Shown here: piece by piece, positions 1 to 64,000 of the stretch
Layout of the letters: the number at the start of each line of letters is the position of its first letter
How positions within the stretch are numbered: position 1 is the first letter of the stretch
Source: Nitrospirales bacterium
Lineage (GTDB): Bacteria; Nitrospirota; Nitrospiria; Nitrospirales; UBA8639
Direction of reading: 5' to 3'
Length of the DNA: 64,000 nt
Assembly: GCA_031315865.1 (NCBI GenBank)
Contig: JALDRJ010000002.1
Location: forward strand, 1,772,001-1,836,000
The notes under the pieces: model-generated
Seen by the model: only the letters and a program-made list of their open reading frames with translations
The model's database searches: none
Told to the model about the DNA's origin: nothing
Position numbers and translations under genes: made by a program

Positions 1-160
1 CGCACGATCAGGCTCCTGTCCACTTTCAATCTCTTCCGAATCCCCGCCGACAAGCTCGATATCGAATCTCCTGCCAGTATTGTGGCCGGCAAGCTGAACT
101 TGAATGGCCTCCAGCCGAAGCCAAGTGGTAATTTGGCTATGCCTCGTCAATTCCTCGACA
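1..160. other. Left edge, no gene assigned
   Basis: Reading frame 1 on the plus strand is open from the window edge to the stop at 271-273, so the 3' end of an upstream gene may lie here. It would overlap the next gene by about 110 bases, which makes it doubtful. Plus frame 3 is also open from the edge to a stop near 129-131 and contains a CxxC pair (CQYCG), so a gene tail ending there is an alternative. A minus-strand frame is open too. I cannot choose between them without the sequence to the left. Confidence 0.2.
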
Positions 161-922
161 ATGAAAAAGATCAAAAAGAAGAAGACAAGCAAGTCCCGAA
201 TCTCGCCGGCCTATGTCATCGGATTTACCCATGGAGACCCACCGCCCCCTGGCTATCTTGCCGCCTGGTTTGATCAGCAGTATGGCGGCCCGTTGAAGAT
301 CCAGTTTCTTTCGCAAACCGGACATGCAAATTTCGAAGCCATGCATACGCACTGGCGCGCGCGAATCAACATGAATCTTGATGCAAGCGCGAGTCAGATC
401 TGGCGGGAGCAACTTCATTGGCAGCATTCATCCATCGCAGAAGTCTTTTCGGGTGCGAATGGAGGCCAGTCCAAACTCGATAGCGTGTTACATGTGGCGC
501 GTCTTGCTCGAGGTTTGACATTACTGACCGAAGGGACTGCGTACGATGTTGCGGCGAGAATCTACTGCAACCCGTCCGATTGGCAGGATCAGCCGTTGAC
601 CGGATTTTCTCTCCTTGATCATGTTCAGATCGGACAGACAGAGAAACTCCAGGAGGGCCAGGTCTGGTTTTATACTCAGGGGTTGAGTAAGTTTGGTCTT
701 GATGAACTGGAATGTCTTCGTCCTGTCGGACTTTCAGAAAATGGCGTAAAAGAGATGTTAGAGGAAAGTGCCGAATATATTGTCCACCAAGGAAATGTCC
801 CAAAGATAGGGGCGGAAATCACACTGCCATTTCAGGGGCAGGTCGTGAAAATCGTCCGTCATCGAACCGATCAGTCATTCGGCAGGCCAATAGCGTTTCG
901 TGAAATACGATGGTCTTCGTGA
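161..922 (+). CDS. Hypothetical protein, DUF4261-like
   Basis: A soluble protein of about 253 residues with no signal peptide or membrane segment. The start is set at the ATG at 161 because it opens a basic N-terminus (MKKIKKKKTSK) ahead of the conserved-looking part; an upstream in-frame start at 104 adds a stretch with no obvious protein character. There is no good ribosome binding site, so the start is uncertain. The C-terminal half has the pattern VWFYTQGLSKFGLDELE, which recalls the HTHGLxKFGxxDLE pattern of DUF4261-type proteins; that assignment comes from memory and is tentative. It converges on the SPFH gene, with 42 bases between the stops. No function is proposed. Confidence 0.6.
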   Translation: MKKIKKKKTSKSRISPAYVIGFTHGDPPPPGYLAAWFDQQYGGPLKIQFLSQTGHANFEAMHTHWRARINMNLDASASQIWREQLHWQHSSIAEVFSGANGGQSKLDSVLHVARLARGLTLLTEGTAYDVAARIYCNPSDWQDQPLTGFSLLDHVQIGQTEKLQEGQVWFYTQGLSKFGLDELECLRPVGLSENGVKEMLEESAEYIVHQGNVPKIGAEITLPFQGQVVKIVRHRTDQSFGRPIAFREIRWSS

Positions 923-964
923 TTTGAGGTCTCTCAGAAACGATCCGGATGTTCTAAGTGGAAA

Positions 965-1903
965 CTATGCGGTCGTTGGAGTGCTGCCGGGCTTTTTCTG
1001 GATGACATTCATCGCCAGCGCGATCATCGATCCAACGTCTGAGACGCTGGCGGGAAGGACCAACGTGTTGCTGGCCTTGGCCAGCTCTCCGAACTCCTCA
1101 ATGTATTGTTCCGCGACGCGAAGCTGCACCGCTTCATACCCGCCATTGACCTGAATGGCTTCCGCGACTTTACGTATACCTTCCGCGGTGGCGTTCGCGA
1201 TGGCCAGAATAGCCTGAGCTTGTCCCTCCGCTTCGTTAATCTGTTGGAGTTTCTTGGCTTCAGAAGCCTTGATGACTTGTTGTTTCTCTCCTTCAGCGTT
1301 ATTGATCATCGCATCCCGTTCCCCTTCCGATCCCAGAACGACCGCCCGTTTTTCACGCTCGGCCCGCATTTGTTTTTCCATGGCATTGAGCACATCTTGA
1401 GGGGGGGTGATGTTTCGAATTTCATAGCGCAGGACTTTAATGCCCCATGGAGCCGAGGCTTTATCCAATTCATTGACGACTTGGATATTGATGTTCGTCC
1501 GTTCTTCAAACGTCCGATCGAGATCGATCTTGCCGATTTCACTCCGGAGTGTGGTTTGGGCCAATTGCGAGATCGCAAAACGATAATCAGTTATCCCGTA
1601 AGACGCTCGTTCGGCATCCAAGACCTTGGTGTAGAGGACGCCATCCACGCCCACCTGCACATTATCCTTTGTGATACAAATTTGTTCCGGGACATCCATG
1701 GCCACTTCTTTGAGCGTATGTTTATAGCGAACGACATCCAGGAATGGGATCAAGATATGAAAACCGGCTCCCATCGTTGCCGAGTACTTCCCGAGTCGTT
1801 CGACGACATACGCACTCTGTTGTGGAACGATGATGGCCGTTTTGGCCAAAATGATGAGGACGAGCACCGATAAAAAGATGGCGACAACTAATTCACCCGA
1901 CAT
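965..1903 (-). CDS. qmcA: SPFH/Band-7 (stomatin-like) membrane protein
   Basis: A 312-residue membrane-anchored SPFH protein. Residues 1-25 form one N-terminal transmembrane helix, followed by the Band-7 domain (VPQQSAYVVERLGKYSATM, then the GAGFHILIPF motif) to about residue 190. After that comes an Ala/Glu/Lys-rich helical stretch (AEGEKQQVIKASEAKKLQQI) typical of the oligomerising coiled coil in the QmcA/YbbK group. Such proteins form large membrane rings and often work with an NfeD partner in membrane quality control. The gene overlaps the upstream nfeD gene by 11 bases, so the two are probably translationally coupled. The length matches the family. The family is secure; the qmcA name is by similarity only. 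Confidence 0.9.
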   Translation of the reverse strand: MSGELVVAIFLSVLVLIILAKTAIIVPQQSAYVVERLGKYSATMGAGFHILIPFLDVVRYKHTLKEVAMDVPEQICITKDNVQVGVDGVLYTKVLDAERASYGITDYRFAISQLAQTTLRSEIGKIDLDRTFEERTNINIQVVNELDKASAPWGIKVLRYEIRNITPPQDVLNAMEKQMRAEREKRAVVLGSEGERDAMINNAEGEKQQVIKASEAKKLQQINEAEGQAQAILAIANATAEGIRKVAEAIQVNGGYEAVQLRVAEQYIEEFGELAKASNTLVLPASVSDVGSMIALAMNVIQKKPGSTPTTA

Positions 1904-2366
1904 GCTGTTCCTCCTTCATGGGAGATTCTGCTTTGATCCAAAGCGTCAGACCATCGACTCGAACGACTTCGGTTCGTTGTCCTCTGTGCAGCAAAGTTTC
2001 GCCCGCGTTGCACGCTGTCCATGTCGAGCCATGGAGTTCGACCTTGCCCGCCCCATCCCTAGGTAGATCTTCAAGGACCGTCGCGATTTCGCCTAAGAGT
2101 GAATCGACCGTGGTGTTTTCCTGGCCTTTGGGGATGAATTTTCTTTGAAGCGGACCACGGAGCACGAGGAGGGAAAGAACCCCAAGTGTGGCGAAGAGTA
2201 CCCATTGAATCCACGAGACTTCCGCCAATCCCATCCACACGATTGCACTGACGACCAACGCGGCAGTCCCAAAAAACAAGAAGTAAAAGTTGCCAAGTCC
2301 CCCAAGAGTCAAAATCTCTATTCCCAAAAACGCGAATCCTAAGAGGGCCCAATACCACCAGGTCAT
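1893..2366 (-). CDS. NfeD family membrane protein
   Basis: A short NfeD protein of 157 residues. The start at 2366 follows GGAGATAACAACC and gives MTWWYWALLGFAFLGIEIL; a longer reading from 2456 lacks a site and has no sensible N-terminus. Three hydrophobic segments occupy about residues 3-75 (LTLGGLGNFYFLFFGTAALV, then WIQWVLFATLGVLSLLVL). A C-terminal soluble OB-fold-like domain follows (GEIATVLEDLPRDGAGKVEL to LWIKAE). NfeD proteins pair with SPFH proteins, and this one sits directly upstream of and overlaps an SPFH gene, so a shared membrane complex is likely. It lacks the N-terminal ClpP-like protease domain found in long NfeD forms. Confidence 0.88.
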   Translation of the reverse strand: MTWWYWALLGFAFLGIEILTLGGLGNFYFLFFGTAALVVSAIVWMGLAEVSWIQWVLFATLGVLSLLVLRGPLQRKFIPKGQENTTVDSLLGEIATVLEDLPRDGAGKVELHGSTWTACNAGETLLHRGQRTEVVRVDGLTLWIKAESPMKEEQHVG

Positions 2367-2676
2367 GGTTGTTATCTCCTGGAAGCCAATCTCTGTCTTT
2401 CTCCTATGATAGAACAATGATACAGTATCGTATAGATGCTTGGGGCAGAATTTCACTAAGAACCAAAATAATGGAAGGGTCGTGAGCTACATTTCCAGGA
2501 TTTTTAGACAAAACTCCTCTGAAGTCTTCTGATTGTAATCTCGCCAGATGTTCATTGGTTGGCCATAAGCATATGTGTCTCGATTCCTGTTTATGGGCGT
2601 TCAATTTCTGGAAAGTCCTCGACTAATCCTTCGTACAAGCCCATCCTATGATGAGATCTCTTGTAGGAGAAAGACG

Positions 2677-2934
2677 GTGACGATGGTAACGCTTCTTGGA
2701 TTGGCCGCTGGGACGCTAACGACGCTGGCCTTTCTGCCACAGTTAATCAAAACGTGGAGAACTCGATCAGCGGATGATGTTTCCCTGGGAATGCTTTTGA
2801 CTCTCTGCAGTGGGATCATTCTTTGGATTATCTATGGGCTTTCGATTCACGATCTTCCTCTGATCCTGGCCAATGGTGTCACGTTTATTCTGGCGTTCAT
2901 GATTCTCTGCCTCAAAATACGATATAAGGCCTAG
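2677..2934 (+). CDS. SemiSWEET sugar transporter
   Basis: A three-helix MtN3/SemiSWEET half-transporter of about 85 residues, which would dimerise in the inner membrane to move small sugars by facilitated diffusion. It shows the family's PQ motif in helix 1 (LAFLPQLIKTWRTRSADDVS), followed by LGMLLTLCSGIILWIIYGL and a third helix ending in a short basic tail (LKIRYKA). A GTG at 2677 lies 6 bases after AGGAGA, while the ATG at 2683 is farther from it; I prefer the GTG, but both give a normal-length protein. The longer open frame from 2575 has no site. It is a single gene with no carbohydrate genes beside it, so the substrate is unknown. Confidence 0.9.
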   Translation: MTMVTLLGLAAGTLTTLAFLPQLIKTWRTRSADDVSLGMLLTLCSGIILWIIYGLSIHDLPLILANGVTFILAFMILCLKIRYKA

Positions 2935-2960
2935 TATGGACAGGCCGTATGGGTGCTGCG

Positions 2961-3070
2961 TGCGCGATACATATCGTCGGTCTTATCTCGTTGTGTCTAG
3001 CCACGACTCGGACCCTACCTCATATTGCGTATTGCGCGATACATATCGTCGGTCTTATCTCGTTGTGTCT
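2961..3070 (+). repeat. 38-bp perfect direct repeat, two copies
   Basis: The 38 bases at 2961-2998 (starting TGCGCGATACATATCG) recur without a mismatch at 3033-3070, so the period is 72 bases. Both copies lie between the SemiSWEET stop and the pentapeptide gene, and the second ends 29 bases before that gene's start. The interval between the copies (2999-3032) holds no ORF. A tandem duplication of an upstream or regulatory segment is the simplest reading. Confidence 0.9.
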
Positions 3071-3099
3071 GGCCTGATAAATATGTGAAAGGTACTGGG

Positions 3100-3828
3100 A
3101 TGGCCGATAGAGAACAGCAACGGATCATCATGTCAGGAGTTCGAGCTTGGAATGAATGGAGGGAAAAACAGCCATCTATTCGTGTGGATCTGAGCGGAGC
3201 GGATTTTTCTGATCTGTCACTGAATGGTGTTGATTTGAATGGCGCGAATCTTCAAGACGTTAATTTTGATAAATCCAGTCTTGTTGGTGGAATACTGATT
3301 GGCGCAAACTTGTCAGAGGCCAGTCTGGTTGGAGCAAATTTGACCGGAGTAAATTTACGCACGGCGAACGTGGGGGATGCCGACCTTCGCAGCATCACTC
3401 TAGTGGGAGCGGATCTTTCAAGAGCGAATTTGGCGAAGACAGATTGCAGTGAGGCCGATTTGACGAGTGCCAATGTATCAGAGGCCAACCTGCATTTCGT
3501 CAATCTCTCCATGGCCACGTTGCTCAACGCGAACCTCGATGGGAGCAAGATCCGAGAGGCGAATCTCATGAATGCCAACCTTCGAGGCGCCAATCTCAGT
3601 CATGTCGATCTTACGCAGTCAAACCTGAAATGCGCCAATTTGGAAGAAGCCAATCTAGACAAGGCTTCACTCATTTACGTCGACCTTGAACATGCAAACC
3701 TGCAAAATATTCGCAATGTCACCATAACCCAACTTTCGAAGGTACGATCATTGGTTGATGCCCACCTTGAGTCTTCGATCGCCATGCAAATTCAAGATAT
3801 CTACCCTCATTTAGTCCTGAAGGCTTGA
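3100..3828 (+). CDS. Pentapeptide repeat protein
   Basis: A 242-residue cytoplasmic protein. After a short helical N-terminus (residues 1-28, MADREQQRIIMSGVRAWNEW) it consists almost wholly of tandem A(D/N)LxX pentapeptides, for example GADFSDLSLNGVDLNGANL. These should fold into a right-handed quadrilateral beta-helix. The start at 3100 is preceded by AAAGG at suitable spacing; an in-frame start at 3025 would place part of the 38-bp repeat inside the protein. Known members include DNA-mimic gyrase protectors such as Qnr and MfpA, but most have no known role, and nothing here points to gyrase. The last 18 bases overlap the stop region of a convergent small gene. Confidence 0.88.
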   Translation: MADREQQRIIMSGVRAWNEWREKQPSIRVDLSGADFSDLSLNGVDLNGANLQDVNFDKSSLVGGILIGANLSEASLVGANLTGVNLRTANVGDADLRSITLVGADLSRANLAKTDCSEADLTSANVSEANLHFVNLSMATLLNANLDGSKIREANLMNANLRGANLSHVDLTQSNLKCANLEEANLDKASLIYVDLEHANLQNIRNVTITQLSKVRSLVDAHLESSIAMQIQDIYPHLVLKA

Positions 3829-4008
3829 AACATGACGTACAGTTTGTTGAGGTGCCACGCCAGGCGTCGGCTCTAGTGAGGGACGCTTGACGCATCCTTC
3901 CGCCATCATTAGAGGAAGCAATGCCGTGACGAATAATCCGCAGGTCAGCACAAAAGTTTTAAAAGATATGTGAACATCGACGGGGAATAGTTGAATGAAG
4001 AGCTTCAT
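3811..4008 (-). CDS. Small exported protein, possible lipoprotein
   Basis: A 65-residue ORF with a good site (GGAGGG, 8 bases before the ATG at 4008). The N-terminus is strongly hydrophobic (FVLTCGLFVTALLPLMMAEG) and is followed by Cys and a Pro-rich hydrophilic tail (PSLEPTPGVAPQQ). The Cys could be a lipidation site, but the preceding Ala-Glu-Gly is a poor lipobox. Its 3' end overlaps the end of the convergent pentapeptide gene by 18 bases. No homolog is recognised. Evidence is the binding site and signal-like segment only. Confidence 0.45.
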   Translation of the reverse strand: MKLFIQLFPVDVHISFKTFVLTCGLFVTALLPLMMAEGCVKRPSLEPTPGVAPQQTVRHVSSLQD

Positions 4009-4056
4009 AGAATTGGCCCTCCAGTAGAAGAAAGACAGGTTTATTTATACATGTCT

Positions 4057-4129
4057 ATAGCGAATCCACATACGTTCCAATCGATACAGACGACACACCC
4101 CGCGCAGTACGACGTTGAACCATATGGAA
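4057..4129 (+). repeat. 73-bp dispersed repeat, copy A
   Basis: These 73 bases match the minus strand of 31087-31159 with about 7 substitutions (near 90 percent identity by eye). The core AATCCA...ACCCCGCGC...ACGACGTTGAACCATA is nearly unchanged. This copy lies in the gene-free interval 4009-4398. Open frames crossing it on the minus strand lack binding sites and are not called. Confidence 0.85.
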
Positions 4130-4229
4130 GGTGATACCCGCTTGGATGTCCTGACACACCTGGATGTTTCTCTCACGTCCTGAAGAGCCAAGGCGTACAA
4201 GGGCACGCTGGGTCGTTTCGGTATCTCTG

Positions 4230-4247
4230 AAACGGCTATAGCCGTTT
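4230..4247. other. 18-bp perfect palindrome
   Basis: AAACGGCTATAGCCGTTT is a perfect inverted repeat in the gene-free interval 4009-4398. It could be a dimeric operator, or a short hairpin followed by one more T. The nearest gene start reading away from it is at 4008 on the minus strand, 222 bases off. No regulator can be named. Confidence 0.5.
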
Positions 4248-4398
4248 TCACACCTTCCGCACACTTGAGGAATGAGATCGTGTGAAGCACGTTCATTGGC
4301 GTCCGTCGTCACGTATTGGTTTACGTGAATAGTCTACCAATTTCTCACTGTGGAGTGAAGGGAAGGAGGAATTGCTCGTGGACAGGGTGCTCTTCGAC

Positions 4399-5052
4399 TT
4401 AGAGACGTAGATATTTTTCAATCACCGATGGGAGGTGGCGAAGTTGATCGCCAAAAGACACATGCTGTAGGTGGCCTTTCCTGTCGAACAGGAGGGATGA
4501 AGGAGTGCCTTGTAAGGCAAACCTCTCAAAAGTTTCAGCCTTCATGGTCTTTTGTTTCAAGTAGGTCCTGACTTGTTGAAAAATCTTTTGTTGCTGGTCC
4601 ATTGAATATTCATGAAAAGAAGGCAGACATTGTTTGGCATAGTCTACGACTCTTTCCTGGGTAACGGGTTGTATATCAGGAACAATACGATCCATGCCGA
4701 CCGGGAAAGGCAATCGCCAATCGAGCTTGCCGTCGGTCAGGACCCCCTGATGCGTTAAGGCCTTGCGGGTCTCTCCAAAGACTTCCCCCGTGTCGATTAA
4801 TCGCTGTAGATTGGTGAGGGTGTTTTGGTCATAGTCTTCGAATGCGGTGGCTAACCCGATGATGGCTAATCCTTGGTCTTGATAGTGTTGATGCCATTGA
4901 ATGGCCGTAGGCAATGCGTAGATAAAACAACCGGGACAGTTTACTTGGAAGACTTCAATAAGCACGACCGAGCCGGTCAGTGACTCAAGCGTATCAATAT
5001 TTCCTTGCACCCAGGTCTCAACGGTGACATCCGACAGTGTATAGTCATTCAT
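4399..5052 (-). CDS. TlpA/peroxiredoxin-like thioredoxin-fold protein
   Basis: A 217-residue thioredoxin-fold protein starting MNDYTLSDVTVETWVQG. It has the redox pair in VNCPGCFIYALP near residue 38 (a CxxC site) and a later cis-Pro region (LQGTPSSLLFDRKGHLQHVS). No signal peptide is visible from this start, so it probably acts in the cytoplasm as a thiol-disulfide reductase; a longer frame from 5103 runs back through the terminator of the upstream gene and is rejected. An insertion of about 60 residues between the two thioredoxin halves is typical of TlpA/ResA relatives. It follows the dsrE2-tusA pair in the same direction, so a role in sulfur or thiol redox is reasonable but inferred. Confidence 0.75.
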   Translation of the reverse strand: MNDYTLSDVTVETWVQGNIDTLESLTGSVVLIEVFQVNCPGCFIYALPTAIQWHQHYQDQGLAIIGLATAFEDYDQNTLTNLQRLIDTGEVFGETRKALTHQGVLTDGKLDWRLPFPVGMDRIVPDIQPVTQERVVDYAKQCLPSFHEYSMDQQQKIFQQVRTYLKQKTMKAETFERFALQGTPSSLLFDRKGHLQHVSFGDQLRHLPSVIEKYLRL

Positions 5053-5060
5053 GTGTAAAC

Positions 5061-5096
5061 AAAAAAGGCCGTTGGTGCCTGTGCACGAACGGCCTT
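5061..5096 (-). terminator. Rho-independent terminator after tusA
   Basis: AAGGCCGTT (5065-5073) pairs with AACGGCCTT (5088-5096). On the minus strand the stem runs into TTTTTT at 5066-5061. It lies 25 bases past the tusA stop and just before the TlpA-like gene, so that gene may be reached only by read-through or have its own promoter. Confidence 0.85.
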
Positions 5097-5121
5097 GTCT
5101 CACGATTTAGACAGGGGTGAA

Positions 5122-5370
5122 TTATCCGCCAGCTTTTTTCACGTAGGCTTTATAAACATGAACGGAATTTTCGTCGGCTTCCTCAAGTCCCACCCACTCA
5201 TGGCCAGTCGTCTCACACCAAGCGGGCATGTCTTTTTTGATGCCTTCATCGTCGGAAGCCACTTCCAGAACTTGTCCAGGTACGAGCTCTTTAATCTTTT
5301 TAGACGTCATGATGATCGGCATGGGACAGAAATATCCGAGTGTATCGAGTTTGACATCGGCTTCAATCAT
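5122..5370 (-). CDS. tusA: TusA family sulfurtransferase
   Basis: An 82-residue TusA/SirA protein. The persulfide-carrying Cys lies in the family motif LDTLGYFCPMPIIMTSKKI (CPxP, Cys at residue 15). The rest fits the two-layer alpha/beta fold. TusA carries sulfane sulfur between partners in the cytoplasm. The gene directly follows dsrE2 with a gap of about 17 bases, and DsrE2-TusA pairs are known sulfur-trafficking modules in sulfur oxidisers and in many other bacteria. A clear terminator follows. The family is certain; the donor and acceptor are not visible here. Confidence 0.93.
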   Translation of the reverse strand: MIEADVKLDTLGYFCPMPIIMTSKKIKELVPGQVLEVASDDEGIKKDMPAWCETTGHEWVGLEEADENSVHVYKAYVKKAGG

Positions 5371-5387
5371 GGTTCATCCCTCTAGTA

Positions 5388-5918
5388 TTAAATAAACAGA
5401 TTGACAGACCCGTTTTTCGCTTCGGCCAGATACGTGGACACGCCAGCCAGTTGATCGACTCCATCTATCAAGGTGTCTTTCGAAATGCCCATCATTCCCA
5501 AGGTCGTGGTGCAGGCAATCATCTTGACCCCAAGATCTTGTGCCGTTTCCAGCAGTTCGGCGATGCCGGGCATGCGATTATTCTTCATGACCTTTTTCAT
5601 CATGTTCGTGCCGAGTCCCCCGAAGTGAAAACGGGATAGCGGGAGATTGTCGGTACCGCCTTTATTGATCCAGCCAAACGCTTTTCGCATCCAGTCTTTG
5701 GCCGAGCTGGTCGTCCCGGGTTTTCGAATGATATTTAATCCCCAGAAGGTGAAAAACATCGTGACTTTCATGCCCATGGCTGCCGCTCCGGTCGCGATGA
5801 TAAAGGCGGCCATGGCCTTGTCCATGTCTCCACTGAGACAGACGATCGTGACACTCTCCGGTTTTTTTTCTTGAAGCGCTGCCAGCGTCGCAGCGGGTTC
5901 GACTTGGGTTGTGCTCAT
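5388..5918 (-). CDS. DsrE/DsrF-like family protein (DsrE2 type)
   Basis: A 176-residue protein of the DsrE/F/DrsH superfamily. After a short N-terminal linker it shows the Rossmann-like core start SVTIVCLSGDMDKAMAAFII, the hydrophobic GAAAMGMKVTMFFTFWGL segment typical of membrane-associated DsrE2, and the Cys-bearing strand VKMIACTTTLGMMGI. DsrE2 proteins take part in sulfane-sulfur transfer and usually sit beside TusA, as here. The start at 5918 begins MSTTQVEPAATLAAL, and a longer frame is not needed. It heads the dsrE2-tusA unit. In Nitrospirota such pairs are often present without Dsr sulfite reductase, so this need not mean sulfur oxidation. Confidence 0.9.
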   Translation of the reverse strand: MSTTQVEPAATLAALQEKKPESVTIVCLSGDMDKAMAAFIIATGAAAMGMKVTMFFTFWGLNIIRKPGTTSSAKDWMRKAFGWINKGGTDNLPLSRFHFGGLGTNMMKKVMKNNRMPGIAELLETAQDLGVKMIACTTTLGMMGISKDTLIDGVDQLAGVSTYLAEAKNGSVNLFI

Positions 5919-6040
5919 AAATCACCTGCCTCTTGTCATAGGGGGAACTGCTGAGTCTTGCCACATTCGTCAATCCAGTAAAGACTATAGTATGGTGTTT
6001 TTTTCAGTGTCAAGAAACAGCAATCTACTCACTGTTTGCT

Positions 6041-6952
6041 ATGAATCAAATCGTTGAATGTGTCCCGAATATTAGCGAAGGCCGAGACCGTCAGGTGATT
6101 GAATCCTTCATCGAACTCATACAGGGGGAAAGCGAAGTCCATCTGCTCGATCACCACAGTGATGTCGATCATCATCGCACGGTTTTCACTATCGCGGGGC
6201 GACCCGACGCTATGAGAAAAGTGGCGTATGAACTCGTTCGGCGCTCGATAGAGCTGATCGATTTATCCAAACATCGCGGTGTCCATCCGAGGGTCGGCAG
6301 TGTAGACGTTGTCCCGTTCGTTCCCATCCGGGGAATATCGATGGAGGACTGTGTCGAACTGGCTCGGCAACTAGGAGCGCGAATCGGATCGGAATTAGCT
6401 ATGCCGGTATTCTTGTATGGTCAGGCCTCTTTTCGGGGAACGCCTCGCCGGCTCGAGCAGATACGACAGGGTGGATGGTCCAGTCTTTCGGAGCGGATGC
6501 GTTTGCGTCCAGAGTGGATACCTGATTTCGGCCCCGCACGATTGCATTCGAAAGCGGGAGCGGTGGCCGTGGGCGCGAGGGATTACCTGATCGCCTACAA
6601 TGTCCTGCTTCAAACGGCTGACGTCGCTATCGCGCAGGACATCGCTCGGGCAATTCGCACCTCCGGAGGGGGGCTTCCATCAGTGAAGGCCCTGGGGTTG
6701 GAACTCAAGAGCCGCGGGCTGACGCAAGTCTCCATGAATCTTACCAATTATCGGGAAACTTCCCTCAACGACGTCTATCGTGCCATTCATGAAAAAACTC
6801 AATATTTCGGGGTCGATATCGAAGAAAGCGAACTGGTCGGTCTCGTTCCACAAGCCGCCCTTCCTCCGGAATGGATCATCCCCCTTAAGTTTAAGCACTG
6901 GAATCCCGACCAAATTCTAGAAGCTCGGTTGGCCCAGGTTGGACGGATGTAA
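6041..6952 (+). CDS. ftcD: Glutamate formimidoyltransferase
   Basis: A 303-residue protein with the N- and C-terminal formiminotransferase subdomains only. It starts MNQIVECVPNISEGRD, the family's signature opening. Conserved stretches include DHHSDVDHHRTVFTIAG and HPRVGSVDVVPFVPI. The enzyme moves the formimino group of formiminoglutamate to tetrahydrofolate in histidine breakdown, or the reverse formyl transfer. The cyclodeaminase domain of bifunctional FtcD is absent. No hut genes are nearby, so its role may lie in folate C1 balance rather than histidine use. It probably shares a transcript with the CBS gene 55 bases downstream. Confidence 0.93.
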   Translation: MNQIVECVPNISEGRDRQVIESFIELIQGESEVHLLDHHSDVDHHRTVFTIAGRPDAMRKVAYELVRRSIELIDLSKHRGVHPRVGSVDVVPFVPIRGISMEDCVELARQLGARIGSELAMPVFLYGQASFRGTPRRLEQIRQGGWSSLSERMRLRPEWIPDFGPARLHSKAGAVAVGARDYLIAYNVLLQTADVAIAQDIARAIRTSGGGLPSVKALGLELKSRGLTQVSMNLTNYRETSLNDVYRAIHEKTQYFGVDIEESELVGLVPQAALPPEWIIPLKFKHWNPDQILEARLAQVGRM

Positions 6953-7007
6953 TGCCGTCGGCACAGGGGTGAAACGTTAATCTCTTTGATCGTCTATGGA
7001 GGATAGT

Positions 7008-7454
7008 ATGGCGACGGTGGCATTCGATAAAGAAGGTCGCACAGCACTGCGCGAGAGTAAGTTTGGTCACATGACGGTCGGGGTTGTCATGGAAGAAGAT
7101 GTTCAATCAGAAGGAAAGAACGTCAAGGCAGAGTTTTTAGCTGCGATGATGATGGAAGGGTTTGGGTCAGTGCCGATCGTCGATGAATCTGACCGGTTGA
7201 TCGGGATTGTGTCAGAATTTGATCTCTTGAACGCGGTACGAAAAGGCCGAAGATTGTCTGAGGTCACCGCCGAAGAAGTCATGACTCCCAACCCGGTTTC
7301 CGTCACGAAAGATACTGATCTGCTGACCGTGATCGATGTCCTGCATAATAATCATCTCATTCGGGTTCCCGTCATTGATTCCGCTGGCCGGCTCATCGGG
7401 ATCTTGGCGCGGCGCGATGTATTGAGAGGGTATTTACAATCCTCATACATGTAG
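7008..7454 (+). CDS. Tandem CBS-domain protein
   Basis: A 148-residue protein made almost entirely of two CBS motifs forming one Bateman module. CBS1 contains VPIVDESDRLIGIVSEFDLL and CBS2 contains VPVIDSAGRLIGILARRDVL. Such modules bind adenine nucleotides and act as energy sensors for a partner. The start at 7008 follows GGAGG at good spacing. There is no catalytic domain and no membrane segment, so the partner is unknown. It lies 55 bases after ftcD, and two hairpins follow the gene. Confidence 0.9.
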   Translation: MATVAFDKEGRTALRESKFGHMTVGVVMEEDVQSEGKNVKAEFLAAMMMEGFGSVPIVDESDRLIGIVSEFDLLNAVRKGRRLSEVTAEEVMTPNPVSVTKDTDLLTVIDVLHNNHLIRVPVIDSAGRLIGILARRDVLRGYLQSSYM

Positions 7455-7476
7455 CGAATGGCATGTGCGTACAGAA

Positions 7477-7506
7477 AGGCCATGCATGAATCATCATGTA
7501 TGGCCT
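7477..7506 (+). terminator. Hairpin after the CBS gene
   Basis: AGGCCATGCATG pairs with CATGTATGGCCT through 12 pairs (one G-T) around a six-base loop, 22 bases past the CBS stop. The T content after it is modest (CGTTTCTCTCC), so it is a fair, not strong, terminator. Confidence 0.6.
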
Positions 7507-7568
7507 CGTTTCTCTCCTAACATCTTCTCGCCTGCAAACGCTTTCAGCTTGACTCGTCATCAAATTCT

Positions 7569-7608
7569 TGGCGTCAACGCCACGAACTTCGTGGCTCGCC
7601 AGTTTTTT
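7569..7608 (+). terminator. Second hairpin with T run before the channel gene
   Basis: Outer arms TGGCG and CGCCA enclose a perfect GCCACGAA/TTCGTGGC stem, and TTTTTT follows at 7603-7608. It would end plus-strand transcription before the ion-channel gene at 7688, which therefore likely has its own promoter within 7609-7687. Confidence 0.65.
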
Positions 7609-7687
7609 CCCAGAATTCGCTAGATTTCTCTGCTCGGATTTCAGTATTTTCTGGCTTGCTCTAGTCTATAGATGAAGAAGGATTATC

Positions 7688-8488
7688 ATGATTCAATTGG
7701 CCCGTCATATTGTTTCTTCGCTATGGTTTGAACGATTCATTATCGCCTTGATCCTCGTGAACGGGGTGATTCTCGGAATGGAAACTTCACCTGACTTGGT
7801 CGTCCGCTATGGTGAACTGTTTCATCTCGGCAATTTCATCATCCTTCTCGTCTTTATCCTGGAGGCGGCTCTGAAGATGACCGCTCTGGCCCCCCACATG
7901 GGCCGGTATTTTCAAGACGGATGGAATATTTTTGATTTTTCCGTGATCGTGTTTTCCCTGATTCCCGCGACGGGCGAGTTTGCGATGATCGCACGACTCG
8001 CACGACTTCTCCGTGTTGTTCGGCTGATTTCCACGATTCCTGAATTGCGGCTCATCGTTTCAACGTTGGTCCGCTCCATTCCAAGCATGTTGCATGTGAT
8101 GACGCTCATGGGTGTCATTTTTTATATCTATGCGATCACCGGATACCAATTATTTCATGAGCATGATCCCACCCATTGGCGGTCTCTTGGCATCTCGTTG
8201 TTGACCCTCTTTCGTGTGGTCACCCTTGAAGATTGGACGGATGTTATGTATACGGCGATGGAAGTCCATCCGTTCGCGTGGATGTATTTTGTGAGCTTTG
8301 TCGTGTTGGGCACATTCGTTGTCGTGAATCTCTTCATCGCAGTCGTTATTAATAATCTTGATGAAGCCAAGGCCGAGCGACTCCAGGAACTTGAAGCCCC
8401 GGTGACACAGGAAGAAATTTTGAAGGATCTTCGTGCGACTCAAAAGGCGTTGAAACGTTTGGAGGATCGGCTCGAGAGAACGTCCTAG
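7688..8488 (+). CDS. Voltage-gated cation channel, NaChBac/Nav-like
   Basis: A 266-residue six-helix channel subunit that should act as a tetramer in the inner membrane. S1-S3 occupy about residues 10-110. S4 carries four Arg at three-residue spacing in ARLARLLRVVRLI, the voltage sensor. The pore helix and filter read FRVVTLEDWTDVMY (filter about residues 178-184), followed by S6 (FVVLGTFVVVNLFIAVVINN) and a C-terminal coiled coil (TQEEILKDLRATQKALKRLE), as in bacterial Nav channels. The usual sodium filter is TLESW; here the position after Glu is Asp and another Asp follows Trp-Thr, adding negative charge. AAGGA precedes the ATG. It stands alone between terminators. Confidence 0.93.
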   Translation: MIQLARHIVSSLWFERFIIALILVNGVILGMETSPDLVVRYGELFHLGNFIILLVFILEAALKMTALAPHMGRYFQDGWNIFDFSVIVFSLIPATGEFAMIARLARLLRVVRLISTIPELRLIVSTLVRSIPSMLHVMTLMGVIFYIYAITGYQLFHEHDPTHWRSLGISLLTLFRVVTLEDWTDVMYTAMEVHPFAWMYFVSFVVLGTFVVVNLFIAVVINNLDEAKAERLQELEAPVTQEEILKDLRATQKALKRLEDRLERTS

Positions 8489-8550
8489 CTGATGGGAAGT
8501 GGGTGGGGAGACGTGAAAGAAAAGGATGGTGAGTGGGATCATGAAGAGCG

Positions 8551-8614
8551 GGGAGTGAGGGGAAAATGAGAAAGAAGAAGACCCGCCCATGCGTTCTCCT
8601 TACTCCTCACTCCC
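8551..8614. repeat. Inverted repeat downstream of the FecR gene
   Basis: GGGAGTGAGG at 8551-8560 is complementary to CCTCACTCCC at 8605-8614, with 44 bases between. It sits between the convergent channel and FecR genes. The loop is long for a terminator and there is no clean T run, so it may only be a weak bidirectional stop. Confidence 0.45.
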
Positions 8615-8629
8615 GACTCTTTATGAGTT

Positions 8630-9292
8630 TTATTCCCGAATGGCCTCCGTCCAAGCAATTTTCGGACTGACGTTGACCGACTTTGGCTTCGTGCACTTTT
8701 TCCCACGGTCGCCATAACTGATATTCGACGTTTTAATCGGACAGGTCCCAAAGGCTGTTCCGAACTCTACCACCCCGCTTACCACGGTGAGTGTCGACTG
8801 TCCGTTCTCATCGACAAGGAGGTCAAACTCTGTACCTTTGACCGCAGCCGTCGCGACGGGCGTTTCTATTTCCAAGGGTTTGGGCTCACCTTGTGTGTCA
8901 ACCCAGACTTCCCCATGCTTCAGGCGCAGGACCCGCGTAAATCCTTTGGATTTTTCCCATCGTGACAGAATCAAAAACTCGGTATTCTCATTGAGGGCCA
9001 CCTCGATCCCATTATCGAATTCAATTAATCCTTGGCTGGCGGACTCTGTTCGAATGACGTCGCCTTCAAAAAGCGGTAGCGCACCTTTTCCTTCCAAGCC
9101 CTCCTCGATTCCGTCACTTCGAATGATGGTAAAACCGCCAATCGCATTTTTTGCGATGCCGACTGATTCTGGAGAGGCCAGGGCTACTGGTCCCTGGTAC
9201 AAAACAGACAAGGTGATTATCGTGAGGCATAAGAGTTTGAGGGTATCGCTTGCCCTCCAACGCGTGCAGTGCTGATTATTGTTCGTTTTCAT
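8630..9292 (-). CDS. Exported FecR-domain protein
   Basis: A 220-residue exported protein. The start at 9292 follows GAGGAGCAC and opens a signal peptide with hydrophobic core LLCLTIITLSVLY and likely cleavage after ALA. The FecR domain covers about residues 55-175 (GDVIRTESASQGLIEFDNGI, then GEVWVD, then TPVATAAVKGTEFDLLVDEN). In classical FecR this domain receives a signal from a TonB receptor and controls a sigma factor, but here it is on the outer side with no cytoplasmic part and no sigma gene nearby. It is the last gene of a minus-strand run after the YVTN lipoprotein (46-base gap). Exported FecR proteins like this usually have unknown roles. Confidence 0.88.
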   Translation of the reverse strand: MKTNNNQHCTRWRASDTLKLLCLTIITLSVLYQGPVALASPESVGIAKNAIGGFTIIRSDGIEEGLEGKGALPLFEGDVIRTESASQGLIEFDNGIEVALNENTEFLILSRWEKSKGFTRVLRLKHGEVWVDTQGEPKPLEIETPVATAAVKGTEFDLLVDENGQSTLTVVSGVVEFGTAFGTCPIKTSNISYGDRGKKCTKPKSVNVSPKIAWTEAIRE

Positions 9293-9337
9293 GTGCTCCT
9301 CCTGTATCACGGTCATTTCATCAAGGTTCAAAGCTCG

Positions 9338-10333
9338 TTATCTGGACGCCACGACACGTATGGGTTTTTGGCCAACCGGGATGGTCGATAAGACTTTGTT
9401 GGTGCCAGTATCGATGATCTTCAGATCGTTGGATTTGGTATGCCCCACATAAAGCCGCGTTCCGACAGAATTTGCCCAGATACCGTTGGGACCTTGCCCG
9501 ACATCAATCTGTTCTTTGATTTGCGGTGTGGAGGTATTGGCGCTCAACACGACGACTTTATCGAGTCCGGCTACCGTGACGTAGGCATTTGGACCGGCCG
9601 TGCCTTTAAAGGCAAAGGCGATCTGTTGAGGGGCCGCGCCGACCTCGATCTCATTGGAGATTTCGTTCGTTTGTGGATCGATCGTGTAGATGGAATTGCT
9701 CCCGGTATTGGTTCCCCAGATCTGGCCATCTGGCCCAAGGACCAGAAAGTGGGGATTGGGCCCGACGGGAATACGTTTAATGATCTGATGCGCCATCGTG
9801 TCGATCACATTCACATGCTTGTCTTGTGTGCTGACATAGGCCAACTTGCCGTTACGGGAGAATGTGATACCCATGGGTCCCCCCGGAATCGGGATGGTGC
9901 CGAGGATGCGAAAAATTCCCGTATCGATGATGGAGATCGTGTTGTCGGCGATATTGGCGACCCAGGCCTGCTTGTTGTTATTTGTGAGGGTAACGACATG
10001 AGCGCGATCCCCCGTGAAAATGGACGCAATCGTCTCCATCTTCTCCGTGTCGATGACAGAGACGCGTCCTGAGGCCAAATTGGTCGCCCACAACTGCTTT
10101 CCGTCACGGGTCAGGGAGAGGTCATGCGTGGCATGGTTCAGAGTATCGATCTCGCCCAATGGCTTAAAGGTCGTGCCATCGACGACGCTGACGGAATTTG
10201 AACTTTCATTAGCCACATACACTTTCGTGTCAGGACCTTCCGGTTTAGTGGGAAGCTTGGCGATGCAGCCAGCGAGCAGGCTGGCCGCCAGCATACCTCC
10301 AAGGACTGAGAACAGCGTAGACGCCACCTTCAT
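9338..10333 (-). CDS. YVTN/YncE beta-propeller lipoprotein
   Basis: A 331-residue lipoprotein: SLLAGC places the lipidated Cys at residue 23. The mature part consists of about seven 40-residue YVTN repeats (KVYVANESSNSVSVVDG, QAWVANIADNTISIIDTG, LAYVSTQDKHVNVIDT and others), which fold into a beta-propeller. Such propellers are binding scaffolds; no catalytic residues are visible. It lies between the exported caspase gene (91-base gap) and the FecR gene (45-base gap), all in the same direction, so the three may work together outside the inner membrane. YncE-like proteins have been linked to DNA or metal binding, but nothing here decides that. Confidence 0.9.
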   Translation of the reverse strand: MKVASTLFSVLGGMLAASLLAGCIAKLPTKPEGPDTKVYVANESSNSVSVVDGTTFKPLGEIDTLNHATHDLSLTRDGKQLWATNLASGRVSVIDTEKMETIASIFTGDRAHVVTLTNNNKQAWVANIADNTISIIDTGIFRILGTIPIPGGPMGITFSRNGKLAYVSTQDKHVNVIDTMAHQIIKRIPVGPNPHFLVLGPDGQIWGTNTGSNSIYTIDPQTNEISNEIEVGAAPQQIAFAFKGTAGPNAYVTVAGLDKVVVLSANTSTPQIKEQIDVGQGPNGIWANSVGTRLYVGHTKSNDLKIIDTGTNKVLSTIPVGQKPIRVVASR

Positions 10334-10424
10334 ATCAAACCTCCTTTATCTGCGAGTTGTTCACAGTATATTTTTTCATGGTCAAAAGGGAATGGTCAAA
10401 TTATGCAGAATCTTCAACTAGGTT

Positions 10425-13400
10425 TTATTGAACGCGCCCCATGATCAGTTGGCCTTCGACCTCTCCCTTCTTCACTGGGTGTTGATTCTGACCGGTCACG
10501 GAGGGCACTTGTGTGGAGACGTAGGAATAGGCCTCATCGACTGTGATGATGCCATCGGCGTCAAAGTCGGCTTTTCCTTTAAGTCCTTCCAACAGATAAT
10601 ACGTAAAAACGCCATGTCTCAAATCGTCCCGTTCTTCACTAACTTCACTGGCTCGACTGGCCGTCAAGACCACTCGTCCCTTGCCTTCGGCTAACCGAGA
10701 CAGGAAATTGTCCGAGACCACGGCTCGACGCGCTGCGGTGGAAAATGTCCGTCCCGCTGTGGCGCCACTATAGCAGGAATCTGTGATGAAAATGACCCGT
10801 TCTGCGGCAATACGGTCAAAAATGGTCTCGACCTCCCTCATCGGCAGGCCAGTGGTATAGAGGTCTTGCGGGTCAGCGTCATAGGGGATGAGGTATTTTT
10901 CAAGACCATCTCCGTCGGGACTTGCCGAGTCCGTTTCTGGGGCGCCATGCCCGGCGTAGTAAATGATGACGGTATCCTTGGGCCCGGCCTTGCGCTTCAG
11001 CTCGGTTCCCAAGGTTCTCTTAAGATTCACCAGCGTGGCCTGCTCGTTTATGAGCGACGTCAGGTGTTCTGCTGGAATGCCAACATCGTTCATGAGATAC
11101 TCATGAAAGGCTAAGGCATCGTTATCCGCGTACTTGAGGGGGCGGACCTTGTCGTACCTGGAAATTCCGATGACGACAGCCCAGATTTTGCCTTTATCCA
11201 GGATGCGGGTGACGTTGAGGGTTCGGGTAGCTGAGATTTGTTCACCATCAAACGCGGTGATGCTGATCGTATTGGTCCCCTCCCGCAACTGAACAGACTC
11301 CGAAAACTCGTAGGTGGTATTCGTCGCAGTCCGACCCGGCACGACGGCGATTCCACGGCCTTGACGCCTGGCTTGAAGTTCCTGGTTCACTCGTACTTCG
11401 ATGCGTGAAATGCCTTTTTCGCTGGCGGCAGCCCCGATTAATTGAATGCGATCAACTTTCACTTCTTGATTCTCGAATGGAGAAGCCAAGGCGATGGCTG
11501 GTGGCGTTTTGGGTGATGGGACCGTCGTGACTTGAGTCAATTGTTCTTTGAGCTCCTGTAATTCTGTTTGATACTGTCTGAGGGCTCTTTCTGCTTGTTC
11601 TCGCTGCGCATGTTCGGCGTGAAGCTTTTCCTCCATCGTGGAACGTTCATGGTTTTGCGAGGAGTGCAGAGATTCCAATTGAGCACGCAACTGCTTCATC
11701 TCATGTTCTCTGGCCTGTAACGTGGCGGTGGTCTGTTCACGCTCCGCGCGTTCCCGTTCGAGCTCTTCTTGTGTCGATGAGAGCTTTGCGTTCTCCGTGT
11801 TCGCAAGATGCTGGAGCTTTGCCTGCAAGTCGTGCATTTCTTGCTCGCGTCGTTGCAAAGCCTGCTCGATCTCCTCTCGTTGAATTTGCGCTTCTTGCAG
11901 TTGCTCATTCAACGTGATGAATTGAGCCGTTCGCGCGGCCTCTAAGCCTTGAATGATCGGAATCGGCATGCTGCCCTTGGCCATGGATACGGTGACCGAG
12001 GCTTGATTCTTGGAGATCCAGCCGGACTCCGCTTCGGAGAGTTGTACGCGATACCAGTCACCCAACTCTCCTGTTGCAGCCAGGGTTTGATCGTGTTGAA
12101 CTGCGGCGATGACGGAGGAGTCCGCTCCCGCGCCGCTCAGGATCGAAGCCTGTTTCGCAGTGACCGTGATGAGCTTGTTGGTCGCCACGATCTGAAGTGG
12201 CGGCTGTGTATCGACGGCCAGATTCAAGGTGTCGTTCAGGAAAACCTGTTCTGATTTTTCTTGAATGAAGAGCTTGAATTGGAGTTCTGCGCCCGAAAAA
12301 TCTGGCCACACGGTAAAGCTGACTCTGGCGCGTTTGGACGTTTCCCCTTCGAGAGCGCCAAACCGGATCACGCGAGGCCGAATTTTCAGGTGTTGATCAG
12401 CCCCATTATTGATTTCGACCCAGGTGTTCTTCGCGGGGACGGTGCTGACGTTTCGTAGGGTCAACAGAAGATCGACCGCTTCACCTTTTTGAATCCTCCC
12501 ATCTCCATTTCCCACAGACTGGCCACTGCCATCATCGAGAATTTGATAGTTATAGGCTAATCGCGGTTTGGTCGAACCCGTCAGATGAATCACTGCCTGC
12601 AGTGGTGGAGGGGTGAATCCGTTATATTCCTCGAACACAATCTGCATCGGCGCCGTGTCCTGGTCGTGATCTGCTGGAATTTGGACATGCACGACCTCGG
12701 ACTGCTGCTGTCCGGCTTCGATTTTTCCAAAATACAAGACTTGACCGTCGAATATTGGGTTTTCGCTCTGCGTGGTCCCCTTCATGCGATAGACTGGACC
12801 TTTTCCGGTATTCTTGATCGTCACCTGAAGTTCGACCGGATGCCCGGGCTGGGCTTCATGAGGGCGAATCACGAGTTCGGCTTGTGGGCGGGGAGGGGGA
12901 AATGGGGGAGGGCCCACTTCGTTGTCTTTCACCTCGATGGTGTTCTTGGCCTCTGGCGTTCCGCGTTGGACAATGCGCATTGAAGGATGAAATGGCTGAA
13001 GCTGGACGATGCGATCGCGGCCTCCGGAGGCAAGTGATTGACCGTCAGGAGAAAACGCTACTGCCCACACTGGTCCACGATGATTCGTGAATGATCGCAA
13101 TTCCTGACCATTCTTCCAATCCCATACACGGATGCTTCCGTCTTTTGCGGCGGATACGAGAGTAAGCCCATCTGGAGAAAAGGCGAGAGATTGCAGGGCG
13201 TCCGTATGTCCAGTCAAGATTCCTCGTTCGTGGCCAGTCGAGAGGTCCCACAGGCGGATGGTTTGATCGGCTCCCCCGCTGGCGAGAATTTGGCCATTGG
13301 GAGAAATGGAGACGGCTAGAACCGCTCCCCGGTGCCCGGAGAAGGTCTTTTGCTGGCGGCCGCTCGACGGATCCCACAGATGCACCATGGCATCGCTATT

Positions 13401-13955
13401 GCCAGTGGCCAGCAGGTGACCATCCGGGGAAAATGCCATGGAGAATATGATCCCAAACCCACTTTTCATGACTTTTTGCGGATTTTTTGTCTGCCAGTCC
13501 CAAAGATAAATATTTCCTCCATCTCCTCCTGTGGCGAGTGTTTTCCCATCGGGGGAAAACGTTAACGACCGAACACTCCCGAAGCGCGTGCTTATATTCA
13601 CCAGTTCTTTGCCCGTTCCGATCTCCCATAGTCGCCAGGTGCGGTCACGGGCACCGGAAGCTAGGAGCCGGCTATCAGGAGAAAAAGCCAACGCCCGAAC
13701 GGCACCGGTATGACCTTGTAAGATCTTACGTAGACGGCCCGTGCGGGGATCCCAGAGGCGAATCATTTCATCGCCGCTCCCAGAGGCGAGATAGTGTCCG
13801 TTTGAAGAAGTGGCTAATGAGAAAATTTCACCTTGATGGCCCATCAGCGACCGTGTTGGGGGATCGATTTCTGGAGAAGGGGATGCCTGAAGAGAGCACG
13901 GGTTGGCAAGAAGCCAAAGTACAAGACAGATAGTAAATCTTAAATAAAAATACAT
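10425..13955 (-). CDS. Exported WD40-coiled coil-caspase (peptidase C14) protein
   Basis: A 1176-residue multidomain protein with an N-terminal signal peptide (ICLVLWLLANPCSLQAS). In order: seven WD40 repeats (about residues 38-330, with motifs such as LASGSGDEMIRLWDPRTG); two CARDB-like beta domains (about 355-590); an SH3b-like unit (about 595-655, GDWYRVQLSEAESGWI); a long coiled coil (about 680-820); an Ig-like domain (about 830-920); and a C14 caspase domain (about 935-1170). The catalytic dyad is intact: His in IIYYAGHGAP near 998 and Cys in FITDSCYSGA near 1060. An EF-hand-like loop (DFDADGIITVDE) lies near 1133. Caspase-like enzymes cut after Arg/Lys or Asp; most bacterial ones with WD40 repeats lack signal peptides, so export is unusual. 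Confidence 0.92.
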   Translation of the reverse strand: MYFYLRFTICLVLWLLANPCSLQASPSPEIDPPTRSLMGHQGEIFSLATSSNGHYLASGSGDEMIRLWDPRTGRLRKILQGHTGAVRALAFSPDSRLLASGARDRTWRLWEIGTGKELVNISTRFGSVRSLTFSPDGKTLATGGDGGNIYLWDWQTKNPQKVMKSGFGIIFSMAFSPDGHLLATGNSDAMVHLWDPSSGRQQKTFSGHRGAVLAVSISPNGQILASGGADQTIRLWDLSTGHERGILTGHTDALQSLAFSPDGLTLVSAAKDGSIRVWDWKNGQELRSFTNHRGPVWAVAFSPDGQSLASGGRDRIVQLQPFHPSMRIVQRGTPEAKNTIEVKDNEVGPPPFPPPRPQAELVIRPHEAQPGHPVELQVTIKNTGKGPVYRMKGTTQSENPIFDGQVLYFGKIEAGQQQSEVVHVQIPADHDQDTAPMQIVFEEYNGFTPPPLQAVIHLTGSTKPRLAYNYQILDDGSGQSVGNGDGRIQKGEAVDLLLTLRNVSTVPAKNTWVEINNGADQHLKIRPRVIRFGALEGETSKRARVSFTVWPDFSGAELQFKLFIQEKSEQVFLNDTLNLAVDTQPPLQIVATNKLITVTAKQASILSGAGADSSVIAAVQHDQTLAATGELGDWYRVQLSEAESGWISKNQASVTVSMAKGSMPIPIIQGLEAARTAQFITLNEQLQEAQIQREEIEQALQRREQEMHDLQAKLQHLANTENAKLSSTQEELERERAEREQTTATLQAREHEMKQLRAQLESLHSSQNHERSTMEEKLHAEHAQREQAERALRQYQTELQELKEQLTQVTTVPSPKTPPAIALASPFENQEVKVDRIQLIGAAASEKGISRIEVRVNQELQARRQGRGIAVVPGRTATNTTYEFSESVQLREGTNTISITAFDGEQISATRTLNVTRILDKGKIWAVVIGISRYDKVRPLKYADNDALAFHEYLMNDVGIPAEHLTSLINEQATLVNLKRTLGTELKRKAGPKDTVIIYYAGHGAPETDSASPDGDGLEKYLIPYDADPQDLYTTGLPMREVETIFDRIAAERVIFITDSCYSGATAGRTFSTAARRAVVSDNFLSRLAEGKGRVVLTASRASEVSEERDDLRHGVFTYYLLEGLKGKADFDADGIITVDEAYSYVSTQVPSVTGQNQHPVKKGEVEGQLIMGRVQ

Positions 13956-14449
13956 ATTAACTTTTGAGCCTGCATTCTACGATCAAGGTTTCTCTTTAAA
14001 ATATACCGCGGAGATTTGATCATAATCATCTCCCTGTCCTTGTATTGGTCGCATAAAACGAGCGAGGGGTTCGATGTAAAGTTTGCCTATTCTCTCAATG
14101 CTTGTCCTCTACATAGGCTTTCCTATCGATAGCCAGAGAAAATCATATTGAATGGCCACCCAACCCGGAAAGAGCGAAACCAATTCTTGATGACAGCGGT
14201 TGACGGGCAGTTACTGGCGCAAGAGGCCCTAAAAGGTTGTCACCGGGAAAACTTTGAACCCTAGGCTCCTTCTTTTCGGACTATTCGAAAATGCTATGTT
14301 CAACATCAATGTAACATGGAAGAAAGTGTGGGAGCACTTTCGTGAAAAAGATTGAAGATGCAACTGAGAAATATGAATCGAGAATTCTCTAAAGGGGACA
14401 TTCTGTTTTTCTGTCGACTGTCAGCTCGCCGGTACGCTATGGTACAGCC
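13956..14449. other. Gene-free interval before the RAYT gene
   Basis: No ORF is supported in these 494 bases. The part next to 13955 must hold the promoter of the caspase gene. At 14394-14405 the sequence GGGGACATTCTG precedes the transposase gene; a similar AGGGACATTCTG occurs near 58354. This may be the kind of conserved sequence that accompanies REP-associated transposases, but two short matches do not prove it. Confidence 0.4.
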
Positions 14450-15097
14450 ATGCCCCGTACCGCTCGAGCTTCCGTTGGAGGCATTTGTTACCACGTCTTG
14501 AACCGCGGCAACGCCCTGGCCGATGTGTTTCATGATGTGGAAGATTATCAGGCATTCCTCAAACTCTTACAGCGCAGCGTCGAAGAGCGTGGCATGCGGA
14601 TTGTGGCCTTCTGTCTGATGCCGAATCATTTTCATGCACTGGTCTGGCCCAGAGTAGACAGGGAGCTCAGTCAATGGATGCAATGGTTGCTGACGACTCA
14701 TGTCCGGCGCTATCACCGGATGTATCAGTCCAGTGGCCATGTATGGCAAGGGCGATTTAAGGCGTTTCCTGTCCAGCAGGATGAGCATGTTCTGATGGTG
14801 CGTCGGTATATCGAACAGAATCCCGTACGGTCTCGTCTCGTGACAAAGGCGGAAGAGTGGCGGTGGTCGAGTATTTCAGGGAGGGAACCCTGGCTCCATT
14901 CCGGTCCGGTCGAACGCTCTGCAGGGTGGAAAAAATTGGTCAATACGCCCCTCACGGGTGATGAAGTGGACACGATACGTCGAAGTGTTTACAGGGGAGC
15001 ACCGTATGGTCAGGAATCATGGGTTCGGCGGACCGTGAAACGTTTAGGATTAGAAGCGAGCGTGAACCCTCGTGGGCGGCCACGGAAGCTGTCATAA
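14450..15097 (+). CDS. REP-associated tyrosine transposase (RAYT)
   Basis: A 215-residue Y1-type transposase of the IS200/IS605-related RAYT group. The HUH metal site is in FCLMPNHFHALVW and the catalytic Tyr lies in the helix RRYIEQNPVR. Its opening RxxxxGGICYHVLNRGNA is also characteristic. It has a C-terminal extension (GLEASVNPRGRPRKLS). RAYTs nick single-stranded DNA at REP hairpins and are usually kept as single domesticated copies rather than as true insertion sequences. I see no clear terminal hairpin pair here, so mobility is doubtful. It ends 6 bases inside a convergent small gene. Confidence 0.92.
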   Translation: MPRTARASVGGICYHVLNRGNALADVFHDVEDYQAFLKLLQRSVEERGMRIVAFCLMPNHFHALVWPRVDRELSQWMQWLLTTHVRRYHRMYQSSGHVWQGRFKAFPVQQDEHVLMVRRYIEQNPVRSRLVTKAEEWRWSSISGREPWLHSGPVERSAGWKKLVNTPLTGDEVDTIRRSVYRGAPYGQESWVRRTVKRLGLEASVNPRGRPRKLS

Positions 15098-15280
15098 GGT
15101 CAAATCGCCTCCGTCCAGTTTCCATTCCCGAACACGATACAGGAAAGTAAAAACACTGGCTTTTCCTTGAGCCGTGCACTCGACCTGTCCGTTGTGATCG
15201 ATTCGCCAGAGGCATTCTCCATCTCGGAGGAGATACATTTCCGCTTCCGACGATCTTGCAATCCCCATCGTCTCTATCAT
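15092..15280 (-). CDS. Small hypothetical protein (62 residues)
   Basis: A 62-residue ORF starting MIETMGIARSSEAEMYLLRD at 15280, after a strong AGGGAGGA site. Its start overlaps the stop of the upstream 77-residue ORF as ATGA, a sign of translational coupling. The middle reads as a compact beta-rich unit (GECLWRIDHNGQVECT) with two Cys. A longer in-frame start at 15403 lacks a site. Its stop overlaps the convergent transposase gene by 6 bases. It is unrecognised; I call it because of the site and coupling. Confidence 0.6.
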   Translation of the reverse strand: MIETMGIARSSEAEMYLLRDGECLWRIDHNGQVECTAQGKASVFTFLYRVREWKLDGGDLTL

Positions 15281-15510
15281 CGTTCGTTCCTCCCTCGCGT
15301 CGATAAATTGGTGGAACTGGCCAAGACATTGGTACGGTCGCAACAACGCACGGCATCGTTCGAAACAGAAAACAACCGAATAAAGTGAGCGCACTCCACG
15401 CAAGACAGATAGCCAGATCCCTTAACCTGATAGGGGTAGATGGGGGCCAGTTCATGCCACTTGACGGTCTCGATGGACTGTTGAGTTTTAGTTGGTGTTA
15501 AGGTGTGCAT
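15277..15510 (-). CDS. Small hypothetical protein with CxxC (77 residues)
   Basis: A 77-residue ORF starting MHTLTPTKTQQSIETVKWHE, with a strong AGGGAGGG site 7 bases upstream. The centre reads GSGYLSCVECAHFIRLF, a CxxC that could bind metal, followed by another Cys pair (RCC). It forms a two-gene coupled unit with the 62-residue ORF. No membrane segment or signal is visible. It is unrecognised, and a role in metal or nucleic-acid binding would be a guess. Confidence 0.6.
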   Translation of the reverse strand: MHTLTPTKTQQSIETVKWHELAPIYPYQVKGSGYLSCVECAHFIRLFSVSNDAVRCCDRTNVLASSTNLSTRGRNER

Positions 15511-15747
15511 GACAGAACCCTCCCTGTAAAAACGATTCCAGTTTGATGTGATCGCGGCTGCCTTTCAATTTTGTCTGGTCAGTCGCTTGGGGAGGGTCAA
15601 TGGTTCAAGTCACGCAAATTGTGATCATCACAAAAGGAGGGGAGTGCGAGAAAGGCCTTATTATTTAGCGTGCTCGTCGCGATGGTCATGCCGGAATCGG
15701 CTTTTGTCGTTGGCTGTCCATGCGACAGAACCTGTGGTAGTGGTGGG

Positions 15748-16527
15748 CTACCAGACGTTTCCCGCTCCAGGAGTATAGGACGAGGAGATAACGCTGTTCG
15801 TGACGACCGAGTCTGACTGCACGACTCCGGTAAATTTTGACATTCCTGAATTGACCTTCACCATCCCGCCCGAGACTTCCACCATGCTGGCATTGAGCGT
15901 GATTTTAGCCGAACTGTTGAGCGTAATACCGGTTTGGCCAACTTGCATGGCCGATTCAAGCTTTGAGAGGCGGCTTTGGAGCGCATGCGCAATCTTCTGG
16001 AGGTCTTGTACCTGTTTCTCTAACTGTTGGATGGTGTTTTCGGGTGAATGAGCCTGTGGGTTCTTCTTTGTTTGGCGACGCAACACCGTTTTGGGTTTTG
16101 TCGGAGGTGTGACCTGCTTCGCTTGTTTCACCGCTCGGGATCGAATTTCACTCGTGGAGCCTTCTGCTTCCAAGCCATGGCCATCAGGCAGCAGTACTTG
16201 AATGATGATGGCATGACCTTTCTCCGGGAGAAGATTGACGATCGGCCTACTCACGTGCTCGTCATGATGAGTCGGCGTAGCCTTTAGTAAGAAAGTCTGT
16301 TTGCGTTCACCGGGTATCAAGCGAAGCCAAGGATCCGCAGCTTCCACGTGATATGTTCCTGGTTTAATGACAATATCGCTACCATTCGCCAGAGTGAAAT
16401 GCGCGGGACTTTCAAGCGTGAGAAGGAGAGTCGAGGCGTTCATCTCACTTGCTTTGAGAGGATCAACGATAAGGAACAAGAGGAGGAGCGCCAGCGTTGT
16501 TGTAGAACGGTGTGGATCGATGAACAT
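15748..16527 (-). CDS. Paralog family protein A: shared domain plus spike-like tail
   Basis: A 259-residue exported protein; the start at 16527 has GGAG 5 bases upstream. After the signal peptide (TLALLLLFLIVDPLKA), residues 30-130 are the domain shared with four genes upstream: a hydrophobic strand pair, PGTYHVEAADPWLRLIP, and the closing signature LLPDGHGLEAEGSTSEIRSR. A basic linker and a coiled coil (IQQLEKQVQDLQKIAHALQS) follow. The C-terminal 60 residues (GITLNSSAKITLNASMVEVS, ending YTPGAGNVW) look like the beta-prism tail of VgrG/gp5-type spike proteins. It is the last gene of the run, 47 bases after protein B. No known function; the trimer-forming tail suggests an elongated extracytoplasmic assembly. 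Confidence 0.8.
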   Translation of the reverse strand: MFIDPHRSTTTLALLLLFLIVDPLKASEMNASTLLLTLESPAHFTLANGSDIVIKPGTYHVEAADPWLRLIPGERKQTFLLKATPTHHDEHVSRPIVNLLPEKGHAIIIQVLLPDGHGLEAEGSTSEIRSRAVKQAKQVTPPTKPKTVLRRQTKKNPQAHSPENTIQQLEKQVQDLQKIAHALQSRLSKLESAMQVGQTGITLNSSAKITLNASMVEVSGGMVKVNSGMSKFTGVVQSDSVVTNSVISSSYTPGAGNVW

Positions 16528-16574
16528 GTTTTCTCCTTTTGTGGCCCAAACGGTGCTGCGTTAACGGTATTGGA

Positions 16575-17561
16575 CTAACGGTTCCATTCGTCGCACACAA
16601 AGCTCACACTATCGATGTATGTTCCGTATTTCCCGCGCAACGCTTTTCCGACTTTATTGCCCGGGCAAAAAAAGTCATCGCTTCTCGTCCCCCCGAAAGG
16701 AGTCCCAGGCGCACCGGCGAACGCGCATTCTGTATTGCAACTCTTGACGTCTTTAGGAGATTTGAAATTTCTGGGTCGTTTCTTGGCGGCGTCCCATCTC
16801 GGACAGAACATGGTGATCCCATTCACAAACATTCCCGATCGTGCGTGAAACCCACCGACAACTCGACCGTCCCCACATCTATCGATGCGTCCCGTGCCGC
16901 CGGATCCTCCAACCGGTTTTCGTGTATAGTCTTCTCCCAGCGAACCATCGTGATTGACCTCTTGGCAAATGAGTCCAAGCGCGTCAATCCATGAGCCACT
17001 TTTCGTCGTGACTCCCACCATCACGCCATTCGGGCCACAATCAAGGTTGTACCTTTTCTTTCCGCCACCTCCCCCGAGCAGCGGCGTTTCGAACTCAGTA
17101 GAGCGGGTGCTTTGCCGGGAAGCCAGAAGAGCCTGCAATTGTTGACGGCTCAGTTTTGATCCGGCTCGTGATCGAATGCCGCTATAGGAGCCAGTCGCCT
17201 CAAAGCTTTTTCCGTCCGGTAGTAGCAGGACAAGATGGTGGGAGTCAGGCTCGATACCCGTAACCGACAACGCCAATGGAGTCTTTAATGACTCTTGATG
17301 TCTGCCCACATGGGCTTCAAGCAGGTACGCATCCATGGCTAGACCATGGCTGGGAATAATCCGGATCCAGTCTTGGGCAGGCTCCACGACATACTCTCCG
17401 GCACCGATCCTGAGATCGCTGCCGTCTGGCGTCAGGAAGTGAATCGGGACTTCAAGTTCGATCGTGTTGAGGGCGTTGGTCGACTCGGCGTGGGATTTTA
17501 GCGCGATTCCCAGGATGATCAACGATAAAACAATTCCGATAATCCATTTCAAATTTTTCAT
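16575..17561 (-). CDS. Paralog family protein B: shared domain plus triple Cys repeat
   Basis: A 328-residue exported protein. I use the start at 17561 (MKNLKWIIGIVLSLIILGIA), which opens directly into a signal peptide after GGGG; an ATG at 17591 adds ten polar residues. The shared domain (about residues 28-140) ends in LLLPDGKSFEATGSYSGIRS. The C-terminal half has three related units near residues 172, 225 and 298, each a Gly-rich strand with Cys then aromatic-Ile/Val-Asp or Asn (CGPNGVMVGVTTKSGSWIDA, RCGDGRVVGGFHARSG, FFCPGNKVGKALRGKYGTYI). The pattern recalls jacalin-like lectin strands, but the even Cys count suggests disulfides. Export and Gly-rich repeats point to ligand binding; the ligand is unknown. 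Confidence 0.78.
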   Translation of the reverse strand: MKNLKWIIGIVLSLIILGIALKSHAESTNALNTIELEVPIHFLTPDGSDLRIGAGEYVVEPAQDWIRIIPSHGLAMDAYLLEAHVGRHQESLKTPLALSVTGIEPDSHHLVLLLPDGKSFEATGSYSGIRSRAGSKLSRQQLQALLASRQSTRSTEFETPLLGGGGGKKRYNLDCGPNGVMVGVTTKSGSWIDALGLICQEVNHDGSLGEDYTRKPVGGSGGTGRIDRCGDGRVVGGFHARSGMFVNGITMFCPRWDAAKKRPRNFKSPKDVKSCNTECAFAGAPGTPFGGTRSDDFFCPGNKVGKALRGKYGTYIDSVSFVCDEWNR

Positions 17562-17598
17562 AGTATGTACCCCATCCGTTTTGTTGATCACGTATCAG

Positions 17599-19641
17599 TT
17601 ATCGGGCTGCGGCTTCGGCTAATAACAAGACACTCCGGTTATATCGTTCCAGGGCTTTCCTCGTGTCTTCTGTGTGCGTACTCGCGAGAATGATGATTTG
17701 CTGCTTCGATGGCAAGTATCGAAGGATCGCTGTCAATGGGCCGGCATGTTGTTGAATGGTTGCGTAGGGGCGTCCGCTTTTGAGCGCTTTTTTCCCTTCG
17801 TCGATGACCTTCCCATAGGCATACAGCAGTCCGCCCTTTACGCTGCCAACGATAATATTGTTGATCGTCAATTTCCAGATGACATCGGGAGTGACTTTGG
17901 CCACACCCGAGATGATGCCTCCCACCTCGGGGACGAGGCCGGCTGCACTTTGAACGACCGTGCCGACGGTCTGTTCGCCAAAGTCCAGAACCTCCACTGC
18001 GGATCGGATCAAAAAACTCCCACCACCCGGTAATTCACTGTTCAGATAGTTTTTTCCTACCACGCGTAGTATTTCCATCCCAATGTCGATGTACAGCGTT
18101 TCCGTCCATGGACTATTTGGGTCAAGAGCGGTTCTTACTCCACTCAAGGCTTGCGCTCGTTGTGCGGTATTGTCCAGCGATCTCGAGAGTCGTTCGACGT
18201 GAGAGGCTGCGGCGTGCAAGGTCTGTGGGTTCAAGAGCTGATCGGCCAGCACGGCATTTTTAATGTCGATGATATCTCCTAGTCCTGGAATGACTTCGCC
18301 AAGTAAGGCTTTAGCATCGTCACCGCCAAATCCTCGAGAGACAATCTGCCCTGGCGAATCAGGGCTATCGCTTGGTCCATATTCTTGAGCAATGCCTCGT
18401 GAGCGTACCGTTGTTTGGGCGATGTCACGGGGTGTCAGCGATGTCGCAGCCGACAAGATTTTGCCGATTTGCTTGCTGATGCCGCCATACAGGACAGGGG
18501 CCACTTGGTTGTCAAAGATTCGTTTGGCCTGTGTCTTGGCTGTCTGCTGTACCTGTCCGGACATCTTGTTCACTGTCTTGAGATGAGGGCTTGCAAACTG
18601 CATCAGACATCGTCCAGCTGGTCCCTTTTGCGCTAATTTTTCCAACGAGCGAAATGCCATGCTGACGACTTGCTCTCCTTGTGGTGCGGAACGGGAGGGA
18701 TTCTTGATGAACTGGAGTTGTTCGCCCATGATTTCACTAAAGTTCTGTTCCCATTGCTGCATGAGGTCTTGAAAAAGCTTGTTGGCAAATCCGGCAGGAT
18801 TGTTCACGAGCTGTTGAGCCATCTGCCCGACATTGCCGGTCGCTGACCCTGAGGCCTGCGCGAGGCATCCAAATAGCGGTTCGAGTTTTAACTGTCTGAC
18901 CGCTTGCAACGTTTGAATTTCACTCTGTAGCTTGGCGAGCATGGGGTTGTCTTGGAGTTGATTGACGCCGTCCTGCACTCCACTTCTGACCGCGCCAGCC
19001 ACCTGTCGACCGGCTTGCTCAACCTGCCGCTTGGCCTGCAGGGCGGCGTTCCTGGTGTTTTCTACACTTTTTTTCGCTTGGGACACAGCCTTCTGTGTTT
19101 GCTGCTTGATTTGTTTCGTCGTTTTTTGTGCGGTGCTCTTTCCCTTCGAGACCGCTGTTTCCGCCGTAGATCTGGCCTTTTGGTATGCGCGGTTCGCCTG
19201 TTTCTTGACATTGTTAACGGCATGATCAAACATGCCCCTCTGTCGAATGCCACTATAGGTTCCGGTGGCTTCCAGGCTCTTTCCATCAGGAAGCAGGAGG
19301 AGAATATGATGACGGTCGTGTTGTCCATCTTCGGTGTCGGGAACAGACAAAGCTAACGCCTCAGAAAGCTCGAGCTCATGGGTGCCTTTCTTCGCCTCGA
19401 TAAGGAGTGCATTCTGTGGCTCGTCCGGGATGAGTCGAATCCATTCTTGTGCCGCTTCGACGGAAAAGGTTGCAGAGTCCGTGACCAGCGGGCTTCCATC
19501 CGGCGCGATAAAGTACACGGGCTTGTCCAGCTCAATCGTGATTAGAGGATTCGAGAGAGTGGCATGGGCTTGGACGGTAGGTCCAAACCACACACACAAT
19601 GTAAGTGTGGCCACAATGGTTAGCCGGGAGAGTTTCATCAT
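17599..19641 (-). CDS. Paralog family protein C: shared domain plus long helical region
   Basis: A 680-residue exported protein starting after GGAGG at 19641 (MMKLSRLTIVATLTLCVWF). The shared domain covers about residues 28-145 and ends LLLPDGKSLEATGTYSGIRQ. Next comes a Lys/Ala/Gln-rich helical stretch (about 150-225, TAQKTTKQIKQQTQKAVSQA) like a coiled stalk, then a long helical body with glycine-rich hydrophobic segments (LLGEVIPGLGDIIDI, SAAGLVPEVGGIISGVAKV). Such segments occur in membrane-active proteins, but no toxin family is recognised. Only two Cys lie in the mature part. It begins a tight three-gene set, C-B-A, with gaps of 37 and 47 bases. Confidence 0.75.
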   Translation of the reverse strand: MMKLSRLTIVATLTLCVWFGPTVQAHATLSNPLITIELDKPVYFIAPDGSPLVTDSATFSVEAAQEWIRLIPDEPQNALLIEAKKGTHELELSEALALSVPDTEDGQHDRHHILLLLPDGKSLEATGTYSGIRQRGMFDHAVNNVKKQANRAYQKARSTAETAVSKGKSTAQKTTKQIKQQTQKAVSQAKKSVENTRNAALQAKRQVEQAGRQVAGAVRSGVQDGVNQLQDNPMLAKLQSEIQTLQAVRQLKLEPLFGCLAQASGSATGNVGQMAQQLVNNPAGFANKLFQDLMQQWEQNFSEIMGEQLQFIKNPSRSAPQGEQVVSMAFRSLEKLAQKGPAGRCLMQFASPHLKTVNKMSGQVQQTAKTQAKRIFDNQVAPVLYGGISKQIGKILSAATSLTPRDIAQTTVRSRGIAQEYGPSDSPDSPGQIVSRGFGGDDAKALLGEVIPGLGDIIDIKNAVLADQLLNPQTLHAAASHVERLSRSLDNTAQRAQALSGVRTALDPNSPWTETLYIDIGMEILRVVGKNYLNSELPGGGSFLIRSAVEVLDFGEQTVGTVVQSAAGLVPEVGGIISGVAKVTPDVIWKLTINNIIVGSVKGGLLYAYGKVIDEGKKALKSGRPYATIQQHAGPLTAILRYLPSKQQIIILASTHTEDTRKALERYNRSVLLLAEAAAR

Positions 19642-19806
19642 GAGGGTTCCTCCTTGCCGTGAACGTATTCGTGTCTATTGCTATCAGTCAGTCGAATGCC
19701 TGGTGAGAAAGGTTCACGTATACAGGTAAAGTGTCGGAAGAATCGACCGATTGGTGATGTCCTCACCTTTTAAACGGAGTCATACGTGGCAGGTGAGTCG
19801 CGATCG

Positions 19807-21264
19807 TCACGGGTAAAATTTTTTTCTGTCTGTTTCTTCGTTCTTGCGAAAAAAACGAGAGCTTTGCGGGCAAGGGGCATCGGCTTCGACCCAGGGGTCG
19901 ATTTTGCTGTACCACAGCAAAGGTTTGTTGGGAAATGGAACCGTCAACTTCTTCCCTGTAGGCGTGGTTCCGTCACTGACGGCCCAAAGTATTCTCGGAT
20001 CTTGATGAAAGTGATCGTATAACCGTTTTGGGTCAGGTGGGGTTTCAATTTCATTGTCTTTATTCGTAAAAGGGCCAGTGACTTTTTCACAGATGAGATG
20101 TGCGCTCCAGCCTTTCCAATTCAATCCTTGAGTGGCGAGTGGTGAAACCCACCGGTTTTTTATCTCCGGCGAATTATGACAATCCATGCAGAATGTGGGG
20201 TTCTGTGGTCTGGCTTCTTCTTCAAATTGGTACGGGAATTGTTCGACGCCCAGGCGGTATTGGTGCATTTCCACGATGGAATCGTGGTCGATGAGCGCGT
20301 GGCAAGTGGTGCAGCGATCATGAGAAAAAATGGGATACAGGACCGAATCGAAATAACTCATGGATCGGGCGTAAATTTTCGTATCCGAGGATTCCCACGA
20401 TTTGTTCCCTTTCGTGACCACCACTTTGACAGTTTTAGGCCAGGTTTGCGCACGCAGATCATTGAGCTCCACGCGTGTGAGGAGGGTTCCTCGTTTTCCG
20501 AATTTCAACCGGGAAATCGGTATCTTTTCCCCATTGAGCGTCAACGTGATGCAACATTGCTTTTTCTTGACGAGATTTTGAAAGTCTTCGTTGTGCCGGG
20601 GGATAAACGACGGATGTAGGGCACCCTTCTCCCAATATCCTCCCCAGGTCAATGTCAGGATTCCGGAGTTAAGTGTATCGCTCACTGGGAGTTGCCACGT
20701 GGTATGGTGCTTATCCCCCTGATAGGTTTTATGAGAATCGGGATATTCGAGGGAAATGCTCGACAAGGTTAGATGCGGAACGCTGGCTTGAGCTTTTTGC
20801 TTCTCGTCGATGTGAAAGAGCAGTCGTTCGTTCGGGAGAGGTGGATGATCAGCTGTTCGAGTATGAACGCCGGTCAGCCCTCCCCGTGCTTCCCAACGCC
20901 GACCATTCGGCAGGAGTAAGGTCAGGACAAATTCGTCTTTGCTCTCAGAAAATACCAGTGCGAGCGGCGTTTTCGTCAGACTATCCTGCTCAGTGATGTT
21001 CGCTTCTATCAGGATTGATTCGTCCCCCAATCCTTCTTGAGCGATTAACCGAAGGCCAAATTTTTCACCATTCAGTCCATAGGCCCCGGGCAAAACCGTG
21101 ACCTTTTCTCCAGCGGGCATGAAAAAGTGCAGCGTTTGATCGATTTCTACGGTGGCAGGCTTGTGGTCCGTCGATTCTGTTTTTGATGGAGTGGAGCATC
21201 CGGATATTATAAAAATTATGGTGAGTGAACCCATCAAGAATGCGAGCCACCGGAACGGAATCAT
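19807..21264 (-). CDS. Paralog family protein D: lipoprotein with two c-type heme motifs
   Basis: A 485-residue lipoprotein; GAGGAGGG precedes the ATG and IISGC gives lipidated Cys23. The shared domain (about residues 35-150) is the most diverged copy, but keeps LLLPNGRRWEARGGLTGVHT. The middle is beta-rich. Two CxxCH heme-attachment motifs follow: DRCTTCHALIDHD near residue 318 and FCMDCHNSPEIKNRW near 356, so the mature protein should carry two covalent hemes outside the inner membrane. Electron transfer or redox sensing is implied, with no catalytic family recognised. Gaps of about 160 bases on both sides mean it may have its own promoter. Confidence 0.82.
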   Translation of the reverse strand: MIPFRWLAFLMGSLTIIFIISGCSTPSKTESTDHKPATVEIDQTLHFFMPAGEKVTVLPGAYGLNGEKFGLRLIAQEGLGDESILIEANITEQDSLTKTPLALVFSESKDEFVLTLLLPNGRRWEARGGLTGVHTRTADHPPLPNERLLFHIDEKQKAQASVPHLTLSSISLEYPDSHKTYQGDKHHTTWQLPVSDTLNSGILTLTWGGYWEKGALHPSFIPRHNEDFQNLVKKKQCCITLTLNGEKIPISRLKFGKRGTLLTRVELNDLRAQTWPKTVKVVVTKGNKSWESSDTKIYARSMSYFDSVLYPIFSHDRCTTCHALIDHDSIVEMHQYRLGVEQFPYQFEEEARPQNPTFCMDCHNSPEIKNRWVSPLATQGLNWKGWSAHLICEKVTGPFTNKDNEIETPPDPKRLYDHFHQDPRILWAVSDGTTPTGKKLTVPFPNKPLLWYSKIDPWVEADAPCPQSSRFFRKNEETDRKKFYP

Positions 21265-21420
21265 GTAAGCCCTCCTCTGGCTTTTTGCCTAAATTACCCA
21301 AAATGGGTTCATCTGGAGCCTTTAGTGATCATAACTGAGAGAAACTCCTAGCGTAAAATATCATTCTTCGTCCTCATATGATGAAGAAGGCTAGATTGTC
21401 GAATGAGAGTGTGTAGGACG

Positions 21421-21591
21421 CTATTCTTGTCCGGTAAACATCATGGGTTGTGTCGTGACATCGACGGGAGGAAATCCCGGCCCGCCCGTAAACTGCATAG
21501 ACTGTGTCGTTTGATCAACCGATTGAAACGCCGCGGCTAGCCCCACACTTATCGCGAGCAGGAATAGAATCATTGGAAGACTTTTAATCAT
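21421..21591 (-). CDS. 56-residue secreted repeat peptide
   Basis: A small exported protein (MIKSLPMILFLLAISVGLAA) whose mature part is only about 33 residues. It holds two copies of one motif, VDQTTQSMQFTG and VDVTTQPMMFTG, separated by GPGFPP. Its ATG shares an A with the TGA of the gene upstream (TGATG), so translation is coupled to protein E. The ORF can be read from 21735, but that part lies inside protein E. No family is recognised. The doubled motif suggests a structural or binding peptide working with the neighbouring exported proteins. Confidence 0.65.
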   Translation of the reverse strand: MIKSLPMILFLLAISVGLAAAFQSVDQTTQSMQFTGGPGFPPVDVTTQPMMFTGQE

Positions 21592-22475
21592 CAGTTCACG
21601 CTCCCCTGTGCATGGATGCGAAATGGCGTTCCGTCGGCGGAGACCAGCCACGCTGGTTTTTGGTTCCCCAGCGGTGTGCCATGCTTTCCTGGCTGTCGGA
21701 ATCCGATCCCGGGTTTGTGCAGTAAAATACCGCAATAATATTGATCGGCATCCTCAGGCTCTTTGCCTTGACTCGCGTTAAACATGACGACGACGGTTCC
21801 TTGATATTGCCGATTGGCGATATTGGCGACCGATTCCCCTTCCCCAATTCTTCGGTCGTATTTTGTCGCATCGTTGCCACTATGCGTCCAACATTGCAGC
21901 TTCAATTTATCGATGTCTGGGTCCAAGTGACTGAGTTGTATGGGGACTCGCAGGGTAAAGTGGGCCTTGATGGTCACGCGCGCTCGGCTCGTTAAGCGTG
22001 CGCGGTCAAATTGTTGTTTGACCGTGGCGCGCGACGCTCCTGTTCGTTTCTTGGTCACGTGCGTGGCTCTTGATCGGATGCCGCTGTATGACCCTGTGGC
22101 TTCAAGGGCTTTGCCATCAGGGAGCAATAACATGAGCACGTGGAGATCGTCTTGTTCTGAGAATGAAAGAGGCGTCGGGACGGTGACCGTCTCTTCGTGA
22201 GTCGTGGGATGGGCTGTAATGATCAGCGGGTGATCCGTCGTCTCTCCCGTGAGTTGAAGGTACCCGTGCTCTGAACTCACTTCGTACGTACCCGGCGGGA
22301 CTGGTATGTCTTCACCCGTTTGACTCACGAAATAGGTTGTGCGATCCAAGGTGATTGCTGTCGGGAGTGGATTTGTTTCTTCGTTTAGAGAACGGGACGT
22401 GCAACTCGTTAAGATTCCTGTCCATCCAAGGATTCCGGCGAGTCCGAATGCAAGCATGGTATGAGATGTCGGCAT
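21591..22475 (-). CDS. Paralog family protein E: lipoprotein with shared domain
   Basis: A 294-residue lipoprotein (GILTSC, Cys25), with an AGGAG site upstream. The shared domain occupies about residues 37-140 and ends LLLPDGKALEATGSYSGIRS, the clearest form of the signature. A basic linker follows (KKRTGASRATVKQQFDRARL), then a beta-rich C-terminal domain (HFTLRVPIQLSHLDPDIDKL, VVVMFNASQG, DQYYCGILL) with two Cys that may pair. That last domain is not recognised. It starts 16 bases after the spike-like gene's stop, and its stop overlaps the start of the 56-residue peptide, so the three genes form one unit. Confidence 0.78.
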   Translation of the reverse strand: MPTSHTMLAFGLAGILGWTGILTSCTSRSLNEETNPLPTAITLDRTTYFVSQTGEDIPVPPGTYEVSSEHGYLQLTGETTDHPLIITAHPTTHEETVTVPTPLSFSEQDDLHVLMLLLPDGKALEATGSYSGIRSRATHVTKKRTGASRATVKQQFDRARLTSRARVTIKAHFTLRVPIQLSHLDPDIDKLKLQCWTHSGNDATKYDRRIGEGESVANIANRQYQGTVVVMFNASQGKEPEDADQYYCGILLHKPGIGFRQPGKHGTPLGNQKPAWLVSADGTPFRIHAQGSVN

Positions 22476-22491
22476 GTTCTGCTGGCTCCTC

Positions 22492-23106
22492 TCATTTCAC
22501 CCTGGGGACAGGGTTGTGTAAACGTGGCGATGTGTTCGTGACTTTGCTGCCTTTGATCATGACGTCGTTCGATCCTTTGATGTCGATGTTTTTTCCTGAA
22601 ATCGTGATGTCGCCATTCTTCTTCATGATGAACGAGGCTTTTCCGGTTTTGATGACGATTTCATCGCCGGCTGTCAGCAGAATTTTTTTGCCGGCAGAGA
22701 CAGTATGATTGAGCCCTGTGTTTTGAAGAGCATTTCCTTTGACTTGCTGAGAGGAGTTTTTCCCTACCGTCAAAGATTGCTCTCCGCCGATCGTGCGGTT
22801 TTGGTCCTGACCGACTGTCTCTGTTTGTGTCCGGCCGACTTGAGAGTGTCGATGGCCTCCGACTTGTACCCGCTCATCTGTTCCGATCGATTCCTGTTTC
22901 TGTTGTTGGACTGTCACGGTCAAGGCGCCTTTCGAAATCTTGAGCATGGATTGTAGCGCCGCGAGCTGTTGCTGCAGCATTCGCACCTGATCTTGGAGGG
23001 ATGAGAGTTGTTTCGTGGTATGCGGGTCTTCGGCTGTCACCGAGGCAGGGAATATGGATCCCCACATCAGGAAAAGGATTGCTATGGATATGGTGATTCG
23101 CGTCAT
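22492..23106 (-). CDS. Exported VgrG/gp5-like beta-helix protein
   Basis: A 204-residue protein with a Sec-type signal peptide (ISIAILFLMWGSIFPASVTA), a coiled coil (QLSSLQDQVRMLQQQLAALQ), then an octad repeat region (VGGHRHSQVGRTQTETVGQD, TIGGEQSLTVGKNSSQQVKG). It ends with strands typical of VgrG tails (ILLTAGDEIVIKTGKASFIM, GDITISGKNIDIKG). This matches the C-terminal triple-stranded beta-helix of T4 gp5 and VgrG, without the hub or lysozyme domains. Real VgrG proteins have no signal peptide, so this one probably trimerises outside the inner membrane. It heads the paralog locus. Confidence 0.82.
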   Translation of the reverse strand: MTRITISIAILFLMWGSIFPASVTAEDPHTTKQLSSLQDQVRMLQQQLAALQSMLKISKGALTVTVQQQKQESIGTDERVQVGGHRHSQVGRTQTETVGQDQNRTIGGEQSLTVGKNSSQQVKGNALQNTGLNHTVSAGKKILLTAGDEIVIKTGKASFIMKKNGDITISGKNIDIKGSNDVMIKGSKVTNTSPRLHNPVPRVK

Positions 23107-23383
23107 GATTTACTCCATACGTCAACATTCGATTCCGTTCGGATGTTGACCGCTAAGATTGAATCGAGCTTCGAATTTGAAGAAATGCCCGGCTTCACAT
23201 TGAAACACGACTTATTTGATGGGGGCAATTGGTTCATTGATATATCTGTCGTGCGGTTTGCCGTGGTGGTTCAATGCTTTTCATATTTTCTTTGAAGAAG
23301 GTCGGGCGAGTGTTTGTTGACAATGGATACGCATAACCTAGTGTACTGAGGAGACTGACATTTGTGAAGGGAAGAGGGGGGAG

Positions 23384-24931
23384 TTACGAGCGGGAGTCCG
23401 ACGAGGATGATTCCTCGAACCAATCGTCCTTGTGTCCGGTGGCGAACATCCATGTCAGAGCTAACGCGTATCGGGCAGCGCGCTCAAGAACAGCCGGTTG
23501 TATAGTGTCTCCTGTGTCCGAAGGCTGGTGAAAGTGTGCGTGTGTACCACTGCTCACGACTGTGACGGTTGGGACTCCGGCTTCGTAAAACGGGACGTGG
23601 TCTCCACCGGGAAAGTATCCATACAGCGAAACCCGTTCCGACAGGCCGGCTTGGTCTGCCGCTCGTGCCCCCATGGACTGGGGGATTCGCGTCAAGCCAA
23701 CGGTCAGTTTTCCATTTCCGGCGCCCACATGATCAATATTGATCATGGTAAAGATGTTGTGAAGCGGGTGTGTAGGATTCTGAACGTAGAGTTTCGATCC
23801 CAAGAGTCCTCGCTCTTCACCGTCGAACGCAGCAAATACGATCGTTCGTTTCAGGTCCGTTTTGTGTGCCTCCAAGAGACGCGCCAGTTCGAGTAAGAGC
23901 GCAGTACCTGAGGCATTGTCATCGGCTCCGGCAAACACCAGGCCTGCCTGTTTTCCGAAGTGATCCCTGTGAGCGCCGATCAGGATGATCTCTTTACGAA
24001 GAACAGGATCCTGTCCAGGGAGCGTCCCCAGGATATTGATCAACTTTCCTGAAGTCTTTTGGCTCTGCCATCGCCAATGCGCGACGATGCCCAGGTCTTG
24101 TACTGGGACAGGCTTGCCTTCATTCAATCGGGTCTGGATGTCGTTGAGAGAAAGTTCTTGCGAGGTAAATAAGGTGTCCCCCACGTTTCCGCTGATCCAG
24201 ATCCCAGGTAAGGGACGAGTATCAGGAGCGGCAGAATACATGGCAAGGGGAATGTTCGCCAGCCCGCGACGGGCTTCGTAGCGGTTCAACAACGGACCCG
24301 TCAGTGTAATAAATCCAGCAGCCCCGTGCTTTCTGGCCGTCTGTTCCTTTTCTTCATGCGTGACCCACCGTGAATAGCTTGTAGGTTTTCCGCGCAAGAA
24401 CAGCACGATGCGATTCCGGACATTCAGGCCCTGGTAGTCATTGATGCCGCGAGCTGGATCATCGATGCCGTACCCGACGAAGACGACAGGGGCCGTCACA
24501 TTCACGGATGGTGAATCAAGAACCGGTAAGAAGTCCGCTTTCAGTCTAAGGTTGACATCGTATGGCTGACGGCTCTGTCGGATCACCGTAAAGTTGGCCG
24601 TCACCTCGTCTGAAACAACCGTCGCAGAAAGGGGCCGCTGTTGAACCCAGGATCGTTCCATTCCTTCTTGAGCTTCTCCGGCTGGGAGTATTCCAAGATG
24701 CTCGAAACGCCGGATAACAAAATCGGCTGATTTCTGTCCGCCAACCGTTCCAGCCTGCCTTCCTTGGAAGTTTTCATGACTGAGTGTCTTGATGTCTTTT
24801 ACGATACGTTGAACATCGATGTCTTTGAGATGCTCAAACGACACGTCCGCGGCCTCAACATCACCAGATATGAAAGATATGAACCATGCCAGAACAAAGT
24901 TGAGAATGAACAAAGACCATCGCCGTCGCAT
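23384..24931 (-). CDS. Exported M28 family metallopeptidase
   Basis: A 515-residue zinc aminopeptidase-type protein with a signal peptide (LFILNFVLAWFISFISG, cleaved near VEAAD). A PA (protease-associated) insert lies in the middle (FVGYGIDDPARGINDYQGLN). The M28 catalytic part starts near residue 310 with the usual ligands: His in IGAHRDHFG, bridging Asp in AGADDNASGT, catalytic Glu in FDGEERGLLGS, Asp in INIDHVGAG and His in HAHFHQPSD. All expected residues are present, so it should remove N-terminal residues from peptides in the periplasm or outside. No strong ribosome binding site precedes the chosen ATG. It follows a 277-base gap after the paralog locus and is likely separate. Confidence 0.92.
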   Translation of the reverse strand: MRRRWSLFILNFVLAWFISFISGDVEAADVSFEHLKDIDVQRIVKDIKTLSHENFQGRQAGTVGGQKSADFVIRRFEHLGILPAGEAQEGMERSWVQQRPLSATVVSDEVTANFTVIRQSRQPYDVNLRLKADFLPVLDSPSVNVTAPVVFVGYGIDDPARGINDYQGLNVRNRIVLFLRGKPTSYSRWVTHEEKEQTARKHGAAGFITLTGPLLNRYEARRGLANIPLAMYSAAPDTRPLPGIWISGNVGDTLFTSQELSLNDIQTRLNEGKPVPVQDLGIVAHWRWQSQKTSGKLINILGTLPGQDPVLRKEIILIGAHRDHFGKQAGLVFAGADDNASGTALLLELARLLEAHKTDLKRTIVFAAFDGEERGLLGSKLYVQNPTHPLHNIFTMINIDHVGAGNGKLTVGLTRIPQSMGARAADQAGLSERVSLYGYFPGGDHVPFYEAGVPTVTVVSSGTHAHFHQPSDTGDTIQPAVLERAARYALALTWMFATGHKDDWFEESSSSDSRS

Positions 24932-25022
24932 AGGGAATTTATACCTGAGATATCCGTCGTGTGAAAGGTAGAGGAAATCAGAGGGCTTGATACCCTTGGA
25001 TGCAAGTTATATGTTTAGCCAT

Positions 25023-25382
25023 ATGGTTAACTATGTGGCAGGACAGCTTGAGCTAACCTTTTCCGCGTTGTCTGATTCGACGAGGCGAGCCATCGTTGAG
25101 CGATTGACGACTGGTAAGACCACGGTAAAAGAGTTGGCTCGGCCTTTTCAAATTTCCCTTCCGGCAATTTCCAAGCATCTCAAAATTCTTGAACATGCTG
25201 GCTTGCTAACAAGAACCATCGAAGAGCGCACCCATCACTGCGAATTGAATGTCGCGCCCCTCAAAGCCTTCAATGAGTGGTTGGTGTGGCATCAACAGTT
25301 CTGGGAACAGCGTCTAGATACGCTTGAACGGTATCTCCAAACATCCGATCAACCATCTTCAATAAAGGAGTTACCATCATGA
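25023..25382 (+). CDS. ArsR family transcriptional regulator
   Basis: A 119-residue winged-helix repressor. The start at 25023 (MVNYVAGQLELTFSALSDST) matches the usual opening of the ArsR type paired with SRPBCC proteins; in-frame ATGs at 24987 and 25011 add non-conserved residues. The recognition region is VKELARPFQISLPAISKHLK and the wing is ILEHAGLLTRTIEERTHHCE. No metal-binding CxC pair is seen. Its TGA overlaps the ATG of the next reading frame (ATGA), the normal arrangement for an ArsR-SRPBCC pair, but that partner is decayed here, so the regulator may no longer have its original target. Confidence 0.9.
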   Translation: MVNYVAGQLELTFSALSDSTRRAIVERLTTGKTTVKELARPFQISLPAISKHLKILEHAGLLTRTIEERTHHCELNVAPLKAFNEWLVWHQQFWEQRLDTLERYLQTSDQPSSIKELPS

Positions 25383-25622
25383 GTGCGATGACTGTCACTA
25401 TGTCAACTATCCTTACAGGTCGGTGCGATTTGAGAACAAATTTTTCACACGTGAACTGGACCTGAAGCTTTGAAAAAGTGGTTTGGGTCTTCAGACGACT
25501 TCAACACGTCTATCACCAAAAACGATGTGCGTGTTGGAGGTCGATTTCAGGCATGTTGGTTATGTAAGCCCAGAGTGATCAACCGACTTCTGTCCTTTAT
25601 GAAGGTATTAAACCCAAGATAA
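25379..25622 (+). pseudogene. Decayed SRPBCC/AHSA1 gene
   Basis: The frame opens at the ATG overlapping the arsR stop with MSAMTVTMSTIL, then is lost. A second frame from about 25423 reads RFENKFFTRELDLKL, hits an in-frame TGA, then KKWFGSSDDFNTSITKNDVR and VGGRFQ. These match the AHSA1 pattern (W/LKKWFGP..., ITKNDVRVGGRF). The C-terminal two thirds of the domain are missing. The tail before 25622 has no recognisable similarity. A frameshift, a stop and a deletion make this clearly non-functional. Confidence 0.8.
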
Positions 25623-25656
25623 AACCAGTTATGAAAACCAAGAAGGATAAAGCCGT

Positions 25657-27477
25657 ATGAGCACATTTGATAGTACGAAGACCCCGTTGCCGGACATTAT
25701 TCGGGAAATTACAGACGGGGATTTGCAGTTGCCAGATTTTCAGCGAGGCTGGGTTTGGGATGACCATCATGTACGATCGCTACTTGTTAGCATTGCGCGT
25801 TCTTTTCCTGTTGGTGCGGTCATGCTTTTGGAGACAGGAGGTGATGTGCGGTTCCAGGTTCGCCCTGTAGAGAATGTTGGTTTTGCTGTAAAGAATCCAG
25901 AACCTGAACGCTTAATCCTTGATGGGCAGCAGCGTCTCACCTCCCTCACGCAGGTCCTGGCTTTGGATAAACCAGTAAAGACCTTTGATGAGAAGGGTAA
26001 GCCCATTGAGCGCTACTATTATATTAGCATTAATGAGGCGCTTGTTGATGACCTTCTTGATAATGCCTTTATTGCGCTGGAAAAAGACAAAAAACTCAAA
26101 ACCAATTTTGGACGCGATGTGGTCCTTGATTTATCGACTAGGCAAAAAGAATGCGAAGAGTTTTATTTTCCCTGCAACCAAATTCTGAATTCGGATTCCT
26201 GGGAAGAGAGTCTACAGGAATTCGCGCCGGAGAAGTTTAGTGACTATATGGGGTTTCGCAAGAAAACCTTAAATGCTTTTCGCAGTTATCAGCTTCCCGT
26301 CATCGCCCTTGGAAAAACCACCAGCAAAGAGGCCGTATGCCTTGTGTTCGAAAAGGTGAATACGGGCGGTGTTCCGTTATCGATTTTCGAATTGGTAACC
26401 GCGAGTTTTGCTGCCGATAATTTCAATTTACGTGATGACTGGTTCGGCAGTACCCGGAGAAAGGTTCAAGGCCGCTCGAAGCGTATCAAGATCGAACCTA
26501 TCTTGGATTCAATCGAGCCAACGGACTTTCTTCAGGCCATAAGCCTTCTTCGCACCTACGAGAAGCGAAAAGCCGATATTGAAGCGGGGAAAACCGGCAA
26601 GGCAGTGTCAGCCGTTAGCGCCAAGCGTGTAGCCGTGCTCGCGCTCGCCCTTGATGACTATCGGCAGTGGGCCGATGAGGTTGAAAAAGGCTTTATGCTT
26701 GCAGCAAAATTTTTACGCAAAGAGTGTTTTTTCACTTCGCGCGATCTGCCGTACCGAACGCAGATCGTTCCGCTTGCCGCCGTGTTGACGGTTTTGCGTG
26801 AGCGTTGGCTGGAGCCGCGCATCTACGAGAAACTCTGCCGTTGGTTCTGGTGCGGGGTTTTGGGTGAATTATACGGCGGTGCAGTCGAAACGCGCATCGC
26901 CAATGATTTAGAAGAGCTTCTCGCGTGGATCGAGGGTGATGCCGAGGAGCCCCGGACGATTTACGAAGCGTCATTTCAACCCAGTCGGCTTTATACGCTT
27001 CGTTCCCGTCTCAGTGCAGCCTATAAGGGTCTGAATACGCTTGTCCTGCGTAAAGGGGCGCAGGATTTCTTCTGGAAGGCGACAGTTCAAGAACTTGACC
27101 ATGAGGAAGTTGCCCTCGACATCCATCATATTTTTCCAAAGGCATGGTGTGAGTCGCGCGGAATCAAACCCGCCGTCTTCAATGCGATTATCAACAAAAC
27201 TCCGATTTCCTATAAGGCGAACAGGATGATTGGCGGTAAACCGCCATCATCTTATCTGTCTTCGATTCAGACGCATAAGCAGGTAAGGCTTTCAGATGAG
27301 GCGATGGATGGGATTCTTGAATCCCATTTCATAATGCCCTCTGCCCTCAGACAAGATGATTTTGAGGCATTTTTCGAGACTCGTAAAAAAAATCTGCTCC
27401 ACATTGTCGAGCAGGCTATGGGCAAGGAGGCCGAGCCCGGAATCCAGGAAGAAGTCTGGGATGATACTGATATGTAG
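25657..27477 (+). CDS. GmrSD-type DUF262/HNH protein (putative type IV restriction enzyme)
   Basis: A 606-residue single-chain protein. The N-terminal DUF262 (ParB/Srx-like) domain shows LQLPDFQRGWVWDDHHVRSL near residue 23 and the nucleotide-site motif LILDGQQRLTSLTQVL near 85. The C-terminal DUF1524-type His-Me nuclease has LDIHHIFPKAWCE near 486 and a following NKTPISYKANRMIGG. This is the GmrS-GmrD fusion layout, where enzymes cut glucosylated or otherwise modified phage DNA using NTP hydrolysis, so an anti-phage role is likely. AAGGA precedes the ATG at 25657. It sits alone, next to the decayed ArsR partner gene. DUF262 proteins are diverse, so the DNA modification recognised is unknown. 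Confidence 0.88.
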   Translation: MSTFDSTKTPLPDIIREITDGDLQLPDFQRGWVWDDHHVRSLLVSIARSFPVGAVMLLETGGDVRFQVRPVENVGFAVKNPEPERLILDGQQRLTSLTQVLALDKPVKTFDEKGKPIERYYYISINEALVDDLLDNAFIALEKDKKLKTNFGRDVVLDLSTRQKECEEFYFPCNQILNSDSWEESLQEFAPEKFSDYMGFRKKTLNAFRSYQLPVIALGKTTSKEAVCLVFEKVNTGGVPLSIFELVTASFAADNFNLRDDWFGSTRRKVQGRSKRIKIEPILDSIEPTDFLQAISLLRTYEKRKADIEAGKTGKAVSAVSAKRVAVLALALDDYRQWADEVEKGFMLAAKFLRKECFFTSRDLPYRTQIVPLAAVLTVLRERWLEPRIYEKLCRWFWCGVLGELYGGAVETRIANDLEELLAWIEGDAEEPRTIYEASFQPSRLYTLRSRLSAAYKGLNTLVLRKGAQDFFWKATVQELDHEEVALDIHHIFPKAWCESRGIKPAVFNAIINKTPISYKANRMIGGKPPSSYLSSIQTHKQVRLSDEAMDGILESHFIMPSALRQDDFEAFFETRKKNLLHIVEQAMGKEAEPGIQEEVWDDTDM

Positions 27478-27740
27478 CTAATTTTGCGGGAAGCGAGTGG
27501 ATAATGAGTGACGTTGATAAGTCAATGCAGCTCCCAGGAGTGTTGTGCTCGTGCTCATAACGTTGCTCGCGTTTTGCCGGTCAGCGAGATTGCGGATTGA
27601 GACAGGCTCAAATGAACGGCCAGGTCCGTCGAGGACAGTCTCAGTTTGGTGCCATCTCCAACATAAATCACTGCCTTGGCCGTGGAGAGAGCGTTGGTGT
27701 GAACTTTTTTGGTCAGACAGGCTCAGTATTTCCTTTTTCG

Positions 27741-28052
27741 TTATCGAATCCAATCGCCTGGGCTAAATAGCATGCCGCGTTCGGAGAGGCTCGGCCGGCG
27801 TTGAGGCCTGTGGCAGTTGTCTGTGATATGGCCCTGAGGGTGGGGATTGCCTTCATAGCCCCAGATTCCATTCCACATATTGAGCCAATAGCGTCCATTG
27901 GGGATCGGACCGCACCGGATCCGTTCCAGGTTCTGTATTTCAGGGATTGAAAGCCGGTGACCATTTACGACGACGTATCGTTCGGCGTAGGCGACTCCCA
28001 GGCAGGTAAACAAAAGAAAAAAGACTATGATGGGTAGCAATGTTCGGCTCAT
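27741..28052 (-). CDS. Small exported hypothetical protein
   Basis: A 103-residue protein with a signal peptide (LLPIIVFFLLFTCLGVAYA) and a GGAGGG site before the ATG at 28052. The mature part has a conserved-looking core, VVNGHRLSIPEIQNLERIRC followed by GPIPNGRYWLNMWNGIWGYE, with two Cys that could form a disulfide, and a Trp/Tyr-rich motif. I do not recognise a named family. The 263 bases after its stop up to the GmrSD-like gene contain no called gene; a start-less minus-strand open stretch there (AVIYVGDGTKLRLSS) may be a remnant. Confidence 0.75.
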   Translation of the reverse strand: MSRTLLPIIVFFLLFTCLGVAYAERYVVVNGHRLSIPEIQNLERIRCGPIPNGRYWLNMWNGIWGYEGNPHPQGHITDNCHRPQRRPSLSERGMLFSPGDWIR

Positions 28053-28116
28053 GGTCTGCCCTCCTTGTTTATAGTTCGTCAGTCGGGGGAGGGCTGGAGG
28101 AGGTTCAAATCGTTTT

Positions 28117-28767
28117 CTACTGGCGGGCAGATTCGACTGACACTTGGGTCAGGATTCGTTCGAAGTGATCTTCGAGTCCATTTCTCAGGGTCCATTCATA
28201 CAGCACATTCGGGGTCCACGCTGCTAGCCATCCTTGGGGCTGCAAGAGAAGCGTCATGGTGGCGAGGGTGATGTTCTTTCCTTTTCCTTGAGTAAATTCC
28301 CATCGGAGATGGTACTGTTCATAGTCCCCTTCAAGGAGCTGGAGCTCAAAGGTCTGAGGAGGGTGCTCAACAGCCTTGACCCGCAAGTGTGTCGACCAGG
28401 GAACGAGGGCGTGCGGGATCGTCATGTCTGCGATGACCGTACAATCTTCCAAGCATTCAAAAAGTTGAATCTGAAAGCCTTGAGGAAATAGGGCGTTCCA
28501 ATGTTCATAATCTGTCAGAATCTTAAAGGCATGTTGTGGATCGGTGAGCAGTGTAAGGCGTCCGTGTATCCGTGCCGCCCCATGGTCTAATACCTCGATC
28601 TGCAGCGTGTAAGGTTCCTCGCCGGCGAAGGCGGGAGCGGAAGAAACCAGGAACAGACCTAGAAAAATGATGCATAGACAAGCGAACGTTGTCCGGACGT
28701 GCTTTATCAGGGAAAAGACCGGTCCATTGTTCAAGATCATTGAGCAGACTCGTACCCGAAGGGCCAT
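28117..28767 (-). CDS. Exported SRPBCC/START-like protein
   Basis: Up to 216 residues, with a signal peptide (ACLCIIFLGLFLVSSAPAFA, cleaved before GEEP) and an SRPBCC helix-grip fold. The domain opening is VLDHGAARIHGRLTLLTDPQ, then HAFKILTDYEHWNALFPQG, the YDxxxWxxLFP pattern of polyketide-cyclase/START proteins. The fold forms a hydrophobic pocket, so lipid or small-molecule binding outside the inner membrane is plausible. Starts at 28767 or 28740 are both possible; neither has a strong site, and the latter gives a more normal signal peptide. It precedes the 103-residue exported protein by 64 bases in the same direction. Confidence 0.78.
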   Translation of the reverse strand: MALRVRVCSMILNNGPVFSLIKHVRTTFACLCIIFLGLFLVSSAPAFAGEEPYTLQIEVLDHGAARIHGRLTLLTDPQHAFKILTDYEHWNALFPQGFQIQLFECLEDCTVIADMTIPHALVPWSTHLRVKAVEHPPQTFELQLLEGDYEQYHLRWEFTQGKGKNITLATMTLLLQPQGWLAAWTPNVLYEWTLRNGLEDHFERILTQVSVESARQ

Positions 28768-28946
28768 GGAAATACTCTAGCCTTGCCAAGAGCGAATTAC
28801 CATCATTAATATCTCTCAGTCTTCTTTCTGTCGCGGGCCATTCGAGGGAATGTGGCCCTGAAAAGTACTCAGAGACCATGCGAGGATACGACGTTTACCC
28901 AGTCTCGTTGTCGAAAGCTGATGGCCAGTAACACCGGAGGCATACC

Positions 28947-29354
28947 ATGAAGCGAGTTATCAGACTTATGGGGTTTTGTTTCTGTATGCTTGGTCTGTAT
29001 GGAAATCCAATGCTGTTTGCCGAGGACAAGCAACAGAGTATCTCCACGAAAAATTCTACTCCTAAAGAGGAAAAATCATCTCCGCAATCCAAGAAACAAT
29101 CGCACAAAAGCCTGATTCCTTTCGCGCATTTTGAGGAAGCGCTCAAAAAATCAGAACGCTGGAAGGCCATGTCTCCCGAAGAGCAGAGCGAGGCGCTCGA
29201 AAAGATTAAACAGGCCCGGCAACAATTTCGAAAGCATGAAATTGAACGTCAGAAACAATACCTGCCTTTACTGAAGCAACGGCCATCCAAAGGAAGGTTG
29301 GCGATTCCAGAGTATGATGCACTACCTGATGAAACAGAGAAACCTGTTCAATAG
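28947..29354 (+). CDS. Small exported protein, DUF3106-like
   Basis: A 135-residue exported protein with a signal peptide (RLMGFCFCMLGLYGNPMLFA). A low-complexity Ser/Lys/Gln linker follows (about residues 27-55), then a helical part, EALKKSERWKAMSPEEQSEA, and an Arg/Lys/Gln-rich helix (KIKQARQQFRKHEIERQKQY). The WxxMSPEEQ element recalls DUF3106-type proteins, which have WxxLspeqr repeats; this is a weak match with one repeat only. An AGTAACACCGGAGG site precedes the ATG. It is divergent from the SRPBCC gene, and the ROK gene follows. Confidence 0.7.
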   Translation: MKRVIRLMGFCFCMLGLYGNPMLFAEDKQQSISTKNSTPKEEKSSPQSKKQSHKSLIPFAHFEEALKKSERWKAMSPEEQSEALEKIKQARQQFRKHEIERQKQYLPLLKQRPSKGRLAIPEYDALPDETEKPVQ

Positions 29355-29439
29355 GGTGAACTTCTAGACGGTTTTCCTCCGTACAGGACGAAAAGGTTTT
29401 CATCCACCACTTACCAATTTCCAGCGTTGCAGGGTCGGA

Positions 29440-30357
29440 ATGCGTATCGGCATTGATCTTGGCGGAACGAAAATCGAGGCCATTCTCCTGGCTGAGAATG
29501 GAACGGAATTAACTCGTCGGCGAGTACCGACGCCTCAAGGGCAGTATCGTGAGACGTTAGAGACGGTCAGTCAATTGGTCCGGGAGATCGAACGGGAATT
29601 TTGTGAAGAAGCTCTCGTCGGTATCGGAATTCCCGGGACGATTTCTCCTGCGACCGGCTTGGTGAAAAATGCGAATTCCATTTGTTTGATCGGTCATCGG
29701 TTGCAAGAGGACTTGGAGGGGCTTCTCCGTCGTCCTGTGCGGATCGCCAATGATGCGGATTGTTTTACGGCGTCTGAGGCGACCGACGGCGCTGCCGCCG
29801 GAGTGCATCTGGTGTTTGGGGTCATCCTGGGAACCGGAGTAGGCGGCGGCGTGTGTTGGCAAGGGCAGGTGTTACGTGGACCGAACGCCATTACGGGTGA
29901 GTGGGGACACAATCCGCTTCCCTGGCCGGAAGACGATGAACGTCCTGGAACGCCATGCTATTGCGGCAGAAGCGGGTGTTTGGAAACGTTCCTGTCCGGT
30001 TCAGGTTTGCAGCGAGCCTATAAGCAGCTGACAGAAGAAGATGCGTCTCCACAAGACATTTATCATCGTTCACGGCAGGGCGATGTTCGAAGCGAACAGG
30101 CTCTTCGTCTGTACGGGAGCCGCCTGGCTCGCGGTTTGGCCTCGGTCATTAATCTGCTCGATCCCGACGTCATCGTTCTGGGAGGCGGGTTGTCCAATGT
30201 GAAGCGATGGTATGAGGAAGTCCCGAAGATTTGGGGGAAATGGATATTTTCCGATCGTGTTGAGACAAAGTTAGTTCCCGCCAAACATGGAGATTCTTCC
30301 GGTGTTCGAGGAGCGGCCTGGCTCTGGCCTGCGTCATCGTTCAAGGAAATTCGATGA
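29440..30357 (+). CDS. ROK family sugar kinase
   Basis: A 305-residue ROK kinase of the fructokinase/N-acetylglucosamine-kinase type. It has the N-terminal phosphate loop MRIGIDLGGTKIEAILL, the catalytic Asp in IANDADCFTASEA, the ROK signature from GVILGTGVGGGV to GEWGHNPLP, and the zinc motif GTPCYCGRSGCLE. The C-terminal ATP-site motif is DVIVLGGGLSNVKRW. No HTH domain is present, so it is an enzyme, not a ROK repressor. It phosphorylates a hexose or amino sugar with ATP in the cytoplasm; the substrate cannot be read from the sequence. It converges on ydbL. Confidence 0.92.
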   Translation: MRIGIDLGGTKIEAILLAENGTELTRRRVPTPQGQYRETLETVSQLVREIEREFCEEALVGIGIPGTISPATGLVKNANSICLIGHRLQEDLEGLLRRPVRIANDADCFTASEATDGAAAGVHLVFGVILGTGVGGGVCWQGQVLRGPNAITGEWGHNPLPWPEDDERPGTPCYCGRSGCLETFLSGSGLQRAYKQLTEEDASPQDIYHRSRQGDVRSEQALRLYGSRLARGLASVINLLDPDVIVLGGGLSNVKRWYEEVPKIWGKWIFSDRVETKLVPAKHGDSSGVRGAAWLWPASSFKEIR

Positions 30358-30373
30358 TTGACTCGTCGCCACC

Positions 30374-30730
30374 CTACTTTTTCTGCCAGGTCCCATCGGG
30401 CCGTTGAATGTAATGTCCCGCTTGGGTTTTTGATATAGCCGTCTTCGCGGCTAAGGCCTCGACGGCGTTGAGGCTCGTCTTATTGCGCTTGGCGATTTCC
30501 TCGTACTTGACCTTTCTCTTCTGATTGACTTCATTCATTAAAGCTTTTACATCGGCTGGAGCCGAAGGCGTGACCAGCCCCAGGTATCCGCTAGATGTTT
30601 CCCCGAGATAGCCTTGCGCTTTGGCGTCTTCGAGCGTCGCGGCAAATCCTTGACTGCTGATGCAGACCCCAATGATCATGGCGGCCATGATGAGAGCTGT
30701 ATAAAAAGAAGATGGTGATGGGGATTTCAT
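30374..30730 (-). CDS. ydbL: YdbL family protein (DUF1318)
   Basis: A 118-residue exported protein with a signal peptide (IMAAMIIGVCISSQGFAA) and the DUF1318 core: LEDAKAQGYLGETSSGYLGL, then ALMNEVNQKRKVKYEEIAKR and a C-terminal AGHYIQRPDGTWQKK. GGAGAAGAATC precedes the ATG. It follows ynbE by 18 bases and belongs to the ydbH-ynbE-ydbL set. In enterobacteria YdbL is a periplasmic accessory to the YdbH-YnbE bridge that helps move phospholipid to the outer membrane. Order and domains match, so the same role is likely. Confidence 0.9.
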   Translation of the reverse strand: MKSPSPSSFYTALIMAAMIIGVCISSQGFAATLEDAKAQGYLGETSSGYLGLVTPSAPADVKALMNEVNQKRKVKYEEIAKRNKTSLNAVEALAAKTAISKTQAGHYIQRPDGTWQKK

Positions 30731-30748
30731 GATTCTTCTCCATTCTGA

Positions 30749-30967
30749 TTAGAATAAATCGCTATCTTTGGACAGGACTTGATCAAGTTCTTTTTCGACT
30801 TTGACGCGTACTTCATGGTCGATCTTGACATTCAGGTTAATAGTGATGGGTTTCTCGGGCGCGGCAACTTCAACTCGAGCAGTCGGCGTGCAACTCGTAA
30901 AGGCTAAGAGTAACGCGGTCAGAGACATGATGATAGGCGAAATGAAACACGTACGGCGTCTGTTCAT
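30749..30967 (-). CDS. ynbE: YnbE-like lipoprotein
   Basis: A 72-residue lipoprotein (LLLAFTSC, Cys26) with the short YnbE core VEVAAPEKPITINLNVKIDH and a C-terminal helix (EVRVKVEKELDQVL). In Escherichia coli YnbE stacks as beta strands on the C-terminus of YdbH to complete an intermembrane bridge at the outer membrane. Its position between ydbH and ydbL supports this. The 175-base gap from ydbH is longer than usual and contains copy B of the 73-bp repeat, so ynbE-ydbL may have a separate promoter. Confidence 0.88.
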   Translation of the reverse strand: MNRRRTCFISPIIMSLTALLLAFTSCTPTARVEVAAPEKPITINLNVKIDHEVRVKVEKELDQVLSKDSDLF

Positions 30968-31086
30968 AGTATGTTGCCCTTCGTGAAAGAGGTTGAGTCT
31001 CTCGAGTGACGATGACGGCTTGTGACTGTTGGTCGCCTGTTCATGGGCAAATGAGTGAATGGCATGTTATAGCCATTTCAAATAAT

Positions 31087-31159
31087 TTCCGTATGGTTCA
31101 ACGTCGTACCGCGCGGGGTTTGTCGTCTGTATTGATTGGAATTTATTTGGATTCGCTAT
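31087..31159 (-). repeat. 73-bp dispersed repeat, copy B
   Basis: Read on the minus strand, this matches 4057-4129 with about 7 substitutions. It starts within the last codons of ydbH (stop at 31143) and continues into the gap before ynbE, so it supplies the final residues of YdbH. An insertion of the element at the gene end, with read-through to a stop inside it, would explain this. Confidence 0.85.
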
Positions 31160-33974
31160 TATAAAGGCCCGGTATGAGCGTTTGCTCCGAACGTTGAATC
31201 AATTTTTCTATTCTGCCTTCGATGTCCTTGGCGACTTGCAAGCTTTTGAGCAGGGCCGGGATATTTTCCTCAACGTTTAAATTGAAGTGAATCGGCTTTC
31301 CGCTGTAGAGAGCAGGATTTTTTCCTTGCAATTTCGTTCTCAGCAGCAACGTTCCGGTATGATCGTAGTCGGCGCCGATCGTCAGGACATCATAGTGGAA
31401 ATTACTCAGTGCTTGCAAAACTAAATTCATGTTCTCATTCGTGTTCTTGAGTACATCCGCCGTTCCTTCGCCCGTATGATACTGAATGATGCCGCCAGGG
31501 GGGCGTGCTGAGAGGAGTCCGTCGAGCACCTCCACGCCTTCTTCAGTCAAAACAAGGGGGATGTTCCCGTCAAGAAGTCCGGTCCCCTTAAGCCCCTCCT
31601 GCTGTTCGAGTTTGAGAATTTTCCCGACATCGAGTCCTTTGGCTTGAAGAGTGAATTCATGCCTGGCCTTGGAAGGGATGAATGTAAATTCTTTGATTCC
31701 CATCTCTCCGTCGAACAGCTGTGCCGAAAAGTCCCGTATGTGAACACGAGGAAGCGTGGAACCTGGAAAGGCCTCTAAGTCGAGCATCATGGACATATTG
31801 GAAATCGTTACTCCAGTTTCCAACTTGTTCAATCGGACAGGGGCGGGTTGTGCCATCGCCCAAGAGTCAGCCGTAACCAACGTCATGTTCGTACTCAAGC
31901 TATCAAAAATGATGTTGTCATAATGACCGCTCAATCCGTCGATGCTGATGTTCGCCTTGGCGGCTAATTGGGGGGAAGACCCGCTGTCGGAGTCAGAAGG
32001 GACTGTCCATGTAACCTGACTCTCCCCAGAGAGTTGTCCGCTCGTGATGTCGACGGGATTGGGCCACGGATTTATGATCTCTTTGAGGTTGATCCCCATG
32101 GGCGAAAGACTGACTGGGGTCAGCTTGAGGGCGAGAGTGCCTTCTTTGGAAATCATGTTCTGGTTGATATGTCCATAGAGCGATAATTGCTTGTCTGAAG
32201 ACTGTCCGAGAAATTTGACTTGGAATAACCGTGGTTGCGCTGAAAACGCGAACTTCCAGTTTGTCTTGGGTGGGACGATGTTCTTGTTCGCAGTCTCGAT
32301 TCCCAACAGGACGACTTGGCCTTGTGTCTCCCATGTGGACAGTGATCCTTTCAACTGCTTCATCGTGAGTTTGGTGTCTTGTACCTGAATAGTCATGTCC
32401 TGCCAGGATATCTGAGGCGTTGTGAGCCGGAGAAAGGACGGTTCAGCGTTCCAAAGCTGATGATTCAGATCATACGATATGGTGAATGGTTGCACGAATG
32501 TGAGCGTAGCTTCGGGAATATGAAATTCTTTGATTGGAGGGAGAGAGGCTTGGAGGAAAGAGCGGGGTCGGAGTGAAACCCTCATGGTTTGATTGTTCAT
32601 GGCCAGAGCGCCTGAAAAATTCCATTCGAGTCGTTTGGCTGGAATGTCAGGTTCAAGTTGCCGGTCCAACATGCCGGAAAGCAGAAATTCTCCTTCAGCC
32701 ATCAGATCTTCGAACGAGTGCCCCGACGCATGTGTCAACGAAGCGCGAAGCTTGACGGGAGAGTCAGGGATTCGGTATTCGCTTTGAACGAGGCCATCTG
32801 CCGTGACGAAAGGGGCCTGCTTCTGAAATTCGATAGCGCCTTTGAGAGGCCGGGGAAACGTGATAGAGAGGTGATGGTCCTTTCGTGGAATAATCGATCG
32901 AGCGGGCTCCGGGATCATGGCTTGATCGATGCGAATATTGGTCGACGCGTAAGAATTTTCGAGTATCGTCCAAGCCACGCGGTCATGTGCGGCAGAAAAC
33001 CAGCCTTGTGCGGCAACTTTAAGATTGTTCGCATGGCCTTGGAGTTGTGGGAGGGTTGCCTGAACCTGAAAGGTGCCGTCCAGGGTTTTGCTTACCGTTG
33101 TTATGAATGTGTCGAGCTTCGTCGTCTGCGGAATCGTGCTGGTCCAGCTCAATGAAAGGGTACCGGCCAGTTTTGAAAGCTCCTGGTCTATGGGATAGAA
33201 ACGTTCGGCGAGTGTGATCACATTGCCGATATTGGCCGTCAGGGTCCCTTGAATATGCGTGTTGTCGGCAACCGGCTTGGCTTGGGAAGAAAATTGCGCA
33301 AGAGTCGAGGGCGTAGTTGTGGGGGAATGGAGGGACACCATCGCATCACCCAGGGACGTGCCCGATAGCGTGAATTCATAAGATGGAATCTCTGCCCCGT
33401 CAACGCCGATTTGAGCCTGCCATTTTCCGTCGTGATGGTCGAGGGTTCCCGAGAGGGATATATTCTGTAATGGACTGTCATCCGATGAACGATGGATGGA
33501 GATCTCTCCAATCCGGAGTTGCGAAAAGGGGAGGATGGGAAATGGTTTGAGCAGTTCGTCAAGTGTGAGAGGAGGGGCTTGTTCAGGGGAAGCGGAAGTT
33601 TCATCTGTCACGTCCTGCCCTGTCGAAACATCGGCGGCCACTGGCCTGCCAATGGTCACGGAGCCGCGTTCAATGGCGATGTGTTGTAATTGACCGTTGA
33701 AAAGTTCAGTGAGTCGATAGGTAAAGGTCATGTCGTGTAATGTACATTTATACAGGGTTTCGGCGATGTCTTTCTCAAATGCCAGTTCCTGAACCTGGAA
33801 GGTGTTGGTGCGAGGATAGCCGAGTTGAATCGTGATATGCTTGAATCCGTTCTTCGAGAGTTCTTCTTGTAGGAGTGCCGTCGCGATGAACGGGAAGCTG
33901 CCATATAGCACCATGGGGGCCAGCAGGAGGCTCGCGAATCCTAACCAGAGAAGTCGTCGACGGCGTGTCTGCAT
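31143..33974 (-). CDS. ydbH: YdbH-like AsmA-family intermembrane lipid transport protein
   Basis: A 943-residue protein with an N-terminal inner-membrane anchor (LLWLGFASLLLAPMVLYG) and a long periplasmic region of repeating beta strands. The C-terminal YdbH domain includes FTLQAKGLDVGKILKLEQQE, GLLDGNIPLVLTEEGVEVLD and GGIIQYHTGEG, features of the DctA-YdbH family. In Escherichia coli YdbH, with TamB and YhdP, forms a hydrophobic groove that moves phospholipids between the membranes. The ynbE and ydbL genes follow. The C-terminal six or so residues lie in the 73-bp repeat; they come after the conserved part and are probably harmless. Confidence 0.9.
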   Translation of the reverse strand: MQTRRRRLLWLGFASLLLAPMVLYGSFPFIATALLQEELSKNGFKHITIQLGYPRTNTFQVQELAFEKDIAETLYKCTLHDMTFTYRLTELFNGQLQHIAIERGSVTIGRPVAADVSTGQDVTDETSASPEQAPPLTLDELLKPFPILPFSQLRIGEISIHRSSDDSPLQNISLSGTLDHHDGKWQAQIGVDGAEIPSYEFTLSGTSLGDAMVSLHSPTTTPSTLAQFSSQAKPVADNTHIQGTLTANIGNVITLAERFYPIDQELSKLAGTLSLSWTSTIPQTTKLDTFITTVSKTLDGTFQVQATLPQLQGHANNLKVAAQGWFSAAHDRVAWTILENSYASTNIRIDQAMIPEPARSIIPRKDHHLSITFPRPLKGAIEFQKQAPFVTADGLVQSEYRIPDSPVKLRASLTHASGHSFEDLMAEGEFLLSGMLDRQLEPDIPAKRLEWNFSGALAMNNQTMRVSLRPRSFLQASLPPIKEFHIPEATLTFVQPFTISYDLNHQLWNAEPSFLRLTTPQISWQDMTIQVQDTKLTMKQLKGSLSTWETQGQVVLLGIETANKNIVPPKTNWKFAFSAQPRLFQVKFLGQSSDKQLSLYGHINQNMISKEGTLALKLTPVSLSPMGINLKEIINPWPNPVDITSGQLSGESQVTWTVPSDSDSGSSPQLAAKANISIDGLSGHYDNIIFDSLSTNMTLVTADSWAMAQPAPVRLNKLETGVTISNMSMMLDLEAFPGSTLPRVHIRDFSAQLFDGEMGIKEFTFIPSKARHEFTLQAKGLDVGKILKLEQQEGLKGTGLLDGNIPLVLTEEGVEVLDGLLSARPPGGIIQYHTGEGTADVLKNTNENMNLVLQALSNFHYDVLTIGADYDHTGTLLLRTKLQGKNPALYSGKPIHFNLNVEENIPALLKSLQVAKDIEGRIEKLIQRSEQTLIPGLYNSESK

Positions 33975-34123
33975 GGACCCTTTATAAAAGAGATATCAAC
34001 CGTTTCTTGATCCGGAGTTTTTGCGTGAATGGCGATTGCGGTACTATGGCATGAGCAGGACAGTACGGTCTATACGATGGGCAGGCCTCTCATCGTTCTA
34101 CGTGTCAGGGATAAAGGAGCACT

Positions 34124-35809
34124 ATGACAGCAGAGGGTACATCACATTCGACAGATTTTATTCGTACGATCATCGAACAGGACATACAGGAGGGAAAGCA
34201 GGAAGGACGTGTGCATACCCGGTTTCCCCCGGAACCGAATGGCCATCTTCATATCGGTCACGCCAAGTCGATTTGCTTGAACTTTGGCGTTGCTGCGGAA
34301 CTCGGCGGGCTGTGTAATCTGCGGTTCGACGATACGAATCCCAGTACCGAAAAGATCGATTATGCCACATCCATTCAAGACGATGTTCGGTGGTTGGGGT
34401 TTGATTGGAACGACCGTCTCTACCATGCGTCCGACTATTTTGAGCGTCTGTTTCAATTCGCGCTGACGTTAATTCATGGCGGCAAAGCGTACGTGGACAG
34501 TCTCTCAGCCGAGGACATTCGCGTGAATCGCGGAACCTTAACCGAGCCTGGCAAGGACAGTCCGTATCGGACTCGTTCGATCGAAGAAAATTTGGACCTC
34601 TTCACACGTATGCGGGATGGGGAATTCGAAGATGGCGCGCATGTCCTCCGGGCCAAAATCGACATGGCATCTCCCAATATGAATCTCCGCGATCCGACGC
34701 TCTACCGTATTCGCCGGCTTCCCCATTATCGAGCCGGAAAAACGTGGAGCGTATACCCGACGTATGATTTCGCCCATCCCTTGTCGGATTCACTCGAAGG
34801 GATTACCCATTCGCTCTGCACCCTGGAATTTCAAGACCATCGACCGCTGTATGATTGGGTGCTTCGCGAATGTCAGGTCGCGTGTCATTCTCAACAGATT
34901 GAATTTGCCAGATTGAACTTGAGCTATACCGTGACGAGCAAGCGAAAACTTCTACAGTTGGTCGAGGAAGGACATGTGAAGGGATGGGATGATCCCCGCT
35001 TGCCGACGATCAAAGGGTTGCGACGTCGAGGGTATACCCCCGAATCGATTCGGAGTTTTTGCGAAGGCGTCGGAGTGGCAAAACGTGATGGAACGATCGA
35101 GATGGGAAAGCTCGAGCATGCCGTTCGCGAAGACCTCAATGCACGGGCCCTCCGTGTCATGGCGGTCTTGCGTCCCTTGAAAGTGATTATCGACAATTTC
35201 CCGGAGGGTCAAGTCGAGTCTATGACAGCGGTGAATAATCCAGAGGATACGACTGCCGGTGAACGGACGGTGCCGTTTTCGAAAGAAATCTACATTGAGC
35301 AGGACGATTTTCGGGAAGAGCCACCGAAGAAGTTCTTTCGTTTGTCTCCTGGAAAAGAAGTTCGTCTCCGGTATGCCTATATCATCAAATGTGAACATGT
35401 TGTGAAAGACCCACTGACAGGAGCGGTGCTGGAAGTCCACTGTACCTACGATCCCGAGACGCGGAAGGGCGGCCCTCAAGCAGGAAGGAAAGTCAAGGGA
35501 ACGCTCCACTGGGTTTCAGCCCCACATGCGATTCCGGCAGACGTCCGTCTGTACGATTCGTTGTTTCTGACTGAAAATCCCAATGCGGAAGAAGACTTTC
35601 GTTCTGTGCTCAACCCCGACTCGTTACAGGTACTGACGAATTGCCAAGTGGAGCCTAGTCTGCGCGGTGCAACAACAGGCATCCCCTATCAATTTGAGCG
35701 GCAGGGGTATTTTTGTGTCGATCCGGATTCCACGCCCGAGAAGCTTGTGTTCAACCGGACTGTGGCCTTGCGAGATTCCTGGGCCAGGCTTGAAAAGAAC
35801 ACTCAATAA
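34124..35809 (+). CDS. glnS: Glutamine--tRNA ligase
   Basis: A 561-residue GlnRS, which charges tRNA-Gln with glutamine directly. The class I motifs are [20 protein letters not shown] (HIGH) near residue 30 and the KMSKS equivalent VTSKRKLL near 270. The C-terminal anticodon-binding beta-barrel domains follow, with [27 protein letters not shown] lies before the ATG. Its length matches the bacterial enzyme (about 550). Most bacteria without GlnRS use GatCAB; many that have it gained it by transfer from eukaryotes, and Nitrospirota vary. A strong terminator follows. Confidence 0.96.
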
Positions 35810-35902
35810 GGCCTGTGAGGCCCGCCAAGCTGGTTGAGACAGCCGAACAGTCTTTGAGACTATTTCACTTGCATGTCATCTTTTTGACGGTGACTGTCAG
35901 GA

Positions 35903-35945
35903 TCTGAACAGATACGGGAGGTATCTGTTCAGATACAAGTTTTTG
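35903..35945 (+). terminator. Strong terminator after glnS
   Basis: TCTGAACAGATAC (35903-35915) pairs perfectly with GTATCTGTTCAGA (35921-35933) around GGGAG. The stem is followed by TACAAGTTTTT. It lies about 95 bases past the glnS stop. Confidence 0.85.
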
Positions 35946-36126
35946 CCCAACCGTTGGCTAGGGTTCAAAACAACCGCGGCTGCCAAAACCTTTTGATTCT
36001 TCACGGAATACACTTGGGGGAATGAATCGTCAGCGGCAATGAGCCACCTGGCATCGCGCTTGCTGATCTTGAAGTATGACGATCACGTATTCAAGATCAT
36101 CCACGATTTGACGAAAGGGTTCACCC

Positions 36127-36381
36127 ATGAAAAATCTACTCGTTCAAAAAGAAACTCACGCACCGCTCACGCATCATATGGGTATTCAGTCGATGGACAA
36201 TTCGGCTCGTTTGCTCGGCCTCGCCCAGGGACTAGACCGGAAACAGCGATACGAAAAGATGGTTGAACGGGTCTATGGCGAGTCGGACGCAGCGAATCGT
36301 TTGCTCTTGAAAACGCTCTGTCTCTCAGTGACCGATGGGCCAATGGAACAACTGGTCGCCCTCGAATGTTCTGACAATTAG
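36127..36381 (+). CDS. Small hypothetical protein (84 residues)
   Basis: An 84-residue hydrophilic ORF (MKNLLVQKETHAPLTHHMGI). The C-terminal part, LDRKQRYEKMVERVYGESDA then ANRLLLKTLCLSVTDG, looks like two amphipathic helices. AAAGGG stands upstream, about 8 bases from the ATG. No signal or membrane segment and no recognised family. The codon pattern looks coding. The preceding interval after glnS (35946-36126) has nothing else. Confidence 0.55.
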   Translation: MKNLLVQKETHAPLTHHMGIQSMDNSARLLGLAQGLDRKQRYEKMVERVYGESDAANRLLLKTLCLSVTDGPMEQLVALECSDN

Positions 36382-36614
36382 CGCCGAAAGAGCATCAGCC
36401 GGATGTCCATGGGTATCGTTCGGCCCTTGGGGTGGCATGGTGTTCAGTCTCGGCATAAAAAATACTGTAGTTTCGTCTTTCTGAATTCTCATCTCGATTT
36501 CTCCTCACGTTTTGCCGACACATGAAATGGGAGACTGGGAGTCTTGCCCGGTTTCCCATGGAATTTCCTTATCCAGCGTACAGCCGTTGTGCAGACGTGA
36601 CCGGAGTCATGAAT

Positions 36615-38066
36615 ATGAGAACCGTATGGCCAGCGAGATGGACTGTAATCTTCTTGGGAATCGTCATCGGTTTTGTTCAAGGTTGTGATGATGAGAACGC
36701 CCGCTGGGTTTCAAAAAGCTCAACTGGCCATAAACTCCAAGCAACCAACCCTTCGTCCTCCAGTGCCTTGCGGCGGGGCAATGTCCTGCCGGCTCAGTTT
36801 GATCGACCAGGGCAGGATCAATCAGAACAAAAGGCATTGACGGCCACTGCTCAAGCACCACAAAAGCAAAGACTGGAACGAGAAAATATTCCATCTAGCC
36901 AACGTAAAGCTGGAAACCTTCCGCAAGGAATCGAGGTTTCTCACGTAGCCTTGCACACGCGGGCGCCAGTCCCCCACCAAGTCAAAACAGATGAAGAGGA
37001 GCCGTTAGGATCTCAGTTTCCTCAGAATCAGAATGCAAACACAGATCGACAGGGCGGAGCTGGAAGGCCTCCCAAAGATGCTTCATTTCATGTCGATCAA
37101 AATCCAACGGCATCAGAAGGCAAGAGGCCTTACGATTCATTCGTATTTTTTTCTAAAGAAAGTTTCGAGATATCTCAAATACCCCTTCCCGGCATCGAAG
37201 CGATAGCCGTGCCAGAATCGACGACCAAATCTACAGCGACGGGACAAGAACAAAAAGGCGTGCAGCCCAAGGTTCATGTTGTTTCAATTCACGATCGAGG
37301 GCGCGAGCCATCAGTGCCGTCTGCCGAGCAGAAATTTCCTGCAAAGGACTCGTCAACTGCGAGTAACGAAAAGCTTTCTGATATGAGTCTAAATGGGGAA
37401 AGGCCGGAACAGAAAAACTCCGTTTCCGGGAGAGCTCTGCAATTACCTCATTCGAATTTTGTGGTCACACCGCATCACAATCACGCGAAGAATCCGACAG
37501 AGGCAGAAGCAGAATCGACGTTTGAAGGAGGGGCGAAACGTGATTCAACGATTGAACAGGCTTTCGTTCCATCTGAAGCGCTGGACGCTTGTGAGAAGGG
37601 ACGAGAGCATGCAGCACAGCTACAGTACCAAGCCGCCATCAAGTCTTTTTCTCAGTCGATTCGCTTGTCCTTGACAACGGGTTTTCCGATCGCTCAACGA
37701 TCAAGACTGTTAGATTGTTATCGACAACGGGCCCATGCCTTTTTTCAATCACAAGATTTGTCTCAAGCGCTTTCCGACATCAATCGTGTTCTTCAAGATT
37801 CAAAGCATGATGGACCCCGCCGGCCAGATGATTTCTTTTTTCGAGGCCGTGTGTATGCGGCAAGCAAAGATGCTCGACGGGCGATCGAAGATTTGTCCAC
37901 TGCTTTGACCTTGGGGCTGAGCACGCATGAGGAGGCCACAGCCTATTATCTTCGGGGACTATCGAATTTACGCCTTCGACGCCTTCAGGCCGGACTCAAA
38001 GATTTGAGCCGGGGGTGTATGGCTAAACATGCGGAGGCTTGTAGGTTCTTAGAGAAGATTTTGTGA
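36615..38066 (+). CDS. TPR lipoprotein with long disordered linker
   Basis: A 483-residue lipoprotein. The start at 36615 (MRTVWPARWTVIFLGIVIGF) gives a signal peptide ending VQGC (Cys24); an ATG two codons upstream is also possible, and the open frame from 36522 adds a non-signal stretch. Residues 30-345 are Ser/Gln/Pro-rich and low in hydrophobics, so a flexible linker is likely. The C-terminal 130 residues are three or so TPRs: DACEKGREHAAQLQYQAAIK, then RQRAHAFFQSQDLSQALSDI and FFRGRVYAASKDARRAIEDL. TPRs bind partner proteins. The long linker could let the C-terminus cross the peptidoglycan. No clear family. Confidence 0.75.
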   Translation: MRTVWPARWTVIFLGIVIGFVQGCDDENARWVSKSSTGHKLQATNPSSSSALRRGNVLPAQFDRPGQDQSEQKALTATAQAPQKQRLERENIPSSQRKAGNLPQGIEVSHVALHTRAPVPHQVKTDEEEPLGSQFPQNQNANTDRQGGAGRPPKDASFHVDQNPTASEGKRPYDSFVFFSKESFEISQIPLPGIEAIAVPESTTKSTATGQEQKGVQPKVHVVSIHDRGREPSVPSAEQKFPAKDSSTASNEKLSDMSLNGERPEQKNSVSGRALQLPHSNFVVTPHHNHAKNPTEAEAESTFEGGAKRDSTIEQAFVPSEALDACEKGREHAAQLQYQAAIKSFSQSIRLSLTTGFPIAQRSRLLDCYRQRAHAFFQSQDLSQALSDINRVLQDSKHDGPRRPDDFFFRGRVYAASKDARRAIEDLSTALTLGLSTHEEATAYYLRGLSNLRLRRLQAGLKDLSRGCMAKHAEACRFLEKIL

Positions 38067-38385
38067 CCGGAAATCTCGTGGAAATATGTATTCCGGTTTA
38101 ATGGAAAATGTCTGGGAAGCACAGAAAAATTTGGATTTTACAGAAATGTAACAGCCCAGAAACGCGAAAGGGGTTTTTTCTTGGCACAGGATATGCTTTG
38201 ATTAATAGTGAGATGAATGCTTATTTCAATATCGGTATACAAAAGACGCATTGTAGGTTTACAATGAAACGTATATGGACGACTGCCGAATACAGACATG
38301 TCTTGACGTTCAAGCTATCATCATTGTCTTCCGAAATAAACAATAAGTGATTACGAAAGGATGATTCACTCGAAAGGTTGAACTA
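38067..38385. other. Intergenic region, no gene seen
   Basis: About 320 AT-rich bases. Open frames here (38108-38350 and others) have no binding site and poor coding character. The interval likely holds the promoter for the small membrane protein that follows. Confidence 0.5.
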
Positions 38386-38514
38386 ATGCTGAGTAAAATC
38401 GCTTTTGTCATGATGATGATTTTTTTGGCGTGTTTCGTCGTCGTGCTTTCCTGGTTTGGATGGGTGACCGGCTATTCCTGGTCGAGCCGAAAAGATCACT
38501 TTCAGAAAATCTAA
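38386..38514 (+). CDS. 42-residue single-pass membrane protein
   Basis: MLSKIAFVMMMIFLACFVVV starts one hydrophobic helix, followed by LSWFGWVTGYSWSSRKDHFQ and KI. GAAAGG lies 8 bases before the ATG. It is too short for a domain search by eye; the hydrophobic helix with a Trp/Tyr interface and basic tail resembles small stress or accessory membrane proteins. A minus-strand frame covering the same bases has no site. Confidence 0.4.
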   Translation: MLSKIAFVMMMIFLACFVVVLSWFGWVTGYSWSSRKDHFQKI

Positions 38515-38854
38515 CCGTTCCTCGTAACCTGCCGCGGTGATGATATCGCCGTTATCGGTCACTTCTCTTTTCAAGATCTGCGTCTTGATCTCAATAATTC
38601 GTCGCTGAATTTTCTTTCCTTGCCCCTATGCGTGTGGCACAGGAATGTTCCCTAATAGACACGAGATTCACAGCTGAGACAGGAATGTGCGGAGATCAGC
38701 AACATCATGTAAGCGTTAAGAATATGAAGAAAGTTCCGATGTATATACCAGAGGCTTAATGCGGGTTGAGTACTATTGATCCTGACGATGTCGTGGGACA
38801 TGTCTGATTCCACGGTTTCTGACAGCTGCCCAAAGGAAGGGATGATTGATTCAT
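38515..38854. other. Intergenic region, no gene seen
   Basis: About 340 bases between the small membrane protein and the BREX-like ATPase. No supported ORF, hairpin with T run or repeat is visible. AAGGAAGG at 38834-38841 is the likely binding site for the next gene. Confidence 0.45.
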
Positions 38855-41365
38855 ATGAGTAATTTGATCAATGCCTTAAATCGTTTGCAGTCGTTACGAT
38901 CCGACGAGGACCCCTCCGAACTCGATTCGTTACAAAACCCAACGGAAAATTTTCAGGTGGCCATCGTTTCCAGCGATATGCCAGTGAGCCCGGAGGCCCT
39001 GAACTTAGTGGCAGCTGGATCTGATTCGCAGGATACCGATTCTCATGCCCTCTCCGTTGCACTGCATCAAGAAACGTGGCTGGGCATCGTGCGAACAGAG
39101 TACCTCCAAGGCTACGTACGCGATGGGGGAGGGTCGGTCAAGTTTGTCGTCCTGCCGGATGCTGACAGCCATCAGGCTTTTTCAGATGTGCTCGGACGTC
39201 ATGCCAGAGAAGAGCAATTTGTGTACGTCAAGGTGGATACCCGGTATACCAAGGCTCATATGGTTGACCGTCTTTTTCACAAGATTGCTAAGCAGTTGGA
39301 TTGGGATGAACTGGCCTATCACTATGTGGTGCATCTTCTTAGGGAGCATGGTTATCGGGTGCCGGACGAACGAAAGGCGTTCACTCTCCATCAGGTCGCA
39401 GCGCTGAATGAGCGAAAAGAGCCATTGCTGCGTCGAGATATTCAAACCTGGCTGGAAGATACGATCGACAATGATGTGAAGCTGTGCCGCGAGTTTCGGA
39501 TGGCCGTCATCCGCTTGTGTTTGGCTCAGCTGGACAGCGGGGAATCCGATCGCGTGTTGGCCGAGGCGGTGAAAGAGTGGCTGTGTGGGGAACTTCGATT
39601 AATCTCCGGTGTCAAGAAGGCTCTCATTTTTCAGAAAATTATGCGACATAACGCTCGCTATTTACTCTCGTCGCTCACCCATTGGTTGAGACTGGCTGGC
39701 AAGAGTGGAATTGTGTTGTCGGTGGATATTTCACGGTATCTTGTCGCAAAGCGTCCCGCCGAGCCGGATCGCACCTTCTACTACAGTCCCGCTGTCGTCC
39801 TCGACTTGTATGATATGTTGCGACAGTTTATCGACACCTCGAATGAACTCGAGGGCTTTATGATGGTGGTACAAGCGCCCACCGAATTTCTGACAGATAC
39901 GCGCCGGGGGGTTGACCGGTACGAAGCACTCAAGCACCGAATTTGGGATGATGTCCGAGATAAACATCGCCAGAATCCACTCGTGCCCTTGGTCCGCTTA
40001 TCACAGACTGTGCTTCCTGGGGAATATGCCAAAGTTGAATCATCGATGGAGACCGCTACTGAAGCCGACCGCCTTGTCGCGCGTCATGTCATTGAGGGAT
40101 TGCGAGCCGGGGTGCCCAACCGTCATGTAGTCGAGACGCTGGGATGCCCCCAAGGTGAAATCGAATGGCGCTTCCGGCGTTTGCTGGAAGGCACACAGCA
40201 AAATATCGCGACGGGTCACTGCTCGAAAGGCCTGATCGTGGAAGGCAGCTTCGGGAGCGGGAAGTCGCACGTCTTGGAATATCTTCAAAATGTCGCCTTG
40301 GCTGCGAATTTCATCTGCAGTCGAGTTGTGATCAGTAAAGAAACACCCTTGTATCATCTTGCTCGACTGTATAATGCGGCGATCGAGTCGGCTGTGATCC
40401 CAGACAAGAAAGGCGAAGTGCTGTCAGAAGTCGTGAGTCAGTGTGATGCGTGGAACCCCAAATATAAGCATTTATCCACATGGGTCAATAGTGCGGACAG
40501 CGGGATTGATGCACGTTTTGCCGCCACGCTTTTCCTTCATGAACGGATGGGAACCGATCAGGAGTTAGGCTATAGGATGGCCAGGTTTTGGACCGGTGAT
40601 CCCATGGGAGTGGGGGAACTCAAGCGGTATCTCAAAGAATGCGGGATTGCGGGTCGCTATGAGTTCGGCAAGATCTCGATGATGGAGTTGGCGTCTCAGA
40701 GATTTCAATTCGCCTCACGATTGATGCAAGCTGCGGGCTATGCGGGCTGGATTATCTTGATCGACGAGGTCGAGGTGATTGGGCGGTATTCGTTGAATCA
40801 ACGGACCAAGTCCTATGTTGAACTGGCTCGACTCGTCGGGGGGCAGGATTCGATCAGTTATCCCGGCATCGGCGTGGTCGTGGCGTTGACGGATGATTTT
40901 CAGCAAGAAGTTCTGCAAGGCAAGGGCGATATGGAAAAAATCCCCCAACGTCTTCGTACTCAAGCTTTGGAGGATCATGAGTCCATGGCCCAGCAAGCCG
41001 AACTTGGTATGAATCTGGTTGAATCCCGACGGATTCCGCTGGAAGGTCCGAACGAACAATTGGTGCAGCAGACCTACCAGACGGTTCGCCATCTTCATGC
41101 TCAAGCCCATAAGTGGCGGGATTGGGACCATTCTGCCATCGTTCCCCAACTGGAGGTCCGGCCGGGGACTCGGATGCGGGAATACGTGAAAAGCTGGATT
41201 ACGGAATTGGATTTGAAACGGTTGGTCCCTGATGAGTCCGTAGAACTGGAAGTCGCCAATCTCAACCCTCAGTATGAAGAGGATCGTGTCTTAGCGACTG
41301 TTACGAACGAGGACCCGGGCCCTTCTGAAGTAGCTGAGTCAGACCATCCCCCGGAAACCACCTAG
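38855..41365 (+). CDS. BREX-like (DUF2791/BrxD-type) double ATPase
   Basis: An 836-residue cytoplasmic protein with two related ATPase-like halves. Half 1 (about residues 70-395) opens YLQGYVRDGGGSVKFVV, where BrxD-type proteins have YLR...GGSKVKFVxGxxGxGKT, but reads LPDADSHQAF instead of a P-loop. It keeps later family elements: NARYLLSSLTHWLRLAGKSG, FYYSPAVVLDLYDMLRQFID and ALKHRIWDDV. Half 2 opens VIEGLRAGVPNRHVVETLGC and has an intact Walker A, GSFGSGKSHVLEYL near residue 463, and Walker B, WIILIDEVEVIGRY. No other BREX genes are in the window. The in-frame TTG at 38846 is an alternative start, closer to the AAGGAAGG site. The role may be regulatory or defensive. Confidence 0.75.
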   Translation: MSNLINALNRLQSLRSDEDPSELDSLQNPTENFQVAIVSSDMPVSPEALNLVAAGSDSQDTDSHALSVALHQETWLGIVRTEYLQGYVRDGGGSVKFVVLPDADSHQAFSDVLGRHAREEQFVYVKVDTRYTKAHMVDRLFHKIAKQLDWDELAYHYVVHLLREHGYRVPDERKAFTLHQVAALNERKEPLLRRDIQTWLEDTIDNDVKLCREFRMAVIRLCLAQLDSGESDRVLAEAVKEWLCGELRLISGVKKALIFQKIMRHNARYLLSSLTHWLRLAGKSGIVLSVDISRYLVAKRPAEPDRTFYYSPAVVLDLYDMLRQFIDTSNELEGFMMVVQAPTEFLTDTRRGVDRYEALKHRIWDDVRDKHRQNPLVPLVRLSQTVLPGEYAKVESSMETATEADRLVARHVIEGLRAGVPNRHVVETLGCPQGEIEWRFRRLLEGTQQNIATGHCSKGLIVEGSFGSGKSHVLEYLQNVALAANFICSRVVISKETPLYHLARLYNAAIESAVIPDKKGEVLSEVVSQCDAWNPKYKHLSTWVNSADSGIDARFAATLFLHERMGTDQELGYRMARFWTGDPMGVGELKRYLKECGIAGRYEFGKISMMELASQRFQFASRLMQAAGYAGWIILIDEVEVIGRYSLNQRTKSYVELARLVGGQDSISYPGIGVVVALTDDFQQEVLQGKGDMEKIPQRLRTQALEDHESMAQQAELGMNLVESRRIPLEGPNEQLVQQTYQTVRHLHAQAHKWRDWDHSAIVPQLEVRPGTRMREYVKSWITELDLKRLVPDESVELEVANLNPQYEEDRVLATVTNEDPGPSEVAESDHPPETT

Positions 41366-41630
41366 CCTTCTCCTGTAATTCAAGAAGATTTTCTCAGTCG
41401 CTCCCTTGACCTGTTTGCTGGTAGCATATGAGTGTTCCTTGGTTCTCCCGTCACTCTTCTATTCCTTTCTGACGGATTCTGTCGGCTTCAGCCAGACTCA
41501 ACAATTGGTGTGATGCGTTGGGGCAAGCAAGTGGCCCAAGTGGCCAGTGATGTCGCGAGTCGACATGTCCGGCTGACAGCGGGAAAATTCGAGGCGGAAT
41601 GAGTACAGACTAGCGGCTGACTTGCTGACG

Positions 41631-42956
41631 ATGCACACGACAATGAGTTATCGGAAAGTCTTTGAGCTTTGGTGGCCTTTGGCGGGTAGTTGGTTGCTCA
41701 TGGGCATCGAACTTCCGATCGTCAGCGCGGTGATGGCTCGGCTGGCCGATCCCGAGATTCACCTTGCAGCGTATGGCGGGGTTGTCTTCCCACTTGCGTT
41801 GATCATCGAAGCGCCCGTCATCATGCTGTTAGCGGCCTCGACCGCATTATCCAAGGATTGGACGTCGTATGCGTTTCTTCGCCGATTTACGGTTCTGTTG
41901 GCGTGCGTGCTGACAGTTCTTCATATAGTTGTCGCGTTTTCCCCGTTGTATGACTGGGTTGTGTCAGGAATCTTAGGCGCTCCTGAGCAGATTCGAGAGC
42001 CAGCGCGAATCGGGTTGATGATTATGACTCCCTGGACGGCAGCGATCGCCATTCGACGCTTTCAACAGGGAGTCCTGATTCGGTACGGAAAGACACGTTT
42101 GATCGGTGTGGGAACGGCATGTCGTTTGGCGGCCAATATGGGGGTATTAGGGGTCGGGTTGCTATGGGGGACAATTCCGGGAATCATCGTGACTACTGTT
42201 GCGGTCTCGCTGGGCGTGTTGACGGAAGCCCTGTTTGTTTACGTACAGGTTCAACCCCTATTGGCGCGGATGAAGGTTGAGGTGGGGGACGATACCGCTC
42301 AACTGACGATGAGTCGTCTGCTGACGTTCTATGTCCCCCTCGCGATGACATCGCTTCTGGCATTGTTAGCCTTGCCGATTGGCAGCGCCGCGTTAAGCCG
42401 AATGCCACGCGCCCTGGATTCGCTGGCTGTGTGGCCGGTCATGGCAGGCATTTCATTCTCACTCAGAAGTCTTGGACTTGCGTTTCAAGAAGTGGTCGTG
42501 GCGTTACTGGGAACACCAGGTTCAGTCAAAATTCTTCGAAATTTTGCAGTGGGGTTGGGGTGTTGTACAAGCTGTCTTCTTCTCATCATTGCCGCGACGC
42601 CATTGGCCCGGTTGTATTTTGGAGATGTTGCTGGCCTTTCACCTGAGCTCACAGAGTTGGGAAGTCAAGCTATTTGGCTGGCGTGTCTGTTGCCCGGGCT
42701 GAGTGCGTTCGAAAGCTTTCTACAGGGGAGGCTTGTCCACGGGCATCAGACAAGATGCATCACGGAAGCTGTGGTAATTTATCTGATTGCCAGCGCTTGT
42801 ATCCTCGTTTCAGGAACATATTACGGACACATTACGGGATTATACGTCGGAGTCCTTGCGGTGAGTACGGGATTAGTCTGTCAGACGCTATGGCTTTTGT
42901 TCCGCAACTGGGCGATGATTTCCAGCGATTCAATCGATCACTCTGTAAAAATATAG
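41631..42956 (+). CDS. MATE/MVF-like multi-pass transporter
   Basis: An inner-membrane protein of about 441 residues with around 12 hydrophobic segments, for example FELWWPLAGSWLLMGIELPI at the start and YLIASACILVSGTYYGHITG near the end. The two-bundle pattern of six helices each and the lack of an ATP site fit the MATE/MOP flippase superfamily; the opening also recalls ANKH-like members. The substrate could be a lipid-linked precursor or a drug; no genes nearby decide. Starts at 41622 (TTG), 41631 or 41643 are possible, with no clear site. It stands 265 bases after the BREX-like gene and is probably independent. Confidence 0.75.
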   Translation: MHTTMSYRKVFELWWPLAGSWLLMGIELPIVSAVMARLADPEIHLAAYGGVVFPLALIIEAPVIMLLAASTALSKDWTSYAFLRRFTVLLACVLTVLHIVVAFSPLYDWVVSGILGAPEQIREPARIGLMIMTPWTAAIAIRRFQQGVLIRYGKTRLIGVGTACRLAANMGVLGVGLLWGTIPGIIVTTVAVSLGVLTEALFVYVQVQPLLARMKVEVGDDTAQLTMSRLLTFYVPLAMTSLLALLALPIGSAALSRMPRALDSLAVWPVMAGISFSLRSLGLAFQEVVVALLGTPGSVKILRNFAVGLGCCTSCLLLIIAATPLARLYFGDVAGLSPELTELGSQAIWLACLLPGLSAFESFLQGRLVHGHQTRCITEAVVIYLIASACILVSGTYYGHITGLYVGVLAVSTGLVCQTLWLLFRNWAMISSDSIDHSVKI

Positions 42957-43393
42957 AAACACTTTTCGTGAAAAATAGACGAATTTTTCGCGAATGTGAA
43001 GGGATTTACCTTCACCTTGACCGATTGCTTAAAAATCAGGGAGTTCAATAACCTATTGGAATTTCAGTAAAACTCCGAGTGAACTATAAGACAAATGTAA
43101 AGGTACACTGATTGCACATAATTTGAGCGACTAATCATGAGGAAATATGCGGCTGTTTCTATTTTCAAGTATTTATTCCTAATCAATGTGAGACCGTGAT
43201 TTTTATTTATTATCATTGACATTTTCAGGGAGAGGATTCACCGGCTACAGCGTCTTACGATTTCTTGATGATGCTTTGGTAATTCGTATCGAGCATTTTT
43301 GTATCTGAGTTGGTTATTACGAGGGTTTGTTCTCGAAAGACGGTGTATCTTCTGTGTGCGGCGACTTTTAGTGAAGTCAGAGGAGGGTAGGGT
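42957..43393. other. AT-rich intergenic region
   Basis: About 437 bases, clearly richer in A and T than the flanking genes. The open frame 42674-43051 on the plus strand mainly overlaps the transporter gene in another frame and is not called. AGGAGGG at 43381-43387 is the binding site of the response-regulator gene. Confidence 0.5.
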
Positions 43394-43774
43394 ATGGAGC
43401 GAATTCTAGTCATAGATGACGATAAGTTTGTCCGGGACTCTCTTGCTTTAACGCTAGAGTGGGCTGGCTATGCTGTCGCGGAAGCCGCCAATGCTCGCGA
43501 AGGTTTGGCGTTTCATCGGGAAAATCCTGCATCTGTTGTGATTGCCGATAACCTCAATGCGGATGAAGAGGCGTGGGAAGATCTGAGAGCGCTTCGCTGC
43601 CATTCGCCGGCTTTGCCAATCATCTCAATCTCCGGCACCGTACCCTCTACGGATCAGGAAAGTGACCGGCTCCGGCATATCCTGGGGGTAGTCTACTGTC
43701 TTCAAAAACCATTTACGGTCGATGAACTTCTCTCGACGATACAAATGGCTCTTCCCAGTTTAGCTCGTTCGTAG
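43394..43774 (+). CDS. Single-domain response regulator
   Basis: A 126-residue receiver domain with no output domain. It has the acidic pocket IDDD (residues 7-10), Asp52 in VVIADNLNADEE as probable phosphoacceptor, the Ser/Thr site in ISISGT and the Lys in LQKPF near residue 106. All key residues are present, so it can probably be phosphorylated. A site AGGAGGGTAGGGT lies just before the ATG. No kinase gene is adjacent; the duplicated sensor kinase 3 kb away has none either, so pairing is possible but unproven. CheY-like or phosphorelay use are both open. Confidence 0.9.
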   Translation: MERILVIDDDKFVRDSLALTLEWAGYAVAEAANAREGLAFHRENPASVVIADNLNADEEAWEDLRALRCHSPALPIISISGTVPSTDQESDRLRHILGVVYCLQKPFTVDELLSTIQMALPSLARS

Positions 43775-43817
43775 GAAAACCCTACCTTTACGTTGCGGCT
43801 CTATCGGGGCTGTTTCT

Positions 43818-44285
43818 CTAATCACTGGGCGGTTCAAAGTGCCCTGGTATGCGGTTCTGCCAGGGGACTGTGGCTGTTTTGGCTTGCTTGAGGAGGCTTC
43901 TGAGGTTGACTTCCGCAGCTCTCAGGAGTTTGGGTTCCTCACTTTGAAGGAGTGCCGTGAGGAGTGCGTACATGTCTCGTTGTTCAGGCGTCGAGTGAGC
44001 GACGAGTTGCAGGATGGGATCTGGAGAATCCACGTTTGTCCAATCGTTCTCGTTCTCATCAGGGTCGCTCAGTAAGAGTTTGAGTGCGGTGGGATTACTG
44101 TACAACCACCCCGGAGGTATTCCGAGCGCAGTCGCCAATGCTTCAAGCGCAGAGACTGGAGGATCCAACTTACCGGCTTCAATGGCTTCAAGCTCTGCCG
44201 TTGGCATCCCGACTTTATTCGCCAAAGCCGTGACTGAATTGCCTCGCATGCGCCGCCAAGCCTGAATCTGTTCATTGATTGGCAT
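43818..44285 (-). CDS. XRE family HTH regulator
   Basis: A 155-residue protein with an N-terminal Cro/C1 HTH (about residues 5-62): IQAWRRMRGNSVTALANKVG, then MPTAELEAIEAGKLDPPVSA and LEALATALGIPPGWLY. The C-terminal half is acidic then helical (DPDENENDWTNVDSPDPILQ, EEPKLLRAAEVNLRSLLKQ) and may sense or dimerise. It has no toxin partner next to it. It converges on the response regulator with 43 bases between the stops. Target unknown. Confidence 0.88.
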   Translation of the reverse strand: MPINEQIQAWRRMRGNSVTALANKVGMPTAELEAIEAGKLDPPVSALEALATALGIPPGWLYSNPTALKLLLSDPDENENDWTNVDSPDPILQLVAHSTPEQRDMYALLTALLQSEEPKLLRAAEVNLRSLLKQAKTATVPWQNRIPGHFEPPSD

Positions 44286-44400
44286 GAGCCGATCTTAGCC
44301 AACGGCAGGGCTCATGTCCAGCTGAGGATTGGGTTCATCACCGCGGAGGGAACTCATTCTTCCTTCCAGTATGTGAAATCCCTGATGATGCCCTCCATGC

Positions 44401-46542
44401 CTAATACTTCCACCTGAATACCCCGCCAAACGTCCTGGGAGTTCCCCATAGGACATTGCCTGCCGCATCGTTAATCACTGCGGCTTCAAGAGCATATTCA
44501 GTATCCATGACATTATCGACCGTGAAATAGGCTGCCCAATGCTCAGATTCAAACCCTGCGCGAAGGTTGACCAAATCGTAGGTGGATTGTTTGAACTGAG
44601 GATTGTTGTCGTTGGTGAAAAACGTTGACCCAATTTGAGTCCAATCTACACGTGCCATCAAGGGCTTCAGGCGGTACTCAAGGCCCATGTGTATGGTATG
44701 CGTCGGGGTATCCTGGACATAGTTGCCTGTGTATTGAAAAAACCCGGCATCATATTTATCAAACTCGGCGTTCACAATCCCAATGGCGGCATTCAGAGTC
44801 AGCCAGGGCATGATCTTCACCAGACCCTCGATTTCAACCCCTTTTGAAGTCACCTTTCCCGCGTTCCCCGCAACAATCGCGCCACTTGGGAAAAACTCCA
44901 ATGTTTGAAAGTTCTTCGTCGTGATGTAAAAGAAATTAACATTGAGTTGCGCACGTCGATCCCACCATTCTGATTTTATACCTGCCTCAAAGTCATGAGA
45001 TCTTTGAGCATCAAACCGGACATCTGTCACCCGAAAGAAAGTCCCATCGCTTAAGTCTAATGAATTGTATCCTCCGGGCGTATACCCACGAGCATAACTG
45101 CCCCAAATTCGAATGTTCGTGAAGACTTCGTAATCCAATTGCACTCTTGGGAGGAAGGCATACCATGTGTGGTTCTCTTTGGTGTCAGTTATCGTCGAGG
45201 GTTGTGGGGGCGAGGCGTCATAAAACTTACCGATAAAGACAGAGTTTTTGAAATTCCTGTGCGTGATCTCGGCTCGAGCTCCCATGGTCAGGCCAATCTT
45301 TTGAGTTACCGGAATCCTCGCCTGTCCGAACAACGCGCCAACAAACGTCCGGGTTCTGGCTTGCACATGCGAGTCTGGCGTCACCTGTCCCCGTGGAAAG
45401 GAGGTATCCAAATCGCGATTTTCATACTCGAAATAGGTGCCGATATTCCATTTACTCCATGCACTCGGTAAGGACCGGAGCCGTAACTCCTGTGTGACGG
45501 TGATGGTATCTTCATCCACGAGCTGAGGCCGTCCATCCACTTCATCGCCAGATCCAAAGTCATTATCCCAACGCTGGTCCCAGCTGAATCCATTGACCCC
45601 CGTCGTGGAGACCACATCAAACCAATTGGTTTCCAATGTTTGCCCAAGGGTCCCCGAATTGACTTCATAATTGGAGAACCCGTCGATATCATGGGAGACG
45701 GTCTCCACCCGGTCATCGATGACTCCACGAGCTGCCGTACGGCCTTGCCCATTATCGCGCACATCTCGATTGAAAAAGAGACGAGCCGAATACCGGGCGG
45801 TCGGATACCATGCCAGATCGCCATGAAATTGATCGCGCCGTTCATAATCCAAATGATCTCCATGGGTCGAAGGGGAAGCGGGATCGTTGTGAAAGGTATT
45901 CCGGATAAATCCATCCGTTCGCCAATGTGTGTATCCAATCCCCATGAAGAGCTTGTCTTGGAGTAACGGTCCGCTCAAGTACGCTTCCCCACGGTAGGAG
46001 TTACGGGATCCTCCAAAAAATTCCGCATGGCTTCGTACTTCATTCGTCGGTTTTTGACTGGTTATATTGATGACCCCGCCAATCGCGCTTTGTCCGAACA
46101 AGGTGTTTTGCGCGCCACGAAGAAACTCTATTTGTTCAACCGTCCCGAAATTCACTGAGAATGCTCGAAACTTCGAGACAGGCATCCCATCGATGACGAG
46201 AATGACAGGAGATCGTTTGCTGAACGTATCCGCGAGAAATCCGCGGAAATTGATCATCCGCTCGCCTAGAATTCCAGGTGCGTTTAAGATGTTGGGCAGG
46301 TGTTGAAAGAGGTCTTCGAGCCGGTAGACTTTTCGGTCAACCAGCTCTTGCTTGTTTAATACTGTGATAGGGATGGGAATGTCTTGCGGATTTTCTTCGA
46401 GCTTATTCGCCGTGACCACCACTTCCGGGAGCTGTTCAACCGAGGCCTGAGCATAGAGTATCTCGACCCCGCCAAAGTCTCCTCCCCCCAGAAGCCACAC
46501 AAGTCCTAAGATCAATCTGCCTTTGGATCGTAGCCGCAGCAT
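44401..46542 (-). CDS. TonB-dependent outer-membrane receptor
   Basis: A 713-residue receptor. The start at 46542 gives a signal peptide (RLILGLVWLLGGGDFGGV). The TonB box/plug follows: LPEVVVTANKLEENPQDIPI then ITVLNKQELVDRK and GTVEQIEFLRGAQNTLFGQS AIGGVINI in two adjacent motifs. The 22-strand barrel ends in the usual aromatic residue (VFRWKY). Barrel segments include RDNGQGRTAARG and LDFERRDQFHG-type loops. It would import a siderophore, metal chelate, vitamin or oligosaccharide; the subgroup resembles the IroN/FhuE-like and polyketide-siderophore receptors only loosely. No FecI/FecR signalling domain is present at the N-terminus, and no transport genes are adjacent. Confidence 0.9.
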   Translation of the reverse strand: MLRLRSKGRLILGLVWLLGGGDFGGVEILYAQASVEQLPEVVVTANKLEENPQDIPIPITVLNKQELVDRKVYRLEDLFQHLPNILNAPGILGERMINFRGFLADTFSKRSPVILVIDGMPVSKFRAFSVNFGTVEQIEFLRGAQNTLFGQSAIGGVINITSQKPTNEVRSHAEFFGGSRNSYRGEAYLSGPLLQDKLFMGIGYTHWRTDGFIRNTFHNDPASPSTHGDHLDYERRDQFHGDLAWYPTARYSARLFFNRDVRDNGQGRTAARGVIDDRVETVSHDIDGFSNYEVNSGTLGQTLETNWFDVVSTTGVNGFSWDQRWDNDFGSGDEVDGRPQLVDEDTITVTQELRLRSLPSAWSKWNIGTYFEYENRDLDTSFPRGQVTPDSHVQARTRTFVGALFGQARIPVTQKIGLTMGARAEITHRNFKNSVFIGKFYDASPPQPSTITDTKENHTWYAFLPRVQLDYEVFTNIRIWGSYARGYTPGGYNSLDLSDGTFFRVTDVRFDAQRSHDFEAGIKSEWWDRRAQLNVNFFYITTKNFQTLEFFPSGAIVAGNAGKVTSKGVEIEGLVKIMPWLTLNAAIGIVNAEFDKYDAGFFQYTGNYVQDTPTHTIHMGLEYRLKPLMARVDWTQIGSTFFTNDNNPQFKQSTYDLVNLRAGFESEHWAAYFTVDNVMDTEYALEAAVINDAAGNVLWGTPRTFGGVFRWKY

Positions 46543-46795
46543 CAGATTGTGGATTTCAATTAGTATGATGTAAGTCACATTAATTGTACAAAAACTTGAA
46601 TGAAAAGTCTGTTTCTTGAATCGAAGCTATAGAGGGGGTGTTTGGCGATGTATCAATGCATTATGGTGGCGCAAAATCTTTTGTCATGGTTTCTTTGGCT
46701 GATCGTGTCATAGCCTTAAAGATGTAGGGGGTGCGAGGCGTGGGACCAAAGGAGGTCATCTGCAAGTTGACTGAGACATCATCCCCACATCTGTT

Positions 46796-49700
46796 TCAAC
46801 TCCATGAAGAGGCCTCAGAAGTGACTCCATCGGCTTTCGGCTTAAGAGACGCCTCACAGGGGATACGAATTTGAAGGACCGTACCATGTCCGGGTTGCGA
46901 GAGAATCACTAACTGCCCGTCCATTTCTTTTACGCGAGTCTGCAAATTCTTCAAGCCGTGTCCCGTCAGTCCTGGTTGAAGTCTTCGCCGAGACAGATCA
47001 AACCCGCACCCGTTATCCACGACATCTACCTGCAACATTCCATGTTCTTCATCGAGATTCGTCCGAATCCATACACGTGACGCTTGTCCATGCCGGACGG
47101 CGTTACTCAACCCCTCGCGCAAAATGTGTTCCAAATGGTCTTCCTGATGGGTGGCCACCAATTCTAAAAGCGTTTGGGAGCAATCAATGTGAGTCTGAAT
47201 CGTCCCTGTCTCTTCGAGGGCTCGCGAAAAATTCTGGAATGTCTCCAACCAATTGAGACCACGCAGGTTACTTGACTCTTTACCGGCCATAGACATGCGA
47301 ACATCCCACATGATTTGATTGACTTCTTCTAACATCTTGTCCAACGAAGCTTGAGCTTGTACGGGATGCCTTTTTAAATCTCTTGCAACACTCTCAAGGC
47401 ACAATCCATGAACATATAAGTTTTGTAAGATCGAATCGTGGAGTTTTTCGGCCAACTGTTCTTGTTTTCGGAAGTGTTCTGCCAATTGTTGTGCTTGAAG
47501 CGTAAGTTGAGAGGTGTCCACCAGCATCAATAGGTATCCTATGGATTGGCTGGCATGATCAGCCAAGAGAGAGCAATGCACCTGTATCGTTCGTTCAAGG
47601 CCCCATGGATTGACCGGAAGCCTTGTTTCATAGGCCGGTACTCTCCCAGTTGATAAACACTGTGCGAGTTGATCAGACAATCCTGGGATTCTTCTTAAGG
47701 CCGCGAGACAAGCATGAGGATTCTCCGGCTGATCCACCTCGAGAATCTGCAGGGCAGCTTGATTAATACTCTGCACCTCTCCCTGTAATGTTCGCACAAC
47801 GATTCCTACAGGTGCTTTATCTAACATTTCACGATAATTCACGACGGTGGATTGTCGACGGAGACTGGCTCGTTGCATCGTTCGATAGAATCCCATGAAC
47901 ACCGTGAGGATTTGTAGAACCATGGCTGTCACGATGAGGAACGCATGACTGGACTGTACATGCACGATCAACGGAGAATACCGAGATGATTGCGCCCAAA
48001 TAATACCCAGGAGAAACGTTAAAATGAGCCCGGCCAATAGCAATCCTCTGGCAATAGTCGTCACGGCCGCTAATCCAAACAGGGAACTGACGGCCACCAG
48101 CCAGGTCAACGGATGGAGTCCGCCAAACAAGACGGCAACTCCCACGATCAACAGTCCACTCCAGAGACTGTATCCAATAATCACGAGGGAGAGTGCCTTT
48201 TGATGTTCTAGCCACAGCAAGCCAACAGCCGCTCCTACGGCCATAAGAGACACTCTCATTCCCCAATCCCAGAGGTGAGGATCTACGGCGCTGACCCAGG
48301 CCAAGGCCCCAAGAGCTTGTCCCAAGAACACGAGAAGCAACGGATGGAGACGTGCTGCCACTATTCGGTCATTTTCGGTAGTGAAGGTTGGGGGAAAGGC
48401 CAATCTTCGCAGCCGTTCGATCCATCCTTTCCGCCTCTTCATCATGGTGTCACGATGCGCCCCATCCCCCTGCGTCTCTTGGACAGGGCTCTTCCGGGAA
48501 GGCGAAGATGGTTCTTTTGCCTTTATCCGGCTCTTTGCCCAAGAATCGCCAGGATTCTGGCTGACTTCTTGAACGCATTCTCGAATGTTGCCCATGATCT
48601 TCTCGACATTCCGAAGACAATCGGGCAAGAGCCAGCTAACCATGTCGGAAGAACTCTCCTCAAGTAACTTTGCCATCTGTCTCAAGAGTACCTGATGGGC
48701 ACTCAGCTCTTCTAAGATCCGATCATGGAGAAGACCGTTGATCTTCGTTCGAGAGGCGATAGCCTCCTCTAGCTGTTTTTTCTGTTCGTTAAATTGGGAT
48801 AGATCCACCAACATCACATGACAGCCCATGACCTTCCCATGCTCATTCAACAGCACGGTGCCATCTAGTTTCAAAGCAACCGATGGGTTTTCTTCTGAAG
48901 AATCCAGTGTTGTCGTGAATGATGCGGTGGGCTGTTGGTTCTGCCAACAGTGACGATACATGTGTAACTCGGGAATGGCATGAAGACGACAGGCGAGGGC
49001 TTTCATATCATCAAGCTCGATCCCGATCATGGCGTAGGCTGAGGGGTTTGCCGAAAGAATATTCCCTTCGGCTGAGAACAACACAATGCCAATCGGGGAT
49101 TCGTCGATAATTTTCTGGTACATGGTCAACATGGCATGACGTTGTTTCTGGAATCGCAGGTGAGTGCGTTGAAAGGTTCCCATTACGACTAGGCTCATCG
49201 CCAATGTCGTAAGAAGGATGATGCCAATGGGATAGGCCCTGGCCGGATATTCTCGCCACTGTAGAACTTGTATATCAATGATGCTCATCGCTCCTAAGAC
49301 TGCCAAGAGGCTGACTCCCAACCCTATCCCGGGCGAGGCGTCCAACACTAAGACAAAGACCAGCATGGCGGTAAACCATGAGGCCAATGCCAGTGGATGA
49401 AATTCTCCGTATTCATACGCGACTAAAATGACGATTACATACCACATTCCACAGAACATTCGGGTGGCGCTCCGTCCGTGTCCCTGAAAGACCCACATCA
49501 AGCACACACCGTGAATGCCCAGGTACAAAGCACTCAGCAGTGCCTCTCCCATTAAATAGGTCGGTTCAATCCGCAGTCCTAAGATAGTGCCGATAAGGTA
49601 CGAGCCGATCCCGCATAACAGCAGAGGATGAAGTTTCTGCGCCTGACATGACCGCTCATCATCAGGAAACTCGGGAGCCTTGAGAATGTTTCCCACGGCT

Positions 49701-50359
49701 TGGGTGCCTGCACGAACCCATGCCGGCAATTGAAGGACACACCAATTCCACCATCCTTCCACCTTTAGTGAAAAATGTTGGGGGACGCTTTCACCCCACC
49801 GGACGAAGAGCGCGACCATCAACCACGTCTGGAAAAGCTGGGTCGCCATACTTCTTGCGAGGAGGTCTAGCGGATAACTCACGGAAACCAATTGGGCGGA
49901 GGGAACGAGCAAGTATTGGATTCCCAGCAAGGAAGAAATGGTCACTCCAACTCCCACAGCGGCTGGCATTCCGTAGAGAAGGAAGGTCAAGACCACATAA
50001 TTCATGACGGCTGGGAACGTGAGAATTCTATCGTCAAGGCCATGCTTGATCAGCAGTAACAGCGTGATCGTGAAGGAGGAGACATGAAGCAAAAAGACGA
50101 TGGTGGTTCGTCCCCGGTGAAGCAGCACCAGGCTGACGAACAACAGGAAGACCATGATCGCTGTACTAGGCGTACTAAAGGGATCAGGGCCAAAGAATTG
50201 ATATACGACCTGGCAGAGACTGAAGATCGTAAAAGCGTAAAGAATAGAGGCATTCCGGTGGAGGGCTGCATCGTGAAACGCCGGTGGCCCTATCCACGAC
50301 TTTATGCCATTCCATCCCACGCCTAACCACAGCGTAAGTGATGTGAGTGTCCTTTCCAT
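46796..50359 (-). CDS. Internally duplicated membrane sensor histidine kinase
   Basis: A 1187-residue protein made of two similar halves. Each has a multi-helix membrane region, a PAS domain and a HisKA_3-like helix. Half 1: membrane part about residues 40-400, PAS opening KIIDESPIGIVLFSAEGN near 412, then INGLLHDRILEELSAHQ near 540, with no ATPase. Half 2: membrane part about 670-826, PAS opening MLDKAPVGIVVRTLQGEVQS near 845, LAEKLHDSILQNLYVHG near 973, then HATPase with HILREGLSNAVRHGQ, VVDNGCGFDL and GLTGHGLKNL. His is kept in both LHD motifs. It should phosphorylate a NarL-type regulator, but none is adjacent. Confidence 0.9.
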   Translation of the reverse strand: MERTLTSLTLWLGVGWNGIKSWIGPPAFHDAALHRNASILYAFTIFSLCQVVYQFFGPDPFSTPSTAIMVFLLFVSLVLLHRGRTTIVFLLHVSSFTITLLLLIKHGLDDRILTFPAVMNYVVLTFLLYGMPAAVGVGVTISSLLGIQYLLVPSAQLVSVSYPLDLLARSMATQLFQTWLMVALFVRWGESVPQHFSLKVEGWWNWCVLQLPAWVRAGTQAVGNILKAPEFPDDERSCQAQKLHPLLLCGIGSYLIGTILGLRIEPTYLMGEALLSALYLGIHGVCLMWVFQGHGRSATRMFCGMWYVIVILVAYEYGEFHPLALASWFTAMLVFVLVLDASPGIGLGVSLLAVLGAMSIIDIQVLQWREYPARAYPIGIILLTTLAMSLVVMGTFQRTHLRFQKQRHAMLTMYQKIIDESPIGIVLFSAEGNILSANPSAYAMIGIELDDMKALACRLHAIPELHMYRHCWQNQQPTASFTTTLDSSEENPSVALKLDGTVLLNEHGKVMGCHVMLVDLSQFNEQKKQLEEAIASRTKINGLLHDRILEELSAHQVLLRQMAKLLEESSSDMVSWLLPDCLRNVEKIMGNIRECVQEVSQNPGDSWAKSRIKAKEPSSPSRKSPVQETQGDGAHRDTMMKRRKGWIERLRRLAFPPTFTTENDRIVAARLHPLLLVFLGQALGALAWVSAVDPHLWDWGMRVSLMAVGAAVGLLWLEHQKALSLVIIGYSLWSGLLIVGVAVLFGGLHPLTWLVAVSSLFGLAAVTTIARGLLLAGLILTFLLGIIWAQSSRYSPLIVHVQSSHAFLIVTAMVLQILTVFMGFYRTMQRASLRRQSTVVNYREMLDKAPVGIVVRTLQGEVQSINQAALQILEVDQPENPHACLAALRRIPGLSDQLAQCLSTGRVPAYETRLPVNPWGLERTIQVHCSLLADHASQSIGYLLMLVDTSQLTLQAQQLAEHFRKQEQLAEKLHDSILQNLYVHGLCLESVARDLKRHPVQAQASLDKMLEEVNQIMWDVRMSMAGKESSNLRGLNWLETFQNFSRALEETGTIQTHIDCSQTLLELVATHQEDHLEHILREGLSNAVRHGQASRVWIRTNLDEEHGMLQVDVVDNGCGFDLSRRRLQPGLTGHGLKNLQTRVKEMDGQLVILSQPGHGTVLQIRIPCEASLKPKADGVTSEASSWS

Positions 50360-50911
50360 TTATATCAATTCTCCTGCAGGGTGAAGGGTTCCCTCTCTTT
50401 CCCTTCTCCATCGTTGAGGAAAACCTGGAGGGTGTTTGAACTGATAACCGGCAAAGGTCTACACACAGTGCTACCACAGTCGTATTATAAGATGAATGAC
50501 TATTGAATCAAAGGGGGAGGCCATGAACACATACAAGTGCCGCAAAGTTGCGGCATATCAACAGAAGAAAATGCCTGCCTCGACCATCACCTCCGTCTTT
50601 CTGGCAAATTGGTGTCTCGAGCCAGCAGGAATGGTTCAGAGGCCTTATGAGCCTGACAACTCTAAAGGGATTTGGACGTAATCAACCCTTGTAGGCAGTT
50701 ATCATCTATATTCTTCAAAAAGAAAATAGGTGTTTTTCTGAAAATGTCGGCACTTCCTGTCGCACATGACAAAAAACCGTGCGGAAAACGTGTGGCAGAA
50801 ATGGAATGACAGGCATCCTTGCCTGTGTAGATCCTGTGTATTGAAAGTTGTGCTCCCTGACGTTCGTTGGATGATGTGAATGCGTAAGCTTATGATTTTT
50901 CTGAAATTGTT
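50360..50911. other. Intergenic region with one weak ORF
   Basis: About 550 bases between the kinase start and the dnaE2 stop. A 52-residue ORF at 50523-50681 (MNTYKCRKVAAYQQKKMPAS) has GGGGGAGG only 2 bases before its ATG, which is too close, so I do not call it. ACAGGCA/TGCCTGT at 50809-50826 forms a small hairpin without a T run. Nothing else is seen. Confidence 0.5.
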
Positions 50912-53900
50912 CTAAATTTTTTCAGGCGAAAACCTTTTCGTTTGAGACTGATGTGGTGCTGGGGTTACAGCAAGGCGAGGCGGTATGTCGCCGGTGAGCG
51001 TGCGGACGTTCTTCACGATCAGGGAATAGGTTTGAAATTCCTCTTCAACTGTTCCTTCCAAGATATAGGGTCCGTGATTCGTGAGAAGATGGCCGAATCG
51101 CCGGTACACTTTGGGAAACAACGTCGCTTCATACAAGCCGGTCAGGTCTTCGAATGTGATAAATTCCATGGGCTCTTGGTGTTTCGTCCGAACCGATTTT
51201 TCCGTAATCATCCAGCCGATCATCGTGATGGCGTGCCCCATATGTTCCTTCATGTCGCGGGCTGATACGGCGTTCAATCCTCGAACGGCTTCAGCATGGA
51301 GTGCCAGTGGGTGCTGGGAGAGTGGAAACCCAAACGATTCGATCTCATGTTGGAGGTGTTGGAGAGGCGAATAATCGGGAGGAATGGGAAGAGCCGATGA
51401 CGCGTGACATGACGGAGTATCTTGCAGGGGGTGTCCGAATCGTTGCTGTTCATGGTAGGCATGTAGGCGCCAGAGGAGGCCCGGGCGTGTGACCTCTCCC
51501 GCAATATGATCAAAGCATCCAGCCTTGATGAGTAGACGGATTTGGGCTTGTCCGTGCTTCGTGCGGATCAAAAAGTCCTGGAAGGACCGAAACGGGCCGT
51601 GGTTGGCGCGTTCAGCGAGTACCTGCTCGATCGACTCGGCTTTCAGCCCTCTGATCTGCATCAATCCCATGCGAATCGCCTTGTCGGTCCCCGTATATTT
51701 CCAATGGCTGGTGTTGATATCCGGTGGTAAGATCGCCAGTCCCATACGACGGGCCTCCGAAAGGTACACAGAGGGCGCATAGAACCCGCCTTGGTTACTC
51801 ACGACGGCTGCCATGAATTCTGCAGGATAATGGGCTCGAAGGTATGCGGATTGGTATGACACCTGTGCATAGGATGCAGAGTGGGGTTTGCAGAAACTGT
51901 ACCCAGAAAAACTCATGATCATGTTCCACATCGTCGTGACAGCCTGGTCTGATGCGCCGTGGGCGCGAGCTCCCCGATCGAACTGAGCCTTATAATCGTG
52001 CAACTGTCGTTCCTTATGCTTTTTGCTCAAGATTTTTCTGAGTTGATCCGCCTCTTCGACTGAAAAGCCTGCGACAGCCATCGCCACTCTCGTCACGTCC
52101 TCCTGGTACACCATAATGCCGTGCGTGTCAGCCAGTACCTGTTCAAATTCTTGATGAACCGGCTGATGGGGCTCGCCGTGGGCGCGGAGGACAAAGTCTC
52201 GATTGTAGGGATTTCCTGCGGGACGAACGAGGGAGGAGACCATGACCAAATATTCAAAAATCTCCAACTCTGATGGCTGCTTTTCCGACAGTGTTGTCCA
52301 TAGTTTTTTCAGCAAGAGCCGTGTGGCCGGTGACTCGACGTAAAAGCAGCCGATCGTGTCACTGTCACGGATCAGTGCCTGTGTTCGCGAATCGGAGACG
52401 GGATCCCATGTGTCTTCGTTCAGAGGGCATCCGGTGTGCCGTGTCACTGCGTCAAGCGTATCCCGAATCACCGCAAGCGAACGGTTGCCCAAGATGTCGA
52501 GTTTGACCAATCCGGCATCCTCGGCTTGATCCTTTTCCCATTGGATGATAGGGACGCCTTTGCTGGCGATTTGAATCGGGACATGCCGGTGAATCTCATC
52601 AGGGGCAATGATCACGCCTCCGCAATGCACGCCGAGGGTTCGTAGGCAGCCTTCGAGCTGAAGCGCGATAGAGATGATTGCTGGCCAGGGTTCCGTCATT
52701 CCCATGGTCTGACAGAGGCTTTCCGCCCAGGAAGCGAACGCTGGTTTCGTGGGAGGTTCATGAAATTCCACTTCACGCACGAGACGTGGGATGACGCGAT
52801 TGAGTTCAACGGGAGGCAGCCCATAGACTCTGGCGACTTCACGAATGGCTGAACGGAAGCTCAACGTGTTGTGATTGGCCACCATCGCGGTCCGGCGCGT
52901 TCCATACTTGGTGAACACGTAATCCAAGATGCGATCCCGTTCGTCCCATGGAAAATCAATGTCGATGTCTGGCGGGTCCTGCCGCCCGGCATTCAAGAAC
53001 CGTTCAAAAAACAAGTTATGTCGAATCGGGTCAACATGGGTAATCCCCAGGCAATAGGAGACGATCGACGCCGCCGCTGACCCGCGGCCGCAGGTACGTG
53101 GGGCCTGTTGAACGATATCCTGGACGATGAGGAACCATCTCGCAAAACCCTTCGACTGAATCACATCCAACTCCGTCTCGATCCGATCTTGGACTTTCTT
53201 TGAAATGTTTCCATATCGCCATCGTGCGCCTTCATAGGTTTTGGCTTGGAGTGTAGAGACGGTGTGCGGCTCGATCATGTCGCGAAAGGCTTGAGTGACG
53301 CTGTCCTTGAAATTCCACTCGGTATGACAGCGGTCCGCGATGCGTCGGGCATTGAGCAAGGCATGAGGAACATGCGTATAGTGCGGTTCCAGGACGGCCG
53401 TTGGAGTCAACCAATGGTGAGGGGAGCAAGCCGCGCCGGCCGGTAATCGTGAGAGCGTGGTCTTCAAGGCGATGGCTCGCAGAACGTGATGAAGATGAAA
53501 TTGGTCAGGCCGTACAAACTGCACGCGATTCGTGGCGACGGGTGGAATGCCCGATCGTCGGCTGAACGCGACGGCTTGATGCATCATGGCTCCGGGGGTT
53601 AATTCAACGTAGACATTCTGTCGTTTCCGTTTTTTCCATGCTGTCAGGGCAGGAATTTCGTCGGATAACACGATAAGGTCATGGTGCGAGTGGCTGACGG
53701 CTTCGATCAAATCAAAGTCATCGTCACAATGGCGGGCCGAGAGTAATCGACACAGGTTCGTATACCCGGTCATCGATGTGGCAAGCAGGGTCGCGCGATG
53801 ATGGTGATGAGTCAGCTCGGCTCCAAGTATGGGCTTGAGTCCTGTCCGTTTCGCCACCTCGATGAATCGAATGGCCCCATACAGCCCATTGGTGTCTGTT

Positions 53901-54022
53901 AAGGCGAGCGCATCGGCTCCATGGGCTTGGGTCTCAGCACACAGCTCTTCCACGGAAGAGACCCCGGACATCGGCGAATAGTTAGAATGAACGTGAAGGT
54001 GCACGAAGGGTGTCATGGGCAT
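50912..54022 (-). CDS. dnaE2: Error-prone DNA polymerase DnaE2
   Basis: A 1036-residue C-family polymerase. The N-terminal PHP domain is present (PFVHLHVHSNYSPMSGVSSV). The catalytic Asp residues are in DPPDIDIDFPWDERDR and GLVKLDILGNRSLAV. The tandem HhH part and the C-terminal OB domain (GHAITMIGWMITEKSVRTKH) follow; length and order fit DnaE2, not replicative DnaE1 (about 1150). The start at 54022 has GGGGAAGGACAC upstream. The gene overlaps imuB by 41 bases. DnaE2 copies damaged DNA together with ImuB after SOS induction and raises mutation rates. No third gene, imuA or imuA-prime, lies here. Confidence 0.93.
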   Translation of the reverse strand: MPMTPFVHLHVHSNYSPMSGVSSVEELCAETQAHGADALALTDTNGLYGAIRFIEVAKRTGLKPILGAELTHHHHRATLLATSMTGYTNLCRLLSARHCDDDFDLIEAVSHSHHDLIVLSDEIPALTAWKKRKRQNVYVELTPGAMMHQAVAFSRRSGIPPVATNRVQFVRPDQFHLHHVLRAIALKTTLSRLPAGAACSPHHWLTPTAVLEPHYTHVPHALLNARRIADRCHTEWNFKDSVTQAFRDMIEPHTVSTLQAKTYEGARWRYGNISKKVQDRIETELDVIQSKGFARWFLIVQDIVQQAPRTCGRGSAAASIVSYCLGITHVDPIRHNLFFERFLNAGRQDPPDIDIDFPWDERDRILDYVFTKYGTRRTAMVANHNTLSFRSAIREVARVYGLPPVELNRVIPRLVREVEFHEPPTKPAFASWAESLCQTMGMTEPWPAIISIALQLEGCLRTLGVHCGGVIIAPDEIHRHVPIQIASKGVPIIQWEKDQAEDAGLVKLDILGNRSLAVIRDTLDAVTRHTGCPLNEDTWDPVSDSRTQALIRDSDTIGCFYVESPATRLLLKKLWTTLSEKQPSELEIFEYLVMVSSLVRPAGNPYNRDFVLRAHGEPHQPVHQEFEQVLADTHGIMVYQEDVTRVAMAVAGFSVEEADQLRKILSKKHKERQLHDYKAQFDRGARAHGASDQAVTTMWNMIMSFSGYSFCKPHSASYAQVSYQSAYLRAHYPAEFMAAVVSNQGGFYAPSVYLSEARRMGLAILPPDINTSHWKYTGTDKAIRMGLMQIRGLKAESIEQVLAERANHGPFRSFQDFLIRTKHGQAQIRLLIKAGCFDHIAGEVTRPGLLWRLHAYHEQQRFGHPLQDTPSCHASSALPIPPDYSPLQHLQHEIESFGFPLSQHPLALHAEAVRGLNAVSARDMKEHMGHAITMIGWMITEKSVRTKHQEPMEFITFEDLTGLYEATLFPKVYRRFGHLLTNHGPYILEGTVEEEFQTYSLIVKNVRTLTGDIPPRLAVTPAPHQSQTKRFSPEKI

Positions 54023-55199
54023 GTGTCCTTCCCCACCAAATGGCCTGAGCGCCGAAACGTTTTCGAATATGATCCAGAGCGAGCGTGAGACGTTGAGCCT
54101 TTTTGACGGGGAATGGCGTGGTGATTCGTTCTTCATGGAACAGCTCGCCTTGTTGAATGAACCCGGTCAATCGTTCGGCCCGTATGGTGAGTCGGCTCAC
54201 GCGGACGCGGCGTACGAAATTTCGTGTACATAGTTTGGTCACGAGCGGCATTAACTCAGTTTCCCAGTAGGTTCCTGGCCTGACGGGGAGAGCCTTCATG
54301 ATTTCCAAACCGTCACGATACTGGAATCCGACTACGATGACATGACATATCCGCTGTTGATCCCGTAACTGCTGGCAGACGCGTTCAAGGAGTTGATACA
54401 GAGCGCCTTGAAGTCGAGGAAGATCGATCTCATCAGGTTCTGGTTTGATCGTGGCTTCGATATGGGGTTGTTGAGGCGGGCATAAGACGGGGGAAGGGTC
54501 GGCACCGTGGGCCCAAGCATGAAGCGTGCCTGCAGGCCGTCCTAAGACCATTTCAAGGTGAGGGAGGTGAATGCTGGCGAGATCTTTGAGTGTCTGGATA
54601 TTGAGATCAGCGAAGAGCGGCAACAGGGTTTTTGATTGCTGTGGGCCCAATGGCAAAGTTTGAAGAGGAAGGGGGGCTAAAAAGGCCTCTTCGGAACCCG
54701 GGCGGATGTCGCACAGTTGTGGTGGACAGACAACGGTTGAGGCGATGCGCGAGACGAGTTTGTTGCTGGCCAATCCCGCGACACCGATTAATCCTTGCTG
54801 CCGGGTGATTTCCCGCTCGATCTGCATGACGACATCGCAGGCCGACCCAAAGAGCCGCGTTGTGCCAGTGAGATCGAAAAAAACGTGTCCTGGTTGAATG
54901 GGTTCCCACACTGGGGAAAATTGTCTGATCGTATTCGTCAGTGCCTGATGAGCATGGTGGATGCGAACGGTTTGGGGAGGAAGGATGTGTAATGCCGGAC
55001 ATCGCTGTTTGGCCTGTGTGATGTGAAGTCCAGGCCAGACGCCCTCTTGCTGGGCTTCCTGAGAAGTTTCTGCAATGAGTGACCGGGGGGATTGTGACGC
55101 GGCGACCGCTATTGGCCGTGTTCGGAGTGAAGGAGCATCCAGTCGAGCGAGCGAGATGGATAATGCGGGAATCGAAAAACAGACAATCTGGCGATCCAT
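53982..55199 (-). CDS. imuB: ImuB-type Y-family polymerase-like protein
   Basis: A 405-residue Y-family protein starting MDRQIVCFSIPALSISLARL. The Y-family core is visible (LFGSACDVVMQIEREITRQQ, GVAGLASNKLVSRIAS), but catalytic positions are missing. Active Pol IV opens with DMDAFFA, here FSIPAL, and the SxDEAYLDVTG motif is replaced by PGHVFFDLTG, so the acidic pair is lost. That is the ImuB state: a scaffold joining DnaE2 to the sliding clamp. A clamp-binding motif is expected in the C-terminus but I cannot place one. The ATG at 55199 suits the domain; a frame from 55316 is not needed. Overlap with dnaE2 implies coupling. Confidence 0.87.
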   Translation of the reverse strand: MDRQIVCFSIPALSISLARLDAPSLRTRPIAVAASQSPRSLIAETSQEAQQEGVWPGLHITQAKQRCPALHILPPQTVRIHHAHQALTNTIRQFSPVWEPIQPGHVFFDLTGTTRLFGSACDVVMQIEREITRQQGLIGVAGLASNKLVSRIASTVVCPPQLCDIRPGSEEAFLAPLPLQTLPLGPQQSKTLLPLFADLNIQTLKDLASIHLPHLEMVLGRPAGTLHAWAHGADPSPVLCPPQQPHIEATIKPEPDEIDLPRLQGALYQLLERVCQQLRDQQRICHVIVVGFQYRDGLEIMKALPVRPGTYWETELMPLVTKLCTRNFVRRVRVSRLTIRAERLTGFIQQGELFHEERITTPFPVKKAQRLTLALDHIRKRFGAQAIWWGRTHAHDTLRAPSRSF

Positions 55200-55281
55200 T
55201 GTGCACAAATAGCTTTTTGCAGCGGAAAGAAAAATGGCGATCGGAAGGCCCTGAAATCTCCAAACCATCAATCTGAAATAT

Positions 55282-55292
55282 AACCAATGGTT
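55282..55292. promoter_or_regulatory. Palindrome upstream of imuB
   Basis: AACCAATGGTT is a perfect 11-base inverted repeat, 83 bases before the imuB start. As imuB-dnaE2 units are normally under LexA control, it might be an operator, but it resembles neither the proteobacterial CTGT-N8-ACAG box nor GAAC-N4-GTTC. Chance remains likely. Confidence 0.25.
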
Positions 55293-55440
55293 GCATTTTG
55301 GGTCTGTTTCTGTCAAGAATTGCCGGCGAACGTATCATCATGAAATTAGACTTGGTCGAGAATTAGGGAGAATTCGCTCTGGAATCCATGCGGGACGCAC
55401 GACATAGGAGAAAAGGCGCATGTGCGCGTTTTCTTGCTGT

Positions 55441-56175
55441 TCAATCATTGATGAGTTTCAAAAGAGGCTCTTCCCATCCAAAGCACGTGTCTCGATTTTT
55501 CAGTTTCTGGAATGTTTCAGCACATGCGGAATCGTGTTGTGCGTATTCTTTAAGCACCTGTACGGTTTCTTCGATGAACCCTCCAACCGTGCCATTAGAA
55601 TCATCGACCCCACCTTGGCACAGTTTACGATCGAGGCGTAAGAGCAGATCAACGAGTAACCCTGCTGTCTGCTCGCTCACGGGAAATTCGGAAACAATCT
55701 TTGCGAAACGATGACACCCCTCCTCAAGAGAATGTTGATAAGAAAACCAGAGACGAGATGGGCCGTGGTAGGGCTTGATATGGCGCATGGCAGCGGTCAA
55801 GGCTTTTTTCGTCGCCGTCAATTCTCCCTTATTTAAAGCGCCCAGCCGGCCACTGCACACAGCCTGATGTGTGAGGGTTTTTTCTTCATCATTCAAGGGC
55901 TCACCACCAGTGATGGCCCGAATGGCTACGGCCACCATGTGCTTGCAGAGCGTGTGACGCTGACCGAGATAACATTCGCAATGGCCAGAATCGTAACGGC
56001 GCGCCTCCACCGATACCCGATACGGTTTGGTGCCCCGCACCACAGCCGAGTACGAGCCGACCTGTTCCTCAAATTGCATGACCTTTCCGCGCTCATACAA
56101 ATCTACTGCTTTCTCAAACGTTGGCCGGTCAGTGGCAAATTTGATTTTTTCTAAATCATACTTCGGAGGCATCAT
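55441..56175 (-). CDS. SWIM zinc finger protein
   Basis: A 244-residue protein with the SWIM motif CxC-x(n)-CxH: HCECYLGQRHTLCKHMVAVA near residue 67. The N-terminal part (FEKAVDLYERGKVMQFEEQV) is the usual lead-in. The C-terminal half is helical with the repeat-like HRFAKIVSEFPVSEQTAGLL. SWIM domains bind nucleic acid or protein and occur beside SNF2 helicases, but none is next to this gene. The start at 56175 (MMPPKYDLEKIK) suits the domain, while the longer frame from 56268 is hydrophobic and unlike a domain start. It is divergent from the decayed vapB. Confidence 0.85.
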   Translation of the reverse strand: MMPPKYDLEKIKFATDRPTFEKAVDLYERGKVMQFEEQVGSYSAVVRGTKPYRVSVEARRYDSGHCECYLGQRHTLCKHMVAVAIRAITGGEPLNDEEKTLTHQAVCSGRLGALNKGELTATKKALTAAMRHIKPYHGPSRLWFSYQHSLEEGCHRFAKIVSEFPVSEQTAGLLVDLLLRLDRKLCQGGVDDSNGTVGGFIEETVQVLKEYAQHDSACAETFQKLKNRDTCFGWEEPLLKLIND

Positions 56176-56283
56176 GGGACGTATTGTCAACAGAACAAGC
56201 GGCGTAGGCAAGGTGGAGGAAAGCTCCAAGCTTATGTATTCATATATTGACACATAGATGAATGACAAAATGCATTTATATGT

Positions 56284-56527
56284 ATGAAGACGACCGTTGA
56301 TCTTCCTCTATTATTTAGATGAGGTAAAAAAGCTTGCAGCCATTCATCGAACGATGGTGGAAGCGTTGGCGGAAGAAGGGTTGCGGCATGTCATGAGCGA
56401 ACACCAAGGTTCTCGGGAATTTCGTCTCCGTAAGGCAAGGTTTACAGGCAAGGGCTCGCTATCAGATGTAGAGGCAGCGTTTTGGGAACCCATACGAGAC
56501 CGTGCGTATGAAGGTCGTGGAGGGTGA
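56284..56527 (+). pseudogene. Frameshifted vapB-like antitoxin gene
   Basis: The ATG at 56284 opens MKTTVDLPLLFR and then stops. Shifting frame near 56315 gives LDEVKKLAAIHRTMVEALAE, EEGLRHVMSEHQGSREFRLR and WEPIRDRAYEGRGG, a VapB antitoxin of the type with MKTTVDLP...L.DEAKRLAA...LRRVL and a C-terminal toxin-binding tail. A one-base indel near 56317 explains the break. No intact product is expected. Confidence 0.8.
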
Positions 56528-56533
56528 CTGCGG

Positions 56534-56724
56534 TTGGAACCTCCACGCGTGCAGTTATTGACAGAATCAAATGGCTATTGGCCAGTCTTGCGAGAACTAG
56601 CTCTTGAGGGGAAAATTCAAGGTTCGATCATGCATGATGCACGGATTGCAGCCCTTTGTCGTCAGCACGGTATTCAAGAACTATGGACCGCCGGAATTTT
56701 TCGATGTTTAGGATGCGTCTATAG
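56534..56724 (+). pseudogene. Truncated and frameshifted vapC-like PIN toxin gene
   Basis: Only the C-terminal half of a PIN domain is left: EPPRVQLLTESNGYWPVLRE, MHDARIAALCRQHGIQELWT, then a shift of frame (probably 4 bases lost at about 56693) to NFSMFRMRL and a TAG at 56722. A normal VapC reads DARIAALCxxHGxxELWTADRDFSRF. The N-terminal half with the first catalytic Asp is gone, fused just after vapB. The last 38 bases of the gene belong to the 77-bp repeat. Confidence 0.8.
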
Positions 56725-56763
56725 ACATAGCCTCAAGGACTTTTTCGCCCCGGCTAAAAAGGG
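56687..56763 (+). repeat. 77-bp direct repeat, left copy
   Basis: Matches 60218-60294 at 74 of 77 bases. It holds the vapC 3' end (ATTTTTCGATGTTTAGG) and a CGCCCC...GGGGCG stem with its pairing partner just beyond the repeat. With the right copy it bounds a 3.5-kb segment. Confidence 0.92.
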
Positions 56764-56996
56764 GCGGGGTTGAGATATGCGGGGCAAGATATGTCTTATA
56801 CGAAAAAATAGAAAGAATACCCCTTTTTCTTTCACTCCAATTTTTCTCTTGTTTTCTTCCGTAATCATACAAATGCAGTCTGACATCGAAATCCGACTCG
56901 ACCCCATCATGAAAACACATTACAATCCAGAATTAGTGATTGGCTGAATCGATCTTTATTGTACGTGAAGGATATTGGGCTTGTACTTCAAGGTAA

Positions 56997-57209
56997 TTGG
57001 AGCGATTCGTGAGATTGACCCCATTGCCGCTGGAGGGTGTATTAGAGACATTATGCGTCTCCGAAAGCAATTTGGCTCAAGCCGATGGAGAAAAAGGTCG
57101 TGCTACAGTTCGTCTTGAAAGCGGAAACCTTCGAAAGGCAGAATTGCACTGGTATGAAGCTCACGGCATTGGGAAGCGAAAAATGAAAATCAAGCGATTC
57201 TTGGATTAA
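56997..57209 (+). CDS. Small hypothetical protein (about 70 residues)
   Basis: A short ORF ending RKAELHWYEAHGIGKRKMKI KRFLD in two adjoining pieces, a pattern I associate with hypothetical proteins near toxin-antitoxin and defence genes. The available start is a TTG at 56997 (or a GTG at 57009), with no ATG and a poor site, so it may be a truncated 3' part. The next gene starts 5 bases later in the same direction, which suggests a two-gene unit. No function is proposed. Confidence 0.45.
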   Translation: MERFVRLTPLPLEGVLETLCVSESNLAQADGEKGRATVRLESGNLRKAELHWYEAHGIGKRKMKIKRFLD

Positions 57210-57214
57210 CAACC

Positions 57215-57445
57215 ATGGCGAAAGCAAAACCCAAGCTCAAGTTTGTTCTTTGTATCGAAAACAAAGACTGTGAAGACCTGCAGAAAGGGAAGGTCTATCC
57301 TTTGTTGGCAGATGCGAAGGCCAAGCGAGAAGGGTTCGTGCGTGTCATTGATGACTCGGGTGAAGACTACCTTTATCCCGAAACACATTTCGTCCCTCTT
57401 GAAATTCCTGTCAAAGCCCGCGAAGCTCTGGGCACTGTAGGCTAA
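57215..57445 (+). CDS. Small hypothetical protein (76 residues)
   Basis: A 76-residue protein, MAKAKPKLKFVLCIENKDCE, with a basic start, two Cys (CIENKDC) and a beta-rich core GFVRVIDDSGEDYLYPETHF. Seen in many genomes as a conserved hypothetical in my memory. The spacing after the previous ORF is 5 bases. No membrane or signal segment. It lies inside the repeat-bounded segment. Confidence 0.65.
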   Translation: MAKAKPKLKFVLCIENKDCEDLQKGKVYPLLADAKAKREGFVRVIDDSGEDYLYPETHFVPLEIPVKAREALGTVG

Positions 57446-57554
57446 GAGATCATAAATCGGAAAAACGAAAGCAGCCAAGTTTTTCCCAGGAATAGAGGGG
57501 GCTGGTTGTTTTCTTTGTAAGATAGATGAACAGATTGAATTCAGTCGGGGAATA

Positions 57555-57854
57555 TCAAGACGTTTCCTGCGGTCTTCGGCTCACCTGTTCGGTCACAGTT
57601 TCGTAAATGGAACGTCGGTGGCCAACGGCGAAAAGACGAATGACTTTTTTTCTCCGATCAATCCCATACACAATCCGAAATCGCCTGACCCGAAATTTCC
57701 ACAATCCTTTTAATTCCTTCACAAGAGGTTCGCCTTCGCTTGGGTTCGCACACAGGGTTCGAATGGCTGACTTCATGCTGCGTTTGATGTCAGGTGGCAG
57801 TTGCCGAATGACATCGGCAACGTGTGGGGGGATGTCAACGTGAAATGCTGGCAT
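57555..57854 (-). CDS. relE: RelE/ParE family toxin
   Basis: A 99-residue RelE-fold toxin, with VDIPPHVADVIRQLPPDIKR, then PSEGEPLVKELKGLWKFRVR and FRIVYGIDRRKKVIRLFAVG HRRSIYE in adjoining motifs. The conserved Arg-rich strand FRVRRFRIVY is the usual catalytic and binding region. It would cut mRNA on the ribosome (RelE) or target gyrase (ParE); the sequence does not settle this. Its ATG shares an A with the antitoxin stop (TAATG), so the pair is coupled. Confidence 0.88.
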   Translation of the reverse strand: MPAFHVDIPPHVADVIRQLPPDIKRSMKSAIRTLCANPSEGEPLVKELKGLWKFRVRRFRIVYGIDRRKKVIRLFAVGHRRSIYETVTEQVSRRPQETS

Positions 57855-58147
57855 TATCGTGAACGTTTGGAAGGCGGCATGAGAGGTTCTCCGAATACAT
57901 CTTCAAACGATCGTCCTTTTTTCTTCGACGCATAAAACGTTTGGCTTTTGCGTAGTTGTGTCATGAGATCTGCATCGCTAAGTATATCAATGGTTTCGCG
58001 AACTCGTTCATATTCTGCATAGTTGATCAAGACCGCTGCTGGTTTCCCATTGCGAGTCACCACGACTTCTTCTTCTCGGTCGCATACGCCCGTAACCAGC
58101 TCCGGGAGTTTGGCTTTCACTTCAGAAATCGGTAGTGTTTTCCCCAT
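57854..58147 (-). CDS. Phd/YefM family antitoxin
   Basis: A 97-residue antitoxin. The N-terminal Phd/YefM DNA-binding part is clear: MGKTLPISEVKAKLPELVTG, then VVVTRNGKPAAVLINYAEYE. The C-terminal tail (SQTFYASKKKGRSFEDVFGE) binds the toxin. It precedes relE and overlaps it by one base. It would repress its own promoter, which should lie in the AT-rich stretch from 58148. Confidence 0.9.
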   Translation of the reverse strand: MGKTLPISEVKAKLPELVTGVCDREEEVVVTRNGKPAAVLINYAEYERVRETIDILSDADLMTQLRKSQTFYASKKKGRSFEDVFGEPLMPPSKRSR

Positions 58148-58976
58148 TTTGAGAACCCCTTTATTAAATTGGTCATAATTCTGGTCACCTTTTTACTGTA
58201 CGGGCACAGGGAGAATCTGTCAAGAAACGGAAGCAGGAGAGGAGCTCACATGTGCATGGTCGAGGTCAGACGAGACGGTTCGAAATTGCCAGAACGGACA
58301 CATGGAAACAAGATCTTTCAAGAATGTGCTTCCTGAAGGCCGGAGAAAGGAAAGAGGGACATTCTGCCCTTCGATTTTGACGTCATCCTTACTTCACTTC
58401 TGAAGAACTTTCGGGCTTAGCCGTGCCGCGAGCATTCGAAGATAACGCAAAGGTCGAAGGGGCATACATCATGATTGTTGCCTATGTCAGAGCATTGAAT
58501 AGTGAAGTTATCGAAGACCATATTTCGTCAGAAAGACGTTGTCCCGCTGTAGCGTTGGGGCGGTTCAAAAAAGTCTTGGCTCACCTTTTGTATTTCATGT
58601 TAAACACTTCATTACGCGAGGGAATGGGGTAGTAGTGGAAATCATGAGCCATGCGAGCCAAGCCTCCCCCCCCTTGGGCACGATGGAGCCAAAGACCATG
58701 GCGTGTGAACGACATGCCTTGTTGCCGACTACGTGCCAGTTGCCAGTGCGATCACAGGTGCCCGAGTGACGCGCAGAGCACGAGGGCACGGTCGGAGATG
58801 AGAGAGCGGGCACATGTTGTGGACTTCAGTTCTCAGGGCATGTCCGGCTTCACAGTCTCGATATAGAGGCCGAGAACACCGCTCTCGGTTTTCGTAAGCA
58901 CTTCGGCGGAGTAGGGGGCGGATTTTTTCAACATTCCTTGAAGAGTAAATTGTAGAAATGGCTTTCTATGCAATAG
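58148..58976. other. Gene-poor interval
   Basis: About 830 bases with no supported gene. The ORF 58423-58632 and others lack binding sites and look non-coding. An AGGGACATTCTG near 58354 resembles the sequence before the RAYT gene. The promoter for the antitoxin is at the left end. Confidence 0.5.
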
Positions 58977-59183
58977 AAAGAGCAGATTCCACTGATTCTG
59001 GTAAGAGCGGAGAGCGCTTTCGGGTGTTACGTTACAGTGGACGGGGATGTGATATTTGATGAATCAGCGCATATCGTAACGGGAGCAAAGTTTGAGGGGG
59101 GCGGTGTTGTGACGAATGTGCACGATCAAGGCGAAGCCATCGTGAAAATTTATAGGGTTGAATCACGAGGATTTTTCCTCTGA
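58977..59183 (+). pseudogene. Start-less gene remnant
   Basis: An open frame from just after a TAG (58974-58976) to TGA at 59181, about 68 codons, with protein-like content: KEQIPLILVRAESAFGCYVT, then VDGDVIFDESAHIVTGAKFE and GGGVVTNVHDQGEAIVKIY. There is no ATG, so it looks like the 3' end of a lost gene. A GTG at about 59038 might start a very short product. No family is recognised. Confidence 0.4.
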
Positions 59184-59343
59184 TTCATCTTCTCCCAAGG
59201 GGTTCCCCAATACTCTATTTAACTAGACGTGCCATTTTGTCCTTCGACATAACACCGACTCTAAATTTTAAAATTATTGATTTTTTGTTCTTTTATGAAA
59301 TTGTATTTTCCCCTAATGGCTAGCAACTCAAAGCCTCAAATGC

Positions 59344-60135
59344 TTAACTAGTTGTACATGCATTAATGAATTTTCGTCCTACATCGGTCAATTGGTATTT
59401 GCAGAATACCTTTGTTCCGGTTTGCACCTGGTTTCCGTCTATCTCTTCATGAATAGGCTCCTGATTTTTATAGTCGTAAATTCCCGCTAACCCCAGGCTA
59501 CTTAAGTGATTCATATAAAAACCGAGATTTTGATGAAATTGGAGCGCATCGGTTGGGAACTCATCAATTTCAGTTTTCTCTCTCGTAAATCGTCGTGTGT
59601 TTTGATCTAATGAAGAGGTATAGACATACTCATAGGTAGCCTCTCTAAGACGTGAAAGAATTACGGCTTCGTCGGAAGAAAGCTGTCTAATTATCCATGG
59701 AAAAGACGGATGAGCTTCTTCTACTCTTTGAGTATCCATGGAGCGGCTTAAAAGTTGAGAAAACATTTCGTTAATCGGTGTTGATTCCGGCTCATACCTA
59801 ATCCCTTCAAGAACAGGACCGAGTATCTGAGGGGCAGGTGCTATGCGCTGTTCTTGAGGAACTCTTCGCACGGATACGTCGAGAAACTTTCTGTATCGAT
59901 CTTGCAATGCCGCCATATATTGAATGGGTGTTGCGACTAACATTAGAACCTTCATAATATCAGACATGATATTTCCAACTTCCTTAGCAGGGTTTTTTAT
60001 GGCATCCTCATATACCTCTTGCATCGGAAGCTGTTTAGCCAACTTTTTTGCTATATCTTCGATGGGATCTGCCATTCTTTGAGCATTCCTTTTTACTATT
60101 TTTTCAACAACCTGTGGATTCATATGCAATTGCAC
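59344..60135 (-). CDS. DUF4393 (Abi-alpha-like) protein
   Basis: A 263-residue protein (or 259 from the ATG at 60123) of the DUF4393 group: MADPIEDIAKKLAKQLPMQE, then NPAKEVGNIMSDIMKVLMLV, ATPIQYMAALQDRYRKFL and later YEPESTPINEMFSQLLSRSM. Pfam calls this family abortive-infection alpha. It is a likely phage-defence or membrane-stress protein, though the mechanism is unproven. The gene is AT-rich compared with its neighbours, a sign of transfer. It lies just inside the right 77-bp repeat. Confidence 0.8.
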   Translation of the reverse strand: MQLHMNPQVVEKIVKRNAQRMADPIEDIAKKLAKQLPMQEVYEDAIKNPAKEVGNIMSDIMKVLMLVATPIQYMAALQDRYRKFLDVSVRRVPQEQRIAPAPQILGPVLEGIRYEPESTPINEMFSQLLSRSMDTQRVEEAHPSFPWIIRQLSSDEAVILSRLREATYEYVYTSSLDQNTRRFTREKTEIDEFPTDALQFHQNLGFYMNHLSSLGLAGIYDYKNQEPIHEEIDGNQVQTGTKVFCKYQLTDVGRKFINACTTS

Positions 60136-60217
60136 AAAAGGGATCTGAGTGTTGTACCAAATTCGGCTTATTTTTCAAGTCCGGTCATTCACGTAATGCG
60201 AAAAATGTTTTTTTAGA

Positions 60218-60294
60218 ACCGCCGAAATTTTTCGATGTTTAGGATGCGTCTGTAGACATAGCCTCAAGGATTTTTTCGCCCCGGCTAAAAAGGG
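60218..60294 (+). repeat. 77-bp direct repeat, right copy
   Basis: The right copy of the 56687-56763 repeat, with 3 mismatches. It reads as the tail of a vapC-type gene (RNFSMFRMRL then stop) plus about 40 bases, but has no vapC body before it. ORFs crossing it on the minus strand are not real. Confidence 0.92.
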
Positions 60295-60521
60295 TGTGTG
60301 GCTTATGTCTTTGCATGAGCATGCTGCATGATAGCCACCTGCGTTGTTAGCTGAAGTCAGTAAGAAGGAAGAGTAGTGAAATGAAGGGCGCGCATACTTC
60401 TCGTGATGAAAACACGTGACAGGTTTCTTCTTGAAAGCGACTATGTATTTTTCGAACAAGTACGGGAATAAAAAGTGAGTTCCACTTAAATTCTCTCCTC
60501 TGTCTCTCTCGTCAAGAACGA

Positions 60522-60848
60522 TTATGTAGGATGGTCGTTGACCAACCCGAGGACTCTGTCTTCGTAGGGAACGAATCTAATGATTTGAGTATAAGGGAGC
60601 CCGTCGAGTGGGAGATGTATTTCTGCAATCTGGGTTTGTTTGGTCTTCAAGGCCAGAGTCAGACATTCTTTTACTGTGTGAGCAGCTTCTGTGGGTAATA
60701 CTTCTTGGATTGACTTTCCGAGAAATCCGGATGGTCCAACAAAATGTTTCGATTGACTTTGTAAATAGTAATAGCCGATATAGATGCCATCGATATCCCA
60801 AAGAAAAATCTTATCGGGAACCTTCGTGAGCCAGTGATTCATAATCAA
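60522..60848 (-). CDS. Stand-alone PAS-domain protein
   Basis: A 108-residue PAS protein (106 from the ATG at 60842): NHWLTKVPDKIFLWDIDGIY, then IGYYYLQSQSKHFVGPSGFL, GKSIQEVLPTEAAHTVKECL and the strand EIHLPLDGLPYTQIIRFVPY. It covers the fold fully but has no output domain. It could sense a ligand for a separate kinase or be a remnant of one. Lower GC than the flanks suggests it belongs with the transferred region. Confidence 0.75.
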   Translation of the reverse strand: MIMNHWLTKVPDKIFLWDIDGIYIGYYYLQSQSKHFVGPSGFLGKSIQEVLPTEAAHTVKECLTLALKTKQTQIAEIHLPLDGLPYTQIIRFVPYEDRVLGLVNDHPT

Positions 60849-61189
60849 ATGTCTATAAGATCAAGGCTTGACTAGTCCTGCTATGATAATCCCTGTCAGT
60901 CACCGCAGCTATCCGGAAAAAAGAACGAAAAACATTTGTGGTTAAAATATCATTTCATCTTCAAACCTATCAAATTTGAAGATGGCGTATGCGGAAACTT
61001 TTCTGGCTTGCATACGAGGATCCAGAACCTATTTTCACCAAATTTCATGTTGTACCGAAGAAAGCTCTCCTTGTGGAATATTTTTCTGACTTTCCACGAA
61101 ACGTTTGGCCGAATTGACAATGGCGGCTCTGTTCAGTAGGTTTTTATGCCTTCTAGCGTAAAATCTTCTAACGTAAATTAGGTAAGACT
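60849..61189. other. Intergenic region, no gene seen
   Basis: About 340 AT-rich bases with no supported ORF, repeat or terminator. It must hold the promoter for the GcvR-like gene. No glycine riboswitch features were recognised. Confidence 0.45.
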
Positions 61190-61717
61190 ATGGCACGTGT
61201 GCTGGTTTTAACAGTAATCGGGAAAGATCGGCCTGGATTGGTTGAAACACTGGCAGATTGTATCGCCGGCCATGGGGGGAGCTGGGACGAGAGCCGCATG
61301 GCGCGTCTTGCAGGACATTTCGCAGGGGTCGTTCAGATTCATCTTCCCGAGAGTCAGGGAGAGGAATTTATTGCCGCACTTCCGATGCTTGCCGACAAAG
61401 GACTGTCCGTAAGTGTTGTGGATAGCGACTGGAAGCTGGCGGAGGTTGACCATCGCAATTCCCTCCTGTTGGAGCTTATCGGGCAAGACCGCCCTGGGAT
61501 CGTACGAGAGATTTCAAGTCGATTAGCCGCTCTTGGCGTCAATGTGCAAGATTTTCGAACGGTGATCGAAAGCGCTCCCATGTCAGGTGAACGGATTTTT
61601 CGGGCCGAAGCTGAGCTTGTCCCGCCTGCCCAAACCAGTTTCGAACATATTCGATCAGCGCTTCATAAGCTTGCTGACGACATTATGGTTGACATTGTCT
61701 TGAAAACCGGCCCATAG
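61190..61717 (+). CDS. gcvR: GcvR-like tandem ACT-domain protein
   Basis: A 175-residue protein of two ACT domains: MARVLVLTVIGKDRPGLVET and NSLLLELIGQDRPGIVREIS, each with the GKDRPG/GQDRPG turn. This matches the GcvR group, which binds glycine and controls the GcvA regulator of glycine cleavage. No gcvA or gcv operon is present, so it may act on another partner. Length and layout fit. No strong site precedes the ATG. Confidence 0.87.
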   Translation: MARVLVLTVIGKDRPGLVETLADCIAGHGGSWDESRMARLAGHFAGVVQIHLPESQGEEFIAALPMLADKGLSVSVVDSDWKLAEVDHRNSLLLELIGQDRPGIVREISSRLAALGVNVQDFRTVIESAPMSGERIFRAEAELVPPAQTSFEHIRSALHKLADDIMVDIVLKTGP

Positions 61718-62044
61718 ATGCTTGAGGACATAAGGGTTATTGAAAGATTACTAATTTCCTCCAACCATTCGTTCACGTTACGGTTTGGCCCACACTTCCA
61801 TCCTCACCCTTATAAAACACGACGAATTCGGCACTACGGTGAACGATTGGCTGAAAAGCAAAAACTGTAGGGTGATACAATAAGATCTTCACCTTTTTCA
61901 GTCTATGACGTTCGTCATGTTTCGATCCGTCTCTGTGATACCATGAAAAAGAAGAACGTCTTACGAGTGCGCACGCGAGGGACTGAGAACGAAGACGAAG
62001 GAAAATGATCGTAGTGCGGTGGGCATTTTGAGGAGATTTTGGGA
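61718..62044. other. Intergenic region, no gene seen
   Basis: About 325 bases. The minus-strand ORF 61961-62167 overlaps the next gene's start and is not supported. GAGGAG at 62029-62034 is the binding site of the next gene. Confidence 0.45.
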
Positions 62045-63829
62045 ATGTGTAGGGCTCAGCCAGTAATGGGGCTTCTTATGAGTCTGTTGCTCATGATTCT
62101 TCCCGAACTGGTGTTCGCCGAGTTGCGTCCGGACCAGATTGTTATTCTCGCCAATCAGAATAGCCATGAGAGTGGTTCAGTCGCGAGGCATTATGCGAAA
62201 AAACGAGGAATTCCCGGTTCTCACATTGTCAACGTCGATACCTCCACTCAAGAGACGATCAGTCGAAAGGATTATGAAGAATTTATTCTTGAGCCTCTTC
62301 GAAAAGCCTTAGAAACAAGAAAGCTGTCGTCCAAAATATGTGTCCTCGTCACGACATTCGGCATTCCCCTCCGTGTAAAAGCCCCAAGTCCGTCTCCACA
62401 AGAAAAGAGTTGGCGTCAGGATGCCAAGGCCTGGAGGAAATCCGCTGGAGAGTTTCTCCAAGAGCTCACGGATCGCGTCATGGCTATAGCCACATCTGAA
62501 CGTTTTTCTCAAGAGTCCCGTGATGCTGAGGATGGTCAGTGGGATCAGCGAGCGAGTGAGTCATTGATTCAGCGATTGAATCAGGCCACGCAAGAGGCCT
62601 ATCAACGGGTTGAACGATTGTCGGATGACGAGGAACGGTCCGCGCAATTGCATCTCCTTGAAAAGACCATCAAACAGATCTATGGCCTAGCTGGGCAGGT
62701 ACAGATTGCACAACATGCCGAGGGGAAAGGGGCGACAGCCGACGATATCCCCTTATCGAGTTTTCTGGCAAAACTCCGTTCGGCAGAGCAGATGTTGGCC
62801 CTCTTCCAAGCCAGTCCGTCAGATAAAAGTAGAGAACTTGCCTATCGGGTCGCACAAGAGCATTTTGGCGTGATGGGCGTCCTTCGTCTGGCCAATCGAG
62901 AGGTCCAGCAGTTCGGCTATGAACAGGCCGATGCCAGTGTCGATAGCGAATTGAGTCTGTTGTGGTGGGATCGAGCCTCAGGGCATCCTTCAGGAAAACT
63001 TCCCAACCCTTGGTATGCGTGGTATCCGGAATCGTCCCGAGATCAGATGATGGGTCTTCCTGTGTTGCTCGTGAGTCGCCTTGACGCTCCGACCTCGGCA
63101 TTGGCCAAACAATTGGTCGATCATGCCGTGCGCGCGGAGCAGGACGGATTAGTTGGCAACGCGTATTTTGACGCGCGCGGGATGGATTCGGAACAACCGC
63201 TGAGTTATGGACACTATGACCGGGACATCCGAAATCTGAGTGAGCTCGTCCGGAATCTTTCCGCGTATCCGGTCATTTTGGAAAATACCCAGAAGCGTTT
63301 CAACCAGCCAGGCGATGCTCCAGATGTTGCCCTGTACGTCGGATGGTATCGTCTCCGGCATTATGAAGATGCTTTTACCTTTCTCCCTGGGTCGATTGGA
63401 TACCATATTGCGTCGGGTGAAGCCGTCAGTTTGCGTGATCCAATCGAACGGGGTTGGTGTAAAAATGCTCTGGAACGGGGCATCACGGCAACTTTGGGGC
63501 CGATCGGAGAACCTTATCTCGATGCGTTTCCATTACCCACTCAATTTTTCGGGCTGTTACTGACTGGACGGTATTCACTCGTCGAGGCGTTTTATCTGAC
63601 CTCGCGGCATGTGAGTTGGCGAATGGTCTTGGTGGGGGACCCGCTGTATAATCCCTGGAAAGACGGACGGTTTGCCGAGAAGGTGAAGGCTTCCGGTGTC
63701 TTGCGGTTGGAGTCCTGGCCGATCCCGCCATCCGAACGGGATTTTCCTGATCCTGTTCGCATGCGTAAGATCATGAATGAAGAAAGAACGAGAATCCTGT
63801 CGCGACTCTCATCGAGTGCTGGGAGGTAG
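62045..63829 (+). CDS. TIGR03790-like exported protein
   Basis: A 594-residue exported protein. The ATG at 62045 has GGAG 9 bases upstream and gives a signal peptide (LLMSLLLMILPELVFA). The family core follows: LRPDQIVILANQNSHESGSV, then ARHYAKKRGIPGSHIVNVDT, VLVTTFGIPLRV, and later GLVGNAYFDARG and VSWRMVLVGDPLYNPW. The function of TIGR03790 is unknown; the fold may relate to caspase/gingipain-like or glycosyl-type units. A 150-residue insert (about 125-270) rich in Glu and Gln breaks the core here. The ogt gene follows 5 bases after the stop, a tight spacing. Confidence 0.85.
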   Translation: MCRAQPVMGLLMSLLLMILPELVFAELRPDQIVILANQNSHESGSVARHYAKKRGIPGSHIVNVDTSTQETISRKDYEEFILEPLRKALETRKLSSKICVLVTTFGIPLRVKAPSPSPQEKSWRQDAKAWRKSAGEFLQELTDRVMAIATSERFSQESRDAEDGQWDQRASESLIQRLNQATQEAYQRVERLSDDEERSAQLHLLEKTIKQIYGLAGQVQIAQHAEGKGATADDIPLSSFLAKLRSAEQMLALFQASPSDKSRELAYRVAQEHFGVMGVLRLANREVQQFGYEQADASVDSELSLLWWDRASGHPSGKLPNPWYAWYPESSRDQMMGLPVLLVSRLDAPTSALAKQLVDHAVRAEQDGLVGNAYFDARGMDSEQPLSYGHYDRDIRNLSELVRNLSAYPVILENTQKRFNQPGDAPDVALYVGWYRLRHYEDAFTFLPGSIGYHIASGEAVSLRDPIERGWCKNALERGITATLGPIGEPYLDAFPLPTQFFGLLLTGRYSLVEAFYLTSRHVSWRMVLVGDPLYNPWKDGRFAEKVKASGVLRLESWPIPPSERDFPDPVRMRKIMNEERTRILSRLSSSAGR

Positions 63830-63834
63830 TCTTT

Positions 63835-64000
63835 GTGAAGAAAAAACATGAAATATTCTATTACCTCCTTCAAAGTCCAGTGGGTCAATTGCTGCTCGTC
63901 GGCAACCGTGATGGGTTAAGCAGGCTTCAGTTTCAGGACGGGAAGCATCCTTATCCTATCCATTCGCAATGGACAAAAGATCGGCGAGTGTTTGAAAATG
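63835..64000 (+). CDS. ogt: Methylated-DNA--protein-cysteine methyltransferase, partial
   Basis: The 5' end of a gene cut by the window edge, starting at a GTG with GGGAGG 8 bases upstream. The visible 55 residues read KKKHEIFYYLLQSPVGQLLL then VGNRDGLSRLQFQDGKH, the N-terminal domain of Ogt/Ada-type alkyltransferases, which remove O6-alkyl groups from guanine. The catalytic PCHR lies beyond the edge. Confidence 0.8.
   Translation, partial: MKKKHEIFYYLLQSPVGQLLLVGNRDGLSRLQFQDGKHPYPIHSQWTKDRRVFEN

Follow-up and report, generated by a model that had tools for sequence, protein, structure and literature searches.

What does a caspase-fold protease do when its gene encodes an export leader? Bacterial caspases are usually regarded as machinery of cell death or defence and, to our knowledge, the natural substrates of its members are largely unknown. 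The window analyzed here, a stretch of 64,000 nucleotides from a Nitrospirales genome, carries such a gene, and its genome context names a candidate substrate family together with an exact predicted cut site. In our preferred model, the protein would be a secreted protease with Arg specificity that processes exported proteins, releasing varied C-terminal cargo from an N-terminal domain that they share. We assign a probability of about 0.5 to this model as a whole, in which the cleavage step is inferred.

Domain architecture of the caspase

The gene is a single open reading frame with no in-frame start further upstream. An assembly or frameshift artefact was ruled out because the frame is intact and the orthologues are full-length. 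At the level of sequence, the exported caspase of the original prediction is thereby confirmed as a real, conserved gene of Nitrospirota. Its parts are as follows (the arrow marks a cut).

10425..13955, minus strand: exported WD40-caspase gene, 1176 aa; intact, with orthologues 57-73% identical along their full length
13884..13955, minus strand: Sec-type export leader, residues 1-24; hydrophobic, with a LQA↓S cleavage-like site, kept in orthologues despite divergence
12996..13850, minus strand: seven WD40 repeats, residues 36-320; seven Pfam WD40 stretches, E 2e-75; number varies among relatives (see below)
12198..12890, minus strand: two CARDB-like domains, residues 356-586; overlapping a TIGR03900 match
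11991..12188, minus strand: SH3b-like domain, residues 590-655; SH3_3, E 9e-6, slightly under the curated cut-off
11520..11948, minus strand: coiled coil, residues 670-812; from sequence, with weak SMC-type matches
11211..11510, minus strand: Ig-like Big_7 domain, residues 816-915; Pfam Big_7, above cut-off
10428..11198, minus strand: C14 caspase domain, residues 920-1176; PF00656, dyad H1003 and C1061, predicted S1 acids D946, D1059 and E1104
10533..10568, minus strand: EF-hand-like loop DFDADGIITVDE, residues 1130-1141; positions 1, 3 and 12 invariant in 18/18 sequences

Most of the layout first proposed is borne out, including the seven WD40 repeats, the coiled coil, the EF-hand-like loop and the Ig-like part (27.7 bits against a cut-off of 24.1). 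The SH3b assignment is borderline; SH3_3 does match, at 26.2 bits against a cut-off of 27. The CARDB-like domains had been left unnamed.

The N-terminus, MYFYLRFTICLVLWLLANPCSLQA↓SPS, reads as a typical Sec leader. It is only 24% identical to that of the nearest orthologue, its hydrophobicity is kept, and every full-length orthologue retains a leader, so the proposed export is supported to the extent that sequence allows. The accompanying statement that WD40 caspases are mostly cytoplasmic was too strong. A 2012 survey found an N-terminal helix, maybe a signal peptide, in many metacaspases, and WD40 was the commonest accessory domain (10.9%; PMC3501461).

Catalytic domain and predicted specificity

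The caspase domain matches PF00656 with 63.1 bits (E 4e-17; cut-off 21.4). The predicted His/Cys dyad is intact, with H1003 in YYAGHG and C1061 in DSCYSG, and the suggested check for its conservation revealed no loss: both residues are invariant in 18/18 aligned sequences, which comprise orthologues and distant relatives. In MALT1, a P1 Arg is met by the S1 acids D365, D462 and E500 (PMC4357240). The counterparts of these three residues, D946, D1059 and E1104, are likewise invariant in 18/18. When aligned to yeast metacaspase, D946 and D1059 fall on the aspartates of NDA and DSC, while E1104 was matched to MALT1 E500 only by its position. Metacaspase-4 (Z 21.6) and MALT1 (Z 20.6) are the nearest matches to the predicted fold. 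As regards the orthocaspase layout of a p20 domain lacking p10, about 100 residues follow the catalytic Cys and the fold match covers the whole caspase domain. Taken together, the sequence and the predicted fold support an exported, dyad-intact caspase-fold protease. It is very probable that the protein is an active, exported protease of the Arg type; given the predicted acidity of its S1 pocket, Asp substrates are unlikely.

An inactive caspase scaffold, or a gene decaying beside a transposase, would be suggested by a REP-type transposase gene directly upstream (14450-15097) and by the weak ribosome-binding site. We consider this highly improbable, since the caspase domain is 89% identical to that of the orthologue, compared to 24% for the leader, the dyad and S1 residues are invariant, and the reading frame contains no frameshifts. 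A dN/dS comparison of two genomes (G000 and G001) gave no ratio for most regions because synonymous sites were saturated.

Distribution among relatives and the question of calcium

Relatives of the caspase were found in Nitrospirota, Rokubacteria and one Deltaproteobacterium, and relatives without WD40 repeats occur in Nitrospina and Planctomycetota, where lipoprotein-type N-termini take their place. All full-length relatives from Nitrospirota, Rokubacteria and Deltaproteobacteria have seven repeats except one (G024/L050), which has two. The coiled coil is missing from the Nitrospira and Rokubacteria relatives (L052-L059). Because of the two-repeat orthologue and the WD40-less relatives, the propeller is not essential for the caspase family.

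These comparisons bear on the original prediction of a calcium-switched envelope protease whose WD40 propeller recognises targets. The EF-hand-like loop and a GNGDG loop are conserved, most relatives keep a seven-bladed propeller, and eukaryotic metacaspases are calcium dependent (PMC5756287). However, the propeller is reduced or absent in the relatives just described, several orthologues have S or N at position 6 of the EF-hand-like loop, and prokaryotic orthocaspases activate without calcium (PMC5756287). The one pointer to calcium control is the conserved EF-hand-like loop in the sequence. As an explanation of the locus we regard this model as improbable, yet it is compatible with a processing protease and does not exclude it.

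Operon of the caspase

The caspase is the first gene of an operon that is also present in the Rokubacteria and Deltaproteobacterium relatives. It is followed by two further genes.

9338..10333, minus strand: YncE/YVTN-type beta-propeller lipoprotein with lipobox LLAGC (TIGR02276, YNCE); adjoins the caspase in orthologous loci
8630..9331, minus strand: FecR-domain exported protein (PF04773, E 3e-17); third gene at most orthologous loci

A role as a defence or cell-death effector, which many bacterial caspases have, was considered in view of a weak PADLOC caspase match (6.5e-18) and a weak match to NF047832 (EACC1-associated caspase). The latter reaches 109.2 bits against a cut-off of 140, the caspase is predicted to be exported, and its operon adds a propeller lipoprotein and a FecR protein but no defence genes. 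With weak matches only and defence neighbours absent, this reading was rejected as very unlikely.

A shared N-terminal beta domain ending in an invariant Arg

C14 genes of Nitrospirota cluster with genes for exported proteins that have a common, unnamed N-terminal beta domain. Five are found in the window upstream of the caspase.

15748..16527, minus strand: predicted substrate, exported, with the shared beta domain (domain model); site SEIRSR↓A at 16132-16152
16575..17591, minus strand: predicted substrate (domain model and AlphaFold model); site SGIRSR↓A at 17163-17183
17599..19641, minus strand: predicted substrate (domain model); site SGIRQR↓G at 19234-19254
19807..21264, minus strand: predicted substrate (domain model), a lipoprotein with CxxCH motifs; site TGVHTR↓T at 20854-20874
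21591..22475, minus strand: predicted substrate (domain model), a lipoprotein; site SGIRSR↓A at 22065-22085

Neither Pfam nor NCBIfam has a family that covers the domain, a PDB sequence search gave no match, and our literature search returned nothing on it or on exported Nitrospira caspases. By sequence, it would represent a previously unnamed N-terminal domain family. A known fold could not be assigned (best Foldseek E 0.012, best VIA-align Z 4.0); lipocalin-like barrels are among the VIA-align rows. Copies number 1 to 16 per genome. A hydrophobic leader is present in 93/94 domain proteins and a lipobox in 30/94; the baseline in the same neighbourhoods is 215/379.

At its end the domain has a linker whose consensus is [IV]-x-[SP]-R-[GA]. 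Its Arg is invariant in 80/80 copies that reach it (91/101 overall) and is the sole invariant column in those 80, where the flanks are I/V at P4 in 69, S/P at P2 in 65 and G/A at P1' in 62. Conservation falls immediately past P1'. The strict motif occurs at the domain end in 43/94 domain proteins, compared to about 0.5 per 1000 aa elsewhere. In the AlphaFold model of the 16575..17591 domain (mean pLDDT 90), the motif is a coil after the last strand. The consensus matches the S/P-R↓G/A published for MALT1 (PMC6237847), a likeness noticed after the fact. In addition, MALT1 is bound by Z-VRPR-FMK, a compound made with plant metacaspases in mind (PMC6207715). The window caspase itself contains no [LIVMF]x[SPAT]R[GAST] site, and three of four orthologues lack even the stricter form, [LIVMF]x[SP]R[GA]. 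Auto-processing was therefore rejected, as cis-cleavage at the linker motif is unsupported.

Linkage of the caspase and the beta domain

The beta domain was found in 14/14 sampled genomes with the caspase versus 5/381 without it. In total, 30/42 domain clusters have a C14 gene within 20 kb where 1.9 were expected; these statistics ignore phylogeny. When the operon caspases are left out, 22/42 clusters are still near a C14 gene. Genes for secreted proteins may also cluster for reasons other than protease-substrate pairing. Three genomes of the same genus (G002-G004) lack the operon caspase, and in each the 19807 gene has an orthologue that has lost the motif; other C14 genes are present there, and the loss is probably a single evolutionary event.

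Alternatively, an exported caspase with activity on Arg/Lys substrates could have its natural target elsewhere, for example in envelope proteins, foreign proteins or the products of its own operon. In that case the beta-domain family would be only a neighbour, and its Arg a structural residue or sorting signal. No copy of the domain was detectable in the genomes of the Rokubacteria, Deltaproteobacteria, Nitrospina and Planctomycetota relatives, the first two of which bear the operon, and therefore the domain cannot be the sole or original substrate. Furthermore, two caspase-bearing genomes (G024 and G160) hold only a site-less copy, and one orthologous set (G000 1871484, G001, G011 and G024) is also site-less. 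The linker is modelled with fairly high confidence (about 81), which could indicate a structural Arg. Against this alternative, the strong linkage extends to unrelated C14 types (the 22/42 clusters), and the Arg lies past the last beta strand, with flanks like those of a protease site and an immediate drop in conservation. On balance we consider it unlikely, though less so than calcium control.

Proposed role and comparison with known systems

Our current hypothesis is that the caspase is an exported Arg-specific cysteine protease of the metacaspase/paracaspase type that would act extracytoplasmically, either in the periplasm or on the cell surface, with the propeller lipoprotein and FecR protein of its operon working alongside. 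Its job would most likely be limited proteolysis of the exported proteins encoded around it, in which the beta domain comes straight after the signal peptide and is followed by an exposed [IV]-x-[SP]-R linker. A cut after the linker Arg would separate the N-terminal domain, which would stay lipid-anchored in about a third of cases, from varied C-terminal cargo with adhesin-like, lectin-like, enzyme and cytochrome-like parts. For the cell, such cleavage would presumably mean maturation, and the caspase may thus be a maturation enzyme of a secreted protein set rather than a cell-death or defence protein. Other exported caspases that share a genome with it probably target this family too. That several such proteases form a dedicated extracytoplasmic maturation system of Nitrospirota, cutting the family at [IV]-x-[SP]-R↓[GA], is plausible but put forward tentatively. 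If true, an exported caspase-fold protease would have a housekeeping role in the maturation of secreted proteins, and a new N-terminal domain family would be defined in nitrifiers and their relatives.

The nearest known proteins are the metacaspases and orthocaspases (MEROPS C14B), with which the window caspase shares the metacaspase-4-like fold, the HC dyad, the acidic S1 positions, a predicted basic P1 and WD40, a common accessory domain in bacteria (PMC3501461). It differs in its predicted export, the CARDB/SH3b/Ig stalk, the operon and the candidate dedicated substrates. To MALT1 it is linked by fold, by an Ig domain beside the caspase, by the S1 acids and by the neighbouring linker. Close sequence kinship was undetected, however, with MALT1 absent among matches at E up to 1. 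In addition, the window caspase is bacterial and predicted to be exported, Pfam scans revealed no death domain, and its arrangement of WD40, CARDB, SH3b and an N-terminal Ig is not that of MALT1. The model, if true, would have the Arg-directed preference of metacaspases and MALT1 operating in bacteria, as a trans-acting counterpart of their processing with substrates named by the genome.

PorU of type IX secretion, as PMC4560394 and PMC8545088 describe its CTD cleavage step, resembles the model in idea only: an exported clan CD protease trims a shared domain off many surface proteins. PorU belongs to C25, not C14, and removes a C-terminal domain at the surface. Caspase-like processing peptidases of polymorphic toxins (PMC3482391) are likewise exported and of caspase fold, and they have been proposed to free the C-terminal parts of secreted proteins, but they act in cis within the toxin, whereas here the protease has a gene of its own, apart from those of the cargo; among the beta-domain cargo, no gene was identified as encoding a toxin or immunity protein. 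Lastly, TIGR03900, the MXAN_5808 family of exported S41 peptidases, matches residues 366-655 of the caspase protein, with a whole-protein E of 3.9e-61. At 207 bits against a curated cut-off of 661, it is the middle module alone that matches, with no S41 catalytic domain; the CARDB/SH3b-like module is common to both, while the catalytic domains are unrelated. Within the CARDB-like region, a DDGSGQSVGNGDG loop at residues 474-486 is mostly invariant among five orthologues.

Architecture and conservation of the WD40-caspase

The caspase operon and its upstream neighborhood consist of the following features.

10425-13955 (-): WD40-caspase, 1176 aa
9338-10333: YncE-like propeller lipoprotein
8630-9331: FecR protein
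13937-14029 (-): small ORF of ~30 codons with a good ribosome-binding site, overlapping the caspase start in another frame
14450-15097: REP-type Y1 transposase separating the caspase from the beta-domain genes; the corresponding position in G001/L043, a compared locus, has none listed
15748-22475 (-): five exported proteins sharing an N-terminal domain of ~100 residues (beta domain)

The caspase ORF is intact, with no in-frame start farther upstream, and the small ORF may be translationally coupled to it. The original observation of a caspase with WD40, SH3b, coiled-coil, and Ig-like parts and a His/Cys dyad is confirmed, with SH3b borderline.

Pfam matches of the window caspase (all but WD40 searched after removing the WD40 part)
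WD40: seven stretches, E 2e-75
Peptidase_C14: 63 bits, cut-off 21.4
Big_7: 27.7 bits, cut-off 24.1
SH3_3: slightly below cut-off

TIGR03900, the model of a myxobacterial exported S41 peptidase, matches residues 366-655, and the match marks out two CARDB-like domains overlooked in the first reading. This CARDB/SH3b-like middle module (12198-12890; L065-L083 among the compared loci) is common to the S41 peptidases and the caspase, and thus one module has been joined to two unrelated proteases. Judged by eye, the N-terminus reads as a Sec-type leader; identity to the nearest orthologue is 24% in the leader, where hydrophobic character is kept, and 89% in the caspase domain.

Related genomes hold full-length orthologues with 57-73% identity. 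A scan of named genomes gave 42 loci, ∼20 of which encode either the same protein (Nitrospirales, Nitrospira, Rokubacteria, and one Deltaproteobacterium) or a WD40-less version (Nitrospina, a Planctomycetota MAG, and an unclassified bacterium). Seven WD40 repeats are the rule, with two in the G024 orthologue (L050 7902-10868), and the coiled coil is absent from the Nitrospira and Rokubacteria relatives. An alignment of 18 caspase parts shows no variation at H1003, C1061, D946, D1059, or E1104, nor at positions 1, 3, and 12 of the EF-hand-like loop. The propeller lipoprotein gene comes next after the caspase, and a FecR gene is third in most loci; among 395 Nitrospirota genomes, the propeller gene occurs in all 14 that carry the caspase and in three others. 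At L096 7237-8998 (G053), the propeller and FecR genes have no adjoining caspase.

Protease type and predicted specificity

Yeast-type metacaspases are the best sequence matches (E 1e-9). The AlphaFold model, which covers residues 813-1176 at a mean pLDDT of 79 with poorly modeled activation loops, best matches Arabidopsis metacaspase-4 (Z 21.6, 222 residues, rmsd 3.4), followed by MALT1 (Z 20.6, 194 residues, rmsd 2.5) and closely by legumain and caspases. MALT1 binds the P1 Arg through D365, D462, and E500 (PMC4357240). D1059, like MALT1 D462, lies two residues ahead of the catalytic Cys; D946 pairs with the metacaspase NDA aspartate in the sequence alignment; and E1104 is assigned to E500 by position alone. 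These S1 acid counterparts lead us to expect a basic residue at P1 rather than Asp. The earlier interpretation is partly supported, namely as regards an exported caspase-fold protease with an intact dyad.

The beta domain and its linker

The beta domain has no Pfam or NCBIfam match. Model searches of the fetched regions gave 101 copies, and in the 80 reaching the domain end, a restriction that favors Arg invariance, the boundary Arg is the only invariant column. Its flanks carry I/V at P4 in 69, S/P at P2 in 65, and G/A at P1' in 62, and conservation falls immediately beyond P1'. Counting all 101, 91 copies have the Arg, 89 recognized by pattern and two by eye. In the AlphaFold model (mean pLDDT 90), the motif is a coil between the last strand and a helix.

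A hydrophobic leader is found in 93 of 94 beta-domain proteins, against a baseline of 215/379 in the same neighborhoods, and a lipobox in 30. The C-termini are varied, including PAN, FG-GAP, beta-helix, collagen, tachylectin, amidase, phosphatase/nuclease-fold, GDSL lipase, and cytochrome c7 among others, and most types are seen in one to few members. Truncated or frameshifted ORFs in G011 (L037 13764-14144 and L092 2015-2398) suggest turnover within the family.

Evidence for and against a cut site

The strict linker pattern occurs at the domain end in 43/94 proteins, compared to ∼0.5 per 1000 aa for the remaining ORFs of these regions. It equals the MALT1 cleavage consensus, S/P-R|G/A (PMC6237847), a likeness noticed only after the motif was seen. 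The VRPR peptide, designed for plant metacaspases, also binds MALT1 (PMC6207715).

The domain occurs in 14/14 caspase genomes versus 5/381 others, and 30 of 42 domain clusters in 20 genomes have a C14 gene no more than 20 kb away versus 1.9 expected (22 versus 1.6 without the operon caspases), although the genomes are related and these probabilities are thus not independent. Of the five genomes with the domain and no operon caspase, three (G058, G336, and G355) carry other exported-looking caspases within 2 to 8 kb of domain genes. The remaining two are G361, which is fragmented, and G003, from which the site is lost. In G002, G003, and G004, which are of the same genus and lack the operon caspase, a GTQGSEHFRAAQ-type sequence replaces SGVHSRA in the orthologue of the 19807 gene; their other C14 genes are retained. 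Taken together, we predict that the linker is a cut site for a metacaspase/MALT1-type protease, which is worth testing.

Pulling the other way, G024 and G160 carry the caspase and a sole domain copy without the Arg site. In addition, the domain was not found in the Rokubacteria, Deltaproteobacteria, Nitrospina, and Planctomycetota genomes carrying caspase relatives, and the caspase must therefore have, or have had, other substrates.

Relation to known caspases

In a 2012 survey of prokaryotic metacaspases, WD40 was the most frequent accessory domain, many of the proteins had an N-terminal helix that may be a signal peptide, and Nitrospirae showed a high density; the survey also speculated on extracellular roles (PMC3501461). 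The exported architecture by itself belongs to a known type of protein. In polymorphic toxins, caspase-like domains free toxin parts in cis (PMC3482391). Our literature search found no description of the caspase operon, the beta domain, or the linker site. What sets the window caspase apart is the linked candidate substrate family with its predicted metacaspase/MALT1-type site, and this prediction merits experiment.

At a second locus (L086 13681-20000; G000:C2:1898681-1905000), an ECF-sigma-like and anti-sigma-like gene pair is divergent from another exported caspase. This second type is ∼770-800 aa long and has the same beta-domain proteins nearby; L089/L090, L091, L094, and L100 are similar. 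Within the window, 25657-27477 encodes a DUF262/DUF1524-like (GmrSD-type) protein, as judged by eye.

Follow-up and report, generated by a model that had tools for sequence, protein, structure and literature searches.

An exported domain of Nitrospirales that ends at a near-invariant arginine and is linked to caspase genes: a candidate pro-domain of diverse extracytoplasmic proteins

In Nitrospirales, relatives of nitrite-oxidising bacteria, we found a family of exported domains of about 110 residues which ends at a near-invariant arginine, with no conservation beyond it, and which is linked to and co-occurs with genes for a caspase. From these features we infer cleavage after the arginine, the caspase as its agent and release of the rear module as its purpose, so that the domain would be a pro-domain which an exported, Arg-specific caspase removes. 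We put forward this full model tentatively, at a little under an even chance; cutting after the arginine by a protease of any kind is likelier. According to the model, the precursor would be exported via its signal peptide, in some cases as a lipoprotein, and the beta-rich domain would fold with the tail [IV]-x-[SP]-R. A caspase-like protease (metacaspase type, C14), exported from the same island, would then cut after the arginine, and the freed rear module would be a lectin, a cytochrome, a spike, a helical body or some other part. The domain may also act as an anchor ahead of cleavage, above all in the lipoproteins.

Five paralogs carrying the domain lie on the minus strand of the window, as we call the whole 64-kb stretch of DNA analysed, and their reading frames were as the earlier note had given them. 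All five start with a hydrophobic export signal, and the arginine codon of each was verified in the sequence. In the first (15748..16527; domain 16120-16452, Arg codon 16135-16137) the domain is followed by a coiled coil and a tail whose likeness to a spike was seen by eye only, with no spike family found in Pfam or PHROGs. The second (16575..17591; domain 17154-17492, Arg codon 17166-17168) continues with a linker and a module previously described as a triple Cys repeat, which in our models folds as a jacalin-like beta-prism. The third (17599..19641; domain 19225-19566, Arg codon 19237-19239) has a helical body with two extra Arg motifs (VRSRG and IVSRG). The fourth (19807..21264; domain 20839-21171, Arg codon 20857-20859), with two CxxCH motifs in its rear part, and the fifth (21591..22475; domain 22056-22379, Arg codon 22068-22070), with a rear module without a Pfam match, both have a lipobox by a simple pattern, in line with the two lipoproteins claimed before. 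The earlier module descriptions were fair. Adjoining the array on the same strand are an exported protein without a copy of the domain (22492..23106), which has a Gp5_trimer_C spike repeat (42.2 bits, cut-off 30.9), and an M28 peptidase (23384..24931), for which we record an association only. Of the spike protein expected of a type VI or contractile injection system, the spike repeat is represented here, in a protein whose start resembles that of an exported protein.

The relatedness of the five domains goes far beyond chance, and the family is larger than was first seen. A BLAST search with 15748 returned the other four genes and seven further stretches of the same chromosome (E 3e-15 to 1e-5). 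A profile built from the five domains found six genes outside the training set, with i-Evalues of 8e-35 to 5e-18; these lie 77-111 kb along the same chromosome, and three of them hold two tandem copies. The genome thus contains 14 copies in 11 genes, and a whole-genome search with a 14-copy profile recovered exactly those 14 and none beyond.

For the analysis of the domain itself, 56 copies from 11 genomes were aligned. Scanned singly, these 56 copies gave no significant match in Pfam (best E 0.0034, in 3 of 56 members) or NCBIfam (best E 0.0023, in 1 of 56), and with no significant match common to the members the earlier statement that no named family could be recognised is borne out. A profile search for solved relatives in the PDB gave nothing significant either (best E 0.087). 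AlphaFold2, run on the alignment, predicted the single domain confidently as an all-beta structure of ten short strands (pLDDT 87.5, pTM 0.77). A Foldseek search with this model returned nothing at E<=0.001, and the best VIA-align Z score, 4.7 with WDR91, is at a level that the tool's own note deems uninformative. Lipocalin, PH-domain and WD40-blade folds were considered for the domain and set aside, the matches being too weak to use. The predicted fold is left without assignment to a known fold, and it may still be a known, common one.

The earlier reading of one leader domain combined with many exchangeable rear modules was supported. Of 55 flanking pieces, four short ones were left out and 51 were run against Pfam; 45 of the 51 follow the domain and 6 precede it. 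PAN domains were found in six pieces, DUF928, FG-GAP, CARDB, beta-helix and Tcp10_C in two each, and the S74 chaperone, collagen, TSP3, TIG, DUF11 and others once. In scans of single sequences, S74, PAN_4, FG-GAP, CARDB, TIG, TSP3, beta-helix, DUF928 and collagen scored above their own cut-offs, the matches to crystallin and CXXCH families fell below theirs, and four of the eight pieces in one such set had no Pfam match. The named rear parts appear to be mostly adhesive, matrix or redox modules. The sole toxin-named match among the 51 pieces, of which several modules are nameless, was Tox-PAAR-like; it did not reach its cut-off and came from a piece that precedes the domain. The modelled rear module of 16575 matched banana lectin in Foldseek (E 8e-7, TM 0.73 by target) and ZG16 proteins with TM 0.80-0.83; its predicted fold is that of the jacalin-related lectins, and its sugar binding is putative.

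The end motif described earlier was confirmed, and its final arginine proved to be its most informative position. The consensus at the end of the domain is [IV]-x-[SP]-R, followed across the boundary by [GA]. Among 113 unique copies (114 are in the alignment) the boundary residue is arginine in 110, a constancy that matches that of the core tyrosine (112/114) and glycine (110/114). In 103 of 113 copies a Gly, Ala, Ser or Asp comes next, and no conserved column is found further on.

In most proteins the domain follows the signal peptide, and in 10 of the 104 unique proteins it starts more than 120 residues from the start of the reading frame. Two of these ten were judged by eye to be mis-started reading frames, with a signal peptide directly before the domain, leaving eight true mid-chain proteins. 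In each of the eight, a single Phi-x-[SAP]-R-[GA] motif lies no more than 80 residues ahead of the domain, and their other 2,257 upstream residues contain no such motif; by look they make up about two protein families, and the independent events are accordingly fewer. In genomes of the first of two families, further strict motifs occur inside the rear parts, 9 times in 10,574 residues versus 19 times in 114,424 residues of background (P 3e-4, orthologs being counted apart).

The arginine could also cap the fold of an ordinary beta domain of extracellular proteins which has spread by gene fusion and is not cut at all. When mature 16575 was modelled, the last strand stopped at residue 102 and the arginine was residue 109, seven residues on, while residues 111-140 have pLDDT values of 57-74. 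The stretch containing the arginine reached pLDDT 79 and 87 in two models (87 for the 101-110 block of 16575), and the tail may pack on the domain. This partial order is what a cap would call for. Against it, a similar motif precedes the mid-chain domains and also occurs inside some rear parts, and two DUF928 fusions and three copies with a like tail keep the domain and lack the arginine. We regard a mere cap as quite improbable.

The earlier note had suggested that the domain anchors or assembles different parts on one extracytoplasmic structure. As an uncut docking module it would account for the common leader with its swapped modules, for the lipobox found by a simple pattern in 19 of the 104 unique domain proteins, and for the spike-like gene adjoining the array. 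The suggestion was nevertheless not supported: the boundary Arg motif, the motif flanking the mid-chain domains and the caspase linkage favour a separable pro-domain. The existence of mid-chain domains and the sharp end of conservation after the arginine both speak against an anchor, as does, more weakly, the lack of any known fold or family hinting at anchoring in Pfam, NCBIfam and Foldseek. So does a reading frame that lacks the domain but matches a large part of one module. It lies in genome G306 (L124:10825-11508), is 40% identical over 135 residues to 16575 (residues 179-299) with a diverging end, and starts with what resembles a plain signal peptide, which suggests that export is independent of the domain. 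Permanent anchoring is in our opinion unlikely, if somewhat less so than the cap.

The candidate for the processing protease is an exported WD40-caspase protein, 1.8 kb from the array on the minus strand (10425..13955). Its Peptidase_C14 domain scored 65.2 bits against a cut-off of 21.4, and by sequence its closest solved relatives are metacaspases, with which the HG, DSC and NDA motifs align. Both HG and DSC are present, and their His-Cys dyad is aligned with that of yeast metacaspase-1, as are the acidic positions in NDA and DSC, which we take to have a role in the predicted cleavage after Arg or Lys.

The gene neighbourhood recurs. Domain clusters from genomes of both families, a first and a second, have in common the caspase, a propeller lipoprotein of YNCE type, a FecR protein, an ECF sigma factor plus its anti-sigma factor, and DUF4384 lipoproteins. 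In the first family, the genes for FecR, for the sigma and anti-sigma factors and for DUF4384 were observed in two genomes only. In the window, the YNCE-like beta-propeller lipoprotein (9338..10333) and the FecR-domain protein (8630..9331) are both on the minus strand, and their homologs occur in the domain clusters of 10 and 9 genomes, respectively, in each case from both families.

Co-occurrence was examined in 235 genomes of the order. A close ortholog of the window caspase, taken as E<1e-150 (a cut chosen after the list was seen), is present in 25 of them; the domain is found in 24 of these 25 versus 14 of the 210 others (Fisher 6e-22, related genomes not being independent). With the cut used in the search itself, 1e-40, the domain is present in 24 of 27 ortholog genomes. 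Counted by genus, nine have both, one the caspase only, one the domain only and 26 neither (P 8e-7). In nine hand-picked domain-bearing genomes, 23 of the 60 C14 genes (at least two per genome) are no more than 20 kb away from a gene with the domain, versus 1.3 expected. A C14 gene of any kind was present in all 22 of the domain-bearing genomes examined (of 38), versus 8 of 14 domain-free genomes, which were drawn from the listing with G308 left out, as it had been picked for its caspase.

It is conceivable that the arginine site is cut by another exported protease (trypsin-like, another C14 enzyme or one encoded off the island) and that the WD40-caspase is a co-inherited neighbour. Fourteen of the 38 domain-bearing genomes, some of them incomplete, have no close ortholog, and other C14 genes lie close to domain genes in G085 and G388. 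Genome G308 has the caspase ortholog and its island, and neither the domain nor the motif was found there: in the exported proteins of the island the strict motif was absent from 6,331 residues, compared with 2 in 10,290 residues of exported background. The site is also nearly as well kept in genomes lacking the ortholog, with the tail consensus in 35 of 42 pooled copies versus 76 of 81 elsewhere (P 0.105, not significant) and the arginine in 38 of 42 versus 77 of 81 (P 0.44).

The strong co-occurrence and linkage of the WD40-caspase count against such a substitute, as does the weak consensus in single-copy genomes without a close ortholog. In eight of these (three belong to one genus, and a ninth, G420, was left out as its copy is interrupted by a contig end) the tail consensus was kept in 3 and the arginine in 6, and elsewhere the consensus was kept in 108 of 115 copies (P 2e-4, post hoc). 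Beyond these eight genomes there are seven exceptions, and five of them have a common Pro-rich tail type, whose module is DUF928 in G000 and G204, the other three being placed by likeness of the tail. When the five DUF928-type tails were omitted, the pooled consensus became 35 of 41 without the ortholog versus 76 of 77 (P 0.007, post hoc). Decay of the site in the absence of the caspase ortholog is suggestive, no more. We consider another protease rather unlikely, yet the strongest of the three alternatives.

We also looked for the motif in neighbouring genes without the domain, using a regular expression picked by eye and a simple hydrophobicity rule for export, which misses some exported proteins. 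In the G153 cluster, which was part of the first look, the strict motif occurred 13 times in 12,323 exported residues versus once in 8,356 residues of exported background. Held-out clusters of the second family had 12 in 22,683 exported residues, compared with 18 in 106,015 residues when the whole background was counted (P 0.003) or 1 in 13,133 when only its exported proteins were (P 0.02), a set that takes in the G153 background examined earlier. The proteins of these clusters not called exported were equally dense (11 in 20,933). Held-out first-family clusters had 1 in 5,444 residues, the domain-less neighbours in the window's own cluster none in 9,131, and a PSSM of the domain tails showed no clear enrichment in domain-less neighbours. 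A general neighbour motif is therefore not claimed: the enrichment was confined to the second family, proteins not called exported were as dense there, and the window's cluster and G308 had none. The G308, PSSM and neighbour-motif results are among the reasons why we rate the full caspase model below an even chance, and our estimate was lowered slightly after the non-significant pooled test.

Gingipains are tied to type IX secretion. Their propeptides offer a possible likeness to the proposed processing in that Arg-specific proteases and propeptide removal are involved (PMC3677877). Cleavage after Arg or Lys is described for metacaspases in PMC12445089 and PMC3501461, and the latter already reports a high metacaspase density and WD40 fusions in Nitrospirae, with an intact C-H dyad in 57% of the members. 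The island proteases are alike to these prokaryotic metacaspases (orthocaspases, C14B) in the C14 domain and the catalytic motifs, and the window protein has the C-H dyad; they differ in the candidate family of exported substrates with a common pro-domain proposed here, the passages of PMC3501461 that were consulted describing none. Polymorphic toxin systems likewise combine one leader with many C-terminal modules and caspase-like release. In PMC3482391, however, the peptidase is usually a domain of the toxin polypeptide itself and toxins are the payload, whereas the candidate protease of the present system is exported as a protein of its own, and those payloads that have a name look adhesive or structural. 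In spore formers, the His-Cys protease YabG (proposed clan CD) has Arg at P1 and matures several precursors of structural proteins; its targets are spore proteins, and the part of PMC12445089 consulted names no common substrate domain.

New here is a substrate-side domain paired with separate exported caspases; caspase-like release, WD40 metacaspases and Arg-specific precursor processing are already known. Among the literature matches listed, judged by title and start of abstract, none described the domain or a Nitrospira caspase substrate. It is possible, though on balance doubtful, that Nitrospirales have a dedicated extracytoplasmic maturation system, in which exported metacaspases and a substrate-side recognition domain would allow any module, such as a lectin, cytochrome, spike or collagen, to be kept in precursor form until a single cut after the arginine sets it free. 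To our knowledge, hardly any natural substrates of metacaspases are known in bacteria. Sequence alone here supplies a candidate substrate family (104 unique proteins with the domain among the loci examined), a testable bond and a nearby protease, and the domain can serve as a tag for locating proteins that these bacteria export to their surface and matrix.

One domain sequence was compared with plasmids and phages without a match, viral contigs scanned with a pattern gave no confirmed case, and a mobile-element origin was dropped. The domain is confined to the order Nitrospirales among the 235 genomes of the order and 395 of the phylum that were searched: in the phylum sample 19 genomes were positive, every one within the order, and none outside it. 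All 13 loci from a contig scan, which used one short pattern and so had limited reach, were titled Nitrospirota, Nitrospirae, Nitrospirales or Nitrospira. Within the order, 38 of 235 genomes are positive (24 of 153 among the good genomes) with up to 16 copies per genome, and the presence of the domain is patchy inside genera.

Paired arginine motifs are present in the helical body of the array protein encoded at 17599-19641, where they are spaced 21 residues apart, and two are retained in a similar protein of the locus L130, with a spacing of 22. The arginine at the domain boundary is gone from two fusions of the domain with DUF928 (L010:15484-16620 and L044:3100-4263); in cyanobacteria, DUF928 is found adjacent to CHAT proteases. 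In addition, the motif [IV]-x-[ST]-R-G, often preceded by acidic residues, was seen soon after the signal peptide in exported proteins of the second-family clusters (L047:2892, L048:3, L051:2653, L059:2, L061:8584 and L061:9627, among others).

In both families, there are domain genes with adjacent homologs of the block L012:7-3984, which consists of an ECF sigma factor, a zf-HC2 anti-sigma factor and two DUF4384 lipoproteins. An M28 peptidase (23384-24931) adjoins the array, and genes resembling it in N-terminal sequence were found close to domain genes in genomes G204 and G240; this peptidase could trim new N-termini. The gene immediately upstream of the array encodes an exported protein (22492-23106) with a Gp5_trimer_C spike repeat, which is unusual in a stand-alone secreted protein. 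Between the caspase and the array lies an IS200-like, Y1 transposase-type gene (14450-15097).

Follow-up and report, generated by a model that had tools for sequence, protein, structure and literature searches.

The window, a stretch of 64,000 nucleotides from a Nitrospirales bacterium, contains an intact ORF on the minus strand (22492..23106), present in a single copy in the genome, which encodes a predicted exported VgrG-tail protein of 204 aa. As a ribosome binding site, a GGAG motif precedes the ATG by 6 nt, so that the long start is likely and an internal start, the possible objection raised by the first-pass annotation, is disfavoured. A scan for promoters and terminators remained at chance level. 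Judged from its sequence, the protein is composed of three modules: a signal, a coiled coil and a VgrG tail.

Residues 1-25 (23032..23106, minus strand) have the n, h and c regions of a Sec-type signal peptide, with a single Arg, a core of nine residues averaging 2.98 in hydropathy and a V-T-A|E site, as scored by a simple home-made script and not by SignalP; an ortholog in genome G011 (another genus of the same family) carries a similar one. Residues 28-58 (22933..23025, minus strand) gave a heptad score of 4, compared with a mean of -0.88 in shuffled sequences (p=0.009). Both the signal peptide and the coiled coil that the first-pass annotation had recognized were therefore borne out as sequence features, and we propose the latter as a trimerisation seed. 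A single-chain AlphaFold model placed a helix at residues 28-69 and a strand ladder at residues 140-185, with a pLDDT of 50 that makes it not usable. Among the matches of profile A3 are VgrG/eCIS spikes and structurally determined trimeric coiled coils.

The third module is a VgrG/gp5-like octad tail (residues 59-192, 22531..22932, minus strand). Its octads had been written as VGxxRxxx. Repeats of eight residues are indeed far above chance, with nine Gly-Gly pairs at spacing 8 (shuffle mean 2.0, maximum 7 in 5000 shuffles) and 11 V/I pairs (3.9 in shuffles, p=0.0002), but the general form is VGxxxxxx and 'VGxxR' is not invariant. The assignment of VgrG-tail strands held as well: the Pfam model Gp5_trimer_C matched at 42.2 bits (cut-off 30.9), and phmmer against the PDB retrieved a central spike (8kea, E 4.9e-6) and VgrG1 (4mtk/4uhv, E about 1e-4), the latter aligning its residues 491-627 with residues 59-191. 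Because this alignment begins at residue 59, the VgrG tail starts at the end of the coiled coil; conventional VgrGs of the same order align from about residue 60. The homology to solved trimeric VgrG spikes would fit a putative trimer. Beyond the tail there are 12 residues and no extra receptor domain at the C-terminus, and neither an outer-membrane anchor nor a beta-barrel was seen in the protein.

Neighbouring genes and the SD domain

The gene SD1 (21591..22475), which encodes a shared-domain (SD) protein, starts 16 bp after the stop of the tail gene on the same strand and is probably co-transcribed with it. Four further SD-domain proteins are encoded downstream on that strand, in agreement with the earlier view that the tail gene heads a cluster of paralogs. 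The first (19807..21264) has two CxxCH motifs and is a possible haem protein; it gave weak matches to multihaem cytochrome models and is duplicated in the genus-mate G001. The second, SDcc (17599..19641), combines an SD domain with a long coiled coil; its C-terminal region is conserved among other exported-tail loci, and the G011 locus encodes a protein 61% identical to SDcc. No membrane-spanning stretch was found in SDcc beyond its signal peptide. A PHROG match pointing to a tape-measure protein was discarded, as it probably reflects coiled-coil similarity. The third (16575..17591) contains a GGGGG..YNLDCG region, and the fourth (15748..16527), which has an ortholog in G001, joins the SD domain to a coiled coil and a short beta-repeat tail ending in SSSYTPGAGNVW. 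This is the second exported tail of the genome, and a profile search of the genome found none besides these two. Further along the same strand lie an exported WD40-caspase protein (10425..13955), which is a conserved SD/tail neighbour in G001, G011 and G191, a beta-propeller lipoprotein-like protein (9338..10333) and a FecR-domain protein (8630..9331), the last two likewise retained at this position in relatives.

The SD domain is about 95 aa long, follows a signal peptide, has the C-terminal end LLLPDGxxLEATGSxSGIRxR and is joined to varied C-terminal regions, which have CxxCH motifs, an extended coiled coil, or a coiled coil with a beta-repeat tail. It is predicted with confidence as a small beta fold (core pLDDT about 90), and no convincing relative was found among solved structures (the best hits had E 6e-3 in Foldseek and, for a WDR91 blade, Z 4.8 in VIA). 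SD domains were found in 19 of the 396 genomes of the phylum sample, all within two families. The window's genome holds at least 11 SD matches, and a second group of SD-domain genes is located at G000:C2:1872204-1904651 (L105, L106), 80-110 kb from the cluster described here.

Contractile genes and exported tail proteins in relatives

T6SS, eCIS and phage tails are assembled within the cytoplasm, rely on a contractile sheath and have gp25 in common. Inspection of the window had revealed no sheath, tube or baseplate genes, and tblastn with related tube and VgrG proteins agrees. The genome-wide search for T6SS and eCIS genes recommended at that stage detected no VgrG, Hcp, gp19, gp25 or TssC in the window's genome, nor any Tat-gp19 or Sec-VgrG, so that the core genes are undetected; the only CIS gene recovered is an orphan sheath-like one, about 1.45 Mb from the tail gene. 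The C-terminal domain of its product matches Phage_sheath_1C (39.6 bits, cut-off 26.9), and no tube, gp25 or VgrG gene accompanies it. This orphan (G000:C2 about 318500-319700; L108 9555-10703) is placed between housekeeping genes.

It had also been suggested to look for the tail gene beside the shared-domain family in other genomes. In G011, the ortholog has its own signal peptide (MRSFITTALTMMFLTSSLALA|AD), and an SD gene lies 0.3 kb away. Further genes of that locus encode a protein with a Tat signal (TRREFL) that matches Phage_T4_gp19, another exported coiled-coil/beta tail and a 541-aa VgrG with a Sec signal, which has the Phage_GPD and OB domains and almost no tail. Tat-gp19 loci are found in eight genomes of two families; in the second family, G059, G195, G356, G393, G412, G134 and G197 encode one to three Tat-gp19 proteins each. 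Exported tails accompany Tat-gp19 in all of them except G197, where a 63-aa frame is the only match. Moreover, Sec-VgrG is also present in G059, G195, G356 and G412, and signal-peptide Hcp proteins in G356, G195 and G412. In six of the eight genomes (G011, G356, G393, G412, G134 and G197), gp25, phage sheath and TssC were not detected with models that recovered their targets in known control genomes; these are draft genomes, which can hide genes, and most are 90-99% complete. G059 and G195 do have gp25 and sheath genes, on contigs other than that of the exported locus.

The Tat leaders are real additions, since they end exactly where the signal-less homolog in G005 begins. This homolog (L084 7287-8180) is a tandem-gp19-like protein encoded among housekeeping genes, an unexported form of the Tat-gp19 family. 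Past the leader, the exported gp19 proteins are about 300 aa long with gp19 matches in both halves; in sequence they look like tandem-domain forms, and such forms would be better suited to a ring of three than to a long tube. In the tree, the five exported VgrGs group together (support 90/92, one change), and a single origin is therefore likely, though not proven.

Seven of the eight Tat-gp19 genomes carry SD genes, always on the same contig and within about 0.6 to 13 kb. Shared ancestry weakens this association as statistics, whereas the physical linkage is direct. In G001, the same neighbourhood, with FecR, beta-propeller, WD40-caspase, SD and M28 peptidase genes, has a different exported tail gene in the slot of the 204-aa gene, suggesting that the locus retains an exported tail as one of its components. 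As far as sequence comparison can tell, the window gene, which encodes an isolated tail that carries a signal peptide and a coiled coil and lies beside SD-domain genes, falls within an exported-tail protein family that is specific to the lineage and comprises Tat-gp19, Sec-VgrG, Sec-Hcp and Sec-tails. When the genome collection was scanned with the single 204-aa protein, a test of low sensitivity, two conventional VgrGs were the only matches elsewhere. The PAAR-like end of the spike2 tails (KPLATVGS...GQIVTGSPTILGN) gave no PAAR match in Pfam. The exported-tail locus of G059 also encodes an exported papain-family protease and a neighbour (L077 8405-9613 and 11904-12770), the neighbour matching type III needle proteins below the cut-off (E 7.8e-4).

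The tails of the window protein and of its G011 ortholog form a clade (100/98) that matches conventional VgrG tails better than exported-VgrG tails, the deep branches being weak. TssC is present in two genus-mates and was not found in the window's genome. Plausibly, the tail of a T6SS VgrG became detached, acquired a signal peptide as well as a coiled coil, and was incorporated into the SD locus.

Comparison with known systems and proposed role

The octad tail resembles those of VgrG/TssI and the C-terminal beta-helix of T4 gp5 (PF22178, PF10106) and is about 40% identical to the tails of conventional VgrGs from its own order. However, Pfam matched the 204-aa protein with tail models alone: in place of the gp27-like Phage_GPD hub and the OB domain of VgrG, it has a signal peptide and a coiled coil. 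In contrast to a T6SS, the window's genome has no detected TssC sheath, gp25-like TssE, Hcp or full-length VgrG, and no cluster uniting sheath, tube and gp25, as in eCIS and tailocins, was found there. The protein thus lacks tested defining features of VgrG, T6SS and eCIS and was assigned to none of them. The exported-tail loci have the gp19-type tube fold and VgrG-like spike proteins in common with eCIS and tailocins, but differ in lacking sheath, gp25 and baseplate genes and in Sec/Tat export instead of cytoplasmic assembly. T6SS orphan islands, in which Hcp and VgrG are encoded away from the main cluster and which are considered to supply a T6SS located elsewhere (PMC13098142), likewise have hub, Hcp and spike genes without a full apparatus; in the exported-tail loci, however, the proteins bear Sec or Tat leaders, and TssC, sheath and gp25 went undetected in the majority of the genomes. 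A coiled coil leading into a beta-helix and an expected homotrimer are also traits of phage tail fibres and spikes, whereas the window protein is bacterial, predicted to be secreted and without a receptor-binding tip. A phage origin was rejected: the 204-aa protein, a spike2 tail and the gp19-like protein had no tblastn match in 50,697 phage records. The individual folds are already known. No description of the joint Sec/Tat export of VgrG, gp19 and Hcp sets without contractile parts was found in the open-licence papers searched.

We favour, as a probable though far from settled reading, a Sec-exported VgrG-tail rod that acts as a trimeric stalk or tip organising the SD-domain proteins of the same operon, and not as an injected needle. 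Exported by Sec, the protein would trimerise from the short coiled coil, which would stand in for the hub, and its octads would form a rod, a triple beta-helix, beyond the inner membrane, either in the periplasm or at the cell surface. The rod could then serve exported partners as stalk or tip, the SD proteins being the best candidates on account of gene neighbourhood. We infer in this way the trimer, its final location, the binding of SD proteins and the function of the rod. The first-pass annotation had pictured a trimeric needle assembled outside the inner membrane. The compartment is probably right, assembly there being plausible because the loci of relatives encode exported hub, tube and Hcp proteins; the needle itself has no detectable tube or hub to cap. 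Because both are missing from the window's genome, a stalk or tip is the most likely role, and a firing needle is unlikely there.

The exported tube and hub neighbours of relatives in other genera, encoded with no contractile engine at these loci, suggest that tail parts are reused outside the inner membrane. It is quite possible, although we would not go as far as calling it probable, that hub (VgrG), tandem gp19, Hcp and spikes are each exported singly, by Sec and Tat as we propose, and build a sheathless passive tube, stalk or SD scaffold in the periplasm or outside, of which the window's genome would keep a reduced, tail-only form. A step further, the same proteins could assemble in either place as a tail-like particle, a working sheathless needle or tube, the tube and hub of the window's genome having become unrecognizable by divergence or given way to SD proteins. 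G356, G195 and G412 encode exported, co-located proteins of all four types (hub, tube-fold, Hcp and spike), and G011 and G059 those of the hub, tube-fold and spike types; a phage tail tube protein, as described in PMC6466441, can self-assemble into long tubes in the absence of other tail parts. We nevertheless regard such a needle as unlikely: VgrG, Hcp and gp19 are undetected in the window's genome, no energy source or trigger is known, and the apparent tandem-domain gp19 forms would lend themselves to a trimeric ring more readily than to an extended tube.

A surface fibre or adhesin, in which an exported trimeric rod displays a binding surface and has nothing to do with tail assembly, is in our judgement more doubtful still. 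Coiled coil plus beta-helix is a common design of fibres, and the hub is missing from the window's genome; however, the protein shows neither anchor nor barrel for the outer membrane, its few residues past the tail hold no receptor domain, and hub and tube homologs are present in the loci of relatives. That the N-terminal hydrophobic stretch is no signal peptide, and the protein a cytoplasmic spike of an ordinary T6SS or eCIS, is very improbable. The closest relatives of the tail are conventional VgrG tails, but the signal peptide is conserved in G011, no T6SS/eCIS core was detected in the window's genome, and tails, hubs, Hcps and gp19s of these loci all have Sec or Tat leaders. Finally, a decaying remnant of a lost T6SS, as the distribution of TssC among genus-mates might suggest, is hardly credible given the intact ORF, ribosome binding site, signal peptide and octads, the ortholog retained in another genus and the different exported tail in the G001 slot.

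Exported hub, tube and spike proteins in genomes without a detectable sheath would show that a tail's components can be reassembled in a different compartment to serve a new purpose, and orphan VgrG, Hcp or gp19 genes do not necessarily imply an injection system. Such proteins would also offer a natural, testable collection of exported components that assemble by themselves.

A short motif, [VIL]xxR[GA][VILMF] (as VQERG, VTERAV or SGIRSRA), recurs near the mature N-terminus or just past the SD domain. It is present in 64 of the 241 exported proteins of these loci (L038, L039, L077-L083, L105, L107 and L109-L113, with the window proteins 15748-16527 and 17599-19641), compared with 15.4 in shuffles (maximum 27). 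It might mark a site of proteolysis or sorting, and the neighbouring exported WD40-caspase would be one candidate protease.
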